From: a virus
Reading direction: 5' to 3' (one strand)
Virus record (IMG/VR): IMGVR_UViG_3300032282_005862
Location: 1 to 64,000 of that record
Length of the DNA: 64,000 nucleotides
How positions within the stretch are numbered: the first letter of the stretch is position 1; every line of letters begins with the position of its first letter. Shown here in pieces: positions 1-64,000 of this stretch. The position numbers and the translations under genes are program-made. Below the pieces are notes generated by a model. It did not search any database and had not been told where the DNA came from. It worked only from the letters and a program-made list of their open reading frames with translations.

Positions 1-38
1 AATAATGGCACAACTAAACTCATAAAGCTCCAATTCAT
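1..38 (-). CDS. Start of a gene running off the left edge
   Basis: A minus-strand ATG at 38 opens a frame that stays open to the edge, with a second in-frame ATG at 23 preceded by a GGAG-like ribosome site. Only about a dozen codons are visible, so no function can be given and the reading may be chance. Confidence 0.3.
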   Translation of the reverse strand, partial: MNWSFMSLVVPL

Positions 39-108
39 TTACTAATATATTTATAGCCCAAAACGGATAAAAGTGCAAAACTAATATACAACAATGAATT
101 TAAATCTT

Positions 109-393
109 TCATATTTTAGCTCCAATATCTTCTACAAAACGAAGTGCTTCTGATCTTACATACCATTCCCAAGGAGTGCCATTCCTATCAACAACAACAC
201 AATAATGCTCACTATTTGGAACACTACTAATCTTACCATAGAATTGAGTTCCATCTTCAATCTGAAACATAACTTCTTTGCCAGTATTTCGTTCCATAAC
301 AAACATTTTAGCATCTTCATTTACGCTAGTATCAGCAGTTTGAGGATACTTTGCATCATAATCTAATGGGTTAGCTCCAAGTATAGGACTCAT
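109..393 (-). CDS. Hypothetical protein (94 aa)
   Basis: Soluble small protein with no recognised domain. The central part (residues about 38-80) alternates charged and aromatic residues and looks like a beta-rich fold. Its start overlaps the stop of the MazG-like gene upstream by four bases, so the two are translationally coupled in a minus-strand operon. Function unknown. Confidence 0.75.
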   Translation of the reverse strand: MSPILGANPLDYDAKYPQTADTSVNEDAKMFVMERNTGKEVMFQIEDGTQFYGKISSVPNSEHYCVVVDRNGTPWEWYVRSEALRFVEDIGAKI

Positions 394-725
394 CTTTTAT
401 CTCCACTTCCTTTAATCTTACCTCTTTTTAATCTATCTGCAAGTTTAATTAAATTACTTCCTGCAACATCTTCAAGATTAACTCCAAGTTCATCTGCTAA
501 ACTGGCACAATACCAAAGAACATCACCAAGTTCATCAAATATATCTGCTTTAGCTTGTTTTGAGAGTTTTCCATTGTTATCTCTCATTACCTTCTTAACT
601 TTGTTAGCAATCTCGCCAGCTTCGCCAACAAGCCCTAAAGTAGTATAGTATAGCCCATCATTGGCTAAATCTCTTGGATAAAAAGCGGTTCTGCCAGCAT
701 TAGCTTGATAGTTATTAAATGTCAT
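390..725 (-). CDS. MazG-like nucleotide pyrophosphohydrolase
   Basis: MazG-family all-alpha NTP pyrophosphohydrolases hydrolyse (d)NTPs to monophosphate and pyrophosphate. The metal-binding signature is visible: GLVGEAGEI at residues 31-39 (E35, E38) and ELGDVLW at 65-71 (E65, D68), the ExxE...ExxD pattern of the family. The length of 111 aa fits single-domain phage MazG proteins. It lies in an operon of small unknown genes, sharing four-base overlaps on both sides. The likely role is nucleotide-pool management during infection. Phage relatives called MazZ make dGMP for 2-aminoadenine DNA, but nothing in this sequence alone separates MazZ from other MazG proteins. Confidence 0.88.
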   Translation of the reverse strand: MTFNNYQANAGRTAFYPRDLANDGLYYTTLGLVGEAGEIANKVKKVMRDNNGKLSKQAKADIFDELGDVLWYCASLADELGVNLEDVAGSNLIKLADRLKRGKIKGSGDKR

Positions 726-943
726 TTCTTTTTATTTTTAATCTCGCCCAAGCCTTTAATTAGTGCATAGTTAAAACCAATATTAATATACTGCTCTTTA
801 GTAATATGCTCACGACCAAGACTTTCAAAAGTATTTTCCATTTGATCGCTCATATCTACTTTAGCATCATATACAGATTTCTTTTTAAACTTACCAATTT
901 TAAGATAGTAAGGGTCGTTTTTGGATAGTGTTTTATTTTTCAT
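722..943 (-). CDS. Hypothetical protein (73 aa), paralogue of next gene
   Basis: Lysine-rich unknown protein. Residues about 48-60 read ITKEQYINIGF, closely matching ITEQEYIMIGF in the adjacent gene at 940-1173, and both begin MKNK. The two therefore look like a tandem duplication. Four-base overlaps join it to the neighbours on each side. Confidence 0.7.
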   Translation of the reverse strand: MKNKTLSKNDPYYLKIGKFKKKSVYDAKVDMSDQMENTFESLGREHITKEQYINIGFNYALIKGLGEIKNKKK

Positions 944-1173
944 CTCTTTTTAGATTTTAACTTTTTATTAAGAGAAGTCAATTCAAATTTATTATTTTTT
1001 GATTTTGAGAATATATGCCTAAATCCAATCATAATATACTCTTGTTCTGTGATAACTTTCTTACCCACATTTTTTAATATTTTAAATGCTTTTTCGTCTC
1101 CTTCTAGGTCTGCAACATAAGATGTAAAAGATTTAAGATTGCTGTATGTAATTTGTGGTATTTTATTTTTCAT
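940..1173 (-). CDS. Hypothetical protein (77 aa), tandem paralogue
   Basis: Basic unknown protein with the same MKNK start and ITxEQ/EYIxIGF motif as the gene at 722-943. The sequence outside the motif has diverged. It overlaps the next upstream gene by 11 bases. No domain is recognised. Confidence 0.7.
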   Translation of the reverse strand: MKNKIPQITYSNLKSFTSYVADLEGDEKAFKILKNVGKKVITEQEYIMIGFRHIFSKSKNNKFELTSLNKKLKSKKR

Positions 1174-1384
1174 TATTTAATCTTTCAGCTTCCGCATCAT
1201 CCCATTCTATTTCTTCTCTATATTCTTCAACTTCTTCAATAACATCATCTGGTGGCAAATTACCAAAGATAATTTCAACCAATTCATCTACTGACATATC
1301 AAAATAAGTCTGATAGATAAACTCTTTCTCATCCTCGGAACAAGTCTCAAGGTAATCTTTAATAGTTTTAAACTTTTTCTTCAT
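1163..1384 (-). CDS. Hypothetical acidic protein (73 aa)
   Basis: Acidic helical protein. The pattern KxxKxxxxY...DExE...Y..MS.DELVEIIF..LP matches the N-terminal part of the neighbouring protein at 1386-1937 (KKFKNALKFY...DEREAI...MSKMDLIELIF). The two look like diverged copies, one short and one carrying an extension. Function unknown. Confidence 0.7.
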   Translation of the reverse strand: MKKKFKTIKDYLETCSEDEKEFIYQTYFDMSVDELVEIIFGNLPPDDVIEEVEEYREEIEWDDAEAERLNNEK

Positions 1385-1385
1385 T

Positions 1386-1937
1386 TTAGGAACACTTCCT
1401 TACCTTTCTCTTGACAACTTCCTTACCTTTCATATCAAATTGCTCTAACTCTCTTTCTTTTCTCCACTCTGCTAATTCTTCTTTTGCTCCGTTAAATTCA
1501 GCCCAATCGTCTAATTCTGCATCTGTCAGATATTCCTCATTTTCTTCTCTTGTAACGCATCCGTGAGCATCGTTTTCTGCTTCGTCTGCATAAGATTCAA
1601 GAATATGCTCGGAGCTTGAGCCGTGTTTGTTACTAATATCATCTGTGATAGTATAGATAGTCACTTTATATCTTACTCCACTTTTAAATTCTGCCAACTT
1701 CTTCTTTTGATCTTTCTTGGTTATAAGTATTGCTTTTTGAATCTGAGCCATCTCTTTTCTGTGAGTATTTACAATCTTCTCAAGATCATTATAATAAGGT
1801 CTATTCTGAAAGATAAGCTCAATCAAATCCATTTTACTCATCTCAACATAATTACGAGTAATAGCTTCTCTTTCGTCTCCCGAAAGACTATTGTAAAACT
1901 TTAGTGCGTTCTTAAACTTCTTTACTTTTTTGCTCAT
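1386..1937 (-). CDS. Hypothetical protein (183 aa) with paralogous N-terminal domain
   Basis: Residues 1-60 resemble the small protein encoded immediately downstream (1163-1384); the rest is an added charged region ending in a basic tail. I take the ATG at 1937 (MSKKVKK) rather than a TTG 18 bases upstream, because a TTGACA/TATATT promoter ends six bases before that ATG. It is the first gene of the overlapping operon down to 109. No known domain. Confidence 0.75.
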   Translation of the reverse strand: MSKKVKKFKNALKFYNSLSGDEREAITRNYVEMSKMDLIELIFQNRPYYNDLEKIVNTHRKEMAQIQKAILITKKDQKKKLAEFKSGVRYKVTIYTITDDISNKHGSSSEHILESYADEAENDAHGCVTREENEEYLTDAELDDWAEFNGAKEELAEWRKERELEQFDMKGKEVVKRKVRKCS

Positions 1938-1943
1938 ATATTC

Positions 1944-1971
1944 AATATACTGCAAACTTTAAAATTGTCAA
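1944..1971 (-). promoter_or_regulatory. Sigma-70-type promoter, leaderless
   Basis: Minus strand TTGACA, 16-base spacer, TATATT, then six bases to the ATG at 1937. It has the same layout as the other early promoters in this window and leaves no room for a leader. Confidence 0.75.
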
Positions 1972-2192
1972 TAGGTCACGCCAAAAATATTTACTTGAGC
2001 ATTAGGATTTTTACTACCATCTGGACTATCCATTATATTATATTTTGTAGAATAGTTTTGACTATCTTCGCACATAGCATTAGGAATTGTTTGATAGTGT
2101 GCATTTGCACAACCAACAAAGAAAAATGTCATAAGAATCCAAGCTACTACAATAAGTATAAAAGCTATAATTTTAATTGGATTAAATACCAT
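1968..2192 (-). CDS. Small membrane or lipoprotein-like protein (74 aa)
   Basis: The N-terminus has a strong hydrophobic segment (residues about 8-27) ending in FVGCANA, which resembles a lipobox or a signal-anchor boundary. The remaining 45 residues are polar and probably outside the cytoplasm. The start codon overlaps the end of the short gene at 2182-2328. Specific function unknown. Confidence 0.65.
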   Translation of the reverse strand: MVFNPIKIIAFILIVVAWILMTFFFVGCANAHYQTIPNAMCEDSQNYSTKYNIMDSPDGSKNPNAQVNIFGVTY

Positions 2193-2328
2193 CTCTTAAA
2201 CCTACGCTTTCTATAATTATTTTATTTTCTTGAGCTTCGATAACTTCTTTTACTGATAGTCTTTCATTTGCCATTGGCGAATGATTTAAAAGAAAAACTA
2301 AAGAAAAGATTTCTATTGGAGTCCACAT
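2182..2328 (-). CDS. Short hypothetical protein (48 aa)
   Basis: ATG at 2328, 48 codons, TAA at 2182. The first 20 residues are hydrophobic (signal-like, MWTPIEIF...), the rest charged and helical (SVKEVIEAQENK). Its end overlaps the start of the membrane protein gene downstream by 11 bases, as is usual in this operon. Confidence 0.55.
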   Translation of the reverse strand: MWTPIEIFSLVFLLNHSPMANERLSVKEVIEAQENKIIIESVGLRDGI

Positions 2329-2340
2329 AAAATTATATGA

Positions 2341-2370
2341 TAGGATAGTGGGGTTGAACCATCTATCCTA
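2341..2370 (-). terminator. Stem-loop after the 53-aa gene
   Basis: Perfect 8-bp stem TAGGATAG/CTATCCTA with a 14-base loop, eight bases past the stop of the gene at 2379. No clear U-run follows, so it may stabilise the mRNA end or terminate weakly. Confidence 0.5.
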
Positions 2371-2378
2371 CCATTACA

Positions 2379-2540
2379 TTACTTGACTGAAACCGAAACT
2401 ACTGAACCACCAGTCTTGTTGGCAAATCGCTTACTAGCGATCTTTGCACCACGGAGCGTTGGGTAGCTCTTAGGAGCAACAACAAGCTGACCAGTCGTAG
2501 CTTTGACTTGCCAAGTATATTGCGTTTGGTTTGTATTCAT
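2379..2540 (-). CDS. Small basic protein (53 aa), probably abundant
   Basis: MNTNQTQYTWQVKATTG... to ...VVSVSVK, basic and beta-like. It is visibly more GC-rich in codon choice (GCT, GGT, CGT, AAG, CTC) than its neighbours. That fits a highly expressed gene. It has its own near-consensus promoter at 2547-2575 and a downstream stem-loop, so it is a single-gene transcript. A nucleoid-like or host-takeover role is possible but not shown. Confidence 0.72.
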   Translation of the reverse strand: MNTNQTQYTWQVKATTGQLVVAPKSYPTLRGAKIASKRFANKTGGSVVSVSVK

Positions 2541-2546
2541 AAGTTA

Positions 2547-2575
2547 ATATTAGTATATATTTGAAATAATGTCAA
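2547..2575 (-). promoter_or_regulatory. Sigma-70-type promoter, leaderless
   Basis: Minus strand TTGACA, 17-base spacer, TAATAT, six bases to the ATG at 2540. Confidence 0.85.
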
Positions 2576-2579
2576 TATA

Positions 2580-2780
2580 TTATTTTTTATTTTTAAACTT
2601 TTCCTCTTGGGGTTGCTCATTAACATCTTCTTTATTATAGATTGCTCTCTTGGGTCTACCCATATTAGTCATTTTCATTTCTTTGCCACGCTTGATATTA
2701 CCCCAAGGATTCATACCAGAGTTTTTAATATTATTTACGATAAATCGTATTTCTTTTAGTTCTTGTTTTGTTAATGCCAT
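2580..2780 (-). CDS. Hypothetical basic protein (66 aa)
   Basis: Lysine/arginine-rich, with GRPKRAIYN in the middle that resembles an AT-hook-like basic patch, and a charged tail. It has its own promoter at 2790-2818. DNA or RNA binding is possible from composition only. Confidence 0.65.
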   Translation of the reverse strand: MALTKQELKEIRFIVNNIKNSGMNPWGNIKRGKEMKMTNMGRPKRAIYNKEDVNEQPQEEKFKNKK

Positions 2781-2789
2781 AGTTAGTAT

Positions 2790-2818
2790 ATACTAACCGA
2801 ATTTAAAATTTAGATCAA
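2790..2818 (-). promoter_or_regulatory. Sigma-70-type promoter
   Basis: Minus strand TTGATC, 17-base spacer, TAGTAT, nine bases to the ATG at 2780. Confidence 0.65.
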
Positions 2819-2821
2819 GTA

Positions 2822-2908
2822 TTATTTTTTACAACGACAACCAGAACAACCACAACTTAACTTTAGATTTAACAACCACTTAAACGCTTTTTTTAGTTTT
2901 TTTAACAC
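2822..2908 (-). CDS. Cys-rich microprotein or +1 frame extension (28 aa)
   Basis: In the +1 frame relative to the end of the gene at 2880-3113, a GTG at 2908 opens 28 codons: a lysine-rich helix (LKKLKKAFKWLLNL) followed by SCGCSGCRCKK. Four cysteines in a CxCxxCxC pattern are unlikely by chance in such AT-rich DNA. It could be an overlapping gene or a frameshifted C-terminal extension of the upstream protein. Confidence 0.45.
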   Translation of the reverse strand: MLKKLKKAFKWLLNLKLSCGCSGCRCKK

Positions 2909-3113
2909 TTTTCTTTTTGACTTTCTTTTTCTTTTTTGGCTTTTCTTCCCAAGCACCAGCAATTCCTTCTGCTTGATCTAATTCTGATGTATATTCTTCA
3001 CCAACAAAAGGTTCTACTTCATAAGAATTTTTATTTAACTTATCTTTGATAGCATAAAAAGCATCTTCGATTTTAAATTTAATATTCCAATAGATTTCGT
3101 TTAGAAAATTCAT
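2880..3113 (-). CDS. Hypothetical protein with lysine-rich tail (77 aa)
   Basis: Start placed at the ATG at 3113 (MNFLNEIYW), which overlaps the TGA of the micro-ORF upstream. The N-terminal half is amphipathic, the middle acidic, and the last 25 residues are almost all lysine, serine and threonine. The A-rich codons of that tail are where the reading frame of the Cys-rich microprotein begins. Function unknown. Confidence 0.65.
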   Translation of the reverse strand: MNFLNEIYWNIKFKIEDAFYAIKDKLNKNSYEVEPFVGEEYTSELDQAEGIAGAWEEKPKKKKKVKKKSVKKTKKSV

Positions 3114-3172
3114 ACACGAACTCCAAAAATTCCACCTAAAATAAAACAAGCTGAAAGAATTAAAATTTCCAT
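3110..3172 (-). CDS. Single-pass membrane microprotein (20 aa)
   Basis: ATG at 3172, 20 codons: MEILILSACFILGGIFGVRV, one hydrophobic helix. The TGA overlaps the next ATG (ATGA), the standard coupling in this operon and the main reason to believe it. Too short for family assignment. Confidence 0.45.
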   Translation of the reverse strand: MEILILSACFILGGIFGVRV

Positions 3173-3191
3173 AATATTGTTCTATTACCTA

Positions 3192-3401
3192 TTACACCTT
3201 GTTTTTAGGCTTTTCTTTAATATTTTTATTATAGGCTAAAACATCATCTAGATATTTATTTAACATATTCCGAATTGTGCGTTCTTTTTCGGGGTCTTTG
3301 CTATAATAGGATTTTTCTAAAGCCAATAATTGATCTCGCCAATGATTTAAACTAGCTGTATGTTCAGTTAAAAATTCAATTTTATTCTTCTTTAACGGCA
3401 T
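3192..3401 (-). CDS. Hypothetical protein (69 aa)
   Basis: Start set at the ATG at 3401 (MPLKKNK) because a perfect GGAGG lies seven bases upstream; the longer reading would need TTG. The sequence is helical and charged (LNHWRDQLLALEKSYY). It overlaps the end of the next upstream gene by 20 bases. No known domain. Confidence 0.7.
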   Translation of the reverse strand: MPLKKNKIEFLTEHTASLNHWRDQLLALEKSYYSKDPEKERTIRNMLNKYLDDVLAYNKNIKEKPKNKV

Positions 3402-3768
3402 CTCTAACCTCCATTTTCCATTTTTCAACAAGTTTTTCTGAATCAGTATAATCAGAATTATTGTTGCTCCTTAAGAGATAAAAGATTTTCTCGCTAGAGT
3501 CAATCTTATTTACGACATTTAAATATCCTTCTATAAGATGTTCTTTATCAACAAAATAATGACTTCTCATATATGGTTTTACCATATTTTCTTTACTTAA
3601 AATACTTTGAGTTAATAAATAACCATTCTTTTCATCTTTTTGGCAGAGAATAACACTTTTATATTTATCTGAGGAATAAAGATCAGAAAATTGTTTTGGC
3701 AATCCTAAATTAATAATGCAATTATGATGATAGACACCAAAAAAACTAATGGTATCATCAATAATCAT
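3382..3768 (-). CDS. Hypothetical protein (128 aa)
   Basis: Start at the ATG at 3768 (MIIDDTISFF), just after the TAA of the 3D-domain gene; a TTG 15 bases earlier is less likely. The protein is soluble with mixed alpha/beta character, and no motif was recognised. It is translationally linked to the 3D-domain protein upstream. Confidence 0.7.
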   Translation of the reverse strand: MIIDDTISFFGVYHHNCIINLGLPKQFSDLYSSDKYKSVILCQKDEKNGYLLTQSILSKENMVKPYMRSHYFVDKEHLIEGYLNVVNKIDSSEKIFYLLRSNNNSDYTDSEKLVEKWKMEVRDAVKEE

Positions 3769-3769
3769 T

Positions 3770-4243
3770 TTAATAAACCGCAACTTTAACTATTTTAGGA
3801 TTATTATTTACAAACCTCATAGCTTCTTTTTCTGTTAAGAAAAAAATATCAATAACTGGATATTTGCCTCCACTAGCTTTTTTACGGATAACATCTGTGC
3901 CAGTATCGTGAGCAACTCTAAATCCAAGATTAGGAATATAAATCTTTGAAAAGAAAGGGATAATGCGAGGGTCTACGGCTACGCTTCTATTAGGTTTAAG
4001 CGTAGCACCAGTAGAGCTTTGTCTTTTTGCACTCCAAGAATCAGTATCGCTACCTTTTGCCCAATAAGCAGTTAAGCGAACCTTGATTTCTTTTTTTGGA
4101 ATTAAATCTTTCACAAAAGATTCAACCATTTGATTCTTAATATTATTAGAAATAATAGGTTTGCGAGATGAAGATGTGATTTCGTTCTTGAATAAAATCC
4201 AAGAAGCACATAACAACACAGCTATTCTACATAGTATTTTCAT
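3770..4243 (-). CDS. Exported 3D-domain protein, putative cell-wall enzyme
   Basis: The C-terminal 100 residues match the 3D domain, a small double-psi beta-barrel related to the catalytic part of MltA/RlpA-type lytic transglycosylases. The three aspartates are seen at D91 (AVDPRIIPF), D113 (AHDTGTD) and D132 (VIDIFF). A hydrophobic N-terminal segment (residues 1-19) should export or anchor it, so it probably acts on peptidoglycan in the periplasm, in lysis or wall remodelling. The upstream promoter (4264-4292) and an AGAGG ribosome site make this one of the few genes here with an ordinary leader. Substrate and exact reaction are inferred from the family. Confidence 0.8.
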   Translation of the reverse strand: MKILCRIAVLLCASWILFKNEITSSSRKPIISNNIKNQMVESFVKDLIPKKEIKVRLTAYWAKGSDTDSWSAKRQSSTGATLKPNRSVAVDPRIIPFFSKIYIPNLGFRVAHDTGTDVIRKKASGGKYPVIDIFFLTEKEAMRFVNNNPKIVKVAVY

Positions 4244-4263
4244 AACTTGTCCTCTTTAAACTG

Positions 4264-4292
4264 AGATTAATTTAAATTGATTAAAATGTCAA
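4264..4292 (-). promoter_or_regulatory. Sigma-70-type promoter with 20-base leader
   Basis: Minus strand TTGACA, 17-base spacer, TAATCT, then a 20-base leader containing AGAGG before the ATG at 4243. It contrasts with the leaderless promoters elsewhere. Confidence 0.65.
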
Positions 4293-4298
4293 GCTAGA

Positions 4299-4346
4299 TT
4301 AACTTCTTCTAGCGACTAAATATTCCTTATGATTAATAGACTTCAT
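4299..4346 (-). CDS. Possible 15-aa peptide gene
   Basis: ATG at 4346 opens 15 codons (MKSINHKEYLVARRS) then TAA. An AGTGTAAT late-type motif lies 18 bases upstream, the spacing seen before other late genes. Length alone makes this uncertain. Confidence 0.25.
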   Translation of the reverse strand: MKSINHKEYLVARRS

Positions 4347-4356
4347 AACAATATAG

Positions 4357-4364
4357 ATTACACT
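4357..4364 (-). promoter_or_regulatory. AGTGTAAT late-type motif
   Basis: Minus strand AGTGTAAT, 18 bases before the ATG at 4346, abutting the stem-loop at 4364-4388. Confidence 0.4.
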
Positions 4365-4388
4365 CATAGGGCGTTTTAAACCCTATGA
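4364..4388 (-). terminator. Stem-loop after the 58-aa gene
   Basis: 8-bp perfect stem TCATAGGG/CCCTATGA around a 9-base loop, 18 bases past the stop of the gene at 4407. It lacks a U-run. The same arrangement follows the other small GC-richer gene at 2379. Confidence 0.5.
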
Positions 4389-4406
4389 ATGTATCCTATA
4401 ATAGTA

Positions 4407-4583
4407 TTACTTTGTAAGGAGATCAGATGCTCGGAGCTTGCTAGTCAATTTACGCTTGTCAAAGGAACGCCAATGACGAGTATGTTGATTAACCTTATCA
4501 AGAACCTTTGCCTCACTAATGGTAAATGTGCCGTTAGTGTTGTCTGTCATCTTAACGAAGTATGTTTTAGGTCTGTTTGCCAT
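4407..4583 (-). CDS. Small basic protein (58 aa), probably abundant
   Basis: MANRPKTYFVKMTDNTNG... to ...RASDLLTK; strongly basic in its C-terminal half (HTRHWRSFDKRKLTSKLR). Its codon use is GC-richer than its neighbours', as in the 53-aa gene at 2379. It has its own strong promoter and a downstream stem-loop. A nucleic-acid-binding role is suggested by charge only. Confidence 0.72.
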   Translation of the reverse strand: MANRPKTYFVKMTDNTNGTFTISEAKVLDKVNQHTRHWRSFDKRKLTSKLRASDLLTK

Positions 4584-4591
4584 AATGATTA

Positions 4592-4620
4592 ATAATATAT
4601 ATATTTTAACTATTTGTCAA
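4592..4620 (-). promoter_or_regulatory. Sigma-70-type promoter, leaderless
   Basis: Minus strand TTGACA, 17-base spacer, TATTAT, eight bases to the ATG at 4583. It overlaps the 3' end of the deaminase gene. Confidence 0.8.
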
Positions 4621-5019
4621 ATTAAATTTATCAAATCCACCTTTAATATTACTAAAATAAACATTCTTAAAGTTTAATTGGTAAATCATATCAGAGCATC
4701 CAGAGCAAGGAGCAGAATGATCTAATAGGTTATTTCGATTAATTCTGGTATTAACAAGAGTTAATTTAGAGCAATCTTCTTCGCCAAGTTTAATAACTGC
4801 ATTTAATTCAGCGTGAGTTCCAACAATATCACTAATCTTTTCTTTATTTTTATTTACATAATTATATTTTAAATTCATTGGATGAGTTTTCATAGAGTTC
4901 ATTCCAATACTAATAATACGATTGCGGTCAAGAATAAAAGAGAAGTGACGGCATCTTAAATCTGCATTATGTTTATTAATCAAGGCATAAGTAACCTCAA
5001 TAATTTTATTGAAGTTCAT
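4606..5019 (-). CDS. Zinc-dependent deaminase-fold protein
   Basis: The cytidine-deaminase fold is marked by H69-A70-E71 (THAELNAV) and P104-C105-SG-C108, the zinc ligands and catalytic glutamate of the family. Such enzymes hydrolyse the amino group of cytosine or related bases. In phages they usually act on dCMP to feed thymidylate synthesis. The spacing and flanks differ from the clearer dCMP deaminase at 33485, so the substrate is not certain. The promoter of the next gene lies over its 3' end. Confidence 0.75.
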   Translation of the reverse strand: MNFNKIIEVTYALINKHNADLRCRHFSFILDRNRIISIGMNSMKTHPMNLKYNYVNKNKEKISDIVGTHAELNAVIKLGEEDCSKLTLVNTRINRNNLLDHSAPCSGCSDMIYQLNFKNVYFSNIKGGFDKFNLTNS

Positions 5020-5023
5020 TGTA

Positions 5024-5350
5024 TTAATCTTTTTTGTCTAAATCTTGATATTGTTTTTCGACTTCTTCTGATTCTTTGTCGAGTTGTTCTTGAAATTCTT
5101 TTAAATAACCATCAATTTTATCTAAATCTGGAGCTTTTTGACTATAAAAATTACTAATATAATTAGTATTTGTGTTACCAAAAAAAATCCTAGCAATACT
5201 ATAAGCACCAAGTATTTGCAAAAAAGAAAAATTTAAATCAAAAACTGGTGCAAAAAGATAATTCCACATTACATAAATTAATGAGCTATAAATAAAACAA
5301 AATAATAAATAAGAAGTAGCTAAATTAAGCCAATCAATTTTTTTATTCAT
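5024..5350 (-). CDS. Membrane protein with coiled-coil tail (108 aa)
   Basis: Two hydrophobic segments (residues about 9-32 and 40-58) and then a charged, probably coiled-coil tail (LKEFQEQLDKESEEVEKQ). Topology suggests a small inner-membrane protein with a cytoplasmic tail. It abuts both neighbours with no gap. A holin or superinfection role is possible but unsupported. Confidence 0.65.
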   Translation of the reverse strand: MNKKIDWLNLATSYLLFCFIYSSLIYVMWNYLFAPVFDLNFSFLQILGAYSIARIFFGNTNTNYISNFYSQKAPDLDKIDGYLKEFQEQLDKESEEVEKQYQDLDKKD

Positions 5351-5691
5351 TATGATAAAGTATTTATAAACATTGGAGTAAATTCTCCAACATAAGAACC
5401 TCTAACATTAAACTCAAAATAGTCAATAGCATCACCAATCGCATCTTCTTGATCTTTAAATTGTTCTGCAAGAATATCCAAACATTTCTCAATAGAATAA
5501 ACTGCTATTGGATTTCCTTCTGAATTTTCGCCAACGCCAATAAAAGCGTCATCAAATCCATCTGCAAGAAGAATCTTGTCGGAAAAATCTGAATAACCAG
5601 TTTCAATAAAATCAGTAATCTTTTTGTTGTGTTTGCTTAATTTCATAATTGCTAATGTATATGGTGTCCTCTTAACCTTATTTATACTCAC
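5350..5691 (-). CDS. Hypothetical protein (113 aa), late-type promoter
   Basis: Starts at GTG (5691). Residues 40-70 (ILLADGFDDAFIGVGE...AVYSIEKCLDIL) have the look of a conserved phage protein family of unknown function, with an acidic surface. A CGTGTAAG motif sits 15 bases before the GTG. Confidence 0.7.
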   Translation of the reverse strand: MSINKVKRTPYTLAIMKLSKHNKKITDFIETGYSDFSDKILLADGFDDAFIGVGENSEGNPIAVYSIEKCLDILAEQFKDQEDAIGDAIDYFEFNVRGSYVGEFTPMFINTLS

Positions 5692-5698
5692 ATTTTAA

Positions 5699-5706
5699 CT
5701 TACACG
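5699..5706 (-). promoter_or_regulatory. GTGTAA late-type motif
   Basis: Minus strand CGTGTAAG, 15 bases before the GTG start at 5691. Confidence 0.5.
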
Positions 5707-5712
5707 CAAGCA

Positions 5713-5820
5713 TTATTTTTTAAATCTATTTGTAAATGTAATTCCTATATAATAAAAAGGATAAAGAGCATAATAAAGAATTGTGAATAAAAATGTTCCG
5801 ATATTATTAAATATATTCAT
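5713..5820 (-). CDS. Membrane microprotein (35 aa)
   Basis: ATG at 5820 overlaps the TGA of the preceding gene (ATGA). A single hydrophobic, aromatic-rich helix (GTFLFTILYYALYPFYYIGI) is followed by a basic end. It is one of several such membrane microproteins in the window. Confidence 0.55.
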   Translation of the reverse strand: MNIFNNIGTFLFTILYYALYPFYYIGITFTNRFKK

Positions 5821-5999
5821 TTCTTAATATATTTCTTGATTTTCTTTACAAGAGCTTCAACCTTATCAAGTTCTTGGCGTTTAATTCCAGATATATCTTT
5901 ATTATGCTGATCGTGCCAAGAAACTAAAGCTGTAATATCATTCTCTAATTCTTCCAATTCTTTATTAACTCTACCTACTATTGTTTTTTGATTTTCCAT
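5817..5999 (-). CDS. Hypothetical helical protein (60 aa)
   Basis: Heptad-like charged sequence (NKELEELENDITALVSW...VEALVKKIKKYIKK) suggests a short coiled coil. Coupled to both neighbours by close spacing. Function unknown. Confidence 0.65.
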   Translation of the reverse strand: MENQKTIVGRVNKELEELENDITALVSWHDQHNKDISGIKRQELDKVEALVKKIKKYIKK

Positions 6000-6000
6000 A

Positions 6001-6153
6001 TTATTTTGGTTCTTGTTCTAGAATATATTTAAATTTAATATAAAATTCATTTAATTTTAAAGCTATACTTGCTGGAATGGTAGAATTATTATTTTCTTCA
6101 TACCAAGAAATAAATTCTTTCATAGTGCGAAGTGCCTTGACTTGTTCTTCCAT
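6001..6153 (-). CDS. Short hypothetical protein (50 aa)
   Basis: ATG at 6153, TAA at 6001, directly abutting the next gene. Sequence MEEQVKALRTMKEFISWYEEN..., helical and acidic. No recognised family. Confidence 0.6.
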   Translation of the reverse strand: MEEQVKALRTMKEFISWYEENNNSTIPASIALKLNEFYIKFKYILEQEPK

Positions 6154-6174
6154 ACAATAGATACTAACTTAGTT

Positions 6175-6384
6175 TTATTTTTTCTTCAACTTTAATTTTG
6201 AATGATCTGCAAATAGTTTTGGATTATCTTTATAAAGTTCTTCAAGACAATCTTTTGTAAATTCTCTTAAAAATTTCTCATCTTTAATAGCATCAACAAT
6301 TTTTTTAGCCATTAAAGCAAAAGTTTTTTCTTCTTTTTCTAAACCTTTTTCTATTCGTGATTTCTCTACTTTTTTTCTGCCCAT
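6175..6384 (-). CDS. Hypothetical lysine-rich protein (69 aa)
   Basis: Charged helical protein (MGRKKVEKSRIEKG... to ...LKLKKK). A TGTGTAAT late-type motif lies 15 bases before its ATG. Its C-terminal pattern (LxELYKDNPKLFAD) loosely matches the neighbour at 6400 (LYSEKYETNPKYMAE), so a distant duplication is possible. Confidence 0.65.
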   Translation of the reverse strand: MGRKKVEKSRIEKGLEKEEKTFALMAKKIVDAIKDEKFLREFTKDCLEELYKDNPKLFADHSKLKLKKK

Positions 6385-6391
6385 AATTCTA

Positions 6392-6399
6392 ATTACACA
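6392..6399 (-). promoter_or_regulatory. GTGTAA late-type motif
   Basis: Minus strand TGTGTAAT, 15 bases before the ATG at 6384. Confidence 0.5.
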
Positions 6400-6591
6400 T
6401 TAGAATTTAAATTCAAACTGCTCTGCCATATATTTAGGATTAGTTTCATATTTCTCAGAGTATAATTGACAAAGTTGAAAATCTGTTAAATTATTTAAAT
6501 ATCCAAGAATCCGATCTACAAGAGTTGTTGTGTGTTCTTTTAAATAGGCTTTCTTTAAATCTGATAGGATTTTTGATCTTGGATTAGTCAT
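6400..6591 (-). CDS. Hypothetical protein (63 aa)
   Basis: Helical unknown protein, overlapping the next upstream gene by eight bases. See the gene at 6175 for a weak similarity at the C-terminus. Confidence 0.65.
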   Translation of the reverse strand: MTNPRSKILSDLKKAYLKEHTTTLVDRILGYLNNLTDFQLCQLYSEKYETNPKYMAEQFEFKF

Positions 6592-6793
6592 TTTCTTTCT
6601 CCAACAAAAATTCTGGTATCATATCTTCTGTTGCGTTCTTATCTTCAAGAACATCAATCCAATTTGTAATATTACCATACTTCACGCCCTGCATTAAATC
6701 TTCGTAAAGACATTCGACTGCGTGTTTGACCATTTCTTCGTTTTCCATATCTACGATATAGTTTAAATCTAAACAAACTCGCCCCATTTTCAT
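6584..6793 (-). CDS. Hypothetical acidic protein (69 aa)
   Basis: Starts MKMGRVCLDLNY; could begin at either Met. Acidic, mixed alpha/beta. Its start overlaps the TGA of the 54-aa gene upstream. No motif recognised. Confidence 0.65.
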   Translation of the reverse strand: MKMGRVCLDLNYIVDMENEEMVKHAVECLYEDLMQGVKYGNITNWIDVLEDKNATEDMIPEFLLEKEND

Positions 6794-6954
6794 TTTGAGT
6801 TTTTATACTCCTTTATAAATTCACTAGCTTCTTCAAGAGCATTTGTGAAGTGCATTGTTCTACAATCGTGAGGACAATCTTCGTCAGCTTGATTTACAAG
6901 TTCCTCTAGAAGTCTAATTGCTTTTTCCATTTCTTTATTTTGCTTCTTTTTCAT
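6790..6954 (-). CDS. Short hypothetical protein (54 aa)
   Basis: ATG at 6954, TGA overlapping the next ATG. Helical, with a central CPHDC pair of cysteines that could bind metal. It overlaps the end of the gene at 6935 by 20 bases. Confidence 0.6.
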   Translation of the reverse strand: MKKKQNKEMEKAIRLLEELVNQADEDCPHDCRTMHFTNALEEASEFIKEYKNSK

Positions 6955-7165
6955 TTTTTGTCAAACCAAATCCTAACTTTGGCCTTTCATCTTCACTAAA
7001 TAATTCTATAATACGGATATTACTTATTAAGTGCCAATCATTATTAATTTTAATACATTTCTCGGCTGGAGAAATTTCTGTAACTTTACCTTCTTGAATT
7101 GCATACCTATTGATAGGAAAGTTAAGATAAAGAATCTTGCGATCAATTAAATCTTTTAATTTCAT
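6935..7165 (-). CDS. Hypothetical protein (76 aa)
   Basis: Beta-rich N-terminal part (KILYLNFPINRYAIQEGKVTEI) resembling a small barrel, and a basic tail. Four-base overlap with the gene upstream. No known function. Confidence 0.65.
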   Translation of the reverse strand: MKLKDLIDRKILYLNFPINRYAIQEGKVTEISPAEKCIKINNDWHLISNIRIIELFSEDERPKLGFGLTKNEKEAK

Positions 7166-7353
7166 TCTTGTGGACTTTCATTTTTCATATCATTAAAATA
7201 AAAATCAATTTTATCCCTCAACTCTATAAGTTTTTCGCCAGCATCAAACTCAATGGATAATTCTTGTAAAGTTTTTTCATCTTCTAAAAGACCACCAACA
7301 AGAGCTAGTGCTAGTTCTATTTCTGCGTCATTAAAATAGTATGATGCTTTCAT
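7162..7353 (-). CDS. Hypothetical acidic protein (63 aa)
   Basis: Start set at ATG 7353 (MKASYYFNDAEIEL), immediately after the TAA of the upstream gene; the longer reading would overlap that gene by 90 bases. Acidic helical protein of unknown function. Confidence 0.65.
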   Translation of the reverse strand: MKASYYFNDAEIELALALVGGLLEDEKTLQELSIEFDAGEKLIELRDKIDFYFNDMKNESPQE

Positions 7354-7354
7354 A

Positions 7355-8032
7355 TTAAAATTGTTTGAGAACATATCCCCAATAATCGCTATCGGGCTTT
7401 TTTTGAATATCATCCCACATAATGCAACGAGCAATATAAGATGGAACATTTAATCTTTGGCAATTTTCCATCCAATGTTGCTCCATAGCTTTATACTTGG
7501 TAGCACCGACTTTTGACTTTGTGTATTTTAAATCTGCCATACCATAAAAGCGAAGATGGTGAACATCACCACATAAAACTCTAGCAAAAAGTGGGTCAAT
7601 CATCTCAAAACTAAAACTTACTTTAGCGTAACTTAATCCACGAATACGCTCCACAAGATTATCACGAACAGAAACATATCGGTTTCTTTTTGTAGGGCAA
7701 GAAAAATCTTTAGGATTCTGCCAGAAATCTTTTGAGAAATCCCAAATATAATCTGTGCGTTCTTTCTGACAACCAACGCCAGAACGAGTAAGACGCTTTA
7801 GAAGTTCTTTGCGATTGTGCTTCCAATAGACAAAATCACGAATTGCAAGATACCCATTGATATTACCCTTCCAAGTGGTATGAACAGAGCAAAAGGCAAA
7901 TAGCCAACGCCTAAAAATATCCTCATCAGTCTTGGGTCTTAAACTTTCCCAATACTGCTTGTAAGGTTCTACTTTGTGGCGGTGAAGCTCATTAAAGCTG
8001 GCGAAAAACTGATCTGGTTTAGTTGTGTCCAT
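7355..8032 (-). CDS. Hypothetical phage protein (225 aa)
   Basis: Soluble protein rich in Trp, Tyr and Arg. The stretch around residues 133-165 (GLSYAKVSFSFEMI...GDVHHLR) recalls the helix-hairpin-helix plus catalytic-Asp layout of HhH-GPD DNA glycosylases, but the resemblance is weak and I do not assign it. It begins a minus-strand run after a short gap at 8033-8072. Confidence 0.7.
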   Translation of the reverse strand: MDTTKPDQFFASFNELHRHKVEPYKQYWESLRPKTDEDIFRRWLFAFCSVHTTWKGNINGYLAIRDFVYWKHNRKELLKRLTRSGVGCQKERTDYIWDFSKDFWQNPKDFSCPTKRNRYVSVRDNLVERIRGLSYAKVSFSFEMIDPLFARVLCGDVHHLRFYGMADLKYTKSKVGATKYKAMEQHWMENCQRLNVPSYIARCIMWDDIQKKPDSDYWGYVLKQF

Positions 8033-8072
8033 AGATCAAATATAATTTAAATTTAATTTAAGTCAAAGAAAA

Positions 8073-8288
8073 TTATTGTATTACCCAAACAATTTCGTCA
8101 AATCCTTTACTACCAGCATCTAATACTTCTTGATGATTACCATAATACCATTCAGAATTTGCGTTATGAATAATTTTTGCTTCTCTCAATAATTGAACAT
8201 AGTCCAACCCATCCTCATATCCTTTCACACATATATGTGTTTCTTGTGGTAATTCTTTAAGACAATTAATTAGTTCTTTTGCCGTCAT
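8073..8288 (-). CDS. Hypothetical protein (71 aa)
   Basis: Begins MTAKELINCLKELPQETHICVKGYEDG, a pattern common in small unknown phage proteins with a ligand-like beta sheet. It overlaps the upstream gene by 23 bases. Function unknown. Confidence 0.68.
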   Translation of the reverse strand: MTAKELINCLKELPQETHICVKGYEDGLDYVQLLREAKIIHNANSEWYYGNHQEVLDAGSKGFDEIVWVIQ

Positions 8289-8460
8289 TTTCCATCCAAT
8301 TTCTTGCGTGATAGGGGCTTACAAAAGTTTTTACTATTTTTGCGTCAATAAATTTTGCGTGAGGATAATTAGGCTTATGTATTTCTTCATAAACAGCCCA
8401 CTTGTCAAGAGGTTTTCCAAACTCATCCTCAAGCTCTTTGATGTATCTAATTACTTTCAT
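8266..8460 (-). CDS. Hypothetical protein (64 aa)
   Basis: Start taken at ATG 8460 (MKVIRYIKEL) because the short gene at 8447-8617 ends there; a longer reading from 8484 would overlap that gene further. Charged alpha/beta protein, no motif. Confidence 0.62.
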   Translation of the reverse strand: MKVIRYIKELEDEFGKPLDKWAVYEEIHKPNYPHAKFIDAKIVKTFVSPYHARNWMENDGKRTN

Positions 8461-8617
8461 ATTTTGATAAGAAAGCATCTGCATCTTTTAATTTTTTAAA
8501 AGTTTTAACTTTGATAGTTTTAATTATCGGAGTTTTATAAATAGACCAAGATGAAATATAATTTCCATTTTTATCTTTATCTTGTTCTATGTAAAAATAA
8601 TATTTTATATTGCTCAT
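8447..8617 (-). CDS. Short hypothetical protein (56 aa)
   Basis: ATG at 8617 overlaps the TGA of the preceding gene; TAG at 8447. Begins MSNIKYYFYIEQDKDKNG, beta-rich and then basic. No family recognised. Confidence 0.6.
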   Translation of the reverse strand: MSNIKYYFYIEQDKDKNGNYISSWSIYKTPIIKTIKVKTFKKLKDADAFLSKYESN

Positions 8618-8892
8618 ACAATCACATTAATTTTAGCATTAAGTTTATAAACTCTATCACCTTGCTGTTCATCGGGGTCATTTAAAGTATTACGCTTTTT
8701 ATCGCTGAACCCAAATACTTTGCCATCATCAAGATCAACAATATTATTTGAACCATTCTTAATTTTCATATAAATTGCGTGATTGCCTCGTTGAACAGAT
8801 TCGGGGTCAAAGAAAGAGAAAACATCTCCCTCTTTAAGCGAATTAAATTCTACCATAGCTTCTTTATCTCTTGATGTTATTGTGTATTTCAT
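8614..8892 (-). CDS. Hypothetical protein (92 aa)
   Basis: Beta-rich unknown protein (LKEGDVFSFFDPESV...HAIYMKI...VVDLDDG-like pattern) resembling small conserved phage proteins with an SH3-like barrel. It shares an ATGA overlap with the next gene. Confidence 0.68.
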   Translation of the reverse strand: MKYTITSRDKEAMVEFNSLKEGDVFSFFDPESVQRGNHAIYMKIKNGSNNIVDLDDGKVFGFSDKKRNTLNDPDEQQGDRVYKLNAKINVIV

Positions 8893-8895
8893 AAA

Positions 8896-9207
8896 TTAAA
8901 ATGGTCTAAAGTTATACATCCTTTCAGCTATCTTACTTATATTTGATTTATTTGTCAAACTGAAACCATATTTTTTCTTAAATTTTTCTAATAAAATTTT
9001 ATTAATAGTTTCTTTACCAAAATGTCCAATAGTGCTTTCATCGGTTAGTATGTATTCTCCCTTTTTTAAATTAAATAAACTCATTATTTCTTGGACTTGA
9101 TCGGGGTATTTATCTATTACCTCTGTTTCTGCAAACTCAATAATTTCACCATCGTATGAAATTAATTTTCCTTTATTAAAATCGTATCTAGGTTTCATTT
9201 GCTCCAT
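8896..9207 (-). CDS. Hypothetical protein (103 aa)
   Basis: Soluble mixed protein; could start at M1 or M4. The stretch KKYGFSLTNKSNISKIAERMY near the end is helical and basic. It overlaps the end of the gene at 9195 by 13 bases. Confidence 0.65.
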   Translation of the reverse strand: MEQMKPRYDFNKGKLISYDGEIIEFAETEVIDKYPDQVQEIMSLFNLKKGEYILTDESTIGHFGKETINKILLEKFKKKYGFSLTNKSNISKIAERMYNFRPF

Positions 9208-9389
9208 TGAAATTCAAGAATCCAACCTAACCAATTAATTCCACATTCAATATAATATTTATTTTTATAACCGAAAGGTTTAGGAATATATCTAAACTTA
9301 TATGAATTTAAAATATAAAGTCCAATATTTTTAACTCTGATACGATAATATACTTTGCTAATAAATATATCATTAGCTTTTAAATACAT
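9195..9389 (-). CDS. Hypothetical aromatic-rich protein (64 aa)
   Basis: Start placed at ATG 9389 (MYLKANDIF), which has an AAAGG site seven bases upstream and lies at the end of the 50-aa gene; longer readings need a lysine-only leader. Rich in Tyr, Trp and Phe. No domain. Confidence 0.55.
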   Translation of the reverse strand: MYLKANDIFISKVYYRIRVKNIGLYILNSYKFRYIPKPFGYKNKYYIECGINWLGWILEFQWSK

Positions 9390-9390
9390 T

Positions 9391-9543
9391 TTAAAACCTT
9401 TCTTCATTTTTTTCTTTTTCTGCTTTTTCATTTTCCTCAAGAATTTTTCTTGTTAATTTATTAATATCAAGTGCCAAATTATATAGTGATTGATCTATAT
9501 TTTGTAAAATACCTTTTATTTGATTTAATGTTCTATCGTTCAT
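9391..9543 (-). CDS. Short helical protein (50 aa)
   Basis: ATG at 9543, TAA at 9391. Coiled-coil-like sequence (LNQIKGILQNIDQSLYNLALDIN...EENEKAEKEKNEE). It fills the gap between the genes at 9195 and 9547. Confidence 0.6.
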   Translation of the reverse strand: MNDRTLNQIKGILQNIDQSLYNLALDINKLTRKILEENEKAEKEKNEERF

Positions 9544-9546
9544 AAT

Positions 9547-10221
9547 TTAATCCCATAAGTCTCTAAAATAAAGTCCAAGCAAAAGAAAACCATTTCTTTG
9601 ACGCTCATAGGCTTTATTTAATTTAGAATAATCTGGTTGAATATTGTCTTTCGCTTCAAATTCAACAGAATAATTATCATCTTTTTGTTTTGTTAAAAAC
9701 ATTTTATTATCTTTAATTGGGTCAAACCCTTTTGGATAAACTTCGTAAAGTTCTTCTAAACTAATCTTGGGATTTTCTTCATCAACAATCATTTGAAGTG
9801 CAAAAATAATCTCATCTAAAACATTTTCATATTCTTCTTTAGAAAGAGATATTGATTTATTAATTGTTGTATCAACAAAATCTTTTTCTGTTTCGCTATA
9901 TTCTAAATTTTTTTCATCATATATGTATGAAATAACCTTACCATCTACGATAAGATGATGGCGATTAGAAAGAGTATTAAAGTTTTTACGAAGATGTTTG
10001 ATTCTTGGTAAAATAAATTTTGCGGTGGCTTGAGGAAGATTCCAGCAATCGCTATCAGAATAGCCACGAATTAGTTTTTGAAATGTATTTTTTATTTTAA
10101 ACTTACCATTCAAAAAAATATGAGAGTAATAATTTACTTCGCCAAAAACCCAATTTAAAATAGGATTCTTGTGAAATCTAAAAGACCTCATCAATTCTTC
10201 TAAGGTTTGTCTTTCGTTCAT
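9547..10221 (-). CDS. Hypothetical phage protein (224 aa)
   Basis: The segment around residues 50-80 (KLIRGYSDSDCWNLPQ...FILPRIKHLRK) resembles a recurring phage protein of unknown role, in which a W-rich loop precedes a basic helix. The rest is soluble and acidic. Four-base overlap with the next upstream gene. No enzymatic motif. Confidence 0.7.
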   Translation of the reverse strand: MNERQTLEELMRSFRFHKNPILNWVFGEVNYYSHIFLNGKFKIKNTFQKLIRGYSDSDCWNLPQATAKFILPRIKHLRKNFNTLSNRHHLIVDGKVISYIYDEKNLEYSETEKDFVDTTINKSISLSKEEYENVLDEIIFALQMIVDEENPKISLEELYEVYPKGFDPIKDNKMFLTKQKDDNYSVEFEAKDNIQPDYSKLNKAYERQRNGFLLLGLYFRDLWD

Positions 10222-10562
10222 ATTTTATTTATAGTTTCCCTTACTGAATCTAATACTTCTTTAATGTCTTGTAAAGAAAATGATTTAACTGCACCATTAA
10301 AACTATAACCTTGATTATCTTTATCAAAAGTAACCATTAGTTTAGTTTCTGCCATAGTATAATTACCACCCCAATTAGTATATTGTGCTTCTTTTCCGTA
10401 AAAATATGCGGTTGCTGTTGGATTCTTACTATTAAGATTATACATACGAATAGTTACTGCATCAGCAGGAAATTTATCCGTAGATGTTTTATTGATAATT
10501 TGTCCAGATGGGACAACACCTTTAACTCTACTATTCTTTTCCCAAAATATTTTATGTTTCAT
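10218..10562 (-). CDS. Hypothetical protein (114 aa)
   Basis: Beta-rich unknown protein with a C-terminal helix (LQDIKEVLDSVRETINKI). Coupled to both neighbours by four-base overlaps. Confidence 0.68.
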   Translation of the reverse strand: MKHKIFWEKNSRVKGVVPSGQIINKTSTDKFPADAVTIRMYNLNSKNPTATAYFYGKEAQYTNWGGNYTMAETKLMVTFDKDNQGYSFNGAVKSFSLQDIKEVLDSVRETINKI

Positions 10563-10891
10563 AAACCTTGCTCCTTACATTTTTCTTCATAATCTTTTAC
10601 AAATTTATATTCTTCCCAACGCCCAGCGTTAGCAAGAACATTACTCGTTAAAAGAACTCTATGTTGATCTTCATTTTTACTATTCTTTTCATCCCAAGTC
10701 AAGAGAATAACTCCAAGTCCAAAATCATCATAATCTTGAATCTTCAATTCAACACCTTGTTTTTCTTCTTGATCTAAAACACTTTCCACGGCTCTTGTGC
10801 AAGCCTCATTATACCAATCAGATTTATTAATTTTTTTAGTATCAATGTCTACTTTTGCAAGCCAATTATGTCCAGTTACATAAAAATTCAT
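10559..10891 (-). CDS. Hypothetical protein (110 aa)
   Basis: Begins MNFYVTGHNWLAKVDIDTKK; alpha/beta with DDFGLGVILLTWDE in the middle, a pattern of small unknown phage proteins. Operon member with ATGA overlaps. Confidence 0.68.
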   Translation of the reverse strand: MNFYVTGHNWLAKVDIDTKKINKSDWYNEACTRAVESVLDQEEKQGVELKIQDYDDFGLGVILLTWDEKNSKNEDQHRVLLTSNVLANAGRWEEYKFVKDYEEKCKEQGL

Positions 10892-11136
10892 TCTTCATCC
10901 TCATCTTCAAAATCATAAACTGGTTCATTTTCTTCTGGAGAACGAAACCAAAGATAAGTATGATCGTTTTTTTGTTGAGCTTCGACAAATTCTAGATTGC
11001 AATTTTGTAATCTTTGTTTTACAATATCTATGAAATGATTTCTAATTTTAATAAACAAACTTTCATCGCCCGCAATCCATTCATAGGATTCGCCAAATTC
11101 CTCTGCAATCATTTTAATTTTAGGATGTAAATTCAT
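10888..11136 (-). CDS. Hypothetical acidic protein (82 aa)
   Basis: Acidic C-terminus (YDFEDEDEE). No motif. The start codon shares bases with the neighbouring stop. Confidence 0.65.
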   Translation of the reverse strand: MNLHPKIKMIAEEFGESYEWIAGDESLFIKIRNHFIDIVKQRLQNCNLEFVEAQQKNDHTYLWFRSPEENEPVYDFEDEDEE

Positions 11137-11330
11137 TATACATCCTCCAAGTTAATTTTTTCTGGCTCACCTTCTTGACAAAGAAGCTGACCTTTCAAGT
11201 GCATCAAGGTTTCAATAACAGAATCTAAATTATATTCAGAAGTATCGCTAGTATCAAAATCAACACTTTCTTGAATATTTAAAATATCTTCTATTACCAA
11301 ATCAATTTTATCAGTTATTTTCTTGTTCAT
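11136..11330 (-). CDS. Hypothetical acidic protein (64 aa)
   Basis: Acidic helical protein (DKIDLVIEDILNIQESVDFD). It overlaps the gene upstream by 20 bases and abuts the one downstream. Function unknown. Confidence 0.65.
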   Translation of the reverse strand: MNKKITDKIDLVIEDILNIQESVDFDTSDTSEYNLDSVIETLMHLKGQLLCQEGEPEKINLEDV

Positions 11331-11520
11331 TTAGCATCATCTCCATTTTTAGATTATCCAATTCTTTCTCTCCAAGATCAAGCAAAAAAGCAGAAGGATG
11401 AATATGTAAATTCATATCAAGGTGCGGGATATAACAATAAAACATTTTGATTTTACTATCATAGTATTTTACCTCTGATATTGTTCCGTATTTTTTGCTT
11501 TTGATTTTAACGCTTTTCAA
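11311..11520 (-). CDS. Hypothetical protein (69 aa)
   Basis: Beta-rich N-terminus and helical acidic C-terminus. Overlaps the RuvB-like gene upstream by 14 bases, so it is probably co-translated with it. No assigned function. Confidence 0.65.
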   Translation of the reverse strand: MKSVKIKSKKYGTISEVKYYDSKIKMFYCYIPHLDMNLHIHPSAFLLDLGEKELDNLKMEMMLNEQENN

Positions 11521-12442
11521 GATGCTCCTTATGGTAATCTTGACCCTTTTTAGTTAATGCTCTGCCAGTTGGTCTAATTTCAATTAAACTATTACGAACA
11601 AGATATAGTTCGACATTTTTTTGTAACATATCTTTTGTAAGGTTAGTTTTCGCTGAAAGATTAGTCAATCTAACTTCGCCGTGTTCTTTTAGAATTTTAA
11701 TTACATTAAGCTCAATTTCTGAAAGACCAAGAGGATAGATAGATAATTTGCTTTTAATTTCATCCCACCCTTCTTTAGTTAATTCATTGGATTTTTTACT
11801 GGCTAAATAAGAGGAGATTTGATTTGCCATAGATTGAGCTTGTCTAGCATTACCACGGCAAACACTAGCTACTTCGTTAATAATTAAATCATTAATCTTT
11901 TGATTCTTTGTGGATAGATTTCCAGAAATAATCTTACCTAACTCAACATAAGAGTAATCTTGAAGATCAATTCTGTAAAGACGATCAAGAAGTGCGTGGA
12001 AAATCTTTTGAGCTTCCGTTGTGCAAAAGATAAAAGAATTTCTATTAAATCTAAAAGTATAACTTCCATCCTCAAAACTAAAATCATTTTGATTGGTTGA
12101 ATTAGGATTTAAAATAGTAAGAAGTGCCATTGTGACATCTCTTGGCAATTCACTAGCTTCATCAAAAATCATAGTAATATCCTTATCATAAACATAAGGA
12201 ATCATAATTTGATTGAAAAAACTTTTAACATTCTTGATTGTAGAACAATTAACGATCAAAGTTTTCTCTCTATTCATTAAATTAGCGGTCTTTTGAGCGA
12301 TAAGAGTTTTACCGCATCCTCTTGGAGCAACGAAAAGAAGATGTGGCATAATTTTTGTTTGCTTAAAACCTTCTAAGAGAAAATTTATCTTAGCTTTAGT
12401 TTTTTCTTGTCCAACTATATCTGAAAAATTATCTTGTGCCAT
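11507..12442 (-). CDS. RuvB-like AAA+ ATPase
   Basis: Walker A APRGCGKT at residues 39-46 and Walker B MIFDEA at 91-96 mark an AAA+ ATPase. The C-terminal winged helix (about 235-305), with IRPTGRALTKKG near the end, matches the DNA-binding domain of RuvB. RuvB drives branch migration of Holliday junctions and normally needs RuvA, which I do not see here. The length of 311 aa is slightly under bacterial RuvB. The gene heads a transcript from the promoter at 12449. Its job may be branch migration during recombination-dependent replication, working with the RecA-like protein at 55299. Confidence 0.85.
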   Translation of the reverse strand: MAQDNFSDIVGQEKTKAKINFLLEGFKQTKIMPHLLFVAPRGCGKTLIAQKTANLMNREKTLIVNCSTIKNVKSFFNQIMIPYVYDKDITMIFDEASELPRDVTMALLTILNPNSTNQNDFSFEDGSYTFRFNRNSFIFCTTEAQKIFHALLDRLYRIDLQDYSYVELGKIISGNLSTKNQKINDLIINEVASVCRGNARQAQSMANQISSYLASKKSNELTKEGWDEIKSKLSIYPLGLSEIELNVIKILKEHGEVRLTNLSAKTNLTKDMLQKNVELYLVRNSLIEIRPTGRALTKKGQDYHKEHLEKR

Positions 12443-12448
12443 ATAAAC

Positions 12449-12477
12449 TTTATATAGTGTTTTTAAATTCTACGCAA
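12449..12477 (-). promoter_or_regulatory. Sigma-70-type promoter, leaderless
   Basis: Minus strand TTGCGT, 17-base spacer, TATAAA, six bases to the ATG at 12442. Confidence 0.65.
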
Positions 12478-12486
12478 GGAATTTTT

Positions 12487-12699
12487 TCAAACTACTTCAA
12501 AATCAATAGGTTGCTCTAAACTATTATATGTTTTAGTATTGACTTCCTTTTCAATTCCTTTTATATTTAAATTGTCGAGGAATTTCTTTGATACGATAAC
12601 TACCGCATCTTGTTTCAATACTTTATTTAGTTCACTCAATGGAATCATTGAGAAGCAAAACGAACCTTTTTTTCTGCCACGATTAGATTTCATCTTCAT
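12487..12699 (-). CDS. Hypothetical protein (70 aa)
   Basis: Start at ATG 12699 (MKMKSNRGRKK), with GGA seven bases upstream, inside the tail of the previous gene. A basic N-terminus is followed by a beta/alpha part (DAVVIVSKKFLDNL). No recognised family. Confidence 0.6.
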   Translation of the reverse strand: MKMKSNRGRKKGSFCFSMIPLSELNKVLKQDAVVIVSKKFLDNLNIKGIEKEVNTKTYNSLEQPIDFEVV

Positions 12700-12874
12700 T
12701 ATCCTTTCCGCTTTCGACCATAGCATTTAATAAATCAAACTTTAAAGATTCTAATACGCCAAGAACTTGATAAGCTGTCATATCGCTTTCGTGAGCATAT
12801 CTTAATATATCTTTATATAATACTTGTCTCAACTGATTTCCAGCTTGGCAATTAAAATTATCTTCTTCACTCAT
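12683..12874 (-). CDS. Hypothetical acidic protein (63 aa)
   Basis: Helical acidic protein (LYKDILRYAHESDMTAYQVLG). Operon member between the rIIB-side genes and 12487. Function unknown. Confidence 0.65.
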   Translation of the reverse strand: MSEEDNFNCQAGNQLRQVLYKDILRYAHESDMTAYQVLGVLESLKFDLLNAMVESGKDNEDEI

Positions 12875-13167
12875 AATTTTATTTCATTTACAAATGGATT
12901 CATTTGTATATTGTATCTAGTTATTCTAAATCCTAATCCAAGTATAGCAAATGTAAAGATTTTTCCGTATTCGTATGATTCAAATGAAATGTTAGTCATT
13001 AAATTTAATTTAAATCCATACCAATTAGAATCATCTTCCCAAGATGCTGTCAAGCGATCTGTATATTCACAATAGCCGAGAGTAGTGGCGGGTAAGATTA
13101 CTCCTATTGTAGTTTGCTTACCCATCCAAAACTCTCTGCTTTGTGGAATATATATTCCAAATTTCAT
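12871..13167 (-). CDS. Hypothetical protein (98 aa)
   Basis: Beta-rich unknown protein, with a hydrophobic stretch (IFTFAILGLGF) that could be a core strand or a weak membrane segment. It directly abuts the rIIB-like gene with no intergenic base. Confidence 0.62.
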   Translation of the reverse strand: MKFGIYIPQSREFWMGKQTTIGVILPATTLGYCEYTDRLTASWEDDSNWYGFKLNLMTNISFESYEYGKIFTFAILGLGFRITRYNIQMNPFVNEIKL

Positions 13168-14088
13168 TTATCCTTTAATAAACCTTCCAGTTAGAGGGTC
13201 ACGCTTATTATGGTAATTCGCTTTAAGTGTGCCATCGTTACCCCAATTAGGAATATCATCTTCCTCATCTTCATCATCATAAATATCATCATCGGGGTCT
13301 ACATCATACATTTCCTCCATAGCTTCCCTAGCTTCTGGTCTATATGGATGAATATAATTCCCATAAGTAATATCATAAAGTTCTTTGTCAAGAGCTTTGC
13401 GATATAGTGCAACAACTTCTAGTTTAGATGCACGAAGTTTCTGACATTCACAATCTGTTGGAACAGATACAACATCAGCAGGGTTAATCTTAACTATTAC
13501 AAGATTACCACCACCATTGAAACTTTTTGCATATTCTTCTGACCCAGCGTGATAACCAGCAGAACAACCAATATCTGCATCATCGCAAACTTGATTCCTT
13601 GCCATCTCACGAACTTGACCGATTGAGAAATCGTGTTTGCCACTATACCAATCAGTAAAATCATTTCTAACGCTCTTGTATGCAAGAAAATCGCCATCTG
13701 GTGTGAGAGGCATTTTCTTATGCTCCAAGAATTTATAGAGTTCATTAACTGCTCTGCGAGAAGGATTTGCCATTAGCTTATCAAGAAACTTGACAAGAGG
13801 CTCATAAGGCAAACCATTCTTAATAAAGTTCAAGATTCTATCTACAACGATATTATGAATTTCTTCGCCAGCATAAGTCACAAGACCATCACGGACTTCA
13901 ATCTTGCCGTGAGAGAATCGTGCAATAGCTTTGCTCTTGTCGAGAATGTCTGGAAGATCGCTAAACCTTCCTTCTCTAATTGCGGTGATAGCGTCATTCC
14001 AAACTGGATTTTCGCTAGTAATAGTCTTAGGCTCATCATTAAGAACGATGGTAAGACTACGATCTGTTAATATATATGGTATCTTCAT
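13168..14088 (-). CDS. rIIB: rIIB-like protein
   Basis: The stretch from about residue 125 onward (LTPDGDFLAYKSVR...DWYSGKHDF...CSAGYHAGSEEYA...VIVKINPADVVSVP) is the conserved core of phage rIIB-like proteins. The tail is a very acidic low-complexity segment (residues about 262-285) and a basic end. In T4, rIIA and rIIB act together at the host membrane in protection against exclusion systems, with the molecular activity unclear. Its location immediately after the rIIA homologue supports the assignment. A GGAG site precedes the ATG. Confidence 0.87.
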   Translation of the reverse strand: MKIPYILTDRSLTIVLNDEPKTITSENPVWNDAITAIREGRFSDLPDILDKSKAIARFSHGKIEVRDGLVTYAGEEIHNIVVDRILNFIKNGLPYEPLVKFLDKLMANPSRRAVNELYKFLEHKKMPLTPDGDFLAYKSVRNDFTDWYSGKHDFSIGQVREMARNQVCDDADIGCSAGYHAGSEEYAKSFNGGGNLVIVKINPADVVSVPTDCECQKLRASKLEVVALYRKALDKELYDITYGNYIHPYRPEAREAMEEMYDVDPDDDIYDDEDEEDDIPNWGNDGTLKANYHNKRDPLTGRFIKG

Positions 14089-14109
14089 ATTTATAGTTTT
14101 ACTCCTTTT

Positions 14110-16308
14110 TTAGTTTTTGTCAATAAGATTTATGTAATTTACAATCTTTGTCATTTCTTTCTTTTCGTTGTAATGCCACCCATAAGTATGAGGGACAAAT
14201 ACATCTAGAATTTCGTATCTAGTTTGAATATTCTTTAAAAGAACATCCAAATCATAACTTGGATTGACCTTATCGAATTTAATTTCAATTTCAGCCAATT
14301 TTAAAAATTCAAGGACTTCGCCAACTTTTTTAAAGTTCGATTTTGCGTAGAACATAACCGCACTTAAATATTGAGCAAACTCTGAATTTTCATTCTTAAT
14401 CAATTCGTGCAAACCTTTCTTTTGAATTTCTTGCACAAGATCAGCAAAATTATTATCTTGCTTATTGTGTTCATCCCAATGCGTCTTATCTGTGATTTGC
14501 TGTGATAGTTTAGAATACTCCTTGCGGATTCCATCCTCAAGATGTTTCCAGAGATTTGTAAGATTTTTATTTTTATTAATAATCTTTTTCTTGGATTCAA
14601 AAGTTTTAGATTTGATTCCATAAATTTCTGGAAGCTTCTCGCCAGTAAGTTCTTCATACTTCTCAAGAATTTCTTTTAGAGTTCCATTTCTAAATTCGTG
14701 TTCTTTGCCTTGAGCTTGGAAGTTGCTGATCTCTACATAGATAGCAGTATCATTTGCTAAATCCATAGCCATAGTCTCCCAATTATTAGAATTAGTTCCC
14801 CAATTCGTAGCATCTTTACGCTTAAACTTAAAGATTTGAGAGGAATGTTTTGGATTCTTACTAGTTACAACGCTAGTTCCAGAATTAATCTTCTGAATTG
14901 TAATCTTCTCATAATCAGAGAGATTCAAATAATTCTCATTAACAATACCAAGTTCCTTGTTAAAGGAATCTTTCGTTGCTTGATCTACGAATGTAAATAC
15001 ATAAGCACCATCAATCTTGTCTCCTAATTCATTCCAAAGAGTAGCAAGACGATGAGTTACTCCCATAGCTGAACCAGTATCATTGACTAGGATTTTATGT
15101 GTCTTTTCACAAAGAATCCTTTTTGCTTCATTCTCTGAATTTAATTTTGTGCTTCTGCGAGACTTCTGATAAAACTTTGAAGTCAATTTACCATTCTCCA
15201 GCATCTTCGCAATCTTGTCATTGAAATCAATATGATTATCACTAATAGTTTTATTGTTCCAACTTACTTTATTGCTCAAAGCATTACGAACAATATAACC
15301 TAAACTACCATAAGTTCCAAAGACTTCATTATAAAGAGCTTTTACATCGTAAATGTTTGTAGAATCTTTAAATTGTTGAGAGATGCACTCTGCCATCTCT
15401 TTTTTAATCTTACGAAACTTTTCTCTGATAGCTTTCCTAGTCTTTTCAGTATATTCTAGATTCTCACGGCTTGCAGTAATATCTAGCTCACCAAGATTAA
15501 ACTCAACTTCAAATCCTTGGGAACAAATACTTTGCTCATCAGAATCTTCTTTGAATTGCACATCGCTAGTATCAATAGGATAACCAACTCCCATAATAGC
15601 AACAGATTCAGAACCATATTGAGAATTTCTATAATAAGCCCAACCATTACCTTTAAATACTGGTGTGCGATCATAGATTTCAGACAAATCTTCTTTTCTT
15701 GCACCTTTGATAACTGGCTTGTTCTTGAAATACTTAAACAAGTTTTTAGCAGTATATAAGAAGGTTTCAGTATCTTCTTCTTTGATTGGAACAGAAATCA
15801 AAACGCCAGTAGGCTCGGAAGATTTTTCCTCCTTTAGTTTAACGATCTTACCAATTTTAGTTTCATCAATAAAAGCATTATAAGTAGTTTTCTTACCATC
15901 GTGATAAGAAATCAAAACAAAATTATCACCATAGCTAAATGGTGCAAACTTACCAATGCCATAATATCCAATAGCAGAATTACTATTGCGTTTGGTAGAT
16001 TCACCATAATAGCAATAAAGATTCTTAATATCATCAGCAGAAAGACCATTACCAAAATCTCTGATAGTTAAAGTAGGGTCTAGCTTTGTAGGAAGTTTAA
16101 TTTCAATAGGTCGTTTGTTACCAGCTTCGATATTAGCGTCTTGTGCATTACAAGAAATCTCACGCAAAACTGCGAGAGGTTTATTGGAATACAACTGATT
16201 GCGAAGAATGTTAAAGATATAAGGAAGTCCAGATTGTTTGATTCCAAAACTTACAGATTCAAAACTATCAGACTCGACTACATTGATTGGTTTTTCGATT
16301 AATTTCAT
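14110..16308 (-). CDS. rIIA: rIIA-like GHKL ATPase-fold protein
   Basis: The N-terminal 130 residues carry the GHKL (Hsp90/histidine-kinase type) nucleotide-binding motifs: E50-x3-N54-x2-D57, then DFGNG at 84-88, then GYYGIGK at 114-120. This is the layout of phage rIIA proteins. The length of 732 aa matches T4 rIIA. The remaining sequence is soluble and lysine-rich with no clear catalytic motif. It is followed directly by rIIB, and the pair are expected to function together at the host membrane. The gene has its own leaderless promoter at 16315. Confidence 0.88.
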   Translation of the reverse strand: MKLIEKPINVVESDSFESVSFGIKQSGLPYIFNILRNQLYSNKPLAVLREISCNAQDANIEAGNKRPIEIKLPTKLDPTLTIRDFGNGLSADDIKNLYCYYGESTKRNSNSAIGYYGIGKFAPFSYGDNFVLISYHDGKKTTYNAFIDETKIGKIVKLKEEKSSEPTGVLISVPIKEEDTETFLYTAKNLFKYFKNKPVIKGARKEDLSEIYDRTPVFKGNGWAYYRNSQYGSESVAIMGVGYPIDTSDVQFKEDSDEQSICSQGFEVEFNLGELDITASRENLEYTEKTRKAIREKFRKIKKEMAECISQQFKDSTNIYDVKALYNEVFGTYGSLGYIVRNALSNKVSWNNKTISDNHIDFNDKIAKMLENGKLTSKFYQKSRRSTKLNSENEAKRILCEKTHKILVNDTGSAMGVTHRLATLWNELGDKIDGAYVFTFVDQATKDSFNKELGIVNENYLNLSDYEKITIQKINSGTSVVTSKNPKHSSQIFKFKRKDATNWGTNSNNWETMAMDLANDTAIYVEISNFQAQGKEHEFRNGTLKEILEKYEELTGEKLPEIYGIKSKTFESKKKIINKNKNLTNLWKHLEDGIRKEYSKLSQQITDKTHWDEHNKQDNNFADLVQEIQKKGLHELIKNENSEFAQYLSAVMFYAKSNFKKVGEVLEFLKLAEIEIKFDKVNPSYDLDVLLKNIQTRYEILDVFVPHTYGWHYNEKKEMTKIVNYINLIDKN

Positions 16309-16314
16309 ATATTG

Positions 16315-16343
16315 AATTTAAATTAAATTTAAAATGAAGTCAA
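16315..16343 (-). promoter_or_regulatory. Sigma-70-type promoter, leaderless
   Basis: Minus strand TTGACT, 17-base spacer, TAAATT, six bases to the ATG at 16308. Confidence 0.65.
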
Positions 16344-16351
16344 ATGATATT

Positions 16352-17464
16352 TTATTCGTAGCTATCTCTATCAATAGCAATCACATAACCAAATCTCGGA
16401 ACACCATCTGGCGTGTAATTGAAAAATTTAATAGTAGCTTTCTTGCCAACTAAATCATTTCTTTGCTTATAAAGCTCTTTGAGATAACCAAAATCACCTT
16501 TGATATTACTCTTAAAGTATCTACCTTGTGCATTTGTAAATTCCATATAACCAGCAGTTCCCTTGCGGTTGCCTTCACCTTCTTTAACTCCTTTAATTAC
16601 AAATTCAGCATCCATAAACTCTTTTCTTTTAAGAAGATATTTACTTCGTTTATTTTCATAAGGTTGATTTAGTCTAACCATTTGACCTTCATAACCATTT
16701 TCCATATACATTTCGTATGCTTGCGTTAGTTCTTGTTCATTACTTACTTTTAAAGTAGTTACAACAACGATACTTGTATATTTTCTTTTAGTAAGAGCAT
16801 TGGAAACTAATTCGTATCTCTCATAAAATAAATCACTTTGACTTAATATTCCAATCTTAGGTGCATCATAAACCCAATACTGAATACTATCAGCACTTTC
16901 CTCTAGCTCTGCATCAGTAGGTTTAGTTCTTTTTACAAGAGAACAAATCTTATTAAAATCATTAGCAAACTTATCACAATATAATTCGCCATCAAGAATT
17001 GCATTAGGATAATCTTTAAAGAATAAATCTAGATTCTGGCGAATATGTGGTGCAGAAATAATCTTTTTACCATTTCTGCTGAACATTCCATCTTTCGTTA
17101 CAATACAACGAATACCATCAAGTTTAGGTTGGCTATAAACTGGATAAGCAATTTCGTGATCTTCGTATTTTTGTGCAAGCATTGGCTCAAAGTATTGAAC
17201 CTTATTAATATCTTTGATAGATTCAAAGTAACCAGATTCTAATTTCTTCTTGCGTTTTGCTTCTGCTTCTTTGATTGCTTGTTCTTCTGGAGTAGTAGCG
17301 TTTGCTCTGCCAGCATTTTTAATTTCGCAATCGCTCCAATTATTTGTGATTTTTTCTCCATCGGTTTGACCAGAGATTGTGCGGTATTGACTACCTTTGA
17401 CTTCAATAGTCCACTCTTGGACTTTGCCAGTTTTTGTCTTTTTATAAATTGTAGGTAACTTCAT
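16352..17464 (-). CDS. ATP-dependent DNA ligase
   Basis: Motif I, KLDGIR, places the adenylated lysine at K114. Motif III (GELYC, about 158-162), motif IV (EGQMVR) and a basic motif V region follow, and an OB-fold C-terminus ends in VPRFGYVIAID. The N-terminal 75 residues look like a WGR-type domain (VQEWTIEVKG...GQTDGEK), which is less usual. It seals nicks using ATP during replication, recombination and repair. The length of 370 aa is in the range of phage ligases. TTGACA and TATAAA with a short 15-base spacer lie just upstream. Confidence 0.92.
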   Translation of the reverse strand: MKLPTIYKKTKTGKVQEWTIEVKGSQYRTISGQTDGEKITNNWSDCEIKNAGRANATTPEEQAIKEAEAKRKKKLESGYFESIKDINKVQYFEPMLAQKYEDHEIAYPVYSQPKLDGIRCIVTKDGMFSRNGKKIISAPHIRQNLDLFFKDYPNAILDGELYCDKFANDFNKICSLVKRTKPTDAELEESADSIQYWVYDAPKIGILSQSDLFYERYELVSNALTKRKYTSIVVVTTLKVSNEQELTQAYEMYMENGYEGQMVRLNQPYENKRSKYLLKRKEFMDAEFVIKGVKEGEGNRKGTAGYMEFTNAQGRYFKSNIKGDFGYLKELYKQRNDLVGKKATIKFFNYTPDGVPRFGYVIAIDRDSYE

Positions 17465-17495
17465 AGTCTCAGTTTATACTGGACTAGCCAACTTG

Positions 17496-17684
17496 TCAAA
17501 TTTTGTTTTTTTTTGATTTAGAAGGGGTTGTGACTTTTAACAAACTCCAAGTGCCATCTTTGTTGTCGTGCCAATCAATCGTATCACCAATTTTCCATCC
17601 CATTTTTTTCATTAAAGAGTCTGGTAATTCAATATATTGATAACCATTTTCTTCTTTTACTTCAATTTTAATAGGGGTTTTCAT
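17496..17684 (-). CDS. AbrB/MazE-like swapped-hairpin protein (62 aa)
   Basis: YIELPDSLMKKMGWKIGDTIDWHDN follows the pattern of the AbrB/SpoVT DNA-binding domain (LP..L...LGW..GD.L). Such domains dimerise and bind DNA in transition-state regulators and antitoxins. No toxin partner is visible next to it. It could be a phage transcription regulator. The start overlaps the stop of the HNH gene. Confidence 0.62.
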   Translation of the reverse strand: MKTPIKIEVKEENGYQYIELPDSLMKKMGWKIGDTIDWHDNKDGTWSLLKVTTPSKSKKNKI

Positions 17685-18271
17685 TATTTTGTAGGTATTT
17701 TATTCATTACTGAAATATTTTGTAAATTTAATTCTATTATAGCATTATTTACCGCTTGTCCAGCTTCATCTTCAGTTTCAAAAAAACCTAAATGCTTTTC
17801 AATAGCTTTTTGATTTTTGTATTTCGGATGATTTTTTGGTATAGTAACTCTTGCTCTCCAAATTTTTCCAGTTTTAAGTTTTAATGCTTTTTTATCTAAA
17901 TTTACTCCGATATATTTAGAAGATGTTGCTTTTGCTCTTTTCCTTCTTTTTCTTCTATTTTCTTGCATAGTTAATGGTTTTAAATTATCTATTGTATTAT
18001 TTAATGGGTTAAAATCTTTATGGTCTATTTCTTCTGGCAAATATCTATGCTTATGATAGAATAAAATATTATGCAATAATATTCTAATTATTTTTCCTTT
18101 TCTACTATAATTAATTTGAGGATATTTACATCCACCACTTATTTGAGGAATATATGTATGATTAGTTTTTCTTTTAGTTACTGATTGTTCAGATAAATTA
18201 ATAAATAATTCTTCATCCATTTTATCTGCACTAGGCCAAAGTTCAAGAACAACTCTAAAATTTTTTCTCAT
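17684..18271 (-). CDS. HNH homing endonuclease with AP2 domain
   Basis: Start set at ATG 18271 (MRKNFRVVLEL), overlapping the stop of the preceding gene. The HNH core is EIDHKDFNPLNNTIDNL (about residues 82-100), and a C-terminal AP2-like DNA-binding domain follows (SKYIGVNLDKK... to ...HLGFFETEDEAGQA). This is the architecture of free-standing phage homing endonucleases. It probably arrived as a mobile gene between its neighbours; no intron is evident. Confidence 0.85.
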   Translation of the reverse strand: MRKNFRVVLELWPSADKMDEELFINLSEQSVTKRKTNHTYIPQISGGCKYPQINYSRKGKIIRILLHNILFYHKHRYLPEEIDHKDFNPLNNTIDNLKPLTMQENRRKRRKRAKATSSKYIGVNLDKKALKLKTGKIWRARVTIPKNHPKYKNQKAIEKHLGFFETEDEAGQAVNNAIIELNLQNISVMNKIPTK

Positions 18272-18915
18272 CTTGGAGATAAAAACCTTATAACTTTTCT
18301 CATACCTTTCCATCGCAACCAATTTAAAAATTTTATAATTTGATTTATTCCAGCATCAAGTTTCCATTCAATAAGATTCATAGTCTTAACATAATATTTA
18401 AAATAAATTCTATAAACTGGACAACGCATTTTTCTTTCGTGTGTCACTAATTCTAGTTGTAATTTAATATCTGCTTCTATTCTATCTTTAGATGAATGAC
18501 GATGAATTGGGGTAACAAGAGACATTTCTACTACTAAACCTTTAACTACAACGCATTTCCAATCTGGAAAAAGATCATTATCAAAAATATGTTTTCCTCT
18601 AATATAGCAACCAAAAATAATTGTTCCAGTAAAATCATCTCTAAATACTTCTTCTTCGCCATCTTTTACCCATTTGTTTTTATTAAAAAATTCACCAAAC
18701 CTAGTGCCATCTTTTACATAATCTGGATTATCTTCCCAATGACCTTCTACTTTTAATTCAAATAGTTTATAATCACGGATAATATAAGTATCCATTGTGT
18801 TTGGTTCTAGGTCTTTTGTTTGAAATTCTTCCTTTTTAAAATCAACATTTAGGGCTTTTAACTCATCATTAAGAGGTAAATCTTGTTCAACCTTAATATA
18901 ATTAAACATTCCCAT
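18268..18915 (-). CDS. Hypothetical protein (215 aa)
   Basis: Begins MGMFNYIKVEQDLPLNDELK, a start shared by phage proteins of unknown function. The middle is beta-rich with WKCVVVKG. No enzymatic motif seen. The promoter at 18923 drives it, and the HNH gene follows directly. Confidence 0.7.
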   Translation of the reverse strand: MGMFNYIKVEQDLPLNDELKALNVDFKKEEFQTKDLEPNTMDTYIIRDYKLFELKVEGHWEDNPDYVKDGTRFGEFFNKNKWVKDGEEEVFRDDFTGTIIFGCYIRGKHIFDNDLFPDWKCVVVKGLVVEMSLVTPIHRHSSKDRIEADIKLQLELVTHERKMRCPVYRIYFKYYVKTMNLIEWKLDAGINQIIKFLNWLRWKGMRKVIRFLSPR

Positions 18916-18922
18916 ATACTAT

Positions 18923-18950
18923 ATATTATCTTTTATTTAATTTTTGTCAA
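18923..18950 (-). promoter_or_regulatory. Sigma-70-type promoter, leaderless
   Basis: Minus strand TTGACA, 16-base spacer, TAATAT, seven bases to the ATG at 18915. Confidence 0.75.
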
Positions 18951-19595
18951 TCTTATCTTGCCTTTTTTATCTATAATAACATAACCACATTCTTTTTCGC
19001 AAAAACTTCCAGTATTTATATATTTATCAGTATCTTCTGGAAGATGAGTATGTCCACAAATTATCCTATTATATCCATTCATATTAATATAATTCAAGGC
19101 ATTTTGTTTAATATCTGAGCTTTTCTCTACAAAATCGTTTGTATGGTGTTTAAATAATTTAAAGAAATCATCCGCAAATGGAGTATAATGCCTAACTAGG
19201 TAATATACTTTAACAATAAAATTGGTAATCCATTTATATTTTGTAAAATAAATATCAAATATATCTCCGTGAACCACTAATATCTTTTGATCTTTTAATT
19301 CTATGATATGTTCGTCTTTGCAATTAAAACCAAGAAGAATACTCATAAATTCTGCTTTAAGAAAACAATGATTGCCAATCAAATAAATTATCTTGCATTT
19401 TTTAGAAAGTTTGCGTAATTTAGATAATACTTTCCAATGGGTTTTATTTAACCTATGTAAATTGTGGTGGTCAAAAAGATCACCAGCAATTATAATTGTT
19501 TTTGCTTTGTTTTCTTTTAATACTTTTAAAACTAAATCTGCTCTGGAATGTTTATCTCCAAGGTGAATATCTGATATTATTAAATATTTATTCAT
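18933..19595 (-). CDS. Calcineurin-like metallophosphoesterase
   Basis: All five family motifs are present: SDIHLGD near residue 8, AGDLFDHH near 38, GNHC near 74, VHGD near 109 and GHTH near 192. They bind a di-metal centre that hydrolyses phosphoesters. The arrangement resembles UDP-diacylglucosamine hydrolase-type and YfcE-type enzymes, so the natural substrate is open. Start placed at the ATG at 19595, which overlaps the stop of the membrane microprotein gene (TAATG). Confidence 0.85.
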   Translation of the reverse strand: MNKYLIISDIHLGDKHSRADLVLKVLKENKAKTIIIAGDLFDHHNLHRLNKTHWKVLSKLRKLSKKCKIIYLIGNHCFLKAEFMSILLGFNCKDEHIIELKDQKILVVHGDIFDIYFTKYKWITNFIVKVYYLVRHYTPFADDFFKLFKHHTNDFVEKSSDIKQNALNYINMNGYNRIICGHTHLPEDTDKYINTGSFCEKECGYVIIDKKGKIRLTKIK

Positions 19596-19684
19596 TACCA
19601 ATGATGTATTGCGTTAATTATAAGCACGATGTTAGCAATTACACCAAGGATAACAACAAACATTTCATATACTTTATGAGTCAT
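19595..19684 (-). CDS. Membrane microprotein (29 aa)
   Basis: ATG at 19684 overlaps the UvdE stop (ATGA), and its own stop overlaps the phosphoesterase start. One hydrophobic helix (MFVVILGVIANIVLIINAI). The double coupling makes it likely to be translated. Confidence 0.6.
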   Translation of the reverse strand: MTHKVYEMFVVILGVIANIVLIINAIHHW

Positions 19685-20577
19685 AGTTTAGCAAAAGATT
19701 GTTCTTTCATCTTTAATTCAAAATCAATATCTACATTATGTCCGTATGTGTCTGGTAAGCGAGTCGCATAATCAGCGTGTTTCCGTGGATTCTTATGTCC
19801 AACAATACTTTCAGAGTAATGAAACAACGGAATATGATTGCCCCAAGTAATTCGTGCAAGATGAAATGCTTGTTCCTCTGATAGATTATCTGGATGACAT
19901 TTATGATGAAGATAATCAAAGGTAATAGGAATATTAGTTACAGAATGAAAGTGCTTCATAAGTTTTTTTATAGACCAACAAGTATCTTTATCATCATTTT
20001 CAATAACTAATCTAGACTTAACATCGTCTGATAACTTTTCAAAGTTGCTCATAAACTTTTTAACTATATCATTTAGATTGCCCTTAGAATTATGTATGTG
20101 CATATTCATAGGAGAATCATAGTTAAGAGGACAACCGATTTGTGTCATAAACCAACCATAGTGATTTAATTCTTTGATTGTTTTGGTAATTGCATTTTCA
20201 TTATCGCTTGCAAGAACATTAAATTCAGAAGGATGACAAGAAACTCTTGCGTTCCTAGATTGAACTAGATTCTTGATATTATTAAATTGATTTACTATTC
20301 TCTCATAGTCTGGTAAATCTTGTAATGATACATTAGCTTTGTCATAAGTGATAAGAGGAAATAGGTCAGAAGAAATTCTATAAGTATGATTATAGTCAGC
20401 ACAATACTTGATATATTGATATGTAACAATCATATTGTTAAGGATTCTAGAAGATAGAGCAGAAAGAGCTTCTTTTCTATTCATAGATGAGAAACGAGCA
20501 TAAGTCATAGTATTGAACTTGATAGGGTTATCTTGTTCAGCAAGACTTAAAACGATACAGCAAACTCCTTTTCTCAT
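19681..20577 (-). CDS. uvdE: UV damage endonuclease UvdE
   Basis: Conserved UVDE motifs are visible in order: YRISSDLFP (about 67-75), HPSEF (about 114-118), LVIENDDK (about 191-198), FDYLHHKC and HYSES. UVDE is a TIM-barrel metalloenzyme that nicks DNA 5' to UV photoproducts and starts alternative excision repair. The length of 298 aa fits the family. It probably repairs phage DNA and leads a short operon with the microprotein and phosphoesterase genes. Confidence 0.92.
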   Translation of the reverse strand: MRKGVCCIVLSLAEQDNPIKFNTMTYARFSSMNRKEALSALSSRILNNMIVTYQYIKYCADYNHTYRISSDLFPLITYDKANVSLQDLPDYERIVNQFNNIKNLVQSRNARVSCHPSEFNVLASDNENAITKTIKELNHYGWFMTQIGCPLNYDSPMNMHIHNSKGNLNDIVKKFMSNFEKLSDDVKSRLVIENDDKDTCWSIKKLMKHFHSVTNIPITFDYLHHKCHPDNLSEEQAFHLARITWGNHIPLFHYSESIVGHKNPRKHADYATRLPDTYGHNVDIDFELKMKEQSFAKL

Positions 20578-20583
20578 AGTAAG

Positions 20584-20612
20584 AGTATATTACTCTTTGT
20601 CAAATCTGTCAA
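20584..20612 (-). promoter_or_regulatory. Sigma-70-type promoter, leaderless
   Basis: Minus strand TTGACA, 17-base spacer, TATACT, six bases to the ATG at 20577. A second TTGACA lies within the spacer. Confidence 0.75.
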
Positions 20613-20622
20613 TATTTATATA

Positions 20623-20799
20623 TTATTTGTAAATGTATGTTGATGAACCATTATGGTTTTTTAATTCTTTTTTAATCAACGACTTATCTTTTACATCTGA
20701 CCAGTTTATACTATCAAAGTTTTCTTTAAACCTATTAGAGAAACAATTTCTTGGTTTATCACCTTTTCCAGCCCCTTTATTTGGCTGACATTGATTCAT
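20623..20799 (-). CDS. Small phage protein with GKGDKPR motif (58 aa)
   Basis: MNQCQPNKGAGKGDKPRNCFSNRFKENFDSINW... The GKGDxPR...F..N.D.I.W pattern recurs in small phage proteins of unknown function. ATG at 20799, TAA at 20623. It is basic and probably unstructured at the start. Confidence 0.7.
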   Translation of the reverse strand: MNQCQPNKGAGKGDKPRNCFSNRFKENFDSINWSDVKDKSLIKKELKNHNGSSTYIYK

Positions 20800-20814
20800 A
20801 TTTGAACATTTTTC

Positions 20815-20896
20815 GTTAGCAAATATAACTATATTTGGAAATATTCTATTAGCAAATATAATATTATATTTGGTTAAATCTTGTTAGCAAATATTA
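20815..20896. repeat. Three tandem palindromic units of about 34 bp
   Basis: TTAGCAAATAT recurs three times with 33- and 35-base steps. The first unit contains CAAATATA-AC-TATATTTG (20820-20837) and the second a perfect 20-base palindrome (20853-20872). The third is cut off by the end of the exported-protein gene. It could be a transcription terminator cluster, an operator array or a protein-binding site. Confidence 0.65.
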
Positions 20897-21187
20897 CTTT
20901 TTGAAATCGCCAAGATCACGATCAAAAGAAAACTTACCAGTCTTTTCTACAAGACCCTCGTAAGTCTCTTCTGTGCATCCAGCCATTTCAGTAAATGGTG
21001 CTATTACTGCAAAAATTCCAAATGCACCAATGGTAGCTGCGGTTGAGATTGGGCGAACAACTACAAGATCTCCAGCAGATAGAAAACCATCTGCTACTGG
21101 AGTTGATTCATTTTGAGTTCCAGAATCGGCTATAGCTAAAGAGCTAAAGAATAGTGCAACTAATGCTAGTGTTTTAATTTTATTCAT
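20894..21187 (-). CDS. Exported protein with signal peptide (97 aa)
   Basis: A clear signal peptide (MNKIKTLALVALFFSSLAIA, likely cleavage after ALA/AIA-D) is followed by a mature part with a hydrophobic stretch (TAATIGAFGIFAVIAPF) that could span the membrane. The gene has one of the best promoters in the window. Its product is likely periplasmic or membrane-attached. Superinfection exclusion or envelope modification are options, none shown. Confidence 0.7.
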   Translation of the reverse strand: MNKIKTLALVALFFSSLAIADSGTQNESTPVADGFLSAGDLVVVRPISTAATIGAFGIFAVIAPFTEMAGCTEETYEGLVEKTGKFSFDRDLGDFKK

Positions 21188-21195
21188 AATAGTAT

Positions 21196-21224
21196 ATTAT
21201 ATGGTTATATTTTCATTTTGTCAA
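21196..21224 (-). promoter_or_regulatory. Consensus sigma-70 promoter, leaderless
   Basis: Minus strand TTGACA, 17-base spacer, TATAAT (both hexamers perfect), eight bases to the ATG at 21187. Confidence 0.88.
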
Positions 21225-21257
21225 ATATATTTGGCCTTTTTCTGTTAGTAAATAAAG

Positions 21258-21266
21258 AGTGTAAAT
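21258..21266 (+). promoter_or_regulatory. AGTGTAAAT late-type motif
   Basis: AGTGTAAAT starts 17 bases before the ATG at 21275. It supports that start over an earlier in-frame ATG. Confidence 0.65.
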
Positions 21267-21274
21267 TAATTTAT

Positions 21275-21910
21275 ATGCCTACTCCAATTATATACGAAAT
21301 AATTATAACTGATGCAAATGAACAAGATGTTAATGGCGTATATCGTTATGATTCTTCTTTTTTAGCGAGTCCAAGATACTATAATACAAAAAATAATAAT
21401 AAATGGTTAAGAATAATGAGGCCAGCATATTTAGGTAAATATAGCATTACAAATAATGCTACTGGTGGTGGTGATATCTTTAGTGCATACTATATAACAA
21501 CCATTCCTTATCCATTTTTTACATTACCAAATAATACTATAAACTTTACTTTAGGAAATCTTGGAACTAATCCATTACCTACTGCAAAAGGTTATTGGAG
21601 ATATAAAAATATCATCGGCGGTGGCGGTACTGGAAAATTAATTGGAAAATCTTTCATTAGAAAAGTGATTATTAATAATGCTCAAGATGGTGGCGATGGG
21701 ATATACATAAGAGATAAAGATACTGATATATTTATAGGCCCATTTGATCCTGTATCTAATCTTTATTGGACTATTAACTATTTTCCTAATGAAGGTTTTT
21801 GGTTTTTAGATAGAGATGATTCATATTACCGTTCTAAAGATTTAATCCATTGGGAGACTAATGCCGCATTTTGGGGGGATGGTTCAGCTCAAGTATTTTA
21901 TAAACCATGA
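21275..21910 (+). CDS. Putative virion or tail-associated protein (211 aa)
   Basis: Start chosen at ATG 21275 (MPTPIIYEIIITDAN) because the late motif sits just upstream. The sequence is rich in Gly, Asn, Tyr and Thr with short beta strands (YYNTKNNNKWLRIMRP; FFTLPNNTINFTL), typical of phage surface or fibre proteins. No catalytic motif. It converges on the tRNA-Ser gene three bases away. The structural role is an inference from composition and promoter type. Confidence 0.6.
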   Translation: MPTPIIYEIIITDANEQDVNGVYRYDSSFLASPRYYNTKNNNKWLRIMRPAYLGKYSITNNATGGGDIFSAYYITTIPYPFFTLPNNTINFTLGNLGTNPLPTAKGYWRYKNIIGGGGTGKLIGKSFIRKVIINNAQDGGDGIYIRDKDTDIFIGPFDPVSNLYWTINYFPNEGFWFLDRDDSYYRSKDLIHWETNAAFWGDGSAQVFYKP

Positions 21911-21912
21911 TT

Positions 21913-21999
21913 CGGAACGAGTAGGATTCGAACCTACGGATGGAGTAAACCATCGGAAATTTAGTAAATTTCTGCTTTAGACCTCTCAGCCATCGTTCC
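21913..21999 (-). tRNA. tRNA-Ser (anticodon ACT)
   Basis: Class II cloverleaf with acceptor stem GGAACGA/TCGTTCC, D-arm TGGCTGAGAGG..., anticodon stem GAAAT/ATTTC with loop TTACTAA, a long variable arm GATGG/CCATC and T-arm GTAGGTTCGAATCCTAC. The anticodon reads ACT (AGU codons); A at position 34 is unusual. CCA is not encoded. Confidence 0.88.
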
Positions 22000-22476
22000 A
22001 GAATATCTCGCTTTCCTACCTTTGCCTTTATTTTTTCCTTTAAATGTCGGCAATAATGAATCACAATTATTACAAATAACTCTAAAGTTTGTTATGTCGA
22101 TATTTTGTGGATTTCCATCAATGTGATCACATACCAATGGTATTTTTTGATTTTGCCATTCTGTTAAACCACAGATCATGCATTTATTACCATATTTATA
22201 TATTAAATATTGTTTAACTGTTCTTCTTATTACTGCTTCACAAAATTGTTTATATTCTCCAGACTTTATTTGAGATAGTATTCGATTTAAAATTTTATTT
22301 GGAAATTTTTTATTTTTATTCCAAGCGATTGACCCTTTCTTTCTACCAGCTTTTGAGGATCTTATTCTTTTAACTCTATTTTTATTTTTAATACAACATA
22401 GCATATGAGAAACTAGTGAGCCTTTATTTAAAATTAATCTTTTACAAAATTTACAATTATTATTTTTATATTTCAT
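21961..22476 (-). CDS. HNH homing endonuclease overlapping tRNA-Ser
   Basis: A zinc/HNH core is visible at about residues 99-140 (CMICG...VCDHIDGNPQNIDITNFRVICNNCDS), and the N-terminus has a CxxC...H zinc-ribbon-like start (CKFCKRLIL). The last 13 codons lie inside the tRNA-Ser gene on the same strand, so the protein C-terminus (ERSKAEIY) is read from tRNA sequence. The gene sits between tRNA-Asn and tRNA-Ser, as expected of a free-standing mobile endonuclease. Confidence 0.85.
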   Translation of the reverse strand: MKYKNNNCKFCKRLILNKGSLVSHMLCCIKNKNRVKRIRSSKAGRKKGSIAWNKNKKFPNKILNRILSQIKSGEYKQFCEAVIRRTVKQYLIYKYGNKCMICGLTEWQNQKIPLVCDHIDGNPQNIDITNFRVICNNCDSLLPTFKGKNKGKGRKARYSGTMAERSKAEIY

Positions 22477-22482
22477 AAAATA

Positions 22483-22554
22483 CTGCCTAGCTAGGATTTG
22501 AACCTAGAACCACTTCCTTAACAGGGAAACACTCTACCATTGAGTTACTAGGCA
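22483..22554 (-). tRNA. tRNA-Asn (anticodon GTT)
   Basis: Acceptor TGCCTAG/CTAGGCA, D-arm CTCAATGGTAGAG, anticodon stem TTTCC/GGAAG with loop CTGTTAA and T-arm CTAGGTTCAAATCCTAG. CCA is not encoded. Confidence 0.93.
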
Positions 22555-22559
22555 AAAAA

Positions 22560-22853
22560 TTAATCATTATTCTCTGCAACTTCATTTACATGATTTTTTA
22601 TTAAATTATATACTCTTATTTCCTCTGGATTAGCTTTTCTTTCAATCTTAGATAGATCATTGAATTTGTATTCTTTTAATTGATGATGCTTTAAATGATA
22701 TACTGGTTTGTTTGACAAAAAATCATTAGTAAATCTTATATATCTAAAAGGTAAATCTTCTCCTTTAATCTTATAAAGAGTTCCTAATACTGGTGGATCT
22801 TTTTGTTCTTCAAAAACTCCATCAATAAAATTTAATATTTTAATCCAGTTCAT
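22560..22853 (-). CDS. Hypothetical protein (97 aa)
   Basis: Soluble basic/aromatic protein (FRYIRFTNDFLSNKPVYHLKHHQL). No known motif. Four-base overlap with the membrane protein gene upstream. Confidence 0.65.
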   Translation of the reverse strand: MNWIKILNFIDGVFEEQKDPPVLGTLYKIKGEDLPFRYIRFTNDFLSNKPVYHLKHHQLKEYKFNDLSKIERKANPEEIRVYNLIKNHVNEVAENND

Positions 22854-23056
22854 TTCAATATACCAAAAACTTTCAACATAACTAAACAGGAAACTAACAT
22901 ACCTATAAAACTACTGCAAGTTCTAATAATTTCAAGTTTATGGTTATGATGATCAACCCATATTTCAAATGGATCTCTTAGTTTTCCTTTCGCCAAAAGT
23001 TTCTTTTTTTGTTTTTTACTTAATTTTAGACTTGCAATTTCTTTTAGACTTGCCAT
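22850..23056 (-). CDS. Small tail-anchored membrane protein (68 aa)
   Basis: Basic N-terminal half and a C-terminal hydrophobic segment (SSFIGMLVSCLVMLKVFGIL) suggest a tail-anchored inner-membrane protein. It overlaps the upstream gene by 41 bases, which is more than usual here. Confidence 0.6.
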   Translation of the reverse strand: MASLKEIASLKLSKKQKKKLLAKGKLRDPFEIWVDHHNHKLEIIRTCSSFIGMLVSCLVMLKVFGILK

Positions 23057-23228
23057 TTTTATTACCCTTTTTTGGTTTGATGTATTTCCAAATTTTACCT
23101 TCTTTATCTAAATCTACGCTCCATAGCATAACTTTATTATAAAGTTTAAATCCAAATGAATAACATATAAATGTTCTGCTTATAGTATCTCCTATAACAT
23201 ATAGGATATAAGATAAAAATATCTTCAT
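23016..23228 (-). CDS. Small membrane-linked protein (70 aa)
   Basis: Start taken at the internal ATG at 23228 (MKIFLSYILYVIGD). An N-terminal hydrophobic segment is followed by DLDKEGKIWKYIKP and a lysine-rich tail, a layout seen in small phage membrane proteins. Function unknown. Confidence 0.58.
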   Translation of the reverse strand: MKIFLSYILYVIGDTISRTFICYSFGFKLYNKVMLWSVDLDKEGKIWKYIKPKKGNKNGKSKRNCKSKIK

Positions 23229-23262
23229 ATTATATATTATATTCATTTTTTAATAAAAAACA

Positions 23263-23271
23263 AGTGTAAAT
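23263..23271 (+). promoter_or_regulatory. AGTGTAAAT late-type motif (before pseudogene)
   Basis: AGTGTAAATTTAATACAT precedes the dead start codon ATA, closely matching the sequence before the intact paralogue at 35920. Confidence 0.6.
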
Positions 23272-23280
23272 TTAATACAT

Positions 23281-23633
23281 ATATCATGTGGTACTCTACT
23301 TTCAGCTTATTATCCAGATTATCTTAAAACAATATTGATTCAAACATATTCTGGAAATGACGATGTATTTAAAGCTTGTGCTTGTGGTCTTAAAACTCCA
23401 ACTAATGATGAAGGTTGTCCTATTCTTGATGAGGATGGCAAGGTGGGGCTTTCCCATTTTGTTGCAATTCAGGAGCAGATGGAGTTGGAGATAATACAGA
23501 ATATCCTTTAAAACTTTCATTAAAACAAGCTATGCAGTTATACTGGAAAACCTGGACTTGGTTATTTTCTGGAATAGTTTCTGATACTAGTTCTTGTGGT
23601 GGCTGGACAATTAAATTTCCTTATTTAATATAA
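23281..23633 (+). pseudogene. Decayed copy of the Cys-rich late protein
   Basis: Three lesions are visible against the intact copies at 23652-24476 and 35159-35920. The start codon is ATA where the paralogue has ATG before SCxxL. A one-base frame change occurs at GTGGGG (about 23441-23446): before it the frame reads NDDVFKACACGLKTP...LDEDGK, after it FPFCCNSGADGVGDN...PLKLSLKQAMQLYW. The C-terminal half is missing. The late motif is intact. A homopolymer sequencing error could explain the frameshift but not the other two lesions. Confidence 0.8.
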
Positions 23634-23636
23634 ATA

Positions 23637-23645
23637 AGTGTAATA
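23637..23645 (+). promoter_or_regulatory. AGTGTAATA late-type motif
   Basis: AGTGTAAT begins 15 bases before the ATG at 23652. Confidence 0.65.
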
Positions 23646-23651
23646 TTATAT

Positions 23652-24476
23652 ATGCCATGCAGTTTAGAATTAAAAAATAATATTCCAAAATATATTCAAG
23701 CTATTCTTGATGAAATTCTTGCTGGAAATGATGATGCATTAAAAGCTTGTGCTTGTAATCTTAAAGTTCCAGTTGGCAATGATGGATGTCCTGTAAAAGA
23801 TGAAGATGGCAAATTTGGTATATTTCCATTTTGTTGTTCTTTGGTAGAAGAAGGGGTAGGCGATAATACTAATTATCCTTTAAAATTAACATTAAAACAA
23901 GCTATGGATTTATATTGGAATACATCAAGTTGGAATTTAGATGCTGTAGCTAATTCAGCGGGTTGTTGTACTTATAATGGAATTTTTTCTGGTGGTGAGA
24001 GATATGAATTTAATGATCTCGAAAGAGAAGCCCCTCCGAAAAAAAATTTAGTATGTTTTAATTATTTTAATTATAAGGCTGGAGCGCAAGTAACGGCTTG
24101 TTGCCCGGTGCCGGGAAATCCAGAACCTGTATGCTCTACATCAAGTTCAGAACCTATTGTTCTTACTCTTTTTGAAAATTTGGATGCAATGAGATATAAA
24201 AAAGAAGGAAACATTTATTATTTTTATCCACATTTAACTATCGCTATTGGAGTTTATGCTATATGCGCAGCTCATACAAAGTCGGCTGCATCAGAATGTC
24301 TTTCAAGTTATCTTGGCGGTCAGGATAATGGTACAGCTACGGTTAATGTAAAAATTTTAGGAAAAGCTGCGGAAGGTCCCTTAAAACTTTATCAAAAATT
24401 ATTTGTGCCCACAAACGCGCCAGGATCATGTGGTTTTAGTGGAAATGTTGGGATTAATAAATTAGAGTTTATTTAA
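23652..24476 (+). CDS. Cys-rich late protein, family member 1 (274 aa)
   Basis: Paralogue of 35159-35920 and of the pseudogene directly upstream. Shared pattern: xPCSLxxx...P.Y...ILDEILAG.D..LK.C.C.LK.P...GCP..DEDGK...FPFC, then LT.K.AM.LYW. About 18 cysteines occur, many in pairs (CC), suggesting disulphides or metal binding. It has no signal peptide and no enzyme motif. It has its own late-type promoter, and the nucleotidyltransferase-like gene follows with a TAATG overlap. Most likely a virion component, by promoter type and composition, but unproven. Confidence 0.72.
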   Translation: MPCSLELKNNIPKYIQAILDEILAGNDDALKACACNLKVPVGNDGCPVKDEDGKFGIFPFCCSLVEEGVGDNTNYPLKLTLKQAMDLYWNTSSWNLDAVANSAGCCTYNGIFSGGERYEFNDLEREAPPKKNLVCFNYFNYKAGAQVTACCPVPGNPEPVCSTSSSEPIVLTLFENLDAMRYKKEGNIYYFYPHLTIAIGVYAICAAHTKSAASECLSSYLGGQDNGTATVNVKILGKAAEGPLKLYQKLFVPTNAPGSCGFSGNVGINKLEFI

Positions 24477-24916
24477 TGTTTGATCATCAATTTATAATAA
24501 ATACTATTATAGAAAATAATGGCATTATAATCGGTGGATATATAAGAGAATGGTTGGGAAATGGAAAACCTATGGATTTTGGATGGAATGATATAGATAT
24601 ACGATGTGACGAAAATTCTAAAAAAAAAATAAAAAAAGAAATTGACGCTTTATATCCTAATTTAAAATTAGATTTTTCTCCAAGTGAATTCTCTGGATAT
24701 AGAAGTCCATATACTTGTAATCTGATACAATATGATGGTGAATTCAAAACTGTAAAATATATTGGTGAAAAAGATTATGTAAATTTAACAAAAAATAAAG
24801 AATGTATTTTTTTAAAACAAACTGGCGTAGGCAGAAAATTAAATTTTGAAAAAAGATTAATTAATGACGGCTGGAAAATTGAATTTCCTTATTTATTATT
24901 TAAATTTAAATATTGA
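24476..24916 (+). CDS. Nucleotidyltransferase-fold protein, member 1
   Basis: The N-terminus has G20-G21-YIREW and, after an insert, D39-I-D41-I. This is the GG...DxD signature of the polymerase-beta-like nucleotidyltransferase superfamily, closest in style to CCA-adding/poly(A) polymerase heads (GGxVRD...D.D). At 146 aa only the catalytic head could be present. Start overlaps the stop of the Cys-rich gene. A related protein (35938-36411) also sits beside a Cys-rich paralogue. The substrate is unknown; tRNA 3' ends are one option since tRNA-Thr follows. Confidence 0.6.
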   Translation: MFDHQFIINTIIENNGIIIGGYIREWLGNGKPMDFGWNDIDIRCDENSKKKIKKEIDALYPNLKLDFSPSEFSGYRSPYTCNLIQYDGEFKTVKYIGEKDYVNLTKNKECIFLKQTGVGRKLNFEKRLINDGWKIEFPYLLFKFKY

Positions 24917-24949
24917 TTATCTATTATATATTAAATATAATAAAAATAA

Positions 24950-25021
24950 GCCAGAATAGCACAGCGGTAGTGCAACGGTTTTGTAAACCGTAGGTCATCG
25001 GTTCGAATCCGATTTCTGGCT
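24950..25021 (+). tRNA. tRNA-Thr (anticodon TGT)
   Basis: Acceptor GCCAGAA/TTCTGGC, D-arm GCACAGCGGTAGTGC, anticodon stem ACGGT/ACCGT with loop TTTGTAA and T-arm ATCGGTTCGAATCCGAT. It reads ACA. CCA is not encoded. Confidence 0.94.
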
Positions 25022-25022
25022 C

Positions 25023-25238
25023 TTATTTTCTCTTTTTTGGAATAAAATAAACTATTGCTTCATCACCATATACTTGAAATGATTTTAATTTATAATTTTT
25101 ATTTTGTAGCATTTTATTTAATTCATTAATATATTCACTTTTCATATAAACTATAATTTTATCATTATCTTTAGAATCTATACCATATTCATCTGCAAAT
25201 TCAGAACAAATAGCCAATGCTTCGCTTAGATTACTCAC
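25023..25238 (-). CDS. Hypothetical protein (71 aa), late-type promoter
   Basis: GTG start at 25238, 15 bases after an AGTGTAAA motif. Small alpha/beta protein (KIIVYMKSEYINELNKML). It ends two bases from the convergent tRNA-Thr gene. Function unknown. Confidence 0.65.
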   Translation of the reverse strand: MSNLSEALAICSEFADEYGIDSKDNDKIIVYMKSEYINELNKMLQNKNYKLKSFQVYGDEAIVYFIPKKRK

Positions 25239-25245
25239 GTAATAG

Positions 25246-25253
25246 TTTACACT
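25246..25253 (-). promoter_or_regulatory. AGTGTAAA late-type motif
   Basis: Minus strand AGTGTAAA, 15 bases before the GTG at 25238. Confidence 0.65.
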
Positions 25254-25254
25254 A

Positions 25255-26247
25255 TTAAATTAAAGATTTATTTCCAGAGAAAATTATTTCAATATACTCA
25301 TTTAATATGTGATTTATTTGAGATCTTATAAAAGATTCCATTGCTTGTAATGTGTTAAATTTATAAAGATTATTATTTTGGAATAATTTATAAGTATGTA
25401 TTTTTTCAAGAATATCACATTTATTTATTATTAATTTATTGACTCCAGAAATTTTAATTGCGTCTATCAGTTTATTTAAATTTAGCCAATTAACTATCCT
25501 TTTTCTACCAGTTGTAGAACCAAACTCTTGACCAATTTCTATTAGCATATTTAATTCATCATCTTGCCAAAGTGATTCTGGAAATAATGGATCTACTCCA
25601 CTTTTTGTATCATAAATTTTAGCTACACCAATAATATCTCTAATTTTTTTAGGACTAAAACCTAATGAACAAGCAGAATAAGGCAAAGTTTCACTACTTG
25701 TAACATAAGGATAATCTCCATAATTTAAATCTAACCAAAAACTTTGTGCGCCTTCACATAGAATATTGCCATAGAGTTCGCCATTCCAAATATATTGTTT
25801 ATCTAAATAATTTCCTGCTAATTTGCCTATTCTTAGGGCTTTATCTGCATATGCTGGTGCAATTCCCTGTCCAGTTGTACCTAATTTTGGTTTTAAAAAT
25901 TTAAGATCATATTGAATATGTCTTTCAGTAATAATATGTGCTTTTGGACTTACTTTAATTAAAGAAGTATCAAATCCTTCTCTTTTAAGATAATCTATTT
26001 CATCAAAAAATTTATCAATATTGATAACACAATTTGGACCAATGACGCTAAGTTTATTTTGAAATACTCCACAAGGAATAATATGAGTTTTATATTTTTT
26101 ATCATTAATATAGACTGTATGACCTGCATTTGGTCCACCATTCCAACGACAAATAATATCATAATTTTTGCTAATAGCATTACTTATTTTACCTTTCCCT
26201 TCATCTCCCCAAGCTAATCCAAATATAATATCTACATTATTAACCAT
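25255..26247 (-). CDS. purA: Adenylosuccinate synthetase (short PurA type)
   Basis: It joins IMP and aspartate with GTP to make adenylosuccinate. Family marks: GDEGKGK at 14-20 with the catalytic Asp D15, NAGHT with H43, the GTTGQGIGP-like segment (GTTGQGIAP, 123-131), TTGRKR at 245-250 for aspartate binding, and NKCD at 275-278 for guanine recognition. The retained Asp and the NKxD motif argue for an IMP/GTP enzyme. PurZ, the 2-aminoadenine enzyme, would be expected to replace that Asp. At 330 aa it is about 100 residues shorter than bacterial PurA and near PurZ/archaeal length, so dGMP use cannot be fully excluded. It has a leaderless promoter. Confidence 0.88.
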   Translation of the reverse strand: MVNNVDIIFGLAWGDEGKGKISNAISKNYDIICRWNGGPNAGHTVYINDKKYKTHIIPCGVFQNKLSVIGPNCVINIDKFFDEIDYLKREGFDTSLIKVSPKAHIITERHIQYDLKFLKPKLGTTGQGIAPAYADKALRIGKLAGNYLDKQYIWNGELYGNILCEGAQSFWLDLNYGDYPYVTSSETLPYSACSLGFSPKKIRDIIGVAKIYDTKSGVDPLFPESLWQDDELNMLIEIGQEFGSTTGRKRIVNWLNLNKLIDAIKISGVNKLIINKCDILEKIHTYKLFQNNNLYKFNTLQAMESFIRSQINHILNEYIEIIFSGNKSLI

Positions 26248-26254
26248 CAGTACT

Positions 26255-26283
26255 ATAATACCTATATATTAAAATAATGTAAA
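26255..26283 (-). promoter_or_regulatory. Sigma-70-type promoter, leaderless
   Basis: Minus strand TTTACA, 17-base spacer, TATTAT, seven bases to the purA ATG at 26247. Confidence 0.75.
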
Positions 26284-26285
26284 GA

Positions 26286-26618
26286 TTATTTTTTATTTAT
26301 TAAATGTTGTTGTATAATATCAAAATTACGATCTAATTTTTGTTCTATTCTATCAAAATAATCATCAAAAGATTCTTTTGTAACATAAGTTGTGCTAATT
26401 TTTAAAGCTAAATCTGCTATTTCTTGTTGATGTTTTCTTCCTTCTAATTCCATTTCTTTTCTTAAAGTAATAAAATCACTAAAAGTCTTATCATTAATGT
26501 CTTTAACTAATTTTTCTTGCTTATCAAAAAGGGAGAAAACTCTGGTAAATAACCATCCACCTAAAAAGGATAATGCTCCTAAAATAAGATTAAAAAGTAA
26601 GGTAATATCTAAATTCAC
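26286..26618 (-). CDS. Membrane-anchored coiled-coil protein (110 aa)
   Basis: GTG start at 26618, 15 bases after an AGTGTAAA motif. One N-terminal membrane helix (LLFNLILGALSFLGGWLF) is followed by a long charged helix with heptads to the end. The shape resembles small phage membrane proteins of holin/spanin type or DUF1640-like coiled coils. The late promoter would fit lysis or virion assembly, but the role is not established. Confidence 0.65.
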   Translation of the reverse strand: MNLDITLLFNLILGALSFLGGWLFTRVFSLFDKQEKLVKDINDKTFSDFITLRKEMELEGRKHQQEIADLALKISTTYVTKESFDDYFDRIEQKLDRNFDIIQQHLINKK

Positions 26619-26625
26619 ATAGATA

Positions 26626-26633
26626 TTTACACT
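26626..26633 (-). promoter_or_regulatory. AGTGTAAA late-type motif
   Basis: Minus strand AGTGTAAA, 15 bases before the GTG at 26618. Confidence 0.65.
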
Positions 26634-26647
26634 CTATTTAATAGATA

Positions 26648-27712
26648 TTATAGCTTTAAATCACCAAAATCATCATCAGAAATATCAGTTTTCCTTGCGC
26701 CTACTTTATAACTAGAAATCTCTGTTTCTTGAGGTGCTACCTGCACTTTACTGCTATCTAGATAACTATCCAACCATCCAGATATAGGATTATCTTTTTG
26801 ATTAAAAATCTTCTTATATCCAAGACTTCTTAGCCTAGAATCACATAGCCATTTAGAATAACCATCTAATACTTCTGCATTTAAACCTAGCAGACTACCT
26901 CTACTAAATAAATATTTAGACCATTCACTTTCATTTTTAGCTGCTTGTTCATAAAAAGCGTATATCTTATCTTCACTTTTTTTAACTATACTAGTAAATC
27001 CTTCTTTATCTTCCTCTTTTAAAATTTTAAGTAAATTTTGGCTAACTGCAAAATGTAATGCTTCATCTCTTTGAATAAATTTAATGATTTTAGAATTACC
27101 TTCCATCTTACCTCTATAACCAAAATAAAAAGAACAAGCAAAAGAAACATAAAATACAAGACCTTCCATTACATTAATAGAAAGAATTGCATCAAAAATC
27201 TTTTGTTTAGGATCTTTCTTTTCATCATCACCGAGAATCTTATCAAAATTATTTCTAATCAATTCGGCGCGACTTGTAATCTCTTTATCTTCCATAATAC
27301 TATCAAAGAATTTAGTGGCATCTGGATAAACATTATTTAAAAGATAAGAATAAGAATAACTATGAATACCCTCAAATTGTGCCCAAGTATTCATACAAAT
27401 TTCAAGTTCTGGATTACTTACATAATCTTTAAGAGAATGAATGCTACGAGAAAGCATACTATCTCCTAATGTTTGAAATCTAAGATTACTATCAAATACA
27501 AATCTTTCAGTATCAGTTAAATTTTTATAATCGCTTCTATCCTTACCTAATGCTATTTCGTGAGGCCACCAAAAATTTTCATTTTGTTTCTTGAATAATT
27601 CAAAAAATATAGGATATTTAAATCTATCATATCTTTGGAGATTCAAATCTTCGCCAAGAAATAATGGTTGTTTGGTAGTATCTACATTTTTGAAATTTAA
27701 AACTGTTTTCAT
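26648..27712 (-). CDS. nrdB: Ribonucleotide reductase class Ia, beta subunit
   Basis: The di-iron/tyrosyl radical subunit. Visible ligands are D84 (TLGD), E114 and H117 with the radical tyrosine Y121 in FEGIHSYSY, a glutamate in NVMEGLVFY and the ExxH pair in RDEALHF. With NrdA, four bases upstream, it reduces ribonucleotides to deoxyribonucleotides for phage DNA synthesis. The 354-aa length fits the family. The C-terminal tail (DDFGDLKL) would dock to NrdA. Confidence 0.95.
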   Translation of the reverse strand: MKTVLNFKNVDTTKQPLFLGEDLNLQRYDRFKYPIFFELFKKQNENFWWPHEIALGKDRSDYKNLTDTERFVFDSNLRFQTLGDSMLSRSIHSLKDYVSNPELEICMNTWAQFEGIHSYSYSYLLNNVYPDATKFFDSIMEDKEITSRAELIRNNFDKILGDDEKKDPKQKIFDAILSINVMEGLVFYVSFACSFYFGYRGKMEGNSKIIKFIQRDEALHFAVSQNLLKILKEEDKEGFTSIVKKSEDKIYAFYEQAAKNESEWSKYLFSRGSLLGLNAEVLDGYSKWLCDSRLRSLGYKKIFNQKDNPISGWLDSYLDSSKVQVAPQETEISSYKVGARKTDISDDDFGDLKL

Positions 27713-27715
27713 AGA

Positions 27716-29977
27716 TTATAATTTGCAAGCTCCACTAGAGCAGTCTCTATCTTCTTTTTGATTTAAGGATTGTTCTTTATCTCCATCATCTGTATTATTA
27801 TAATATAAACTAATTAGTCCAAGACTATATGCATATATAATTTCTTTCATGACTTTTGCATCTGGAAGAATATTATTTTCATAATGGCTATAATTATAGT
27901 ATACATTAGTTGATATTGCCATGTCAATATATTTTTGAATTACTGCGTTGATTTTAAGTAATCCAGTATTATCTTTTAGATCATATGCCAATTCATAGTT
28001 CTCATCATATTTTCCAATTCCTGGAACCATAACTGGAAGTTTTCCCATTTTGCTAGTTTTATAAGTAATGAGGCTACGAATAGGCTCGACTCCATTTGTT
28101 GAGCATTGAATTACCGAACTACTCTCACAAGGCATACAAGAAGATAATGTAGAATGCCTTAATCCAAATTCTTTAATGTCTTTTCTTAATTTATCCCAAT
28201 CAAGAGATAACTTTCTTTTAACTATTTCATCTACTTTGTCTTTATATGTATCAATAGGTAAAATACCTTTAGCATATTTAGTCCTATCAAATTTTTCACA
28301 CTTACCTTTTTCTTTAGCTAATTCAACGCTACTCTCTAATAGATAGTATTGAAAATGCTCCATCCATTCATCAACTACAGATAGTGATTTATCTGAACTA
28401 TATTTTAATTCATTCTTTGCTAAGAAAGCCGCAAGATTTGTAATTCCAACTCCAAGGCTTCTTCTTTTTTTAGCAAAATTTTCAGCAGCAATATTAAAAT
28501 AATCTTGAAGCTCAATGATTTCGTCTAGAAATCTTACGATAAGATCGCAAGTCTTTTCAAGATCCTGCCAGTTTTTTATTTCTAGCATATTTACTGCCGA
28601 AAGAATACACATTCCAATTTCACCTTCTTTATCGTGATAATCATTTAATGGAATAGTTGGATGAATAACTTCTGTACAAAGATTACTCATTGTAACTTTA
28701 TCTAACCATGCTCCGTGATTGTTTGCATGATCTACATTTAGAATATAAATTCTACCAGTTTCAACTCTTTCTTTAATAATAAGAGAAAATAATTTACGAG
28801 CAGATATTTTCTTTTTAATCTTTAATTTTTTAGATTCACACTCTTTATATACTTTATCAAAGTCTTTAGTTCCCCATGCTTCGTAAAGTTCTGGAACTTC
28901 GGCATTATTAAATAGAGTAACATCTTCATCTTTTAATACTCTATCATAGAATAATTTACTCATTCCAACTGTATAATCAAGTTTGCGAACTCTATTATCA
29001 TCTGTTCCTGCATTATTTTTTAATACAACAATATCTTCAATTTCATAATGCCACCATTGAATGTTACAAGTTGCACTTCCACCTCGTAGTCCATTTTGTT
29101 GCCAAGCCTTTACGCTACTTTCATAGATTTTTAAAAATGGAATTAAACCAGTATGAACAACTTCTCCATTCTTAATAGGAGAACCAATTGCTCTAATTTT
29201 ACTTACATCAATACCAATTCCACATCTATTAGCAGTAGCCATACTAACAGCGGTAGCACTAGCTGTAATGCTATCTTTTGTATCATCTACTCCAATTAAG
29301 CAACAACTAGCATAATTTCTGCTAGATGTTCTAACTCCTGCCATTACTGGTGTTGGAAGATTAATTTTATGTTTACTAATAGCATCATAAAATTTTCTAA
29401 CATAAGAAAGTCTCGTCTCTGCTGGATATTTTGCAAAAGCATAAGCTGAAATTAAGATATAAGCGAATTGAGGCGTTTCGTAAATTTGACCAGTAGTTCT
29501 ATTCTTAATCAAATATTTATCGCAAAGCTGCTTGATTCCAGCATAAGTAAAAATAAAATCTCTATCGTGATCAATAAATTCTCCAATCTTATTTATTTCA
29601 TCTTCTGAATAGTGATTCAAAATACTTGAGTCATAAACTTTATTTTTAATATTTTGGTTTAAAAACTCTGATAATCTAGGAGCATGTTTACCTTTCCAAA
29701 CATCTTTTCTAAGTTGGTAGTTTAATAATCTTGCTGCGACATATTGATAATTTGGTTTTTCTATGGAAATTAAATTAGCTGCGCTTTCAATTAAGAGGTT
29801 ATGAATTTCTTTTGTATTAATTCCATCATGGATATTAATCTTAGCGTTAATTTCAATATCTGTTAAACTAACTCCACTATAACCATCAATTGCCCAGTTA
29901 ATTACTTTGTTTATTTTTTCTATATTAAACTTTTCTGTAGAACCATTTCTTTTTTTAACATTTGTATTTTTATTCAT
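27716..29977 (-). CDS. nrdA: Ribonucleotide reductase class Ia, alpha subunit
   Basis: Catalytic subunit. An N-terminal ATP-cone (VKKRNGSTEKF... about residues 7-90) suggests allosteric activity control. Active-site cysteines appear in YASCCLIG and NLCTEVIHP. The conserved CMPCESSSVIQCSTNGVEP segment precedes the tail, and the C-terminal pair of cysteines (CSSGACKL) would be re-reduced by thioredoxin or glutaredoxin. 753 aa is full length. The nrdB gene follows after three bases. Confidence 0.95.
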   Translation of the reverse strand: MNKNTNVKKRNGSTEKFNIEKINKVINWAIDGYSGVSLTDIEINAKINIHDGINTKEIHNLLIESAANLISIEKPNYQYVAARLLNYQLRKDVWKGKHAPRLSEFLNQNIKNKVYDSSILNHYSEDEINKIGEFIDHDRDFIFTYAGIKQLCDKYLIKNRTTGQIYETPQFAYILISAYAFAKYPAETRLSYVRKFYDAISKHKINLPTPVMAGVRTSSRNYASCCLIGVDDTKDSITASATAVSMATANRCGIGIDVSKIRAIGSPIKNGEVVHTGLIPFLKIYESSVKAWQQNGLRGGSATCNIQWWHYEIEDIVVLKNNAGTDDNRVRKLDYTVGMSKLFYDRVLKDEDVTLFNNAEVPELYEAWGTKDFDKVYKECESKKLKIKKKISARKLFSLIIKERVETGRIYILNVDHANNHGAWLDKVTMSNLCTEVIHPTIPLNDYHDKEGEIGMCILSAVNMLEIKNWQDLEKTCDLIVRFLDEIIELQDYFNIAAENFAKKRRSLGVGITNLAAFLAKNELKYSSDKSLSVVDEWMEHFQYYLLESSVELAKEKGKCEKFDRTKYAKGILPIDTYKDKVDEIVKRKLSLDWDKLRKDIKEFGLRHSTLSSCMPCESSSVIQCSTNGVEPIRSLITYKTSKMGKLPVMVPGIGKYDENYELAYDLKDNTGLLKINAVIQKYIDMAISTNVYYNYSHYENNILPDAKVMKEIIYAYSLGLISLYYNNTDDGDKEQSLNQKEDRDCSSGACKL

Positions 29978-30053
29978 AATGTAACTAGCGCAAAAACTAT
30001 ATTACATTATTTTTTAAACTAAAGAAAGAAAATTTTTAAACTTTATTAACAAT

Positions 30054-30407
30054 TCAGTCAGAATGTTTTTTTGGGTGTACTCTGCCTTTTCTTTTTTTGC
30101 TCCAATCTTCGTAATACTTTTTCTTTACTGGATCTTGACCACCATAGATTTTTTTTCTTTTTTCAGAAAGCTCTGCACTTCTATCCCAAAGATCACCAAT
30201 TGAACCTTTTTGATTTTTTGTATATTCTGCAAATTGTTTATCTGTTGCATCCGCTTTTAATGTACCTTGTGTATTAACTTCTGGAACTGTAAAAACTCTT
30301 TTCCATTCTATTCCATCTTTATCAATAAATATATGCTTATCATGCACAGATTGCACAACATCTATTGTTTCTTCAGTTTCTGGATGGATATAAGTATACA
30401 ATGGCAT
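30054..30407 (-). CDS. FmdB-like hypothetical protein (117 aa)
   Basis: Begins MPLYTYIHPETEE, like FmdB-type small zinc-ribbon proteins, but no cysteines are present, so any zinc site is lost. The C-terminal half is highly charged (EKRKKIYGGQDPVKKKYYEDWSKK...). It abuts the glycosyltransferase gene upstream. Phage proteins of this kind are usually of unknown function. Confidence 0.6.
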   Translation of the reverse strand: MPLYTYIHPETEETIDVVQSVHDKHIFIDKDGIEWKRVFTVPEVNTQGTLKADATDKQFAEYTKNQKGSIGDLWDRSAELSEKRKKIYGGQDPVKKKYYEDWSKKRKGRVHPKKHSD

Positions 30408-31493
30408 TTATTTTAAATGAGAGATTATATTTTCAACAAATTTTTCAGATGTAAATTCTTCTTGAAGTTTTAAACCTTCTTTATTAGTATTATTCTCTTT
30501 GACCTTTTCTATAGCTTCTTCACAGGCAGCGATAAATTCATTACCATCAAAATCATAAATATTGCCTTGATTAAAAGATCCACCTTTGGGAAAAAATATT
30601 CCATCATAAGCTTCTATTTTAGAATTAGGTTCTACTAGAATACTATTATTTTTATTTGCCCAAGATTTATAACCATGAGCATTCATTATAATTCCATATT
30701 TACCCATAGCAACAGAATGAAATTCTGGTAAACCCCATCCTTCTGCGCCACTCATGCCAATAATTACATTAGCACTATTTAAGTAATCATTGTAAATTTT
30801 ATTTTGCCCCATGAATGGTAAGAAATTTATATTGAAATAATTTTTACCTTCTAAGACTTGAGATAATAAAGTATTTTGATCCTCTTGTTTCATGAATGGA
30901 TTAAAAATACAGCATTGAAGTGCATATCTTTTATCATTACCAAATTTATTAGCCCAAAGTTTAATTAATTTAAGGTGATGTTTTCTTTTTTCTAGTTTAC
31001 CTACTAGATTAAAAACAATTCTATCATCTGTAAAATATGTTTTTTCTATTCTATTAAAATTATATTTATCAAATGCTAATGGAATATATTCTACATTATT
31101 ACAACCAAGACTATTGAATAGTTCGACTGTTTCTCTTGAAGAAAAAAGAACTTTATTATTATTTTTTACAATATTTAATTCTATTTTTGTTGGTTGATCT
31201 AATTCATAAAAACTAAGTAAAACTTGTTCATTCGAAAAACTTTCAAATGAACCATTCAAATGCCATAATTTAAATAATTTATTCTTTCTATTAAAGGTTT
31301 CAAGAGAAGAATTAATTGATTGTTGTAACCAATTAGCGAATTCTTGAGTTAAATCTGATTGAGTAGATAAATCAATATTACCCATAGGTAAAATACCTAC
31401 ATTAACTTTAGAATTATATAGTTCTCTAAGAATTAATGTAGATACTTGACCAAAACTTACTGAATTTATTGGTAAGTTAAACGCTAAACTCAT
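30408..31493 (-). CDS. GT-B glycosyltransferase (GT4-like)
   Basis: Two Rossmann-like halves. The C-terminal half carries VFNLVGKLEKRKHH (start of the donor domain) and GAEGWGLPEFHSVAMG (about 249-264), the E-x7-E type donor-binding motif of GT4 enzymes. It transfers a sugar from an activated donor to an unknown acceptor. It lies away from the main glycan locus, downstream of the small protein at 31490 with a four-base overlap, in a block of nucleotide metabolism genes. Target could be virion protein, host glycan or DNA. Confidence 0.8.
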   Translation of the reverse strand: MSLAFNLPINSVSFGQVSTLILRELYNSKVNVGILPMGNIDLSTQSDLTQEFANWLQQSINSSLETFNRKNKLFKLWHLNGSFESFSNEQVLLSFYELDQPTKIELNIVKNNNKVLFSSRETVELFNSLGCNNVEYIPLAFDKYNFNRIEKTYFTDDRIVFNLVGKLEKRKHHLKLIKLWANKFGNDKRYALQCCIFNPFMKQEDQNTLLSQVLEGKNYFNINFLPFMGQNKIYNDYLNSANVIIGMSGAEGWGLPEFHSVAMGKYGIIMNAHGYKSWANKNNSILVEPNSKIEAYDGIFFPKGGSFNQGNIYDFDGNEFIAACEEAIEKVKENNTNKEGLKLQEEFTSEKFVENIISHLK

Positions 31494-31795
31494 AGGATGT
31501 CATCTTCATCCTCTTGAACAACTGGTTGAGCTTTCCTTGCTGGAGCAGTTTTTGCTACTGGAGCTGAAGCCGTAGTCTTATTTTGACTATCTAGTGGCTT
31601 AGAGACATATAGTCTGTAATCTGGAGCCTTTTCATTTGTCTTTTTACTATTAGCAAAAACTACAACATCAATTCTTTGGCCATCATGGTCATTAATATAA
31701 CCAGATAGAAATGACATTCCTGTTTTACTTTTCTTCTTCCAAAGAGCACCTAGCTCATTTTGATTCTTATTTGTATTTTGATTTGTATTATTCAT
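31490..31795 (-). CDS. Small ssDNA-binding-like protein (101 aa)
   Basis: The N-terminal part (ELGALWKKKSKTGMSFLSGYI...VVVFANSKK...APDYRLYV) matches the pattern of DUF736-type small phage and plasmid proteins. The Ala/Pro/Lys linker and acidic end EDEDDIL resemble the tails of single-stranded DNA-binding proteins that recruit partners. A replication accessory role is plausible. A near-perfect leaderless promoter drives it. Confidence 0.6.
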   Translation of the reverse strand: MNNTNQNTNKNQNELGALWKKKSKTGMSFLSGYINDHDGQRIDVVVFANSKKTNEKAPDYRLYVSKPLDSQNKTTASAPVAKTAPARKAQPVVQEDEDDIL

Positions 31796-31801
31796 TTTTA
31801 T

Positions 31802-31830
31802 ATTGTATCTCCTTTATTATATTTTGTCAA
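31802..31830 (-). promoter_or_regulatory. Sigma-70-type promoter, leaderless
   Basis: Minus strand TTGACA, 17-base spacer, TACAAT, six bases to the ATG at 31795. AAGGAGA inside the spacer looks like a ribosome site but would lie upstream of the transcript. Confidence 0.82.
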
Positions 31831-32410
31831 AAGAATTTTTACTCTCAACTTTCGTTTTTAATAGTTTGATAGCTTTATTATGAATATTGATAGCAGTTTG
31901 AGTACTAATCTTTAATTTTTTAGCTATCTTATTCCAAGACATTTTTTTATTTGTATTATTTAAATATCTCATTTTGAATATTTTTTCTACTCTTTTATCT
32001 GAGCATGACTCTATGATATTAAAAATATATTCATTAATATTTTTATATTCTTTTTGCGGAGTAATATTTTTTTCTATTAAATAGTTTAATTTATCAGTTT
32101 CAAGTGTCAAATAATGACTATTCTCATTCATGCAATTAAGGCATTGATATCTTACTTGATTGTACAACCAAGTTGAGAATTTAGAATTTTTACAAGGATC
32201 AAAAGACATTGCAGATTTGTATACAATATAATCTTTTTGATCTATTACATCTTGTACGTGAACTCCAGATGTAACCATAGGATTTGAGTATTTTTTATAC
32301 AAAGAATTACAAAGCGCAGAATGTTTATTTATAAGCATTTTTAATGATTCTTCATCATTTTTTTCTTGTATATTTCTTACTAAAGTATTATCGTCTATAT
32401 TTATATTCAT
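31817..32410 (-). CDS. Phage RNA polymerase sigma-like factor
   Basis: Residues about 60-100 (FDPCKNSKFSTWLYNQVRYQCLN) match sigma-70 region 2 (core binding and -10 recognition). Residues about 150-188 (KMSWNKIAKKLKISTQTAINIHNKAIKLLK) form a region 4-type helix-turn-helix. 197 aa fits minimal phage/ECF-like sigma factors. It should direct host RNA polymerase to phage promoters. The recurrent (A/T)GTGTAA(A/T) motif before late-type genes is the obvious candidate target, as an inference. The dNMP kinase gene is immediately upstream. Confidence 0.78.
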   Translation of the reverse strand: MNINIDDNTLVRNIQEKNDEESLKMLINKHSALCNSLYKKYSNPMVTSGVHVQDVIDQKDYIVYKSAMSFDPCKNSKFSTWLYNQVRYQCLNCMNENSHYLTLETDKLNYLIEKNITPQKEYKNINEYIFNIIESCSDKRVEKIFKMRYLNNTNKKMSWNKIAKKLKISTQTAINIHNKAIKLLKTKVESKNSFDKI

Positions 32411-32412
32411 AA

Positions 32413-33000
32413 TTATTTTTTATTCTCCATATATTTTTCATAAATATTTTTTAATTGTTTTTGCATAAGTTCATATAAAAAATTAACATCTTGACATGTT
32501 TCCCAAGAAATCGAGTAATCTGCAACAGCTTTAAGTTTATTATCGTTAGATTTTTCTTCAATATTAGCTGGAGGAATTAAAGATCCATCGTCTAGTTTTC
32601 TAGAAATATGAATAAGAATACCATTGTGTGATTTCAACCAAGAATATTCATCTTCTTTATATTCTATATATCTTACATCAGTAATAATTGGAATAATATT
32701 ATCTTTCTTAAAATTTTTAACTTCTGAATCTACTAATGATGTCCAATATTTACCTTCTGTTTGAACTCTTCTGCATTTACCATATGCAACCATTAATGGT
32801 CTAATTAATTCTTTATCCTTACCTTCACATTTATTTAAATCTATTTTAAATTTTTCTTTTGTAAAATCTCCAAGTTCTTTTTTCAAATTATCAGCTAATG
32901 CAATTCTTTCAGATTTAAGATTTTTTTCTTCTAAATACTTTTTAAGTATTGAATAAAAAGTATCTTTTCCACATCTAGCTACTCCAGTTAATCCTATCAT
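32413..33000 (-). CDS. Deoxynucleoside monophosphate kinase (T4 gp1-like)
   Basis: P-loop GVARCGKD at residues 6-13, then a kinase-like layout with IIPIITDVRYIEYKEDE and a C-terminal helical lid, as in phage dNMP kinases. It phosphorylates dNMPs to dNDPs for phage DNA synthesis and may act on unusual bases. It sits in the nucleotide-metabolism block with the sigma factor and deaminase. Its start overlaps the exported repeat protein gene by four bases. Confidence 0.85.
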   Translation of the reverse strand: MIGLTGVARCGKDTFYSILKKYLEEKNLKSERIALADNLKKELGDFTKEKFKIDLNKCEGKDKELIRPLMVAYGKCRRVQTEGKYWTSLVDSEVKNFKKDNIIPIITDVRYIEYKEDEYSWLKSHNGILIHISRKLDDGSLIPPANIEEKSNDNKLKAVADYSISWETCQDVNFLYELMQKQLKNIYEKYMENKK

Positions 33001-33488
33001 TTTTCTTCTCCATAAGATATTTCTCCAGTTCCATCATATCTAGGATAATCTTGTCCAGTATGAATTTCTTGAGTATTTACTTGATTTTGTATATTTGATT
33101 TTAAAAATTTTGTATCTACATTTTGATCAATATGTTTAGCTTCAAAAGGTTTAGTGAATATTGTACCATGAGATTGATTTGTAGAGGTTGTATCATTTTT
33201 ATATGTTCTATACATTTTGTTTTGAATTATAATAAACTCTGGAAATGGTTTAGAAAATATCGTACCATGAGATTGATTAGTTCCATTGCCTCCTCCAGTT
33301 TTATAAGTTTCATAAACTTCTATACCTCTAGCAGTTTTAATGTAATTATATTCTTGAAAAGGTTTTGTAAAAATTGTTCCATGAGATTCATTACTATTAC
33401 TACTTGTAGTTTTATATGTTTCATATACTACTCCAGATTGAGCTATAGCAAAATTAGCTATAAATAATAATAAGATTATATATTTCAT
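32997..33488 (-). CDS. Exported protein with three internal repeats (163 aa)
   Basis: Signal peptide MKYIILLLFIANFAIA, probable cleavage before QSG. The mature part has three repeats of about 33 residues with the core YETYKT...N.SHGTIFTKPF (about residues 22-47, 58-84 and 92-114), followed by a linker. The repeats are also clear at DNA level. The protein should reach the periplasm or cell surface. No family recognised. Confidence 0.72.
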   Translation of the reverse strand: MKYIILLLFIANFAIAQSGVVYETYKTTSSNSNESHGTIFTKPFQEYNYIKTARGIEVYETYKTGGGNGTNQSHGTIFSKPFPEFIIIQNKMYRTYKNDTTSTNQSHGTIFTKPFEAKHIDQNVDTKFLKSNIQNQVNTQEIHTGQDYPRYDGTGEISYGEEK

Positions 33489-33898
33489 ATTTTAATTAAT
33501 TCTATATTATAAAATTTAAATATTTCTTTAGCTGTAGTATCTTTTTCATATTCTTCTGAGTATACCACAGTTTTAACTCCATATGCAACAATATTTGTTG
33601 CACAATTAGAACAGGGTAATAATGTAGAAGCTAATAAATATGGATCGTCTCCTCTTTTAATTAAAGATAATGCATTAATTTCAGCATGAATCATATATTT
33701 TCTTCTATTATCTCTATCATTAAAAAAATCTTGTTTAATATTAAACTTTGGTAAAAGACCATTATACCCAACCGACAATACTCTACCATCTTTATTTAAA
33801 ATACATACTCCAACTTTTTTATATGGATCTTCTGATCTATTTGACCAAATCTGAGCAGTATGAATTGCTGCTTCAATAAATGATATTCTATTATTCAT
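33485..33898 (-). CDS. dCMP deaminase-like enzyme
   Basis: Start placed at ATG 33898 (MNNRISFIEAAIHTAQ), overlapping the stop of the membrane microprotein gene. The zinc-binding HAE motif (MIHAEINAL) and PCSNC (LLPCSNCATNI) are characteristic of deoxycytidylate deaminases, which convert dCMP to dUMP, the ThyX substrate. Length 137 aa fits. It belongs to the same minus-strand block as dNMP kinase and RNR. Confidence 0.87.
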   Translation of the reverse strand: MNNRISFIEAAIHTAQIWSNRSEDPYKKVGVCILNKDGRVLSVGYNGLLPKFNIKQDFFNDRDNRRKYMIHAEINALSLIKRGDDPYLLASTLLPCSNCATNIVAYGVKTVVYSEEYEKDTTAKEIFKFYNIELIKI

Positions 33899-33966
33899 TT
33901 TGTAGAAAAATGCCAATATAAAGATATTGTAATACCCATTATAATACATGCAACTGTTTGAAACAT
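33895..33966 (-). CDS. Membrane microprotein (23 aa)
   Basis: ATG at 33966, 23 codons, TGA overlapping the deaminase ATG. One hydrophobic helix (VACIIMGITISLYW). One of several similar micro-ORFs coupled by ATGA. Confidence 0.45.
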   Translation of the reverse strand: MFQTVACIIMGITISLYWHFSTK

Positions 33967-34009
33967 AAAGACATATTAAAACTTTTTTATTTTTAAGTCA
34001 ATTATTTTC

Positions 34010-34038
34010 TTGATTCTTTAAGAAGAATAGTTTAATAT
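34010..34038 (+). promoter_or_regulatory. Sigma-70-type promoter, leaderless
   Basis: TTGATT, 17-base spacer, TAATAT, six bases to the ATG at 34045. Confidence 0.72.
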
Positions 34039-34044
34039 AAATAA

Positions 34045-35154
34045 ATGCAAAAACAAGAATTCAAAGAAGCTTTAAGTTACGATGATATTTCGTTACTTCC
34101 AAATTTTTCAAATATTACTTCAAGAAAAGAAGTAAATACAACTACAAAAATTTCAAGAAATTGTAATATCAAAATTCCAATTATTCTCTCTCCAATGGAT
34201 ACAGTATCTTCTGTTAAGTCTTGTATTAAAATGAATAAACTTGGTGCAGCTGGAGTTTTGCATAGATTTATGAGTGTTGATGATCAAAGAGCTAAAGCTA
34301 AAATTATTAAAGATGAAAGTAATTTTTGTGTCACTGCTATTGGTCTAAAAGACGCAGAAGAAAGAATTAGAGCTACTAGTACTTTTACTAATGTTTACTT
34401 TTTAGATACAGCTAATGGTTTAGCTAAGAATGTTGAAGATTTTCTTAGATGGTATAAAACAGTTGGATTTTCTCAAGATGTTATCGTTGGAAATACTTTA
34501 ACGAAAGAAAGCGTATATAGACTTGCTAATCTTAAAGCTGATGGATTTAGACATCTTATTGGTCCAGGGTCAATGTGTTTAACTCAAGTTAAAACTGGAA
34601 TTGGATGTCCAAGTTTAACTGGAAATTATTACGCTTGGAAAGCTGTAAGAAATTGGGAGCTTTCTCAAGTAGATTTATTTAAACAAGATAAACCAAATCC
34701 ATCTCATAGACCAAGTATTCTTGCTGATGGTGGTATTAGATATCCAAAAGATTTAGTTAAAGCTATTGCTAGTGGATGTGATGCTGTTATTTGCGGTAGA
34801 ATTTTTGCTGGATTATCTGATATAGTCGAAGATGAAGATATTGTAGAGATTAATGGTAAAAGATTTGCTAAATATAGAGGAATGGCAAGCCAAGATGTTG
34901 TTGAAGATTATGATTTATATGATGGAACTAAAAAAAATCTTTTTGTAGAAGGAGATAATACTTTAATTCCAATTATTGAAAATAAATCTATAGAAGATAT
35001 TGTATATGATTTTACTAATGGATTAAGAAGTGCTATGAGTTATCTTGGATTCAGAAATTTACAAGATATGAGAGGTGGATTATGGAATAATACTATACAA
35101 GCAGTTAGAAATAGTCCAAATAGTATGTACGAAGGATTTGCTCATGGAAAATAA
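34045..35154 (+). CDS. IMP dehydrogenase / GMP reductase family enzyme
   Basis: TIM-barrel enzyme with the nucleotide-binding loop GPGSMC at 173-178, catalytic cysteine C178. LADGGIRYPKDLVKAIASG and RGMAS follow, and the flap-side segment FVEGDNTLIP comes before GLRSAMSY. It lacks CBS domains (369 aa). The stretch KTGIGCPSL resembles GMP reductase (KTGVGYPQL), but the threonine that normally follows the catalytic Cys (CTT) is Leu here, and other parts resemble IMPDH, so direction and substrate are open. Either enzyme acts at the IMP node also used by the phage PurA. Confidence 0.85.
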   Translation: MQKQEFKEALSYDDISLLPNFSNITSRKEVNTTTKISRNCNIKIPIILSPMDTVSSVKSCIKMNKLGAAGVLHRFMSVDDQRAKAKIIKDESNFCVTAIGLKDAEERIRATSTFTNVYFLDTANGLAKNVEDFLRWYKTVGFSQDVIVGNTLTKESVYRLANLKADGFRHLIGPGSMCLTQVKTGIGCPSLTGNYYAWKAVRNWELSQVDLFKQDKPNPSHRPSILADGGIRYPKDLVKAIASGCDAVICGRIFAGLSDIVEDEDIVEINGKRFAKYRGMASQDVVEDYDLYDGTKKNLFVEGDNTLIPIIENKSIEDIVYDFTNGLRSAMSYLGFRNLQDMRGGLWNNTIQAVRNSPNSMYEGFAHGK

Positions 35155-35158
35155 ATCA

Positions 35159-35920
35159 CTAATCAACAAATGGATTAGTTAATATTATTTTTCCTGTTGC
35201 AAATCCTCCGTATTCTGCTGAACCATATGTTGCCATATTTATTGTAATTTTAGATTTATCTGATGAACCACTAGTTGATCTAAGATTTCCACAGCATCCA
35301 TTTAAACTTTCATAAGTATAATAAAATGGATATATTAATTTATTATTTTTATCAATCCAGCCTCTTTTACCTTCATATGCAAGCCAAAATCCTGCTGCTA
35401 CTCCAAAATATGGTTTTGGATATAGACCATCAGTTGGATAAGTACATTTTCCTCCATCGCTTCTTGTAGGAGCTTTTGGATTAGTAGTATTATCAGCTTC
35501 TGCTCCTCTTGCTGCTTCACCACAAAATAAATCTTTAAGTTCTAATCCTTTTGTCTGTAAAGTAGTAGAACCGCTTGAACTCCATACACCATTGCAAGAT
35601 TGTGGATTTATATTTCCTGCAGCTCCTTTGGCTTCAAAAATTATTTTAATTGAGCTTCTATTCCAAAAAAATCTCATAGCATCTTTATAAGATAATCCTA
35701 TATTTGCTTCTAAATAAGGACTACTTGGAGCTGAATCAGCTAAACAAAATGGAAAAGCTACATTTTTTTCGTCTTCATCTAGAATAAGACAACCATCTTT
35801 TACTGGCGCTTTGATTTGACAAACACAACCTTTTAATGTTTCATCCCTTCCAGCAAGAGCTTCTTCAATATATCCTTTAAGATATTTTGGAAAATCAGCA
35901 TCTTTTAAACTACATGACAT
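35159..35920 (-). CDS. Cys-rich late protein, family member 2 (253 aa)
   Basis: Paralogue of 23652-24476. The N-terminal third aligns well (MSCSLKDADFPKYLKGYIEEALAG.DETLKGC.CQIKAP...GC...DEDEK...FPFC). The C-terminal two thirds have diverged but keep scattered cysteines and an aromatic PYFGVAAGFWLAY. A late-type motif is just upstream, and the nucleotidyltransferase-like gene 35938 ends where that motif begins. Probably a late, virion-related protein; function unknown. Confidence 0.72.
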   Translation of the reverse strand: MSCSLKDADFPKYLKGYIEEALAGRDETLKGCVCQIKAPVKDGCLILDEDEKNVAFPFCLADSAPSSPYLEANIGLSYKDAMRFFWNRSSIKIIFEAKGAAGNINPQSCNGVWSSSGSTTLQTKGLELKDLFCGEAARGAEADNTTNPKAPTRSDGGKCTYPTDGLYPKPYFGVAAGFWLAYEGKRGWIDKNNKLIYPFYYTYESLNGCCGNLRSTSGSSDKSKITINMATYGSAEYGGFATGKIILTNPFVD

Positions 35921-35930
35921 ATGTTTTATA

Positions 35931-35938
35931 TTTACACT
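35931..35938 (-). promoter_or_regulatory. AGTGTAAA late-type motif
   Basis: Minus strand AGTGTAAATATAAAACAT directly precedes the ATG at 35920; the surroundings are nearly identical to those of the pseudogene at 23281. Confidence 0.68.
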
Positions 35939-36411
35939 TAAAAATCATTTAAAATTTTCCAATTTTTAAATTTTGATTTTCTTATTTTATAATTTGGGCA
36001 ATTTTTAAAACCGATTGCTTCTTTTTTATCAAAACCATATAGTAATGTATTTATATCATAAGAAAAAACATTTGGAACAATTACTATATTTTCTCCAATT
36101 AATCCTAAACAATTAAAAGTAAAATCATTTATATAAAATATTTTACATAAATCAATTCTATAATTTCCATATTTTAAAACATAATGAATTTCTAAATTTT
36201 CAATAGAATCTGGTGGAAATTTTTTTATAAAATTATTATATAATTCATCAAAATTATAACATAAAATATCCACTTCTTTATTCCATTTTTCATTTATTAA
36301 TATATTCCTAATAAATCCTCCAAATATCATACAGTCTTCATTATTTAATAAATAAATTATCTGATCTGAAACTTCTGGGTAAGTTTTTATAATATATTGG
36401 TATATATCCAT
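35938..36411 (-). CDS. Nucleotidyltransferase-fold protein, member 2
   Basis: IFGGFIRNILI (G31-G32) and EVDIL with D48 follow the GG...(D/E)xD layout of the nucleotidyltransferase superfamily, as in 24476-24916. Here the first acidic residue is Glu, so catalysis may be altered. 157 aa covers only a catalytic head. Unlike member 1 it lies upstream of its Cys-rich partner and has an early-type promoter (36418-36446). Confidence 0.52.
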   Translation of the reverse strand: MDIYQYIIKTYPEVSDQIIYLLNNEDCMIFGGFIRNILINEKWNKEVDILCYNFDELYNNFIKKFPPDSIENLEIHYVLKYGNYRIDLCKIFYINDFTFNCLGLIGENIVIVPNVFSYDINTLLYGFDKKEAIGFKNCPNYKIRKSKFKNWKILNDF

Positions 36412-36417
36412 TATATT

Positions 36418-36446
36418 ATTATAATACGCATAGTTAGAGTATACAA
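36418..36446 (-). promoter_or_regulatory. Sigma-70-type promoter, leaderless
   Basis: Minus strand TTGTAT, 17-base spacer, TATAAT, six bases to the ATG at 36411. Back to back with the plus promoter at 36454. Confidence 0.7.
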
Positions 36447-36453
36447 ATAAAAA

Positions 36454-36482
36454 TTGATTTTTAATCTATAAATATATACAAT
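36454..36482 (+). promoter_or_regulatory. Sigma-70-type promoter, leaderless
   Basis: TTGATT, 17-base spacer, TACAAT, six bases to the ATG at 36489. Confidence 0.7.
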
Positions 36483-36488
36483 ATTATA

Positions 36489-36740
36489 ATGAATAAAGAA
36501 AATATTGATAAATTAACATCTATTGAATATGCTAGAGCTACAGAATTTAGTCCAATAGTAAGAATATATCCAAAAGTACCTAGGAATACAGTTTGTTCTT
36601 TTACTGGTAAAAAATTCAAAAATTGTTGTGGTCAATTAAATCAAGATTTTTGTGAGAAAGCTAGAGATGCTCTAAAAGAACATCTTATGAAAATTGCAAA
36701 TGAAAAAGAAAATCAAAACAAAAAAGAAGAAACAAATTAA
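36489..36740 (+). CDS. SEC-C-like zinc-binding protein (83 aa)
   Basis: RNTVCSFTGKKFKNCCGQ resembles the SEC-C motif (CxCxSGKKYKKCCG) with one cysteine replaced by Ser, so three of the usual four thiol positions remain. Elsewhere it is helical and charged. SEC-C motifs bind zinc and mediate contacts in SecA and other proteins. A partner cannot be named. Confidence 0.6.
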   Translation: MNKENIDKLTSIEYARATEFSPIVRIYPKVPRNTVCSFTGKKFKNCCGQLNQDFCEKARDALKEHLMKIANEKENQNKKEETN

Positions 36741-36879
36741 ATATTACGCTGTTTACAGTAGAAGTGATAATTTTCTTCATGGAGTATTTCCTCCTTCTAA
36801 AGAAGGTTTGATAAAAGCTAAAGCACATGTTCTTAAACTAGATCCTACAAATAAAAATTATAAAATTAAAAAATATTAA
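36700..36879 (+). CDS. Hypothetical basic protein (59 aa)
   Basis: ATG at 36700 within the tail of the previous gene; an earlier TTG is less likely. Lysine-rich N-terminus, then KYYAVYSRSDNFLHGVFPPSKEG, which looks like a folded domain. It converges on the membrane protein gene with a four-base overlap. Confidence 0.55.
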   Translation: MKKKIKTKKKKQIKYYAVYSRSDNFLHGVFPPSKEGLIKAKAHVLKLDPTNKNYKIKKY

Positions 36880-37862
36880 TGCTTAATATTTGGGTCAGCT
36901 AAGTCTGGATTATGTTGCATTTTTGTACCACGTTTAAAATTTTTATGTAGATTTTCATAAAATACTTTAAAAGTATCTAATGGTTTATCTATAATATTTT
37001 TAATTTTTTGTTCTGTTTTTTGCAATTCTTGATTTTCTACTTTTTTAATAATTGAGTTATAAGCTATAACTAAACATACTGCTAATGGATCAAAAACAAT
37101 AACAATTAATATAATAAATATTCTTACTGCAGTTTCTATTTTTAATCCAAATGCATCAGCTACAAATTTAAATGTACCAATTTCGCCTTTTGTATTATCA
37201 CTCTCTAGTCTCATTATTTCTTGACTATTTTCTAGACTTTGTTTTTCTAAATTTTGAAGATCAGAAGTTACTGTAGATATTTGAGAAAATAAGTTATTGA
37301 TATTAACTTGAGATCCTTCAACTATTTTATTTTTACTTTCTACTAATTTAATATCTGTTACTTTTTCAGTTTTAGCGGAACTGAAAAATCCACCGCCAGT
37401 AGTTTTAGTTGTAGTCACATCTTGTTTAACGGCATTATCTAGAGATGCTTGATATGTTTTTTGTAATTCAATTAAATCTTTTAATTTGCTTTTATTGAAA
37501 TCTATTTGAGAAATATAAAAATTTTGTTGAGATTTTAAACTTTGAATTTTATTTAAGTTTAAAGAATATTGAGAAAAATTACGTTGAAAAGCATCAGAAA
37601 GAAAACCAAAAATACCAAGACTTGTTATGCACATCAGTAATATCGTAGCAGATAGCATATATTTTTTAAGTAAATCATGTATTACTGACCAATATCTATA
37701 AAGATAACTTGCGCTAACTAATTTTGCTATTTCTAAACTTCCAGCCATTATTCCAACGCTCCAAAAACTAGCTGCAAAAAGTAGAGCTATTCCTTTAACT
37801 GAAAAGAATGCTGCACAAGAAGCTAATAAGAAGGCTGATAATCCAAGTATATATTTGAACAT
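36876..37862 (-). CDS. Multi-span membrane protein with coiled-coil domain (328 aa)
   Basis: Three hydrophobic segments in the first 95 residues, a long coiled coil (about 95-240, with a GGGFFSS insertion), a further membrane helix (RIFIILIVIVFDPLAVCLVIA, about 245-270) and a basic tail. Similar membrane proteins of unknown role occur in large phages. The promoter motif is late-type. It might be a virion or assembly factor at the membrane. Confidence 0.72.
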   Translation of the reverse strand: MFKYILGLSAFLLASCAAFFSVKGIALLFAASFWSVGIMAGSLEIAKLVSASYLYRYWSVIHDLLKKYMLSATILLMCITSLGIFGFLSDAFQRNFSQYSLNLNKIQSLKSQQNFYISQIDFNKSKLKDLIELQKTYQASLDNAVKQDVTTTKTTGGGFFSSAKTEKVTDIKLVESKNKIVEGSQVNINNLFSQISTVTSDLQNLEKQSLENSQEIMRLESDNTKGEIGTFKFVADAFGLKIETAVRIFIILIVIVFDPLAVCLVIAYNSIIKKVENQELQKTEQKIKNIIDKPLDTFKVFYENLHKNFKRGTKMQHNPDLADPNIKH

Positions 37863-37876
37863 AATATTTAATCTAA

Positions 37877-37884
37877 ATTACACT
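37877..37884 (-). promoter_or_regulatory. AGTGTAAT late-type motif
   Basis: Minus strand AGTGTAAT, 22 bases before the ATG at 37862; an AATGTAAT variant points the other way at 37890-37897, 15 bases before the GTG at 37905. Confidence 0.58.
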
Positions 37885-37904
37885 TTTAAAATGTAATAAT
37901 ATTA

Positions 37905-38420
37905 GTGATAGTATCTGAAAGAGATATTGATTTCTTTGCTAAAAAATTGGACTTATCTCCAGAAAAAGCATTTTTACTAATCCAAGATCCAGATTGTTTG
38001 CCAGAAATATTAAATAAAATTTCAGAAGAAGATATAGATGGGATTGTTGATATAAGTTTTCCAGTATTTGCAGAAATAACTATTATAAAATATAGTAAAG
38101 ATTTAAAATATTCATTTGAAGAAAAAGAATATGTCTCAGAAGCAGTTGGTTTAAAATTCTATGATTTAATTGGAGAGCCTATTTTAAAAAAATCTATACT
38201 AGAATTCAAACATGACGAAGATACAGCTAAATCACTTTTAGTATTTTTAGGATTTTTTTATAAAAACTTACATAAAGCAAGAAGAGCTTATCCATCAGAA
38301 AATATATATTATAATATAGCAAAAAATGGATTTGAAAATTCAGACAAAATACATATATCAGAACATCTTAAAGACTGGATTAAAATATTAAGAATAATAC
38401 ATAATGAAGTTTGGTTTTAA
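37905..38420 (+). CDS. Hypothetical protein (171 aa)
   Basis: GTG start at 37905. Soluble acidic helical protein (FFAKKLDLSPEKAFLLIQDPD...). No motif. It diverges from the membrane protein gene, and its end meets the 3' end of the minus-strand RNA at 38421. Confidence 0.65.
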   Translation: MIVSERDIDFFAKKLDLSPEKAFLLIQDPDCLPEILNKISEEDIDGIVDISFPVFAEITIIKYSKDLKYSFEEKEYVSEAVGLKFYDLIGEPILKKSILEFKHDEDTAKSLLVFLGFFYKNLHKARRAYPSENIYYNIAKNGFENSDKIHISEHLKDWIKILRIIHNEVWF

Positions 38421-38749
38421 TACGATATCCTAATTATTTAACTTTTCTTTGATATCCAAAAGGGCTTTACCTCCAGATTTTAAATATCTGAAGTTGGGTA
38501 TTATCAATCCAACTTTTCTTTTGACTCCAAATTTCACCACGATCTCAGTGATGAATGGGCCATCGCACTTACGGATCAGAGGTAGCTTCGATCACTACAT
38601 TCTGCGATGCCTATAGCTACATTTCCTTCTTTAGCCATATTATGTACAAATGAAGGTTTTAATAGTTGTCAGCCCTTAGGACATTGCTATCTCAAGGATT
38701 GATAGTTGATTATTTGACATCAACAAACTGCTCTAATTGGGAACTATGT
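38421..38749 (-). ncRNA. Structured RNA of unknown family (about 330 nt)
   Basis: No open frame fits, but many stems form on the minus strand: TTCATCAC/GTGGTGAA, AAGTTGG/CCAACTT, TTCAGAT/ATCTGGA, GGCATCGC/GCGATgGCC, CCTTC/GAAGG, GTTGAT/ATCAAC, a long-range AAGGGCT/AGCCCTT, and a closing CC-AATTA/TAATT-a-GG near the two ends. In two stems the G-U pairs work only if the minus strand is the RNA. A perfect-spaced promoter (38756-38784) would start transcription near 38749. It does not match RNase P, 6S, group I/II intron or SRP consensus sequences that I know. Ends are approximate. Confidence 0.68.
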
Positions 38750-38755
38750 TAACTT

Positions 38756-38784
38756 ATAGTATATTAAGTTTGAAGTTTTGTCAA
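38756..38784 (-). promoter_or_regulatory. Sigma-70 promoter for the structured RNA
   Basis: Minus strand TTGACA, 17-base spacer, TACTAT; start expected about 38749. It interleaves with the plus promoter at 38770-38798. Confidence 0.78.
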
Positions 38785-38798
38785 ATTATTTTTATAAT
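38770..38798 (+). promoter_or_regulatory. Sigma-70-type promoter, leaderless
   Basis: TTGAAG, 17-base spacer, TATAAT, six bases to the ATG at 38805. Confidence 0.68.
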
Positions 38799-38804
38799 AT
38801 ATTA

Positions 38805-39014
38805 ATGGAAATTATAAAAAATAAAGCCAGATGGTCAGCTTATGCAAATAAATGTGTTAAGCATTATAATATTTCTAATGAGAATATTTATGATGAACCA
38901 GAGCAATATCCATGTATCGCAATACCCCAGTTAATTTCTGATATGAATGGATCAAGAGTTAAATTTAATTTTGTTTATAAAAAAGATTGCCAAAGATTAT
39001 TAAAAGCTTTATAA
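38805..39014 (+). CDS. Hypothetical protein (69 aa)
   Basis: ATG at 38805 (MEIIKNKARWSAYANK) placed by the promoter. Soluble, with two cysteines. It lies between the structured RNA and the tmRNA. Function unknown. Confidence 0.6.
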   Translation: MEIIKNKARWSAYANKCVKHYNISNENIYDEPEQYPCIAIPQLISDMNGSRVKFNFVYKKDCQRLLKAL

Positions 39015-39022
39015 TGTGTAAT
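39015..39022 (+). promoter_or_regulatory. GTGTAA-type motif before tmRNA
   Basis: TGTGTAAT, 29 bases before the mature tmRNA 5' end. It could drive the tmRNA, leaving a short 5' trailer to be processed. Confidence 0.4.
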
Positions 39023-39043
39023 ATCAGTTAGTTCTTTAACATT

Positions 39044-39431
39044 GGGCCAGATTTGGTTTCGATTTTAGGAATTAGAATTGAAATGCAAGTGGAGGTTGAA
39101 TCGAGGACTCCTTAAAAAGTTTCAATTATATTAACTGCCAAAACAGCAAAATATAAAGGTCATATTTCTGCAAGAGTTTCTCTTGTTGAGATGACCGCTT
39201 CTGTAGCCTAAGTTCTACAGCGTGATATCCACGACACATCTACTGGAATATTGCGTAATTAGATGTTTGAGTATAATAAGTTTTTTTATTCTTTTTTTAT
39301 TCAATATCTAAAATAAAATCGCTAAGTATGTTTGTTGTTTATCTATACGAAGTTAAAAATAAAAACAACTAAACTTGTAGTATTTTAATTTGTATTCTCT
39401 AAAAGAAGCGGTTCGACTCCGCACTGGTCCA
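39044..39431 (+). ncRNA. ssrA: tmRNA
   Basis: The 5' end GGGCCAGATTTGGTTTCGA and the 3' end GCGGTTCGACTCCGCACTGGTCC form a tRNA-like domain; GGGCCAG pairs with CTGGTCC and GCGG/CCGC forms the T-stem. A tag frame from GCC at 39137 to TAA at 39209 encodes 24 residues, AKTAKYKGHIS...EMTASVA. The total of about 388 nt is normal. tmRNA rescues stalled ribosomes and tags the product for proteolysis. CCA is not encoded. Confidence 0.9.
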
Positions 39432-39498
39432 AGTAAACGAATTGATTCGCCTCCAATTTATATTAGAATATAGTTTCTCATTGATATATAATATAAAA

Positions 39499-40053
39499 AT
39501 GGCAGTATCTAAAATACAATTAAAATGTCTTTATTGTGGAAATATATTTGATAAATTAAAATCGGAATATAATAGAAGAGTTAGTAAAGGTAAAACTAAA
39601 TTTTATTGCAGTTACAAATGCGTTGGTAAGGCTGATGTCGATAAGAATCCAGATAAATTTAAAAAATTTAGAGAAGCTAATGCTATTAGAATAAAAAAAT
39701 ATTGTGGATGTAGACTAGACCAATATAGTCCATTCAAATACCATGCAAATAAAGCTAGATCACGAAGTAAACAAAAAGGATACATAACAGATTTAACTAC
39801 AGAATATTTAAAAGAAATTTGGGATAAACAAAATGGAATTTGTCCATATACAAAAATACAAATGGAACTAAGTAGAACAAGCGGCGATGAAGATATTAAA
39901 AAAACTCCCACAAAAGCAAGCCTAGATAGAATCGATCCGAATATAGGATATATAAAAGGTAATGTTGAATTTGTATGTTATTGTATTAATGTAATGAAAA
40001 ATGATTTTACAAAAGATCAAATGCTTAATTTTATAAATTTAATTAAAAAATAG
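39499..40053 (+). CDS. HNH homing endonuclease downstream of tmRNA
   Basis: Start at ATG 39499 (MAVSKIQLKCLYCG). An N-terminal zinc-ribbon-like part (CLYCGNIF...FYCSYKC) is followed by a C-terminal HNH variant: GICPYTKIQM...SLDRIDPNIGYIKGNVEFVCYCIN. This combination is typical of free-standing phage HNH endonucleases. It lies 67 bases after the tmRNA, another RNA-gene-adjacent mobile element like that beside tRNA-Ser. Confidence 0.83.
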   Translation: MAVSKIQLKCLYCGNIFDKLKSEYNRRVSKGKTKFYCSYKCVGKADVDKNPDKFKKFREANAIRIKKYCGCRLDQYSPFKYHANKARSRSKQKGYITDLTTEYLKEIWDKQNGICPYTKIQMELSRTSGDEDIKKTPTKASLDRIDPNIGYIKGNVEFVCYCINVMKNDFTKDQMLNFINLIKK

Positions 40054-40060
40054 TGTATAT
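40052..40060 (+). promoter_or_regulatory. AGTGTATAT late-type motif
   Basis: AGTGTATA starts 17 bases before the ATG at 40069 and overlaps the stop of the HNH gene. Confidence 0.55.
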
Positions 40061-40068
40061 ATATTTAT

Positions 40069-41655
40069 ATGGGAGATGTAAATAAATATATAGAAGGAAC
40101 TTTAGAAGCTTATAAAAATGCTACAATTTTATCACAGACATCTCAAAACTGTGAGTGTACATATACCCCAGTAAATATTGCTGGAGAAAAATCATTTCAA
40201 ATTGCAACTTTTACGCTTGATATTGAATATAGTTATAATTTTGGTGGTAGTATGACAGAAAATGCCATACAATGGCAATGGAAAGTTCTCGGCGAGCCTA
40301 AATTAATAAAAAAAGAACATTTAGAACCAACACTTAAAGAATGGTACGACCAACATAAAGATGGATGTGCTAAATCAATGGAAAGTTCATTTAATGATGA
40401 ACTCGAAAAACATTTAATGAATTTATATAAAGATCAAGAAAAAGTAATAAAAACTAAAATTAAACAATATTTTGACTTTTCAAAAAGAATGTTATATAGA
40501 GATCAATACGGAGTAGATGAATTATCTAGAATTATATCTGGGTATAACAGCCTGAGCGGAGGCGGCTTTAATGCTAAAAAAATTACAATTCAAGGAAAAG
40601 TTCAAATAAGACCAAAAATGATTATGTGCTCAAACAAAGCAGATTTTGCTAGCATGACTTATACTTCTGGTAGCAATGGAGCAACAATTAAAAAATGCGC
40701 AAGCGCAACACTTCTTCTTGGAGCAGATGCAATTAATTTTGAATTTACATTAGATAATGTAGCAAATGGAGCAGACATAACTTCTTGGCTTCCTAATGGA
40801 GCTCAGGATTTTGGTAAAGCTTTGGATACTATGGTAAATAATATGGCTACTTTTGAAGCTGATATGGCTAATAGATATATAAAACAAAAAGGATTAATGG
40901 CATATTATCAGTATACTATTGGAAATGCTGAAAGATACCAACGATGGGCAGCTGAAATGGCAGCTAATCAAGCTACAATTACAACTAAGCAAGATAATGG
41001 ATGGTTTAAATATGGATTAACATCATCAGGGCAAGGAATGTTTAATCTTCAAATTATTATTCCATTTAATGAAGGTGGATTATATTGGAATTCAACAGTA
41101 GTTGTTGTAGCATTTAATCCTGGTGTACTTGCAAAATATTATACAGCAATGAAAGAATATCGAGCAAAAGTAAGACAAGCTCAAGAATCTCGAAGAAATG
41201 CATATAATTCATGGGTACAAGCTCAAGCATCAATTCCTCCAGCTACTAGCACAACTCCAGTAAATCTTAATCCCCTCACACCAATTAATACAGTTTTTCC
41301 AGTATCACCAGAAATTTTACATGGACCAGGAAATGGAGGAGGTGGAGGCAGAGATGTTCCTTTAGAATTAGCTCCAGATTTAAATTCATTTGATATATGG
41401 ATTCCTCCATTTATTCCAAATCAATTCAGTAGTAATGGCGGAGGCGGAGATGGAGCTGGAATTGGAGGAGCTGGAGCTGGTGCTGGAGGTGGAGGAGGTG
41501 CAGGAGCTGCTGGTGGAGGCGGTGGAGCAGGTGGAGCTGGAGCAGGTGCAGGCGGATATTCTGGAGGCGGACATGGTGCAGGTAGTGCAGGGGGTGATGG
41601 GGGTGGTGGAGGACCATTTGCTGGATCAGCTACAGATGGTTTTATTCCTGTATAA
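40069..41655 (+). CDS. Large virion protein with glycine-rich tip, putative adhesin (528 aa)
   Basis: The first 400 residues are a soluble mixed domain with aromatic and Ala-rich helices (MAAFEADMANRYIK-like). A Pro/Thr linker (about 385-420) follows. From about 420 to 523 runs a glycine tract broken by Ala, Asp and Ser (GGGGDGAGIGGAGAGAGG and similar). Such tracts form polyglycine-II sandwiches in the tail-fibre adhesins of T-even-like phages. The late-type promoter and position before the glycan locus fit a receptor-binding protein, by inference only. The repeats could also be silk-like or structural. Confidence 0.62.
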   Translation: MGDVNKYIEGTLEAYKNATILSQTSQNCECTYTPVNIAGEKSFQIATFTLDIEYSYNFGGSMTENAIQWQWKVLGEPKLIKKEHLEPTLKEWYDQHKDGCAKSMESSFNDELEKHLMNLYKDQEKVIKTKIKQYFDFSKRMLYRDQYGVDELSRIISGYNSLSGGGFNAKKITIQGKVQIRPKMIMCSNKADFASMTYTSGSNGATIKKCASATLLLGADAINFEFTLDNVANGADITSWLPNGAQDFGKALDTMVNNMATFEADMANRYIKQKGLMAYYQYTIGNAERYQRWAAEMAANQATITTKQDNGWFKYGLTSSGQGMFNLQIIIPFNEGGLYWNSTVVVVAFNPGVLAKYYTAMKEYRAKVRQAQESRRNAYNSWVQAQASIPPATSTTPVNLNPLTPINTVFPVSPEILHGPGNGGGGGRDVPLELAPDLNSFDIWIPPFIPNQFSSNGGGGDGAGIGGAGAGAGGGGGAGAAGGGGGAGGAGAGAGGYSGGGHGAGSAGGDGGGGGPFAGSATDGFIPV

Positions 41656-41708
41656 TTTCAAAATTAAAAAATAATAGATAAAAATTAAAAATTTCACTAA
41701 AATAATTA

Positions 41709-42677
41709 GTGAATATACTTTGGCCAGAGATGCATATATATTTGACGCAAAATATGGCGTCAGCATTTAAAAAAATGGGCCATAGATTAATTATTCCATC
41801 AGATCAATACAAACCAACTCACCATGTTCAATGGCAAAATAAAGAAAATATATGGGCTTGGAATACTTACTGGAATCAAGAAAAAGCAAAAAAAGAAATT
41901 GGTGATAATGTTTTAGTTTTATCAAAACAAGAAATATTAGATTTAAAACCTGAAATCATATTTTTAACTTGCGTTGAATCACAGCCAGAAATTTTAAATG
42001 AATTATATCCACATTTAAAAAATACAAGTAAATTTGTAGCGTATAGTGGAAATGATTATTGGGATGGAGCTTATGATTTTTATACTATTAAAAATTATCT
42101 TTGCGCAGATTTTACTGGATATCTTTTGTCTTTAAAATATGGATTAAATTATTTATATTATAAACCAGAAGTAAATTATGATTTTTTTAAATACCAAGGA
42201 ATAAGTAATGGCAATATTTTTGGATCATATATAAATAATTATAAAATAGGATTTCCTCAAGATTATGAATTTTGTTTTAATTTTATGAATAGTATAAAAG
42301 AAATAAAATTTCAACCATGTGATAAATGTACAAGGCCAGAAATGCTTGAAAATTTAAAAAATAGTATTGGTACAATACATGTAAAACATCTTGAAGGATA
42401 TGGATATTCTGTTATAGAAAGTCTTGCTGCTGGTAGGCCTGTATTTTTAAGTAGAGCTTATTCGCAAAATAAAAGTCTAAAACAATGGTGTTTAGAAAAT
42501 GAAACAGCATTATTTTTTGATACTGAAATGGATCTAAAAATGAAGATATTATATTATATGGAAAGCCAAGAACTTAGACATTACATGCAACAACAATCAG
42601 CAAAAATAGTCAGAGAAATTATAAATAATGAAAAAGAATTTGAAAAATTAAAAAACTTTATAAATAATTTAGTATGA
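41709..42677 (+). CDS. GT-B glycosyltransferase
   Basis: GTG start at 41709. The C-terminal domain carries IHVKHLEGYGYSVIESLAAGRPVFLS (about residues 220-245), the donor-binding E-x7-E region of GT4-like enzymes. The N-terminal half is a divergent acceptor domain (MNILWPEMHIY). First gene of the plus-strand glycan locus. Sugar and acceptor unknown. Confidence 0.82.
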   Translation: MNILWPEMHIYLTQNMASAFKKMGHRLIIPSDQYKPTHHVQWQNKENIWAWNTYWNQEKAKKEIGDNVLVLSKQEILDLKPEIIFLTCVESQPEILNELYPHLKNTSKFVAYSGNDYWDGAYDFYTIKNYLCADFTGYLLSLKYGLNYLYYKPEVNYDFFKYQGISNGNIFGSYINNYKIGFPQDYEFCFNFMNSIKEIKFQPCDKCTRPEMLENLKNSIGTIHVKHLEGYGYSVIESLAAGRPVFLSRAYSQNKSLKQWCLENETALFFDTEMDLKMKILYYMESQELRHYMQQQSAKIVREIINNEKEFEKLKNFINNLV

Positions 42678-43453
42678 GAATTCCAAATCAATATATAATA
42701 TTCGCAAATCAATTAGGAATAGATATAGCAGATATAGTTAGACTTGATAAATTTAAGTATATAAGAGAAGATTTTCCATTAAAATGCTTAGAAATATATA
42801 AATCACCATTTTCAAAAATTAGACTTGGCAAAGATAACGATGGTGGTTATATTATTGCTGATTTAAATAAATATGATAGTTTTTTAAGTTGTGGAGTAAA
42901 AGATGATATTTCTTTTGAAGAAGCTTTCATTAACAAATATAATTTAAATTGCACAGCCTTTGACCATTCCATTCAACAATTACCAAGCAATAATTCTAAG
43001 ATAAAATTCATTAAAAAACAAATATCTGATATTAATTCCGAAAATGAAGATAATTTACATAATTATATAAATGATTTTAATAATATTTTCTTGAAAATGG
43101 ATATAGAAGGAGATGAGTATCTTTGGATTAATACAATTAATAAAAATCAACTATTAAAATTCAAGCAAATAGCAATAGAATTTCATGAACCTTATGAAAA
43201 AATAAAATGGCGTATGATAGAAAAAATTAATGAAACTCATTACGCCATTCATTTTCATCATAATAATTGTAGCTCAACATGTAAATTTAATAATTTGACA
43301 ATGCCAGAAAACTTTGAATTAACATTTGTTAGAAAAAATGAATTTGATAATTTACCGCAATTAAATGAAGAAAAATTTCCAACACAACTTGATCAAGCTA
43401 ATGACGTATCTAGACCAATTTATTTTTTCAATAAATATCCTTTTGTAAAATGA
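42674..43453 (+). CDS. FkbM-like methyltransferase
   Basis: The motif RLGKDNDGGYIIAD near residue 50 and FLKMDIEGDEYLW near 137 match the FkbM/methyltransferase-21 family fold (SAM binding, DIEG signature). Such enzymes often methylate sugars in surface glycans. Starts inside the stop of the preceding GT. Length 259 aa is typical. Confidence 0.78.
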   Translation: MRIPNQYIIFANQLGIDIADIVRLDKFKYIREDFPLKCLEIYKSPFSKIRLGKDNDGGYIIADLNKYDSFLSCGVKDDISFEEAFINKYNLNCTAFDHSIQQLPSNNSKIKFIKKQISDINSENEDNLHNYINDFNNIFLKMDIEGDEYLWINTINKNQLLKFKQIAIEFHEPYEKIKWRMIEKINETHYAIHFHHNNCSSTCKFNNLTMPENFELTFVRKNEFDNLPQLNEEKFPTQLDQANDVSRPIYFFNKYPFVK

Positions 43454-44169
43454 AATTATTAATAAATTTGCCTACGCGTGGAAGACCAGAAAGAGCACTT
43501 AAGCTTTTAGATTTGTATATAGAGAATTCTACACATAATGATATTTATTTTATTATAAGTTGTGACGAAGATGATCAACAAATGAACAATCTTCAGACTA
43601 TTGATGAGTTTCAAAAAAGAAAAAATGTAAAGGTTATATTTAATGAAAATAAAATCTTAGTAAATAATAATGGTAATATTGAAAAAAGTAATTTTACAAC
43701 AAAAATAGCAGCAATTAATTCTGGAGTAAAAGATCAAAATTTTGATATATGTCTTTTAGCTAGTGATGATATGTTTCCAGAAATTAAAGGATATGATTCT
43801 ATAATTGTTGAGCATATGCAAAAATATTTTCCAGATACAGATGGAGTTCTTTGGTATAATGATGGATATCAAGCTGACAAATTAAATACTCTATGTATTT
43901 TTGGCAAAAAATATTACGATAGATTCAATTATATATACAATCCATCATATCTTTCTTTATATTGCGACAATGAATTTACAGAAGTATCAAAAATTTTAAA
44001 GAAAGTAATATATATAGATCAAATTATTATTAGACATAATCATTGGTCAATTAATAATAATGAAAAATGTTTTAAAAAAGATAAAATAGATGAAAAAAAT
44101 GATATTTTTGCTGGATACGATCAAATGATATTTGAACAAAGAAAATTTAATAGATTTTATTTAAAATGA
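43450..44169 (+). CDS. GT-A-like glycosyltransferase
   Basis: NLPTRGRPERALKLLDLY at the N-terminus and LLASDDMFP (DxD-like) near residue 118 mark a GT2-type GT-A fold. 239 aa. Overlapping starts link it to the methyltransferase before and the GT2 after. Acceptor unknown. Confidence 0.78.
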   Translation: MKLLINLPTRGRPERALKLLDLYIENSTHNDIYFIISCDEDDQQMNNLQTIDEFQKRKNVKVIFNENKILVNNNGNIEKSNFTTKIAAINSGVKDQNFDICLLASDDMFPEIKGYDSIIVEHMQKYFPDTDGVLWYNDGYQADKLNTLCIFGKKYYDRFNYIYNPSYLSLYCDNEFTEVSKILKKVIYIDQIIIRHNHWSINNNEKCFKKDKIDEKNDIFAGYDQMIFEQRKFNRFYLK

Positions 44170-45005
44170 TAGTTCAAATAACAATGACAAAAAACGAATG
44201 CTTTCTGTTAAAAGAAATGCTTGAAGTATGGAAGAATTATGCAGATGCATTTATATTTTTTGATGATGGATCTACAGATGAAACTTACGATTTTTTAATG
44301 CACAACAAGGAAAAATATAATATTTTAAAAGTTTTAAGAAATGAACAAAAAAACGAAGAACTTTGGATAGAGACAAATAATAGACAATTACTTTATGATG
44401 AAGCATTAAAATATTCTAATAAAATAATTTGTATGGATTCAGATGAATATCTTGATGGAAACATGACAAAAGAACAATTAGAAGATCTTTTAGATAAAAA
44501 TCCAGATACCACATTCAATTTAGATTGGATTCAATACACATCTCAAAATGAAATACGAGTAGATGGACCATGGAAGGTAAACACAAAAGATAGAATTGGA
44601 TCATATTCAACAAGAGCATTTTTTCAATTTGCACAAATGCACTCGACTCATCTACCATATACAGCTAAAAATATTTACATAAAAACTCCAGATCTATTTA
44701 TCGCTCATCTTCAATGGCTAGATAAACAAACGGTAGCTATAAAACAATACTTTTGGAAGGTTACAGACTATTTAAATAGATTAAAATTTAATATACCAAC
44801 GTTACCACCTCAAGCTTATGATGAATCAGTAGCTAATTTTAATTGGGAATATAAAAAGTTCCATTTTCCATTAAAAATAGATTCTGCTATATATAGCAAA
44901 CAATCTATAGAAGATAATTATAAACTAAAATTTATAAAAGAAAATACAATAAAATATAATATACCAAATTTAAATGATTGGGGTTTAAATTTGATTAATT
45001 TATAA
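44166..45005 (+). CDS. Family 2-like glycosyltransferase
   Basis: The start has QITMTKNECFLLKEML and FFDDGSTDETYDFL (about residues 35-48), and ICMDSDEYLDG gives the DxD metal site. This matches Glyco_tranf_2-type enzymes. 279 aa. Fourth gene of the locus. Confidence 0.83.
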   Translation: MIVQITMTKNECFLLKEMLEVWKNYADAFIFFDDGSTDETYDFLMHNKEKYNILKVLRNEQKNEELWIETNNRQLLYDEALKYSNKIICMDSDEYLDGNMTKEQLEDLLDKNPDTTFNLDWIQYTSQNEIRVDGPWKVNTKDRIGSYSTRAFFQFAQMHSTHLPYTAKNIYIKTPDLFIAHLQWLDKQTVAIKQYFWKVTDYLNRLKFNIPTLPPQAYDESVANFNWEYKKFHFPLKIDSAIYSKQSIEDNYKLKFIKENTIKYNIPNLNDWGLNLINL

Positions 45006-45026
45006 TTTATAATATAATATATAAAT

Positions 45027-46643
45027 ATGAGCATACCAATGTATTACTGCACAGCTATAGATGACAGACATTTACCATTATTATTGAACTTAATTGGAAG
45101 TATTCATAAATTTCATTTTGATCAATTAGAAGAAATTATGGTATACGACTTAGGATTGAGTAAAGAATCTAAAGAAAAATTAGAAAATATTCAAAAATTA
45201 AAGATCTATGAAATAGAAAAACTTAATCCACAAATTCTTGAAGATCTTCAAACTGATGAACATAGATATGTAAAGGGGTTATTCTCTTGGAAACCCGTAG
45301 TTATTAAAGATGCATTAGATAAAGTTCCATATGTCTTATACTTGGACTCTGGAACCACCTTATTAAAACCAATAGATATTTTATTTAAACATATTATCCA
45401 AAATGGATATCTATTATTTGATTGTGGGCATTCAATAAAATGGATGACAACTAAATATATTATAGATAAATTTAATCTTGAATCAGATGAAAATAAATGG
45501 ATTTTAAATGATAATACATTTGGAATAGACGCAGGGTTTCAAGGTATGTCTAGAAGTGTGTACGATAATTATATTATGCCTATGTATGAACTTTGCAAAG
45601 ACATTAAAAACTTTGTAGATGATAAAACTTGCCCCAATGGATGGGGATGCGGAAGACACGATCAAACTCTTTATAGTATTTTAGCGAGAAAATTAAATTT
45701 ACATATAGAAAATCACGACGTAGAAGGATGTAGCCTTAATGTAGATGCTCAAAAAGTCCCATTTGATATAACCCATACTCCACATAAAGTTACAGATAAA
45801 ACTTACATTTTTAGATCAAGATGGACACTACCAAGTCAATTTACAGATCATAACATATCGATGATTAGAATCAAACAAGAGCCAAATAATATTTTATTAG
45901 AAAAAGCTAAAAATGATTTTCAGAAATTTAGTAAAGAATGGGTTAATTCAAAAGATTATAATGCAAAAATATACTCTTATTTCAAAGATCAAATAAATTT
46001 TTATCCATTTTTAAATGACCACAATGAAATTGTAACAAAATATAATTTAGGTTATGGTGAAAAAGCTTTTAGATATCTTTGGTTTTTAGTATTATCTCAA
46101 ATACCAAAAAATGGAAAATTCCTAGAAATAGGAGTGTTTAAAGGATCAATACTTGCTCTGTCTCAAGTCGTCTCTAAACAATTCAATTTAAATATAACTT
46201 CATTTGGAATTACCCCACTTAATAATACTGGAGATAAATACTCAAATTACATAAATGAGGACTATGAAAAAAGTATTTTATTTTTATATCAACAACTAGG
46301 GTTAGATTTATTTAATACAAAAATAATGCATGGACTATCAACAGACGAGAGCGTAAAACATCTTGCAAAAGAACATGGACTATATGATATAGTTTATATT
46401 GATGGCGGACATGATTATGAAACAGTTGTAAATGATATAGAATTAACTAATAAAATCTTGAAAAAAGATGGATTATTAATAATGGATGACGCATCTTCAT
46501 TTTTAGAATTTAACCATAATCACGAAGGATTTACTGGGCATAAAGATGTTGCTCAAGCAATAAAAGATAAGATTGATGTAGGCGATACCTACATTCACCT
46601 TTTTGCTTGTGGACATAATAGAGTATGGAGGAAAATAAAATAA
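45027..46643 (+). CDS. Fused glycosyltransferase (GT8-like) and methyltransferase
   Basis: N-terminal half (about 1-290): YLDSGTTLLKPID near residue 103 and GIDAGFQGMS resemble GT8-like nucleotide-sugar transferases, with a DxD-type D/S pair. C-terminal half (about 335-535): FLEIGVFKGS near 365, YIDGGHDYETV near 457 and LLIMDDAS form a class I SAM methyltransferase (type 24). One protein could add a sugar and methylate it. Clean fusion with no internal stop. Confidence 0.77.
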   Translation: MSIPMYYCTAIDDRHLPLLLNLIGSIHKFHFDQLEEIMVYDLGLSKESKEKLENIQKLKIYEIEKLNPQILEDLQTDEHRYVKGLFSWKPVVIKDALDKVPYVLYLDSGTTLLKPIDILFKHIIQNGYLLFDCGHSIKWMTTKYIIDKFNLESDENKWILNDNTFGIDAGFQGMSRSVYDNYIMPMYELCKDIKNFVDDKTCPNGWGCGRHDQTLYSILARKLNLHIENHDVEGCSLNVDAQKVPFDITHTPHKVTDKTYIFRSRWTLPSQFTDHNISMIRIKQEPNNILLEKAKNDFQKFSKEWVNSKDYNAKIYSYFKDQINFYPFLNDHNEIVTKYNLGYGEKAFRYLWFLVLSQIPKNGKFLEIGVFKGSILALSQVVSKQFNLNITSFGITPLNNTGDKYSNYINEDYEKSILFLYQQLGLDLFNTKIMHGLSTDESVKHLAKEHGLYDIVYIDGGHDYETVVNDIELTNKILKKDGLLIMDDASSFLEFNHNHEGFTGHKDVAQAIKDKIDVGDTYIHLFACGHNRVWRKIK

Positions 46644-46644
46644 T

Positions 46645-46869
46645 ATGACTAATCAAGAATTATTAGAAGCAAGAAAACTTTATATTTCAGAGGTTGATAC
46701 TCCAAATTCTTGGATTGGGACAGGTTTTAGCGCTATATGCGAATTAGGCATTGCAAAAGGTTATTATCCAATAATACATTTTGGAAATGTTTTTTTTAGG
46801 TGAAATTAATTTCTTAAAAGAAAAAAATACGATCTAAATCCAGATATTCCAAGCATGTACAATTGGTAA
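46645..46869 (+). pseudogene. Frameshifted small gene of the glycan locus
   Basis: ATG at 46645 reads 52 codons to TGA (46801). A one-base shift at T8 (about 46790-46797) opens GEINFLKEK, and a second shift at A7 (about 46821-46827) restores the original frame, ending KYDLNPDIPSMYNW at TAA 46867. Two homopolymer indels that cancel suggest either decay or assembly error. The intact product would be about 74 aa; no family recognised. Confidence 0.6.
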
Positions 46870-46875
46870 GAATAA

Positions 46876-47655
46876 ATGAATAAAAAGTTAGCACTCTGTT
46901 TGAGTGGAGAATTTAGATTTTTTGATCATCCACTTATATTAGAAGGTTTTAAAAAATTTCTATTTATATATAATCCAGATATTTTTATATCAACATGGGA
47001 CCACATAGGGGCATCTATGAATCATGGATATATTGAGCCAAATAGCAAGAAAAATACAGATACAGATATGACTCAAAAGATCAAAGAAGCGTATCCATCT
47101 ATAAAATATTTAAAAATAGAAAACTATAATGCATGGTTCGAAGGATTAGATAAAGTATTAAAAGACACTATATATTTTGGGAATTTTGATCCACGAACAG
47201 TAAATTCATATACGCAGTTGTATAAGATATATGATTCTATTAGTTTAAAATCAAAATACGAAAAGGAAAATAACTTTAGATATGATATTGTTATTCGGGC
47301 CAGAGCAGACAATCTTTTCGTAAATCATTTTGATTTATCTATTTTACCAAAATCAATTTATAATATAAATTTTGGTGGAGCTTTCTATTCCAATAGAATT
47401 TATGATATATTATTCTATGGAGATAGTTGTTCTATGGACAAGATATCAGAAGCTTTTGTAAATTTTAAAAATTTAATTGCAAATGAGTTTAATAATGGTT
47501 TATGCAGAAGAGATGCTTGTAGAATACTTTATTTACAATCAATTTTATCAAATTTACAAGTTTTATCTACAAATTCCAGATTATGCGATATATATCGAGG
47601 AACCTCATTTGAAGAATATTACAATAATATTAAACTTTGTGGTGAATTTAAATGA
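46876..47655 (+). CDS. Putative glycosyltransferase-like protein (259 aa)
   Basis: KKLALCLSGEFRFF, DIFISTWDH and FRYDIVIRARADNLF are hallmarks of a group of GT-like surface-polysaccharide proteins seen in LPS and capsule loci. The RARAD motif may be the metal site. No overlap with neighbours; ordinary intergenic spaces. Confidence 0.68.
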   Translation: MNKKLALCLSGEFRFFDHPLILEGFKKFLFIYNPDIFISTWDHIGASMNHGYIEPNSKKNTDTDMTQKIKEAYPSIKYLKIENYNAWFEGLDKVLKDTIYFGNFDPRTVNSYTQLYKIYDSISLKSKYEKENNFRYDIVIRARADNLFVNHFDLSILPKSIYNINFGGAFYSNRIYDILFYGDSCSMDKISEAFVNFKNLIANEFNNGLCRRDACRILYLQSILSNLQVLSTNSRLCDIYRGTSFEEYYNNIKLCGEFK

Positions 47656-47675
47656 ATTAAATTAAAAGAAAATAG

Positions 47676-47704
47676 TTGACAGATATAAAATATACTTATA
47701 TAAT
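47676..47704 (+). promoter_or_regulatory. Consensus sigma-70 promoter, leaderless
   Basis: TTGACA, 17-base spacer, TATAAT (both perfect), eight bases to the ATG at 47713. It divides the glycan locus into two transcripts. Confidence 0.88.
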
Positions 47705-47712
47705 TTGATATA

Positions 47713-49032
47713 ATGGATAAAGAATTATCTGATATTTTAACTAAAATTAGTATCTTTTTAGATAAAAGAAGTAATAAAAAATGGACACCAAAAGAACACT
47801 GGGTTCAATATGCTGGACCATATTTTAATAATGAAGAATATTTATCAGCAATAGAGACTCTTCTTGGAGGATGGCTTGTACTTGGCGAGAAAGGGATATC
47901 CTTCGAGAATCAATTCCCTAAAATTCTAAATAAAGAATATGGGATATTAACTAATAGTGGAAGCAGTTCTAATTTAATTATGATGTCAGCAATGACATCT
48001 AAAAGACTTTATAATTTTCCTAAAGGTACAAAAGTAATAACTCCAATAGCTGGATTTCCAACTACAATTAATCCAATTTTTCAAGTTGGATTTATTCCAG
48101 CTTTTGTTGATATTGATTTAGATACTCTTAATCTTAATTTAGACCAAGTTGAGGAGCAAGCAAAAAATGGTGCTAAAATTATTACATTTGCACATGTTTT
48201 AGGAAACCCGCCAAACATGAGAGCTTTAATGGAAATTGTTAAAAAATATAATTTAATACTATTGGAAGATTGTTGTGATGCTCTTGGATCAACATTTGAC
48301 AATAAACCCCTTGGCAGCTTTGGAGAATTTGCAAGTTGTTCTTTTTATCCTGCCCACCATATAACAATGGGAGAAGGAGGATTTGTGGCATGTAATACTT
48401 ATCAACAAGAAATTGTAGCGAGAAGTTTTAGGGAATGGGGAAGAGGATGTTATTGCGTTGGAAAAAAAGCTAATCTTTTAAAAAACGGAACTTGCAAAAA
48501 TAGATTCGCAAATTGGTTGCCTTCTTTGCCAGATGAAATTTTTGACCATAAATACGTTTATGATGAAATTGGTTATAATTTAAAGCCAATAGAATTACAA
48601 GCTGCGATGGGCTTAGTTCAAATGAAAAAGCTTCCAGAGATAAATACTCTTAGAAAACTTAATCATTCTAGATTGACTCAAATCTTTTATAAGTTTGAAG
48701 AATATTTTATATTACCTAAAACTACCGATTGGGCAGATCCAAGTTGGTTTGCTTTCGCTCTAACAATCAAAGATAATGCTCCATTTAAAAGAAAAGATAT
48801 TGTTCATTTTCTTGAAGATAAAAAAATTCAAACTCGCCCATATTTTGCTGGAAATATTATGTTGCAACCAGCTTACTCTGGAATGATACCACAAGAAGAT
48901 ATTATAAAAAATTATCCAATTGCAAGAAAAGTAACAACTGATACATTCTTTTTAGGAACAAGTCCAGTTATAACAAATCAACAATTAGATTACGTTGAAG
49001 AAGTGGTAAACGAATTTTTTAAAACTATATGA
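47713..49032 (+). CDS. rfbH: RfbH-like CDP-4-keto-6-deoxyglucose 3-dehydratase
   Basis: DegT/StrS aminotransferase fold, but the PLP lysine position is His (H215 in SFYPAHHITMGEGG), which is the hallmark of RfbH/E1 dehydratases. The [2Fe-2S] cysteines appear as C209, C246, C248 and C261 (GCYC...GTC). RfbH removes the 3-hydroxyl of CDP-4-keto-6-deoxyglucose with a reductase partner, to 3,6-dideoxy sugars. Length 439 aa fits. The epimerase/dehydratase gene overlaps its end. Confidence 0.88.
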   Translation: MDKELSDILTKISIFLDKRSNKKWTPKEHWVQYAGPYFNNEEYLSAIETLLGGWLVLGEKGISFENQFPKILNKEYGILTNSGSSSNLIMMSAMTSKRLYNFPKGTKVITPIAGFPTTINPIFQVGFIPAFVDIDLDTLNLNLDQVEEQAKNGAKIITFAHVLGNPPNMRALMEIVKKYNLILLEDCCDALGSTFDNKPLGSFGEFASCSFYPAHHITMGEGGFVACNTYQQEIVARSFREWGRGCYCVGKKANLLKNGTCKNRFANWLPSLPDEIFDHKYVYDEIGYNLKPIELQAAMGLVQMKKLPEINTLRKLNHSRLTQIFYKFEEYFILPKTTDWADPSWFAFALTIKDNAPFKRKDIVHFLEDKKIQTRPYFAGNIMLQPAYSGMIPQEDIIKNYPIARKVTTDTFFLGTSPVITNQQLDYVEEVVNEFFKTI

Positions 49033-49982
49033 AAATTGTATATGTAACAGGTTGTTTAGGTTTTATTGGCTCTTACATCACAAGGCTATGCCTTCAAAAA
49101 GGATGGTATGTAAAAGGCGTAGACAAGATTACTTACGCAGCAAATAAAGATTTGCTAGATGAGTTTAATAAAAATCTAAACTTCTCATTCGTACATTGTG
49201 ATATAAATGACCTTAAATTTTTATATGATTGCGATTATATTATCAATACTGCAGCAGAAACTCATGTTGGAAATTCAATAAGCAATAGTGATGATTTTAT
49301 ACATTCAAATATTGATGGCGTACATAATTTGTTAGAATTAATTAGAAATTACCGACAAGAACATACAAGAGTTCCTACTCTAATCCATTTTAGTACAGAT
49401 GAAGTTTATGGAGATGTTGATCAAGGAGCACATACAGAAAAAGATTTGCTTAAGCCATCTAATCCGTATTCGGCAACAAAAGCAGCAGCAGATATGTTAA
49501 TTTTAGCATGGGCTAGAACTTACAAAACAAATTATATCATTGTAAGACCTACAAATAATTATGGGATTGGTCAATATGTAGAAAAACTTATCCCAAAGAC
49601 ATGTAAATATTTAAATTTAGGTAGAAAAATACCTCTGCATAACTCTGGAGCACCAATTAGAAATTGGCTTCATGCAGAAGACACAGCTAATGCAATTATA
49701 AAAATCATTGAAAATGATGTCAGAAATGAAATATATAATATTGCAGGTGGATTTGAGCAATCAAATCTAGATACAGTAAGAAAAATATTAGAGGTATATT
49801 TAAATACAAAAGATTTTAATTTATTAGATTATGTAGATTTATCTTACTCCAGACAAGGACAAGATGTTCGATATGCGTTAGATGATACTAAATTAAGAAA
49901 TTTAAACTGGATGCCAAATAAAAATTTTAATCAAGAAATAAAAGGTATAGTTAATTACTATAATAATAAATTTATATGGTAA
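49029..49982 (+). CDS. NAD-dependent nucleotide-sugar 4,6-dehydratase-like (SDR)
   Basis: Extended SDR with GCLGFIGS (Rossmann, about 8-15), NTAAETHVGNS, STDEVYGD and catalytic YSATK (about 156-160), the RmlB/CDP-glucose dehydratase pattern. It would make the 4-keto-6-deoxy sugar used by RfbH. The nucleotide (dTDP, CDP or other) cannot be told. Overlaps both neighbours. Confidence 0.85.
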   Translation: MKIVYVTGCLGFIGSYITRLCLQKGWYVKGVDKITYAANKDLLDEFNKNLNFSFVHCDINDLKFLYDCDYIINTAAETHVGNSISNSDDFIHSNIDGVHNLLELIRNYRQEHTRVPTLIHFSTDEVYGDVDQGAHTEKDLLKPSNPYSATKAAADMLILAWARTYKTNYIIVRPTNNYGIGQYVEKLIPKTCKYLNLGRKIPLHNSGAPIRNWLHAEDTANAIIKIIENDVRNEIYNIAGGFEQSNLDTVRKILEVYLNTKDFNLLDYVDLSYSRQGQDVRYALDDTKLRNLNWMPNKNFNQEIKGIVNYYNNKFIW

Positions 49983-50602
49983 AAGAAGATTTAATAAATT
50001 TTGAAAAAGAAATAGCCGACTTATTTAATTCTGGTAAGATAAAATCTCCAGTTCATCTTTATTCTGGAAATGAAGATCTTATGATTGAAATTTTTAAAAA
50101 TATTGATATTGAGAATGATTGGGTATGCTCTGCATGGCGCAACCATTATCAAGGTTTATTAAAAGGAATACCCCAAGAAATATTAAAGCAAAATATTTTA
50201 CAAGGTAAGTCTATGGTGGCTAATTTACCAGAATATAAATTCATATGTAGTTCTATAGTTGGTGGAATTCCTTCAATTGCAGCGGGGATTGCTATGTCAA
50301 TTAAAGTTAAAAATAAAACTAATAAAGTTTGGTGTTGGGTTGGGGATATGTCTTCTGAAACTGGCGCTTTTCATGAAGCTTACAAATATAGTTTAAATCA
50401 TGATCTTCCAATTACATTTATAATTGAGGATAACAAAAAATCGGTATGCTCACCAACCCAAAAGATTTGGAACAGACAAAAGCCATATTATTTAGATAAA
50501 GATTATAGTGGAGGACTATTAATTCAAAAAAATTTAATATATTATCAATATGACAATCAAAAATATCCTCACGCTGGAGCAGGGAAAAGAGTACAATTTT
50601 AA
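49976..50602 (+). CDS. TPP-dependent E1-alpha/transketolase-like subunit
   Basis: The TPP motif starts at GDMSSETGAFHEA (near residue 123) and ends at IIEDNKKSV, as in the alpha subunit of 2-oxo acid dehydrogenase E1 and the N-terminal half of transketolase. 208 aa is a catalytic half only. The following gene supplies the complementary pyrimidine-binding half. Likely a ketol/acyl transfer to a sugar. Confidence 0.75.
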   Translation: MVKEDLINFEKEIADLFNSGKIKSPVHLYSGNEDLMIEIFKNIDIENDWVCSAWRNHYQGLLKGIPQEILKQNILQGKSMVANLPEYKFICSSIVGGIPSIAAGIAMSIKVKNKTNKVWCWVGDMSSETGAFHEAYKYSLNHDLPITFIIEDNKKSVCSPTQKIWNRQKPYYLDKDYSGGLLIQKNLIYYQYDNQKYPHAGAGKRVQF

Positions 50603-50606
50603 TATT

Positions 50607-51143
50607 ATGAAATACTTTGAAGAACTTAAAAAAGCAATGACTATGCTATCTGAGCACCCTGACACGCTTTTTATAGGGCAATCTATAGAATATGAGGGAA
50701 CTGGACTTTATGATTCATTAACACATATACCAGCTCATAAAAAAATAGAATTGCCAGTAGCAGAATATCTTCAAGCAGGTCTAGCCAATGGAATGGCAAT
50801 TGAAGGTTTAATCCCAATATCTACTTATCCGAGATGGAACTTTTTATTAATGGGCACAGATCAAATAGTAAATCACGCTGATAAATTTAAAGAAATGTCT
50901 AATGGAAAATGTACCCCAAAATTAATAATTCGAGTCGCAGTTGGTAGCGAAAGACCCGTAGATCCACAATGCCAACATAAGGGGAATTTTTCCGAAGCAT
51001 TTAGATCGATGCTTACTAATACGGAAGTAATTGAATTAAATGAACCAGAAGACATTATTCCAGCTTACGAGAAGGCTTTGAATAGAAAGGATGGACTTAT
51101 AACAATTCTTGTAGAATTCGCTGATTATTCAAAAGAAAAATGA
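50607..51143 (+). CDS. TPP-dependent E1-beta/transketolase-like subunit
   Basis: Start placed at ATG 50607 (MKYFEELKKAMTML), after the preceding stop. The segment KKIELPVAEYLQAGLANGMAIEGLIPIS (near 50) has the cofactor-activating Glu pattern of E1-beta. 178 aa is the pyrimidine domain without the usual C-terminal domain. With the alpha-like neighbour it should form one active TPP enzyme. Confidence 0.75.
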   Translation: MKYFEELKKAMTMLSEHPDTLFIGQSIEYEGTGLYDSLTHIPAHKKIELPVAEYLQAGLANGMAIEGLIPISTYPRWNFLLMGTDQIVNHADKFKEMSNGKCTPKLIIRVAVGSERPVDPQCQHKGNFSEAFRSMLTNTEVIELNEPEDIIPAYEKALNRKDGLITILVEFADYSKEK

Positions 51144-51149
51144 TATTTA

Positions 51150-51926
51150 ATGAAAATTTTAATTACTGGTGGAAATGGTTACCTAGCTAAATCAATAGAA
51201 TACGCTTTATCTAAAACTTATACCATCACAAGCATAAGCAGAAAAGATTTCGATTTACAGAATTTAGATTTATTTACAGAATGGTTAAAAGATAAAAATT
51301 TTGATATTATAATTCATACGGCAACAGAAGGTGTGTCAAGATCAAAGCATCAAAATGAAAAAGATCTGGAAGCCAATTTAAAAATGTTTAATAACATTAA
51401 AGCTCATAAGGATAAATTTAAAAAATTAATATTTTTTGGATCTGGCGCAGAATTATATATGCAAGAAACATATTATGGTAAAAGTAAAAAGTTAATAAAT
51501 GAAACCATACAAAAAGAAAACAATTTTTATAATATAAGAATATTTGCTGTTTTTGATGAAAATGAATTAGATACTAGATTTATAAAATCTAATATTTTAA
51601 GATATATTAATAAAAAAGAAATGGTTATTCATGCGAATAAACTAATGGATTTCTTCTATATGCAAGATTTGATATCTTTAGTTAATTATTATATTAATGA
51701 AAAAAATCCCCCCAAAACAATAGATTGTTCTTACAAAGATAAAAAAAATTTATTAGAAATAGCTAATTTTATCAATACTTTAGATCAATACAAAGTACCA
51801 ATTAACTTTCAAAAAAATACTCTAGAACAAGATTATTGTGGCGTAAGTAATTTACCAATTAAACCTATAGGCTTAGAACAAGGAATAAAAAATAGTTTTA
51901 GAGAAATTAAAACGAAAACGCTATAA
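51150..51926 (+). CDS. NAD-dependent sugar epimerase/reductase (SDR)
   Basis: MKILITGGNGYLAKS at the start is the nucleotide-binding loop. ETYYGKSK near residue 111 gives the catalytic Tyr-x3-Lys. 258 aa, an extended SDR. It may reduce or epimerise a keto-sugar; specific product unknown. Confidence 0.78.
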   Translation: MKILITGGNGYLAKSIEYALSKTYTITSISRKDFDLQNLDLFTEWLKDKNFDIIIHTATEGVSRSKHQNEKDLEANLKMFNNIKAHKDKFKKLIFFGSGAELYMQETYYGKSKKLINETIQKENNFYNIRIFAVFDENELDTRFIKSNILRYINKKEMVIHANKLMDFFYMQDLISLVNYYINEKNPPKTIDCSYKDKKNLLEIANFINTLDQYKVPINFQKNTLEQDYCGVSNLPIKPIGLEQGIKNSFREIKTKTL

Positions 51927-51932
51927 TTATTA

Positions 51933-53099
51933 ATGAATAAGAATATAAAAGAATCGTATTATGGTAAAAAAATAGATACAGCTAATATTTTAAATATTGA
52001 AGATGCAAGTAAATTAATTAATAATAAAAAAACCGTCGTAATAACTGGGGTAACTGGACAAGACGGAAGCCATATGGTAGATTTTTTACTTAAAAATACA
52101 GATTATCTTATTTTTGGTGGAGTAAGAAGATTAAGCGTTTATAACCACGAAAATATCAAACATATTAAGTCTGATAGGTTTCATTTAATTAATTTCGATT
52201 TAACAGATTCACATGCTATATCTAGAACTATCGAAAAACTTCAACCAGATTATTTTATTAATTTTGCGGCTCAGAGTTTTGTAGCCAGTAGTTGGGATTT
52301 TTCAAGACAAACTTGGGCAACTAATTCAACTGCAGTTCTTGATATTTTAGAAGCCATAAGACTTTACAAGCCTTCTTGTAGACTTTATCAAGCTGGATCT
52401 AGCGAAGAATTTGGTAATATTTTATATGCCCCACAAGATGAAAAGCATCCATTAAGGCCAAGAAGTCCATATGGAGCAAGCAAAGCAGCTTCTAGACAGT
52501 TAGTTAAGGTTTACAGAGATTCATACAATTTATACGCAATTCAAGGATGGCTTTTCAATCACGAAGGAACTCGTAGAGGCGAAGAATTTGTAACAAGAAA
52601 AATTACTAAAAACGTAGCTAGAATTTTTAATTCAATTAAGAATAATAAATTTTTTGAACCATTAGAATTAGGAAATATTGATGCGAAAAGAGATTGGAGT
52701 GATGCCGAAGATTTTGTAGAAGGAGTTTGGATGATGTTAAATCAAGATATTTATAATCCAAATTACAACGGAACACCAAATGAATACATCTTTTCCTCAA
52801 ACGAAACTCATACAATTAGAGAATTTGTAGAAAAAGCTTTTGATTACGTTGGTATTAAAGGTAATTGGGTTTATATTGACCCAGATGCAAGAGCCGAGAA
52901 TGAAATTTTTTGTAGAAAAAAAGATGATGGCGATTACGAATTGCTAGTAAAAATTAATCCAAAATTTTATAGACCAGCAGAAGTCGAATTACTTCTTGGA
53001 GACTCTACAAGAGCAAGAACTGAATTAAATTGGAAACCTAAAATTTCATTTAATAATTTAGTTAAAAAAATGGTTATTAATGATTTAAATAATCTTTAA
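51933..53099 (+). CDS. gmd: GDP-mannose 4,6-dehydratase-like
   Basis: VVITGVTGQDGSHM (about 36-49), GSSEEFGN, RPRSPYGASKAASRQ (catalytic Y-x3-K) and LFNHEGTRRGEEFVTRKI match Gmd closely, and RDWSDAEDFVEGVW is present. Gmd makes GDP-4-keto-6-deoxymannose. 388 aa is a normal length. A nearby reductase (51150) could finish a GDP-6-deoxy sugar. Confidence 0.88.
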   Translation: MNKNIKESYYGKKIDTANILNIEDASKLINNKKTVVITGVTGQDGSHMVDFLLKNTDYLIFGGVRRLSVYNHENIKHIKSDRFHLINFDLTDSHAISRTIEKLQPDYFINFAAQSFVASSWDFSRQTWATNSTAVLDILEAIRLYKPSCRLYQAGSSEEFGNILYAPQDEKHPLRPRSPYGASKAASRQLVKVYRDSYNLYAIQGWLFNHEGTRRGEEFVTRKITKNVARIFNSIKNNKFFEPLELGNIDAKRDWSDAEDFVEGVWMMLNQDIYNPNYNGTPNEYIFSSNETHTIREFVEKAFDYVGIKGNWVYIDPDARAENEIFCRKKDDGDYELLVKINPKFYRPAEVELLLGDSTRARTELNWKPKISFNNLVKKMVINDLNNL

Positions 53100-53106
53100 A
53101 TTAAAC

Positions 53107-54951
53107 ATGAAAATCTTGATTCCGATGGCTGGTCTTGGTAAAAGATTTCAAGAATTTGGCTATTCAGACCCTAAGCCATTAATAAAAATATTTGGAGATG
53201 AAATGATCCAAAATGTTATTAGCAATTTAGATATTTCTTCTGATGATGAATTAATTATTATTTATAATAAAATTTTAGAAAAATTTAATTTTGAATCACT
53301 TCTAAATTTTAAAAACAGTATCAATATCAAATTTTTAAAATTAGAAAACGACACTAAAGGGGCAACCGAAACAGTATTTAAATATTTAGAAAAAATAAAT
53401 TCAAATGAGCCAATATTAATAATTGATTGTGATACGATTTATTATGAAAATATTATTTCTAAATGCAAAAACACAAAAGAAAATAAAATTTTTTACAGCA
53501 TAAATAAAGATAAAGATCCAATATATTCATATATTAAAATTAATAATCAAGGTCTCGTGGAAGAGATAAAAGAAAAGTGCAAAATTTCCGATAATGCAAA
53601 TGTAGGTGCTTATTTTTTTAAAAGCATAAATGAATTTAAAGAATACGCATTAAAGCTAATAAATAATTCGAATGAACAAAATGAGTTGTATATTTCAAAA
53701 GTATACGATTTAATGTTAAAAGATAACATATCAATTCAGTCAGAACAAATTAAAGATTTTTATTGCGTAGGAACACCATTACAATTACAAAAATATTGCG
53801 CAGCACATAAAAATAATAAAAAAAGATTTGTGTTTGATTTAGATAATACTCTTGTTTCTTATCCAGAAATCAAAGGAGATTATTCAACAGTGAAGCCTAT
53901 CGAGAAAAATATAAAATTTTTAAATTTTTTAAAAAGCTTGGGTAATTATATTATAATTTATTCTGCTAGACGCATGAAAACTTTTAATGGTAATGTTAAA
54001 CTTGTTGAACATGATATAAGAGAAATAACAGAAAAAACATTAAAAAAATTTAACGTTGAATATGACGAGCTGATTCTCGGAAAACCTTACGCAAATTTTT
54101 ATATTGATGATTTAGCAATATATAGCTATGATGATTTAGAGAAAAAAACTGGATTTTATAACACTTCAATAGAGCCAAGAGATTTTCATAAAATAGAGGT
54201 TTATGATAATTTAGTAGTCAAATACGGTAATCTTCAAGGAGAATGTTATTGGTATAAAAATATACCAAAAGAAATTCATAAATATATACCTAAAATACAT
54301 AAACTATCTGACTCTGTAATAGAAATGGAGAAAGTTAATGGAATAGCTTTATCCTTTTTAAATGTAAACGGAACTTTATCTAAAAAAGAACTTAATCAAC
54401 TTTTTTCAATATTAAATACTATACATCAATATAAATACGTAGAAAATATAGATATAAAAACTTTTTATTTAAATAAATTAAAACAAAGATATGAAAATAA
54501 AATATATAAAAATTTACAAAACTCATATGATTTTTACAGTTTTTTCGTAAATTATTTTGAAAATTTAAATTTAAATAATTTATCATTAATTCATGGGGAT
54601 CCTGTTTTTTCAAATATATTATATACAGTAAATAATGATATAATATTTATAGATCCAAGAGGCTTAGTGGAGCAAACAAAATGTATTTATGGAGACATAT
54701 TTTATGATTATGCAAAAATTTATCAATCAATTTGTGGATATGATTATATCCTATTAAACAAAGAACTCAATCTGGAAAGTATACAAATAAATAAAAATAT
54801 TTTTAAGGAATATTTCTTACAAAAATTTTCTGAAAAAGAATTTGAATATGTTAAAATTTTAAAAGATTATTTAATATATACTTTACTGCCCTTACATTCA
54901 GATGAAGTTAAAATTATTAAATATTATAATTTAATAGAACTTAATAATTGA
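53107..54951 (+). CDS. Three-domain fusion: nucleotidyltransferase, HAD phosphatase, phosphotransferase
   Basis: Residues 1-235: MKILIPMAGLGKRF and YSDPKPLI mark a sugar-phosphate nucleotidyltransferase. About 237-360: FVFDLDNTLVS, IIYSARR and YIDD mark an HAD-type phosphatase. About 375-614: SLIHGDPVFSNIL and FIDPRG mark an aminoglycoside/choline kinase-like phosphotransferase. All three act on phosphorylated metabolites; such fusions occur in capsule loci. An activated modified sugar or headgroup is the likely product, not identified. Confidence 0.8.
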   Translation: MKILIPMAGLGKRFQEFGYSDPKPLIKIFGDEMIQNVISNLDISSDDELIIIYNKILEKFNFESLLNFKNSINIKFLKLENDTKGATETVFKYLEKINSNEPILIIDCDTIYYENIISKCKNTKENKIFYSINKDKDPIYSYIKINNQGLVEEIKEKCKISDNANVGAYFFKSINEFKEYALKLINNSNEQNELYISKVYDLMLKDNISIQSEQIKDFYCVGTPLQLQKYCAAHKNNKKRFVFDLDNTLVSYPEIKGDYSTVKPIEKNIKFLNFLKSLGNYIIIYSARRMKTFNGNVKLVEHDIREITEKTLKKFNVEYDELILGKPYANFYIDDLAIYSYDDLEKKTGFYNTSIEPRDFHKIEVYDNLVVKYGNLQGECYWYKNIPKEIHKYIPKIHKLSDSVIEMEKVNGIALSFLNVNGTLSKKELNQLFSILNTIHQYKYVENIDIKTFYLNKLKQRYENKIYKNLQNSYDFYSFFVNYFENLNLNNLSLIHGDPVFSNILYTVNNDIIFIDPRGLVEQTKCIYGDIFYDYAKIYQSICGYDYILLNKELNLESIQINKNIFKEYFLQKFSEKEFEYVKILKDYLIYTLLPLHSDEVKIIKYYNLIELNN

Positions 54952-54976
54952 CTCAAATCTATATTTATGATACATT
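54948..54976 (+). promoter_or_regulatory. Sigma-70-type promoter, leaderless
   Basis: TTGACT, 17-base spacer, TACATT, six bases to the ATG at 54983; begins in the stop of the fusion gene. Confidence 0.72.
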
Positions 54977-54982
54977 TTAAAA

Positions 54983-55315
54983 ATGAAAAGCCATAAGCTT
55001 TGTCAGTTCATAGCGAAAAAACATATAAAAGATAAGATAAATTGGCCAAGAGAGATTAAAATTGCTCAAATATTAACTAAAAGATTCAAGGAATTCGAAT
55101 TTTGGGATAACTTAAGAGATTTTAAGCTTCCATCTTTGGCATGGTTTCTTAAAAGCGAAGGCAAAGCTTTCCTATTATCAGAATATGAGAAATTTAAATT
55201 AAATTTAAATATAGAAGTAATAAAACTGGAAGATAATAAAGTTCAAGATGATAAAAAGATTTGCAAAAAGCCTAAAAGTTTGATAGAATTTATAAGATAT
55301 GGCAAAAAAATCTAA
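54983..55315 (+). CDS. Hypothetical protein upstream of recA (110 aa)
   Basis: Basic helical protein (KSHKLCQFIAKKHIKDKINW). It overlaps the recA-like start by 17 bases, so translation is coupled, suggesting a replication or recombination accessory role. No motif. Confidence 0.68.
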   Translation: MKSHKLCQFIAKKHIKDKINWPREIKIAQILTKRFKEFEFWDNLRDFKLPSLAWFLKSEGKAFLLSEYEKFKLNLNIEVIKLEDNKVQDDKKICKKPKSLIEFIRYGKKI

Positions 55316-56441
55316 AGAAGAAATTATTGAACCATCTGGTCCAAGTGCATCAGATAGACTATTATCCTTTTTAAAGGAAAATAAAGAAGATCATTACAAT
55401 TTTGAAGATGAGGTATACTATAAAGTATCAACTGGTAGTTTAAACCTGGATATCGCTACAAGCGGTGGTTTATGCCCAGGTTTGCATAGATTTATTGGTA
55501 TGAATGAAGGTGGTAAAACTTCAGAAGCACTCGAAGTAACAAAAAACTTTCTTAAAACTGTAGATAATTCTAGAGCTTTGCTCTTTAAAGCAGAAGGAAG
55601 ATTAAGCAAAGAAATTAAAGATCGCTCTGGTATCAAGTTCGTAACTGACGCTAAAGAATGGGTTGATGGAACTTGCTTCGTATTTGAATGTAATATTTTT
55701 GAAACAGTTTCTGAATTGATGAAAGACCTCATTCAATCAAATGATGAAAATAAAAGATATATCTTTATTCTTGATTCAGTTGATGGTTTGATGACAAAAG
55801 GTGATTCTCAAAAGAGCATGACAGAAGCAACAAAGGTTGCTGGTGGAGCAGTCATATCTTCAATGTTGATGAAGAAGATTTCTCTTGCGCTTTCTAAACG
55901 TGGACATATGGCAATCTTTATTAGTCAAGTTCGATCTGATATTAAACTTGATCCTTATGCAGCAAATAAGGATATTCGTCAAACTACTGCAACTGGTGGA
56001 AATGCACTATTGCATTTTGCTAATTGGATTCTTGAATTTGAACCAAAGTTTAATAAAGACCTTATCCTTGAAAAACCAAATGACAAATATGATCCAATTA
56101 AGAATAAAATTATTGGACATAATGTTAAGATTGTTATTAAAAAATCCACAAATGAATCTACAAACTCCAAGATTCAGTACCCAATCAAATATGGTCGTAA
56201 AGATGGTTCTTCTGTTTGGAGAGAATACGAAATTATTGATCAAATCCTAGCTTGGGAATTTGCAACTGCAAAAGGAGCATGGGTTACTTTTTCTGATGAA
56301 ATTATTGAAGAACTTAAAAAAGTAAATCTAGAGCTTAAGAAGCAACATCAAGGAGTAGATAATCTGAGGTCTTATCTCGAAGAAAATAAACCAATTGTAG
56401 ACTATTTCTATAACAAATTCATTAATACTCTTGCGTCATGA
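55299..56441 (+). CDS. RecA/UvsX-like recombinase
   Basis: Walker A GMNEGGKT (about 66-73) and Walker B YIFILDSVDG (about 148-157) lie in a RecA core. IFISQVRSD and the glycine-containing ATGGNAL segment (L2-like) follow. Phage UvsX-type ATPases pair DNA strands in recombination and replication restart. 380 aa fits UvsX. Neighbours: nuclease (56438) and DnaB. Confidence 0.88.
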   Translation: MAKKSKEEIIEPSGPSASDRLLSFLKENKEDHYNFEDEVYYKVSTGSLNLDIATSGGLCPGLHRFIGMNEGGKTSEALEVTKNFLKTVDNSRALLFKAEGRLSKEIKDRSGIKFVTDAKEWVDGTCFVFECNIFETVSELMKDLIQSNDENKRYIFILDSVDGLMTKGDSQKSMTEATKVAGGAVISSMLMKKISLALSKRGHMAIFISQVRSDIKLDPYAANKDIRQTTATGGNALLHFANWILEFEPKFNKDLILEKPNDKYDPIKNKIIGHNVKIVIKKSTNESTNSKIQYPIKYGRKDGSSVWREYEIIDQILAWEFATAKGAWVTFSDEIIEELKKVNLELKKQHQGVDNLRSYLEENKPIVDYFYNKFINTLAS

Positions 56442-56857
56442 GATTATTAAATATTAACGGCAAGCTCGTTAATAAAAATGTAAGAAATTACGAAATAGAT
56501 TGGGATGGAAAATGTAGAAGTAAATTGCAATTTAAATTCAAGCAATTCTTCTACCCTTACTGGAAAAATCACATTGTATATGAAGAGTTTCCAGTTTATG
56601 GAAGTATGCTTAAAGTAGATTTATTAAATGCGACTAAAAAGATAGCAGTTGAGATACAAGGTAATCAACACGAGAGCTTTAATAAGTTCTTTCATGATAA
56701 TTCTAGATTAAAATATCTCCAAAGCATAAAAAGAGATGTTAAAAAAGAAAAATGGTTAGAAATGAATGGATTTAAGTTTTTAGAACTCTACGAAAATGAC
56801 TTAAAAAATTTATCACCACAATATATAGAAGAAAAATGCGGAATATTAATTATTTAA
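56438..56857 (+). CDS. PD-(D/E)XK-type endonuclease
   Basis: VDLLNATKKIAVEIQGNQH (about 61-79) resembles the D-x(n)-ExQ/ExK core of restriction-like nucleases, and the C-terminal MNGFKFLELYENDL segment matches Vsr/DUF559-like folds. 139 aa. It overlaps the recA stop by four bases, so it probably works in recombination or junction cleavage; target unknown. Confidence 0.72.
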   Translation: MRLLNINGKLVNKNVRNYEIDWDGKCRSKLQFKFKQFFYPYWKNHIVYEEFPVYGSMLKVDLLNATKKIAVEIQGNQHESFNKFFHDNSRLKYLQSIKRDVKKEKWLEMNGFKFLELYENDLKNLSPQYIEEKCGILII

Positions 56858-56864
56858 GTGTAAA
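56857..56864 (+). promoter_or_regulatory. AGTGTAAA late-type motif
   Basis: AGTGTAAA starts 16 bases before the GTG at 56873, at the end of the nuclease gene. Confidence 0.58.
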
Positions 56865-56872
56865 ATTTTCTG

Positions 56873-57148
56873 GTGACAAATAAGAAAAAATTCAATTTTC
56901 CAGACTCTCTTTTAAAGCAAATTGATGAATGCAGTTTTGGCGGATATATTCTTTTTAATTTTTCCAGCAAAGGTGAACCGCAAGTATATACAAAATTTGA
57001 TAATCAAATAAATGCCATGGCACTTTTATATTATATTAATACATGGAGTCAAAGTATTGACCAGTTGAATTTAGAAGCAACAACAGATCAAATTGCAAGA
57101 AAAAATCAAGAAGACGATGATTTTGATGATTCAGAAGATAAAGATTAA
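56873..57148 (+). CDS. Hypothetical acidic-tailed protein (91 aa)
   Basis: GTG start at 56873. Mixed alpha/beta core (GGYILFNFSSKGEP), then QNQEDDDFDDSEDKD-like acidic end. Between nuclease and helicase genes with a late-type motif; no function assigned. Confidence 0.65.
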   Translation: MTNKKKFNFPDSLLKQIDECSFGGYILFNFSSKGEPQVYTKFDNQINAMALLYYINTWSQSIDQLNLEATTDQIARKNQEDDDFDDSEDKD

Positions 57149-57151
57149 AAC

Positions 57152-57180
57152 TTGACTTTTAATTTCTAATTTGGTATGAT
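57152..57180 (+). promoter_or_regulatory. Sigma-70-type promoter
   Basis: TTGACT, 17-base spacer, TATGAT, nine bases to the dnaB ATG at 57190. Confidence 0.78.
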
Positions 57181-57189
57181 ATATAAAGG

Positions 57190-58674
57190 ATGATTTACTC
57201 CTTACAAGTAGAAAGACACGTATTAAGTGGTTTATTAAAGCATCAAGATCTTTTTGCGGATGTTGATGTATTTTTAACTGAAAATGATTTTTATAATGAT
57301 GTTCATTCATCAATATATACTGTATTTAAAAATATTAAGCATAAAGGTGAAAATGTAGATAAAGTCTTATTAGCTGAAAAGATTAAGAATCTTGGAATTA
57401 CATTCAAAGACGAAATTAATATATTTGATTATATTGATAATTTAAGCTTCTCACAGATTACAGAAGAAGCCACAATGAACGCTTGTAAAGAGTTAATTAA
57501 ATTAAGAGTCCGTAGAGAAATATCTCAAACAGCAGATAAATTAAAAGAATATGTAAATAAAAACTCCGAAGATTCAATGGATGAGATCATTGGTAAAATT
57601 GATCAAATTTATAATAAAAAGATATCATCATATTCAGAAAATGATGTGCCAATTAATATTTTTGAAGGAGTTGAAGATCTTGTTGAAGAAATTGGAAATA
57701 GCCCTAAAGAAGATACTGGTTTGATAACTCCATATTCTGAATTTAATAGAATGTATGGTGGTTTAAAGAATGGTAATATTTATGCAATTGCAAGTAGACC
57801 AGGTCAAGGAAAATCAACTTGGTTAAATGATATCTGTTTTAAAACTTCAATTAATCCTAAAAATAAAACTAAAACTCTTATTCTTGATACTGAAATGCAA
57901 ACAGTAGATATTCAATTAAGAATGGTTGCGTCTTTAAGTGGAGTTCCAGTTTGGTATCTTGAAACTGGTAATTGGCGTAAAAATGAAGAAATGACAAAAA
58001 AAGTAAGAGAAGCTTGGGATAAAGTTAAAAAATATGAATACTTTCATTATCATGTAGGCAATAAAAATATTGATCAAGTATGCTCTATTATTCGTAGATG
58101 GTATCTTTCTAAAGTTGGCAGAGGAAATCAAGCTATGATCGCTTATGATTATATTAAATTAACTGGAGAAAAAGTAGGTCAAAATTGGGCAGAACATCAA
58201 GCAATTGGAGATAAGATTGATAAACTTAAAAGAATCTCAGAAGAAATTCATTGTCCAATTATTACTGCTATGCAATTAAATCGAACTGGTGAAAGTTTTA
58301 ATAGAAAAGGTTCAGAAGTTGTGGATGATAGCTCTGTAATTTCTCTTTCGGATAGATTACAATGGTTTGCGTCATTCGTAGCAATCTTTAGAAGAAAAAC
58401 TTTAGATGAGATTACTCTTGATGGCCAAACATTTGGAACGCATAAATTGATTCCAACTAAAACTAGATTCCAAGGAAAAGATGCAGCTGGTCATCAAGAT
58501 TTAGTTAGAAGACTAGATTGTACTGGTAAAGAAATATGGTCACAAAATTATTTAAATTATAATGTTCAAAACTTTAATATTGAAGAAAGAGGATCACTCG
58601 CAGATGTAGCAGAGCGTCAAAGAGAACAATACGAACTTAATGATGCAAATGCAAATGACGGAGAATTATTATGA
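57190..58674 (+). CDS. dnaB: Replicative DNA helicase (DnaB-like)
   Basis: N-terminal helical domain (about 1-150) for hexamer and primase contacts, then a RecA-like core with Walker A SRPGQGKST (about 203-211) and Walker B-type ILDTEM. The Q/R segment TAMQLNRTGE and arginine-rich region follow. 494 aa is typical of DnaB. Unwinds phage DNA at the fork with the primase (59315). ThyX overlaps the end. Confidence 0.93.
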   Translation: MIYSLQVERHVLSGLLKHQDLFADVDVFLTENDFYNDVHSSIYTVFKNIKHKGENVDKVLLAEKIKNLGITFKDEINIFDYIDNLSFSQITEEATMNACKELIKLRVRREISQTADKLKEYVNKNSEDSMDEIIGKIDQIYNKKISSYSENDVPINIFEGVEDLVEEIGNSPKEDTGLITPYSEFNRMYGGLKNGNIYAIASRPGQGKSTWLNDICFKTSINPKNKTKTLILDTEMQTVDIQLRMVASLSGVPVWYLETGNWRKNEEMTKKVREAWDKVKKYEYFHYHVGNKNIDQVCSIIRRWYLSKVGRGNQAMIAYDYIKLTGEKVGQNWAEHQAIGDKIDKLKRISEEIHCPIITAMQLNRTGESFNRKGSEVVDDSSVISLSDRLQWFASFVAIFRRKTLDEITLDGQTFGTHKLIPTKTRFQGKDAAGHQDLVRRLDCTGKEIWSQNYLNYNVQNFNIEERGSLADVAERQREQYELNDANANDGELL

Positions 58675-59327
58675 ATGTAGATTTAATATCAATTACAAAA
58701 CCAGAAATTAAAGGAATTAAAAATCCAGAAGATTTAGTAGCATTTTGTGCTAGAGTTAGTAATCCATCTAATCAAATGAATGTAGAAACTGCTCCCAAAT
58801 TATTAAAATTCTTAATAAAGCATAAACATTGGAGTCCATTTGAACTTGTTGATATGTGCGTTGAGATAAAAACTAGTAGAGGAATTGCAGCTCAAATTCT
58901 TAGACATAGATCATTTAGCTTCCAAGAGTTTAGTCAAAGATATAGTATTGCAAACGAATTTGAAGATGTTGAGCTTCGTTTGCAAGGAGATAAAAATAGG
59001 CAAGTGGGAGAGATTCTTATGCCCACAAATACGGATGCATACGATAAAATTAATGAACTTCTAGTAGAATCTTTATCTCTTTCACAACATTGTTATGATA
59101 CAATGATTGAAAACGGAGTAGCAAAAGAAGTAGCAAGAATGATATTACCCTTGAGTACTCAAACCACAATGTATATGAAAGGATCTTTAAGAAGTTGGAT
59201 TCATTATATTGAATTGAGAACCGAACAAAATACCCAAAAAGAACATAGAATGATTGCTGAAAAATGTAAAAAAATCTTTATTAAAGAATTTCCTATAATA
59301 AGCGAGGCATTAGAATGGATCAAGTAA
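58671..59327 (+). CDS. thyX: Flavin-dependent thymidylate synthase
   Basis: The ThyX signature RHRSFSFQEFSQRY (about 77-90) is present, with IHYIELRTEQNTQKEHR near the end contributing dUMP/FAD binding. It methylates dUMP to dTMP with FAD and folate. The deaminase at 33485 would supply dUMP. 218 aa is normal. Overlaps the primase start by 13 bases. Confidence 0.94.
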   Translation: MNVDLISITKPEIKGIKNPEDLVAFCARVSNPSNQMNVETAPKLLKFLIKHKHWSPFELVDMCVEIKTSRGIAAQILRHRSFSFQEFSQRYSIANEFEDVELRLQGDKNRQVGEILMPTNTDAYDKINELLVESLSLSQHCYDTMIENGVAKEVARMILPLSTQTTMYMKGSLRSWIHYIELRTEQNTQKEHRMIAEKCKKIFIKEFPIISEALEWIK

Positions 59328-60220
59328 ATGTTTATCAAATTTTAACTGATTTAGGATATAAGTTAAAAGATTTTGGAAAAGAGTATAGAGCTAAACCCCT
59401 TTATAGAGATAGCGATAATGACACTGTGTTAAAAATTTACAAAGATACTGGTCATTGGTTTGATTTTAAAGAAAATATTAGTGGCGATTTTAGTTCATTA
59501 GTGGGAATGACATTAAAACTAGAAGATCCGAATAAAGCTAAAGAATGGTTAAAAGATAAAAATTTTGCATTTCATCAACCTAAAGAAATTTCCAAACCAC
59601 TTCTTAAATCAACAAAAAAGTTTGATTTGGATCTTTTATCTAATTTAGAAAACGATAATTCATATTGGAATAAAAGAGGCATTAATAATGAGACTCTTGA
59701 TCAATTTAAAGGTGGAGTAGGAAAAGCTGGAAAAATGAAAAACAGATACGTTTTCCCTATATTTGATATTAAAAATAATATTATAGGATTTTCTGGTAGA
59801 GATATTACAAATCTTTCTAAAATTAAGTGGAAGCATCTTGGAGAAAAAAGTGATTTTCTTTATCCATTATTTTTAAATTCAGAAGCTATACAATCTCAGA
59901 AAGAGATTATTCTTGTAGAAAGTATTGGCGATATGTTAAGTTTGTATCAAGCTGGAATTAAAAATATTTTAGTAACATTTGGAACAAGTTTAAGTTTAGC
60001 AATTTTAAATTATTGTTTAAAGATTGATATGAAGAAAATTTATATTAGCCTAAATAATGATTCAGATAAAAACAACGCAGGTAATATTGGTGCAGAAAAA
60101 ACCTATTCAAGACTTAAAAGATATTTTGATGATAAACAATTAAAAATAGCCCTACCAAGTAAAAAAGATTTTGGAGAAATGAATAAAGAAGAAATATTAA
60201 CATGGAAAAACAATCTCTAA
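59315..60220 (+). CDS. DNA primase (DnaG-type TOPRIM)
   Basis: The N-terminal part (YRAKPLYRDSDNDTVLKIY...WFDF) has the CHC2-domain shape without the zinc ligands. The TOPRIM core follows with VESIGDML (about 199-206), the Glu of the metal site, and NNDSDKNNAG. 301 aa is compact. It makes RNA primers with DnaB; loss of the zinc finger is common in phage primases. Confidence 0.83.
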   Translation: MDQVNVYQILTDLGYKLKDFGKEYRAKPLYRDSDNDTVLKIYKDTGHWFDFKENISGDFSSLVGMTLKLEDPNKAKEWLKDKNFAFHQPKEISKPLLKSTKKFDLDLLSNLENDNSYWNKRGINNETLDQFKGGVGKAGKMKNRYVFPIFDIKNNIIGFSGRDITNLSKIKWKHLGEKSDFLYPLFLNSEAIQSQKEIILVESIGDMLSLYQAGIKNILVTFGTSLSLAILNYCLKIDMKKIYISLNNDSDKNNAGNIGAEKTYSRLKRYFDDKQLKIALPSKKDFGEMNKEEILTWKNNL

Positions 60221-60246
60221 AATAGTGGAGCAAAAAGGGTAAAAGT

Positions 60247-60254
60247 AGTGTAAT
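60247..60254 (+). promoter_or_regulatory. AGTGTAAT late-type motif
   Basis: AGTGTAAT starts 15 bases before the GIY-YIG ATG at 60262. Confidence 0.6.
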
Positions 60255-60261
60255 AATTTTT

Positions 60262-61026
60262 ATGGGATATATTTATAAAATAACAAATTTAATCAATAAT
60301 AAAATATATATTGGTAAAACTACTGCAGAAAACCCTACTAGAAGGTGGACAGAACACAAAAGCAAAGCCAACAAAAGCCCAAGAACACCAATAGAATTTG
60401 CTATTAAAAAATATGGATACCAAAATTTTAAATTTGAAATAATCTTAAAATCTAATAATAAAAATCTTCCAAAATTAGAAACAAAAAATATATTAAAATA
60501 TAATACTTTATCACCAAATGGATATAATTTGGAAATATATCAACCCAATAGAATTTTAACTAAAATTTCTATAGAAAAAATGAGTAAAAGCAATCAAGGC
60601 AAACTAAAGAGTAAAAATAAAACATCTAAATATGTTGGAGTTTATAAAGATAAAAACTCTATACATACGGAATTAAGACATAGAAATATCAAATATAAAA
60701 AAGCATTTTCTTCAGAGATCAAAGCATCTATAGCATATGATAAAATGGTTTTATTTCTATATGGGAATGAAGCAATTATAAATCATAAAAATAAAAAAAA
60801 TAAATGGTCAAAACAAAATTTAAAAAATTTTTATAATTTCTTTATTAAAAAAACTTCTAAAGAAGAATCTAATTTATACTATGATCCAAAAAGAAAAAAA
60901 TGGCAAGCTAGATTAAGATATAATAGTAAAACATTTCACCTAGGAAGATTTAAATCAAAAAAAGAAGCGATTAAAGCCAAAATAAAAAAAATGAAAGAAT
61001 TAAAAATTTATGACCCAGCAAAATAA
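60262..61026 (+). CDS. GIY-YIG homing endonuclease with AP2-like repeats
   Basis: GYIYKITNLINNKIYIGKTT at the N-terminus is the GIY-YIG catalytic motif. Two AP2-like DNA-binding units follow (SKYVGVYKDKN...KASIAYDKM; YYDPKRKKWQARLRY...HLGRFKSKKEA). It is a free-standing mobile gene inserted between primase and RecB-like genes, with its own late-type motif, and it overlaps the next gene by 17 bases. Confidence 0.87.
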   Translation: MGYIYKITNLINNKIYIGKTTAENPTRRWTEHKSKANKSPRTPIEFAIKKYGYQNFKFEIILKSNNKNLPKLETKNILKYNTLSPNGYNLEIYQPNRILTKISIEKMSKSNQGKLKSKNKTSKYVGVYKDKNSIHTELRHRNIKYKKAFSSEIKASIAYDKMVLFLYGNEAIINHKNKKNKWSKQNLKNFYNFFIKKTSKEESNLYYDPKRKKWQARLRYNSKTFHLGRFKSKKEAIKAKIKKMKELKIYDPAK

Positions 61027-61972
61027 AACTTTATCTGCTTCAAGAATAAAAACTCTTGAAACGTGTTCATGGACATATTGGTTAAATTATCATTTAAAAA
61101 TTCCACAAAGATCTAATGATGGAAGTGATCGTGGTACGATTTGTCATACTATTTTTGAATTACTATTAAATAAAAGACATCTTAAAAACTATAAAAGAAT
61201 TATAAAGAAAAATTCTATAGATGGCGATCAAGGGGTATCTAGGTTAGTTAAGAAGTTATCAATAAAAGTTAAACTCGATGAAAGTAATTATAAATTATTA
61301 AATGATATGATATTAGTTGGGCTTAAAAATGATTTCTTTGGCGAAGGTGGCGAAATAGTTAAACCAGAATATTCTTTTGATATTGTAAATGAAGAGCCTA
61401 AATACCATATTAAGGGTTTTATAGATAAACCCATTAAAATTAAAAAAGAAATGCATATAATTGACTATAAAAGCTCTAAATATAAGTTTAGGGGTGATGA
61501 CCTTGAAGCTAATATTCAAGCAATGATGTATAGCCTTGCAAGTAAGAAATTATGGCCTAAATTGAAGCCTATTGTTAAATTCTTATTTTTAAGATTTCCA
61601 AAACAGCCAATTCAAGAATTATCATTTGATGATAATCAAATTAAAGGATTTGAGCATTATTTAGAGCATATTAATGATTATATCAATAAGTTTAATGAAG
61701 AATCTGCAAGATCTAATTTTGCAGTAGATAATCAAAAAAATAAATGGATGTGTCAAGTTGGAGGATGGAAATGTCCATATAAAGACCCATATACATATTA
61801 TGTTAAAGTTAACAATGAAGGTGAAGTTGTAGAAACTAGTCTAGAAAATAATTTTAAAAATATGAAAGGATTTAAAATAGAAACTCGAAAATATGAAGGA
61901 TGTCCAAAATTTCAAACTAGTTTAGCTAAAGATGATTTTCTTGATAAATCAAAAGATGAATTTTTAGATTGA
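61010..61972 (+). CDS. PD-(D/E)XK exonuclease, RecB/Cas4-like
   Basis: SASRIKTLETCSWTYWLNYHLKIPQ at the start matches the RecB-family PDDEXK_1 N-terminus (an S-x-S-xxxxLxxCxxxYxxxY pattern), and IIDYKSSK (about 149-156) gives the catalytic D...ExK-type core (IDYKSS). No Fe-S cysteine cluster of Cas4 is evident. Likely a DNA-end processing nuclease in replication or recombination. Confidence 0.8.
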   Translation: MTQQNKTLSASRIKTLETCSWTYWLNYHLKIPQRSNDGSDRGTICHTIFELLLNKRHLKNYKRIIKKNSIDGDQGVSRLVKKLSIKVKLDESNYKLLNDMILVGLKNDFFGEGGEIVKPEYSFDIVNEEPKYHIKGFIDKPIKIKKEMHIIDYKSSKYKFRGDDLEANIQAMMYSLASKKLWPKLKPIVKFLFLRFPKQPIQELSFDDNQIKGFEHYLEHINDYINKFNEESARSNFAVDNQKNKWMCQVGGWKCPYKDPYTYYVKVNNEGEVVETSLENNFKNMKGFKIETRKYEGCPKFQTSLAKDDFLDKSKDEFLD

Positions 61973-62751
61973 TTACTATTAAAAAGTCTGCTATATTCAG
62001 TAAAATGATACCATTATTTAAATCGCATTATTCTTTAGGAAGATCTATTTTAACCCTTGAGGATAAAAGTGAGGCAGATGATTATCCAGATTCAATTATT
62101 CAAATAGCAAAAGAAAATAAACTTAAAGAGTTATTTCTTGTAGAAGATAATATGTCGTCTTTTCTAGAAGCATATACGAACACAAAAAACAATAATATTA
62201 AGTTAAATTATGGATTAAGAGTTACAGCCACGGAGTCGATTAATGATAAAACAGATGAATCTCGCCAGAAAAATTCAAAAATAGTTATATTCTTTAGGAA
62301 TAAACAAGGACATGAGCTTTTAACTAAATTATTTAGTATAGCAGCAAAAACTGGTTTTTATTATGAACCAAGGCTGGATTATGAAACTATCAAACAAAAC
62401 TGGACAGATGACTTATTACTTTGTATTCCATTTTATGATTCTTTTATATTCAATAATACTTTAAAAAACTTTATATGTATTCCACAATTTGATTTTACAA
62501 AACCTATAGTTTTTATTGAAGATAATGACTTACCATTTGATTTTATTGTTAAAAATAAAATTGAAAAATATGCCCAAGAAAATAATTTAGAACTTTACAA
62601 GACTAAAAGTATTTATTATAATAAAAGAAAAGATTTTAAAACATATCTTACATTCCGTTGTATAAATAATAGAAGTATTTTAAATAAACCAGAATTAGAG
62701 CATATGTCTACTAATGAATTTTCTTTTGAAAGCTATTTGGGAGCAAAATAA
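61969..62751 (+). CDS. DNA polymerase III alpha, separate PHP-domain piece
   Basis: MIPLFKSHYSLGRSIL and ELFLVEDNMSSFLEAY follow the start of DnaE (VHLHxHSxYS...; LAITDxxNLxGLVxFY), but several metal-binding His are missing, so the phosphoesterase site may be dead. The C-terminus LEHMSTNEFSFESYL matches the end of the DnaE PHP domain. The polymerase core is a separate gene at 63593, with an exonuclease gene between. TTG start at 61969 overlaps the previous stop; ATG 62005 is an alternative. Confidence 0.78.
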   Translation: MITIKKSAIFSKMIPLFKSHYSLGRSILTLEDKSEADDYPDSIIQIAKENKLKELFLVEDNMSSFLEAYTNTKNNNIKLNYGLRVTATESINDKTDESRQKNSKIVIFFRNKQGHELLTKLFSIAAKTGFYYEPRLDYETIKQNWTDDLLLCIPFYDSFIFNNTLKNFICIPQFDFTKPIVFIEDNDLPFDFIVKNKIEKYAQENNLELYKTKSIYYNKRKDFKTYLTFRCINNRSILNKPELEHMSTNEFSFESYLGAK

Positions 62752-63389
62752 TGGATGAGCATTTATTAAGATATAACAAGAAAAAGACTTTGGTATTTAT
62801 TGATTGTGAGACATTTAATCTTTGCCTTAACTTCTGCCACAATATTCCTTGGCAAATTGCTATGATTAAAGTTCAAGGTGATAAAAAAGTTGATGAAAAG
62901 AATTATTACCTTAAATGGCAAACAGATTTAAAGATTAGCCAAGACGCAGCAAGAATTACAAGATATGATCATAAAAAAGTTCAAAAAGAAGGACATGATC
63001 CAAAAGAAATATTTCCAACTATAAAAGATTGGTTAGATCATGCAGATTATATCGTAGGTCATAACACTCTTGGATTTGATATTTATTTAATTAAAGAGTA
63101 TTATAAGTATATGGGATGTAATTGGCACCATCTTATTAATAAATTTATTGATACCAATACTATAGCTAGAGGTATTAAATATGGAATACCATATAATCCA
63201 AAAGAAAGTTTAATTGAATATCAATACAAGATTTTTCATACAAGAAAAAAAGGAGTCAAGAGTTCTTTAACAGTTTTAGGTAAAGAAAATGGCATTGAAC
63301 ATGATTATGATAAATTACATGACGCAATAAATGATCTTGACTTAAATTTAAAAGTATGGAATAAATTGAAATGGCAGGTAGAAATTTAA
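62751..63389 (+). CDS. DnaQ-like 3'-5' exonuclease
   Basis: DEDDh nuclease: FIDCET (Exo I, about 17-22), VGHNTLGFDI (Exo II, about 102-111) and LHDAINDLDLN (Exo III, about 189-199, with H190 and D194/D196). Such enzymes proofread for Pol III. It lies between the two halves of alpha. 212 aa. Its start shares one base with the previous stop region. Confidence 0.88.
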   Translation: MDEHLLRYNKKKTLVFIDCETFNLCLNFCHNIPWQIAMIKVQGDKKVDEKNYYLKWQTDLKISQDAARITRYDHKKVQKEGHDPKEIFPTIKDWLDHADYIVGHNTLGFDIYLIKEYYKYMGCNWHHLINKFIDTNTIARGIKYGIPYNPKESLIEYQYKIFHTRKKGVKSSLTVLGKENGIEHDYDKLHDAINDLDLNLKVWNKLKWQVEI

Positions 63390-63390
63390 T

Positions 63391-63612
63391 ATGGCATCAT
63401 TAGACAATATTTACGATATGCTTCAAAATCTAGACGATTCTGGTATAGAATATTTACTTATAACTATTCAAAAAGGCAAGAAAACTGGAAAAGCAGATGT
63501 TTTCTTTTCATTAAAAGATAAGGCTTCTATGAAAATTCTTTCAACAGGATTAAATGAATTTAATAAAGAAATTGATAAGATAAATCAAAAGGATGAAGAT
63601 GACGAAGAATAA
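63391..63612 (+). CDS. Hypothetical replication-locus protein (73 aa)
   Basis: Small acidic-tailed protein (LLITIQKGKKTGKADVFFSL... to ...KDEDDEE). It overlaps the polymerase-core start by 20 bases. No motif; a polymerase accessory is plausible by position. Confidence 0.7.
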   Translation: MASLDNIYDMLQNLDDSGIEYLLITIQKGKKTGKADVFFSLKDKASMKILSTGLNEFNKEIDKINQKDEDDEE

Positions 63613-64000
63613 TACTTTAGAAGATAAAGCATTTTCATCAAAATTTCAAGATGTTGATCTTGGATTACATGGTGTTAGATTGCCAGAATTTACTATTGAT
63701 AGTCAATCTAAAAGGCATTTAAATCTTAGCGAAGATGTTTCAAATTATGACTTCCTAAGAGGTTTAGCTTTAAATGGATTTAAAGATCTAAATATAGATA
63801 AAAGTAATTCTGAGTATAAAAGATATGTTGATCGCGCAAAGTATGAACTTGAAACACTAAAAGAACTTGGGTTTATTGATTATATTTTATTGGTATGGGA
63901 TGTTATTAATTTTTGCAAAACCCATGATATTCCAGTTGGTTTAGGCAGAGGTTCTGCTGCTGGATCATTAATTTTGTATCTTATTGGAGTAACTAGAATT
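63593..64000 (+). CDS. DNA polymerase III alpha, core piece (partial)
   Basis: Opens at ATG 63593 (or 63599) and runs off the edge, 136 codons visible. LGLHGVRLPEFTID matches the DnaE segment just after the PHP domain, and PVGLGRGSAAGSLILYLIGVT near the end is the DnaE active-site region signature. The chain therefore lacks its PHP domain, which is encoded at 61969. Confidence 0.9.
   Translation, partial: MKMTKNNTLEDKAFSSKFQDVDLGLHGVRLPEFTIDSQSKRHLNLSEDVSNYDFLRGLALNGFKDLNIDKSNSEYKRYVDRAKYELETLKELGFIDYILLVWDVINFCKTHDIPVGLGRGSAAGSLILYLIGVTRI

Follow-up and report, generated by a model that had tools for sequence, protein, structure and literature searches.

A predicted cysteine-rich microprotein gene overlapping the end of a lysine-rich protein gene in a phage genome

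The overlapping genes and their neighbourhood

The window, i.e., the whole stretch of DNA that was analysed, comprises 64,000 nucleotides and represents positions 1 to 64,000 of the 98,629-base IMG/VR virus record IMGVR_UViG_3300032282_005862. On its minus strand, a cysteine-rich reading frame opens with GTG inside the 3' end of a gene for a lysine-rich protein, runs in the +1 frame relative to that gene and ends in the residues SCGCSGCRCKK (Table 1). An earlier note had described this GTG-opened frame of 28 codons, and its coordinates and sequence were all found to be correct on re-reading. Upstream of the GTG, the frame remains open as far as a TTG at 2962, and a mechanical ORF finder accordingly reports 46 aa. 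The predicted microprotein is the last member of a trio that begins with a membrane-type peptide of 20–21 aa, whose membrane character was judged by inspection, and continues with the Lys-rich protein.

Table 1 Features of the overlapping genes in the window
Feature	Position	Strand	Remarks
Predicted Cys-rich microprotein gene VLKKLKKAFKWLLNLKLSCGCSGCRCKK	2822..2908	minus	GTG start at 2908; 28 codons; stop codon TAA ending at 2822
Overlap read in both frames	2880..2908	minus	29 nt, 0-frame stop codon counted in
Invariant AAAAAGAAAA, abutting the GTG	2909..2918	minus	A-rich; candidate site of ribosome loading or of a +1 shift
Gene of the Lys-rich 77-aa protein, overlapped at its 3' end	2880..3113	minus	Conserved in 12/12 distinct sequences
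20-aa membrane-type peptide MEILILSACFILGGIFGVRV	3110..3172	minus	ATGA overlap with the Lys-rich gene

The trio is embedded in a common gene order, in which a gene for a 3D-domain protein is followed by two small genes and then by those for the membrane peptide, the Lys-rich protein and the microprotein. The 3D-domain protein is encoded on the same strand and upstream of the trio in all 12 contigs that were retrieved via its gene; in the window (3770–4243) it has a hydrophobic N-terminus and is likely a cell-wall enzyme. Further neighbours on the minus strand encode RIIA, ribonucleotide reductase, DNA ligase, a clamp loader, a sigma-factor-like protein and proteins of nucleotide metabolism. 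Two separate dCMP deaminase-like genes occur in this one phage (4606–5019 and 33485–33949), and a short (330 aa) adenylosuccinate synthetase-like protein is encoded at 25255–26247. The best PHROG for the latter is named 2-aminooxy adenylosuccinate synthetase, and its NCBIfam scores are 258.8 bits for adenylosuccinate synthase vs. 96.1 bits for PurZ, all below cut-off. At about 32000–40000 the GC skew reverses its sign, and the larger ORFs, until there mostly on the minus strand, are mostly on the plus strand thereafter.

A perfect palindrome, GTTAGTATATACTAAC, is located at 2782–2797, immediately in front of the start codon (ATG) of the following gene (2580–2780). It occupies the same place in eight of the 12 distinct relatives and is absent, with two or fewer mismatches allowed, from the other four loci; at the same tolerance, the window holds one copy vs. 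0.02 expected. The palindrome is possibly an operator, an RNA hairpin or a promoter element. In one relative (L001, 8902–9291), the 66-aa and 53-aa genes that trail the microprotein gene (2580–2780 and 2379–2540 in the window) are each present a second time.

Conservation and selection in the second frame

Relatives were collected by two routes. Scanning IMG/VR with the neighbouring 3D-domain protein yielded 12 contigs, which were thus not selected for the microprotein, and all 12 encode it. A DNA pattern around the GTG gave 28 stretches, comprising 13 true relatives on 13 contigs and 15 unrelated chance matches; contig 46356 was the sole relative that this pattern added to the set found through the 3D-domain neighbour. 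The window and the 13 contigs amount to 12 distinct sequences: over the module, L017 duplicates L016 and L044 duplicates L013, and neither L017 nor L044 enters any 12-sequence count (L010 and L015 denote a single contig). A profile of the microprotein detected one copy per record in 14 records. Of the 13 known contigs, a pattern scan free of any overlap requirement recovered only 12, and no free-standing homologue turned up in it.

The GTG start, the +1 frame and the 29-nt overlap are identical in 12 of 12 distinct sequences. Conservation of the frame in related phages had been proposed as a check in the earlier note, and none of the 12 sequences contains an in-frame stop; above the GTG, the open frame closes within 7–23 codons in the relatives. 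Ten of the 12 sequences encode short forms of the microprotein, nine of 28 aa and one of 31 aa, and two relatives carry long forms of 47–48 aa with 8 and 7 Cys. The residues C19, C21 and C24 are invariant (12/12). A fourth Cys is present in nine of the ten short forms and is replaced by Tyr in L010, which thus has three Cys only. L005 has most of residues 8–12 and much of the DNA beyond the overlap replaced but retains the frame and the Cys motif. The Lys-rich protein ranges from 62 to 77 aa across the 12 distinct sequences and shares 47–90% identity with the window protein in five relatives; the microprotein is much more strongly conserved than the Lys-rich protein in L007 (89% vs. 46%) and in L006 (82% vs. 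45%). All 10 positions of AAAAAGAAAA are identical in 12/12 sequences, and two positions just above it vary.

Ratios of pN/pS, which are indications and not probabilities as counts are small and the sequences related, change sharply at the start codon: in the +1 frame we obtained 2.8 for the seven codons that precede the GTG vs. 0.16 for codons 2–8 (10 sequences). Across the overlap, pN/pS is 0.14 in the +1 frame and 0.81 in the 0-frame (12 sequences), and the +1 value stays at 0.10–0.16 when any single sequence is dropped. The two Leu codons of the overlap vary between TTA and CTA only, and the 0-frame residues at these sites vary between V/A and T/A/S/V. Past the 0-frame stop, codons 11–24 give 0.41 in the +1 frame vs. 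0.82 and 1.59 in the other frames (12 sequences), and these other two frames contain stops in 11/12 and 8/12 sequences. The 10-sequence set drops L011 and L014, in which indels in the Lys tail misalign upstream codons; upstream pS was 0.36 with this misalignment and 0.18 after cleaning. In the cleaned set, the 0-frame has a pN/pS of 0.67 with a pS of 0.12 in the overlap, and 0.27 with a pS of 0.18 just upstream (10 sequences). Without the indel carriers, the overlap shows a modest deficit at synonymous sites, and the switch in pN/pS at the GTG is the stronger sign. Purifying selection is specific to the +1 frame and sets in at the start codon (small counts, 10 sequences).

Could such a frame arise by chance? 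The earlier note had regarded four ordered cysteines in AT-rich DNA as unlikely by chance; their spacing is more remarkable than their presence near the end of the protein. The CxCxxCxC pattern occurs in 1 of 644 window ORFs of 20–100 aa, the microprotein itself, and any ORF with this pattern in only 1 of 80 simulated windows (40 first-order and 40 second-order Markov). Under the looser criterion of four Cys in the last 15 residues there are two such ORFs in the window, and 23 of the 80 simulated windows contain at least one. The Cys count alone is suggestive rather than decisive, and we regard the microprotein as real because it is conserved, not because of its Cys count. An open frame that merely happens to run over a low-complexity Lys tail and yields no product would not be rare in a single sequence: with the 0-frame protein fixed and the codon usage of the window, the probability that the +1 frame is open across the overlap and contains a start codon is 0.07–0.25 per sequence. 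However, start, frame and Cys motif are retained in 12/12 sequences, the largely rewritten L005 included, and the selection is specific to one frame beside two that are interrupted by stops in most relatives. A chance frame is hardly credible on these grounds and, as far as sequence can go, may be taken as refuted. The reading as an overlapping gene put forward in the earlier note thus gains support from the invariant GTG, frame and overlap as well as from purifying selection from the GTG on, and the microprotein is almost certainly encoded by a real overlapping gene. The sequence by itself is enough to demonstrate it, since the start codon marks the point at which selection on the second frame begins. 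Very short genes that share sequence with another gene tend to be missed by gene callers, and one of 28 aa that begins with GTG within a low-complexity Lys tail is a hard case.

Initiation of translation

No recognisable Shine-Dalgarno sequence was found before the GTG, and we therefore infer that loading or reinitiation involves ribosomes translating the Lys-rich gene. These ribosomes might clear the A-rich stretch before the GTG and load there; alternatively, they might terminate at the TAA, 26 nt further on, and then move back to the GTG to reinitiate. One mRNA would give rise to three tiny proteins made together, the membrane-type peptide, the Lys-rich protein and the microprotein. According to the available part of PMC10666635, reinitiation near the stop couples the coat and lysis genes of the RNA phage fr, which share an overlap of 34 nt, and the start nearest the stop is always used; reinitiation is described there as strongly distance-dependent, steeply so in native E. 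coli gene pairs, and long overlaps as rare. In 11/12 sequences of the present set, a TTG at codon 12, just past the 0-frame stop, is nearer to that stop than the GTG, which counts against simple reinitiation at the GTG. Direct loading on the A-rich stretch would sidestep this difficulty.

Two other start codons were considered and rejected. For the TTG at 2962, which would open the 46-aa ORF, 7/12 sequences have no start codon in the part of the frame that is open above the GTG, and this part is free of +1 selection. The codon-12 TTG as sole start would give a 17-aa product; L005 lacks this TTG, and codons 2–8 are under selection in the +1 frame. A second, shorter product from the codon-12 TTG is possible. 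Initiation at the GTG itself we consider likely.

The earlier note had also suggested a programmed +1 frameshift. Slippage of the ribosome or of the transcript near AAA-A/GTG or at the A7 run would extend the Lys-rich protein to the Cys motif, and the GTG would then simply be a valine codon. The sequence AAG AAA AGT G is invariant in 12/12, so that tRNA-Lys could re-pair after a +1 slip, the A7 run in the overlap is also invariant, and the onset of +1 selection at the GTG fits a slip exactly there equally well as a start. However, dual coding alone accounts for the A runs and would likewise be expected to preserve AAG AAA AGT G, and a shift at the A7 run predicts that codons 1–5 are unselected, yet their +1 reading is conserved. 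The final sense codon ahead of the TAA is not a conserved shift-prone codon but varies (GTT in 10, CTT in 1 and AAT in 1 of 12 sequences). The consensus fold of the RNA is weak, with −4.34 kcal/mol for 281 columns (a value without shuffled control). Of its seven pairs that show two-sided changes, five belong to the palindrome downstream of the gene and two are situated around the overlap. What stands of the frameshift proposal is that AAA-A/GTG could let tRNA-Lys slip, whereas the weak fold and the variable codon before the 0-frame stop lend it little support, and we consider a frameshift unlikely. Favoured over a +1 slip, and the most likely mode, is initiation at the GTG that benefits from translation of the Lys-rich gene.

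The predicted product and its relation to known systems

The microprotein consists of a basic N-terminal segment, rich in Leu, Phe and Trp, that is followed by CxCxxC(xC). AlphaFold2 places a helix at residues 2–15 with a mean pLDDT of 56.9 and a pTM of 0.24; in this low-confidence model the N-terminal segment is probably helical, and the helical moment is ordinary for a segment of this composition (163–495 of 2000 shuffles reach the same value). The basic helix may sit on a membrane or on nucleic acid, and CxCxxC(xC) would probably bind a metal such as zinc. As RIIA, replication and nucleotide-metabolism genes are neighbours, we infer that the phage is T4-like and that the microprotein serves early in it, in an accessory or host-takeover role and perhaps as a non-essential peptide. 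Its assignment as a metal-binding accessory peptide is tentative.

The microprotein gave no match against Pfam and PHROGs (E 1) or NCBIfam (E 10), and its profile had none among PDB sequences (E 10). No match was obtained with the 47-aa form by tblastn (E 10) in 50,697 phage records or with the Lys-rich protein by tblastn (E 1) in the phage collection. Among species-genome contigs, the microprotein DNA pattern recovered no relative, and the Lys-rich alignment returned 591 pattern stretches and no relative. The literature searched on such genes or phages yielded no description of the microprotein family, and the part of the Far-T4 paper that was available (PMC4360716) has no bearing on the microprotein gene. 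Within the searches made, there is no described family for any member of the trio. Small overlapping phage genes are a well-known kind; the microprotein family, within these searches, appears undescribed.

The first member of the trio, the 20–21 aa peptide with its 4-nt ATGA overlap, is found in 12/12 sequences and has a pN/pS of 0.385 over codons 1–18. One could conceive of the trio and the 3D-domain protein as a lysis or envelope cassette that unites a secreted wall enzyme, a tiny membrane peptide and a basic membrane-active peptide and is expressed in the manner of the coat/lysis overlap of RNA phages. The constant position of the 3D-domain gene upstream on the same strand, in contigs that were themselves found through this gene, would agree with such a cassette, as would the ubiquity of the membrane-type peptide and the basic microprotein N-terminus with its Leu, Phe and Trp. 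However, the replication and nucleotide-metabolism neighbours suggest early expression, two unrelated small genes separate the 3D-domain gene from the trio, a function of the Cys motif in lysis is not apparent, and the PHROG holin match of the Lys-rich protein is weak and not significant (E 0.054). A lysis cassette is therefore decidedly improbable. The trio might instead encode one small membrane-bound, metal-dependent host-takeover complex, in which the fixed 4-nt and 29-nt overlaps and the gene order would set a three-part ratio; this, too, is rather unlikely.

Overall, the best explanation of the locus, with a probability of roughly 0.7, appears to be a real GTG-started gene that is coupled to the Lys-rich gene and encodes a basic segment followed by a candidate metal motif. 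The locus points to an undescribed phage microprotein trio, and the microprotein is a portable and clean test case for how reinitiation could work across 29 nt of overlap when no Shine-Dalgarno sequence is present.

Bacterial metallothioneins contain clusters of the CxCxxCxC type. The microprotein resembles them in its short motif with CxC/CxxC spacing and in the additional Cys of the two long forms. Unlike metallothioneins, neither the short form nor the two long forms match a Pfam (E 1) or NCBIfam (E 10) family, and 10/12 sequences have only 3–4 Cys. To our knowledge, a basic N-terminal segment is not part of the bacterial metallothionein family.

Compared with the programmed +1 frameshift fusions of phages and mobile elements treated in the accessible part of PMC5009743, the shift signal at the present locus is only a candidate, and the selection pattern fits a plain start equally well. 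A parallel in gene arrangement is offered by the coat and lysis genes of fr, as far as the available part of PMC10666635 describes them. The phage studied here is an unrelated DNA phage, its proteins are different, and in 11/12 sequences a TTG just beyond the stop is closer to it than the GTG. In both systems, however, a small downstream gene starts within the upstream gene, with an overlap of 34 nt in fr and 29 nt here; termination-reinitiation coupling has been proposed for fr (PMC10666635), and the length of the overlap and the missing Shine-Dalgarno sequence fit such coupling as a candidate mechanism for the microprotein gene.
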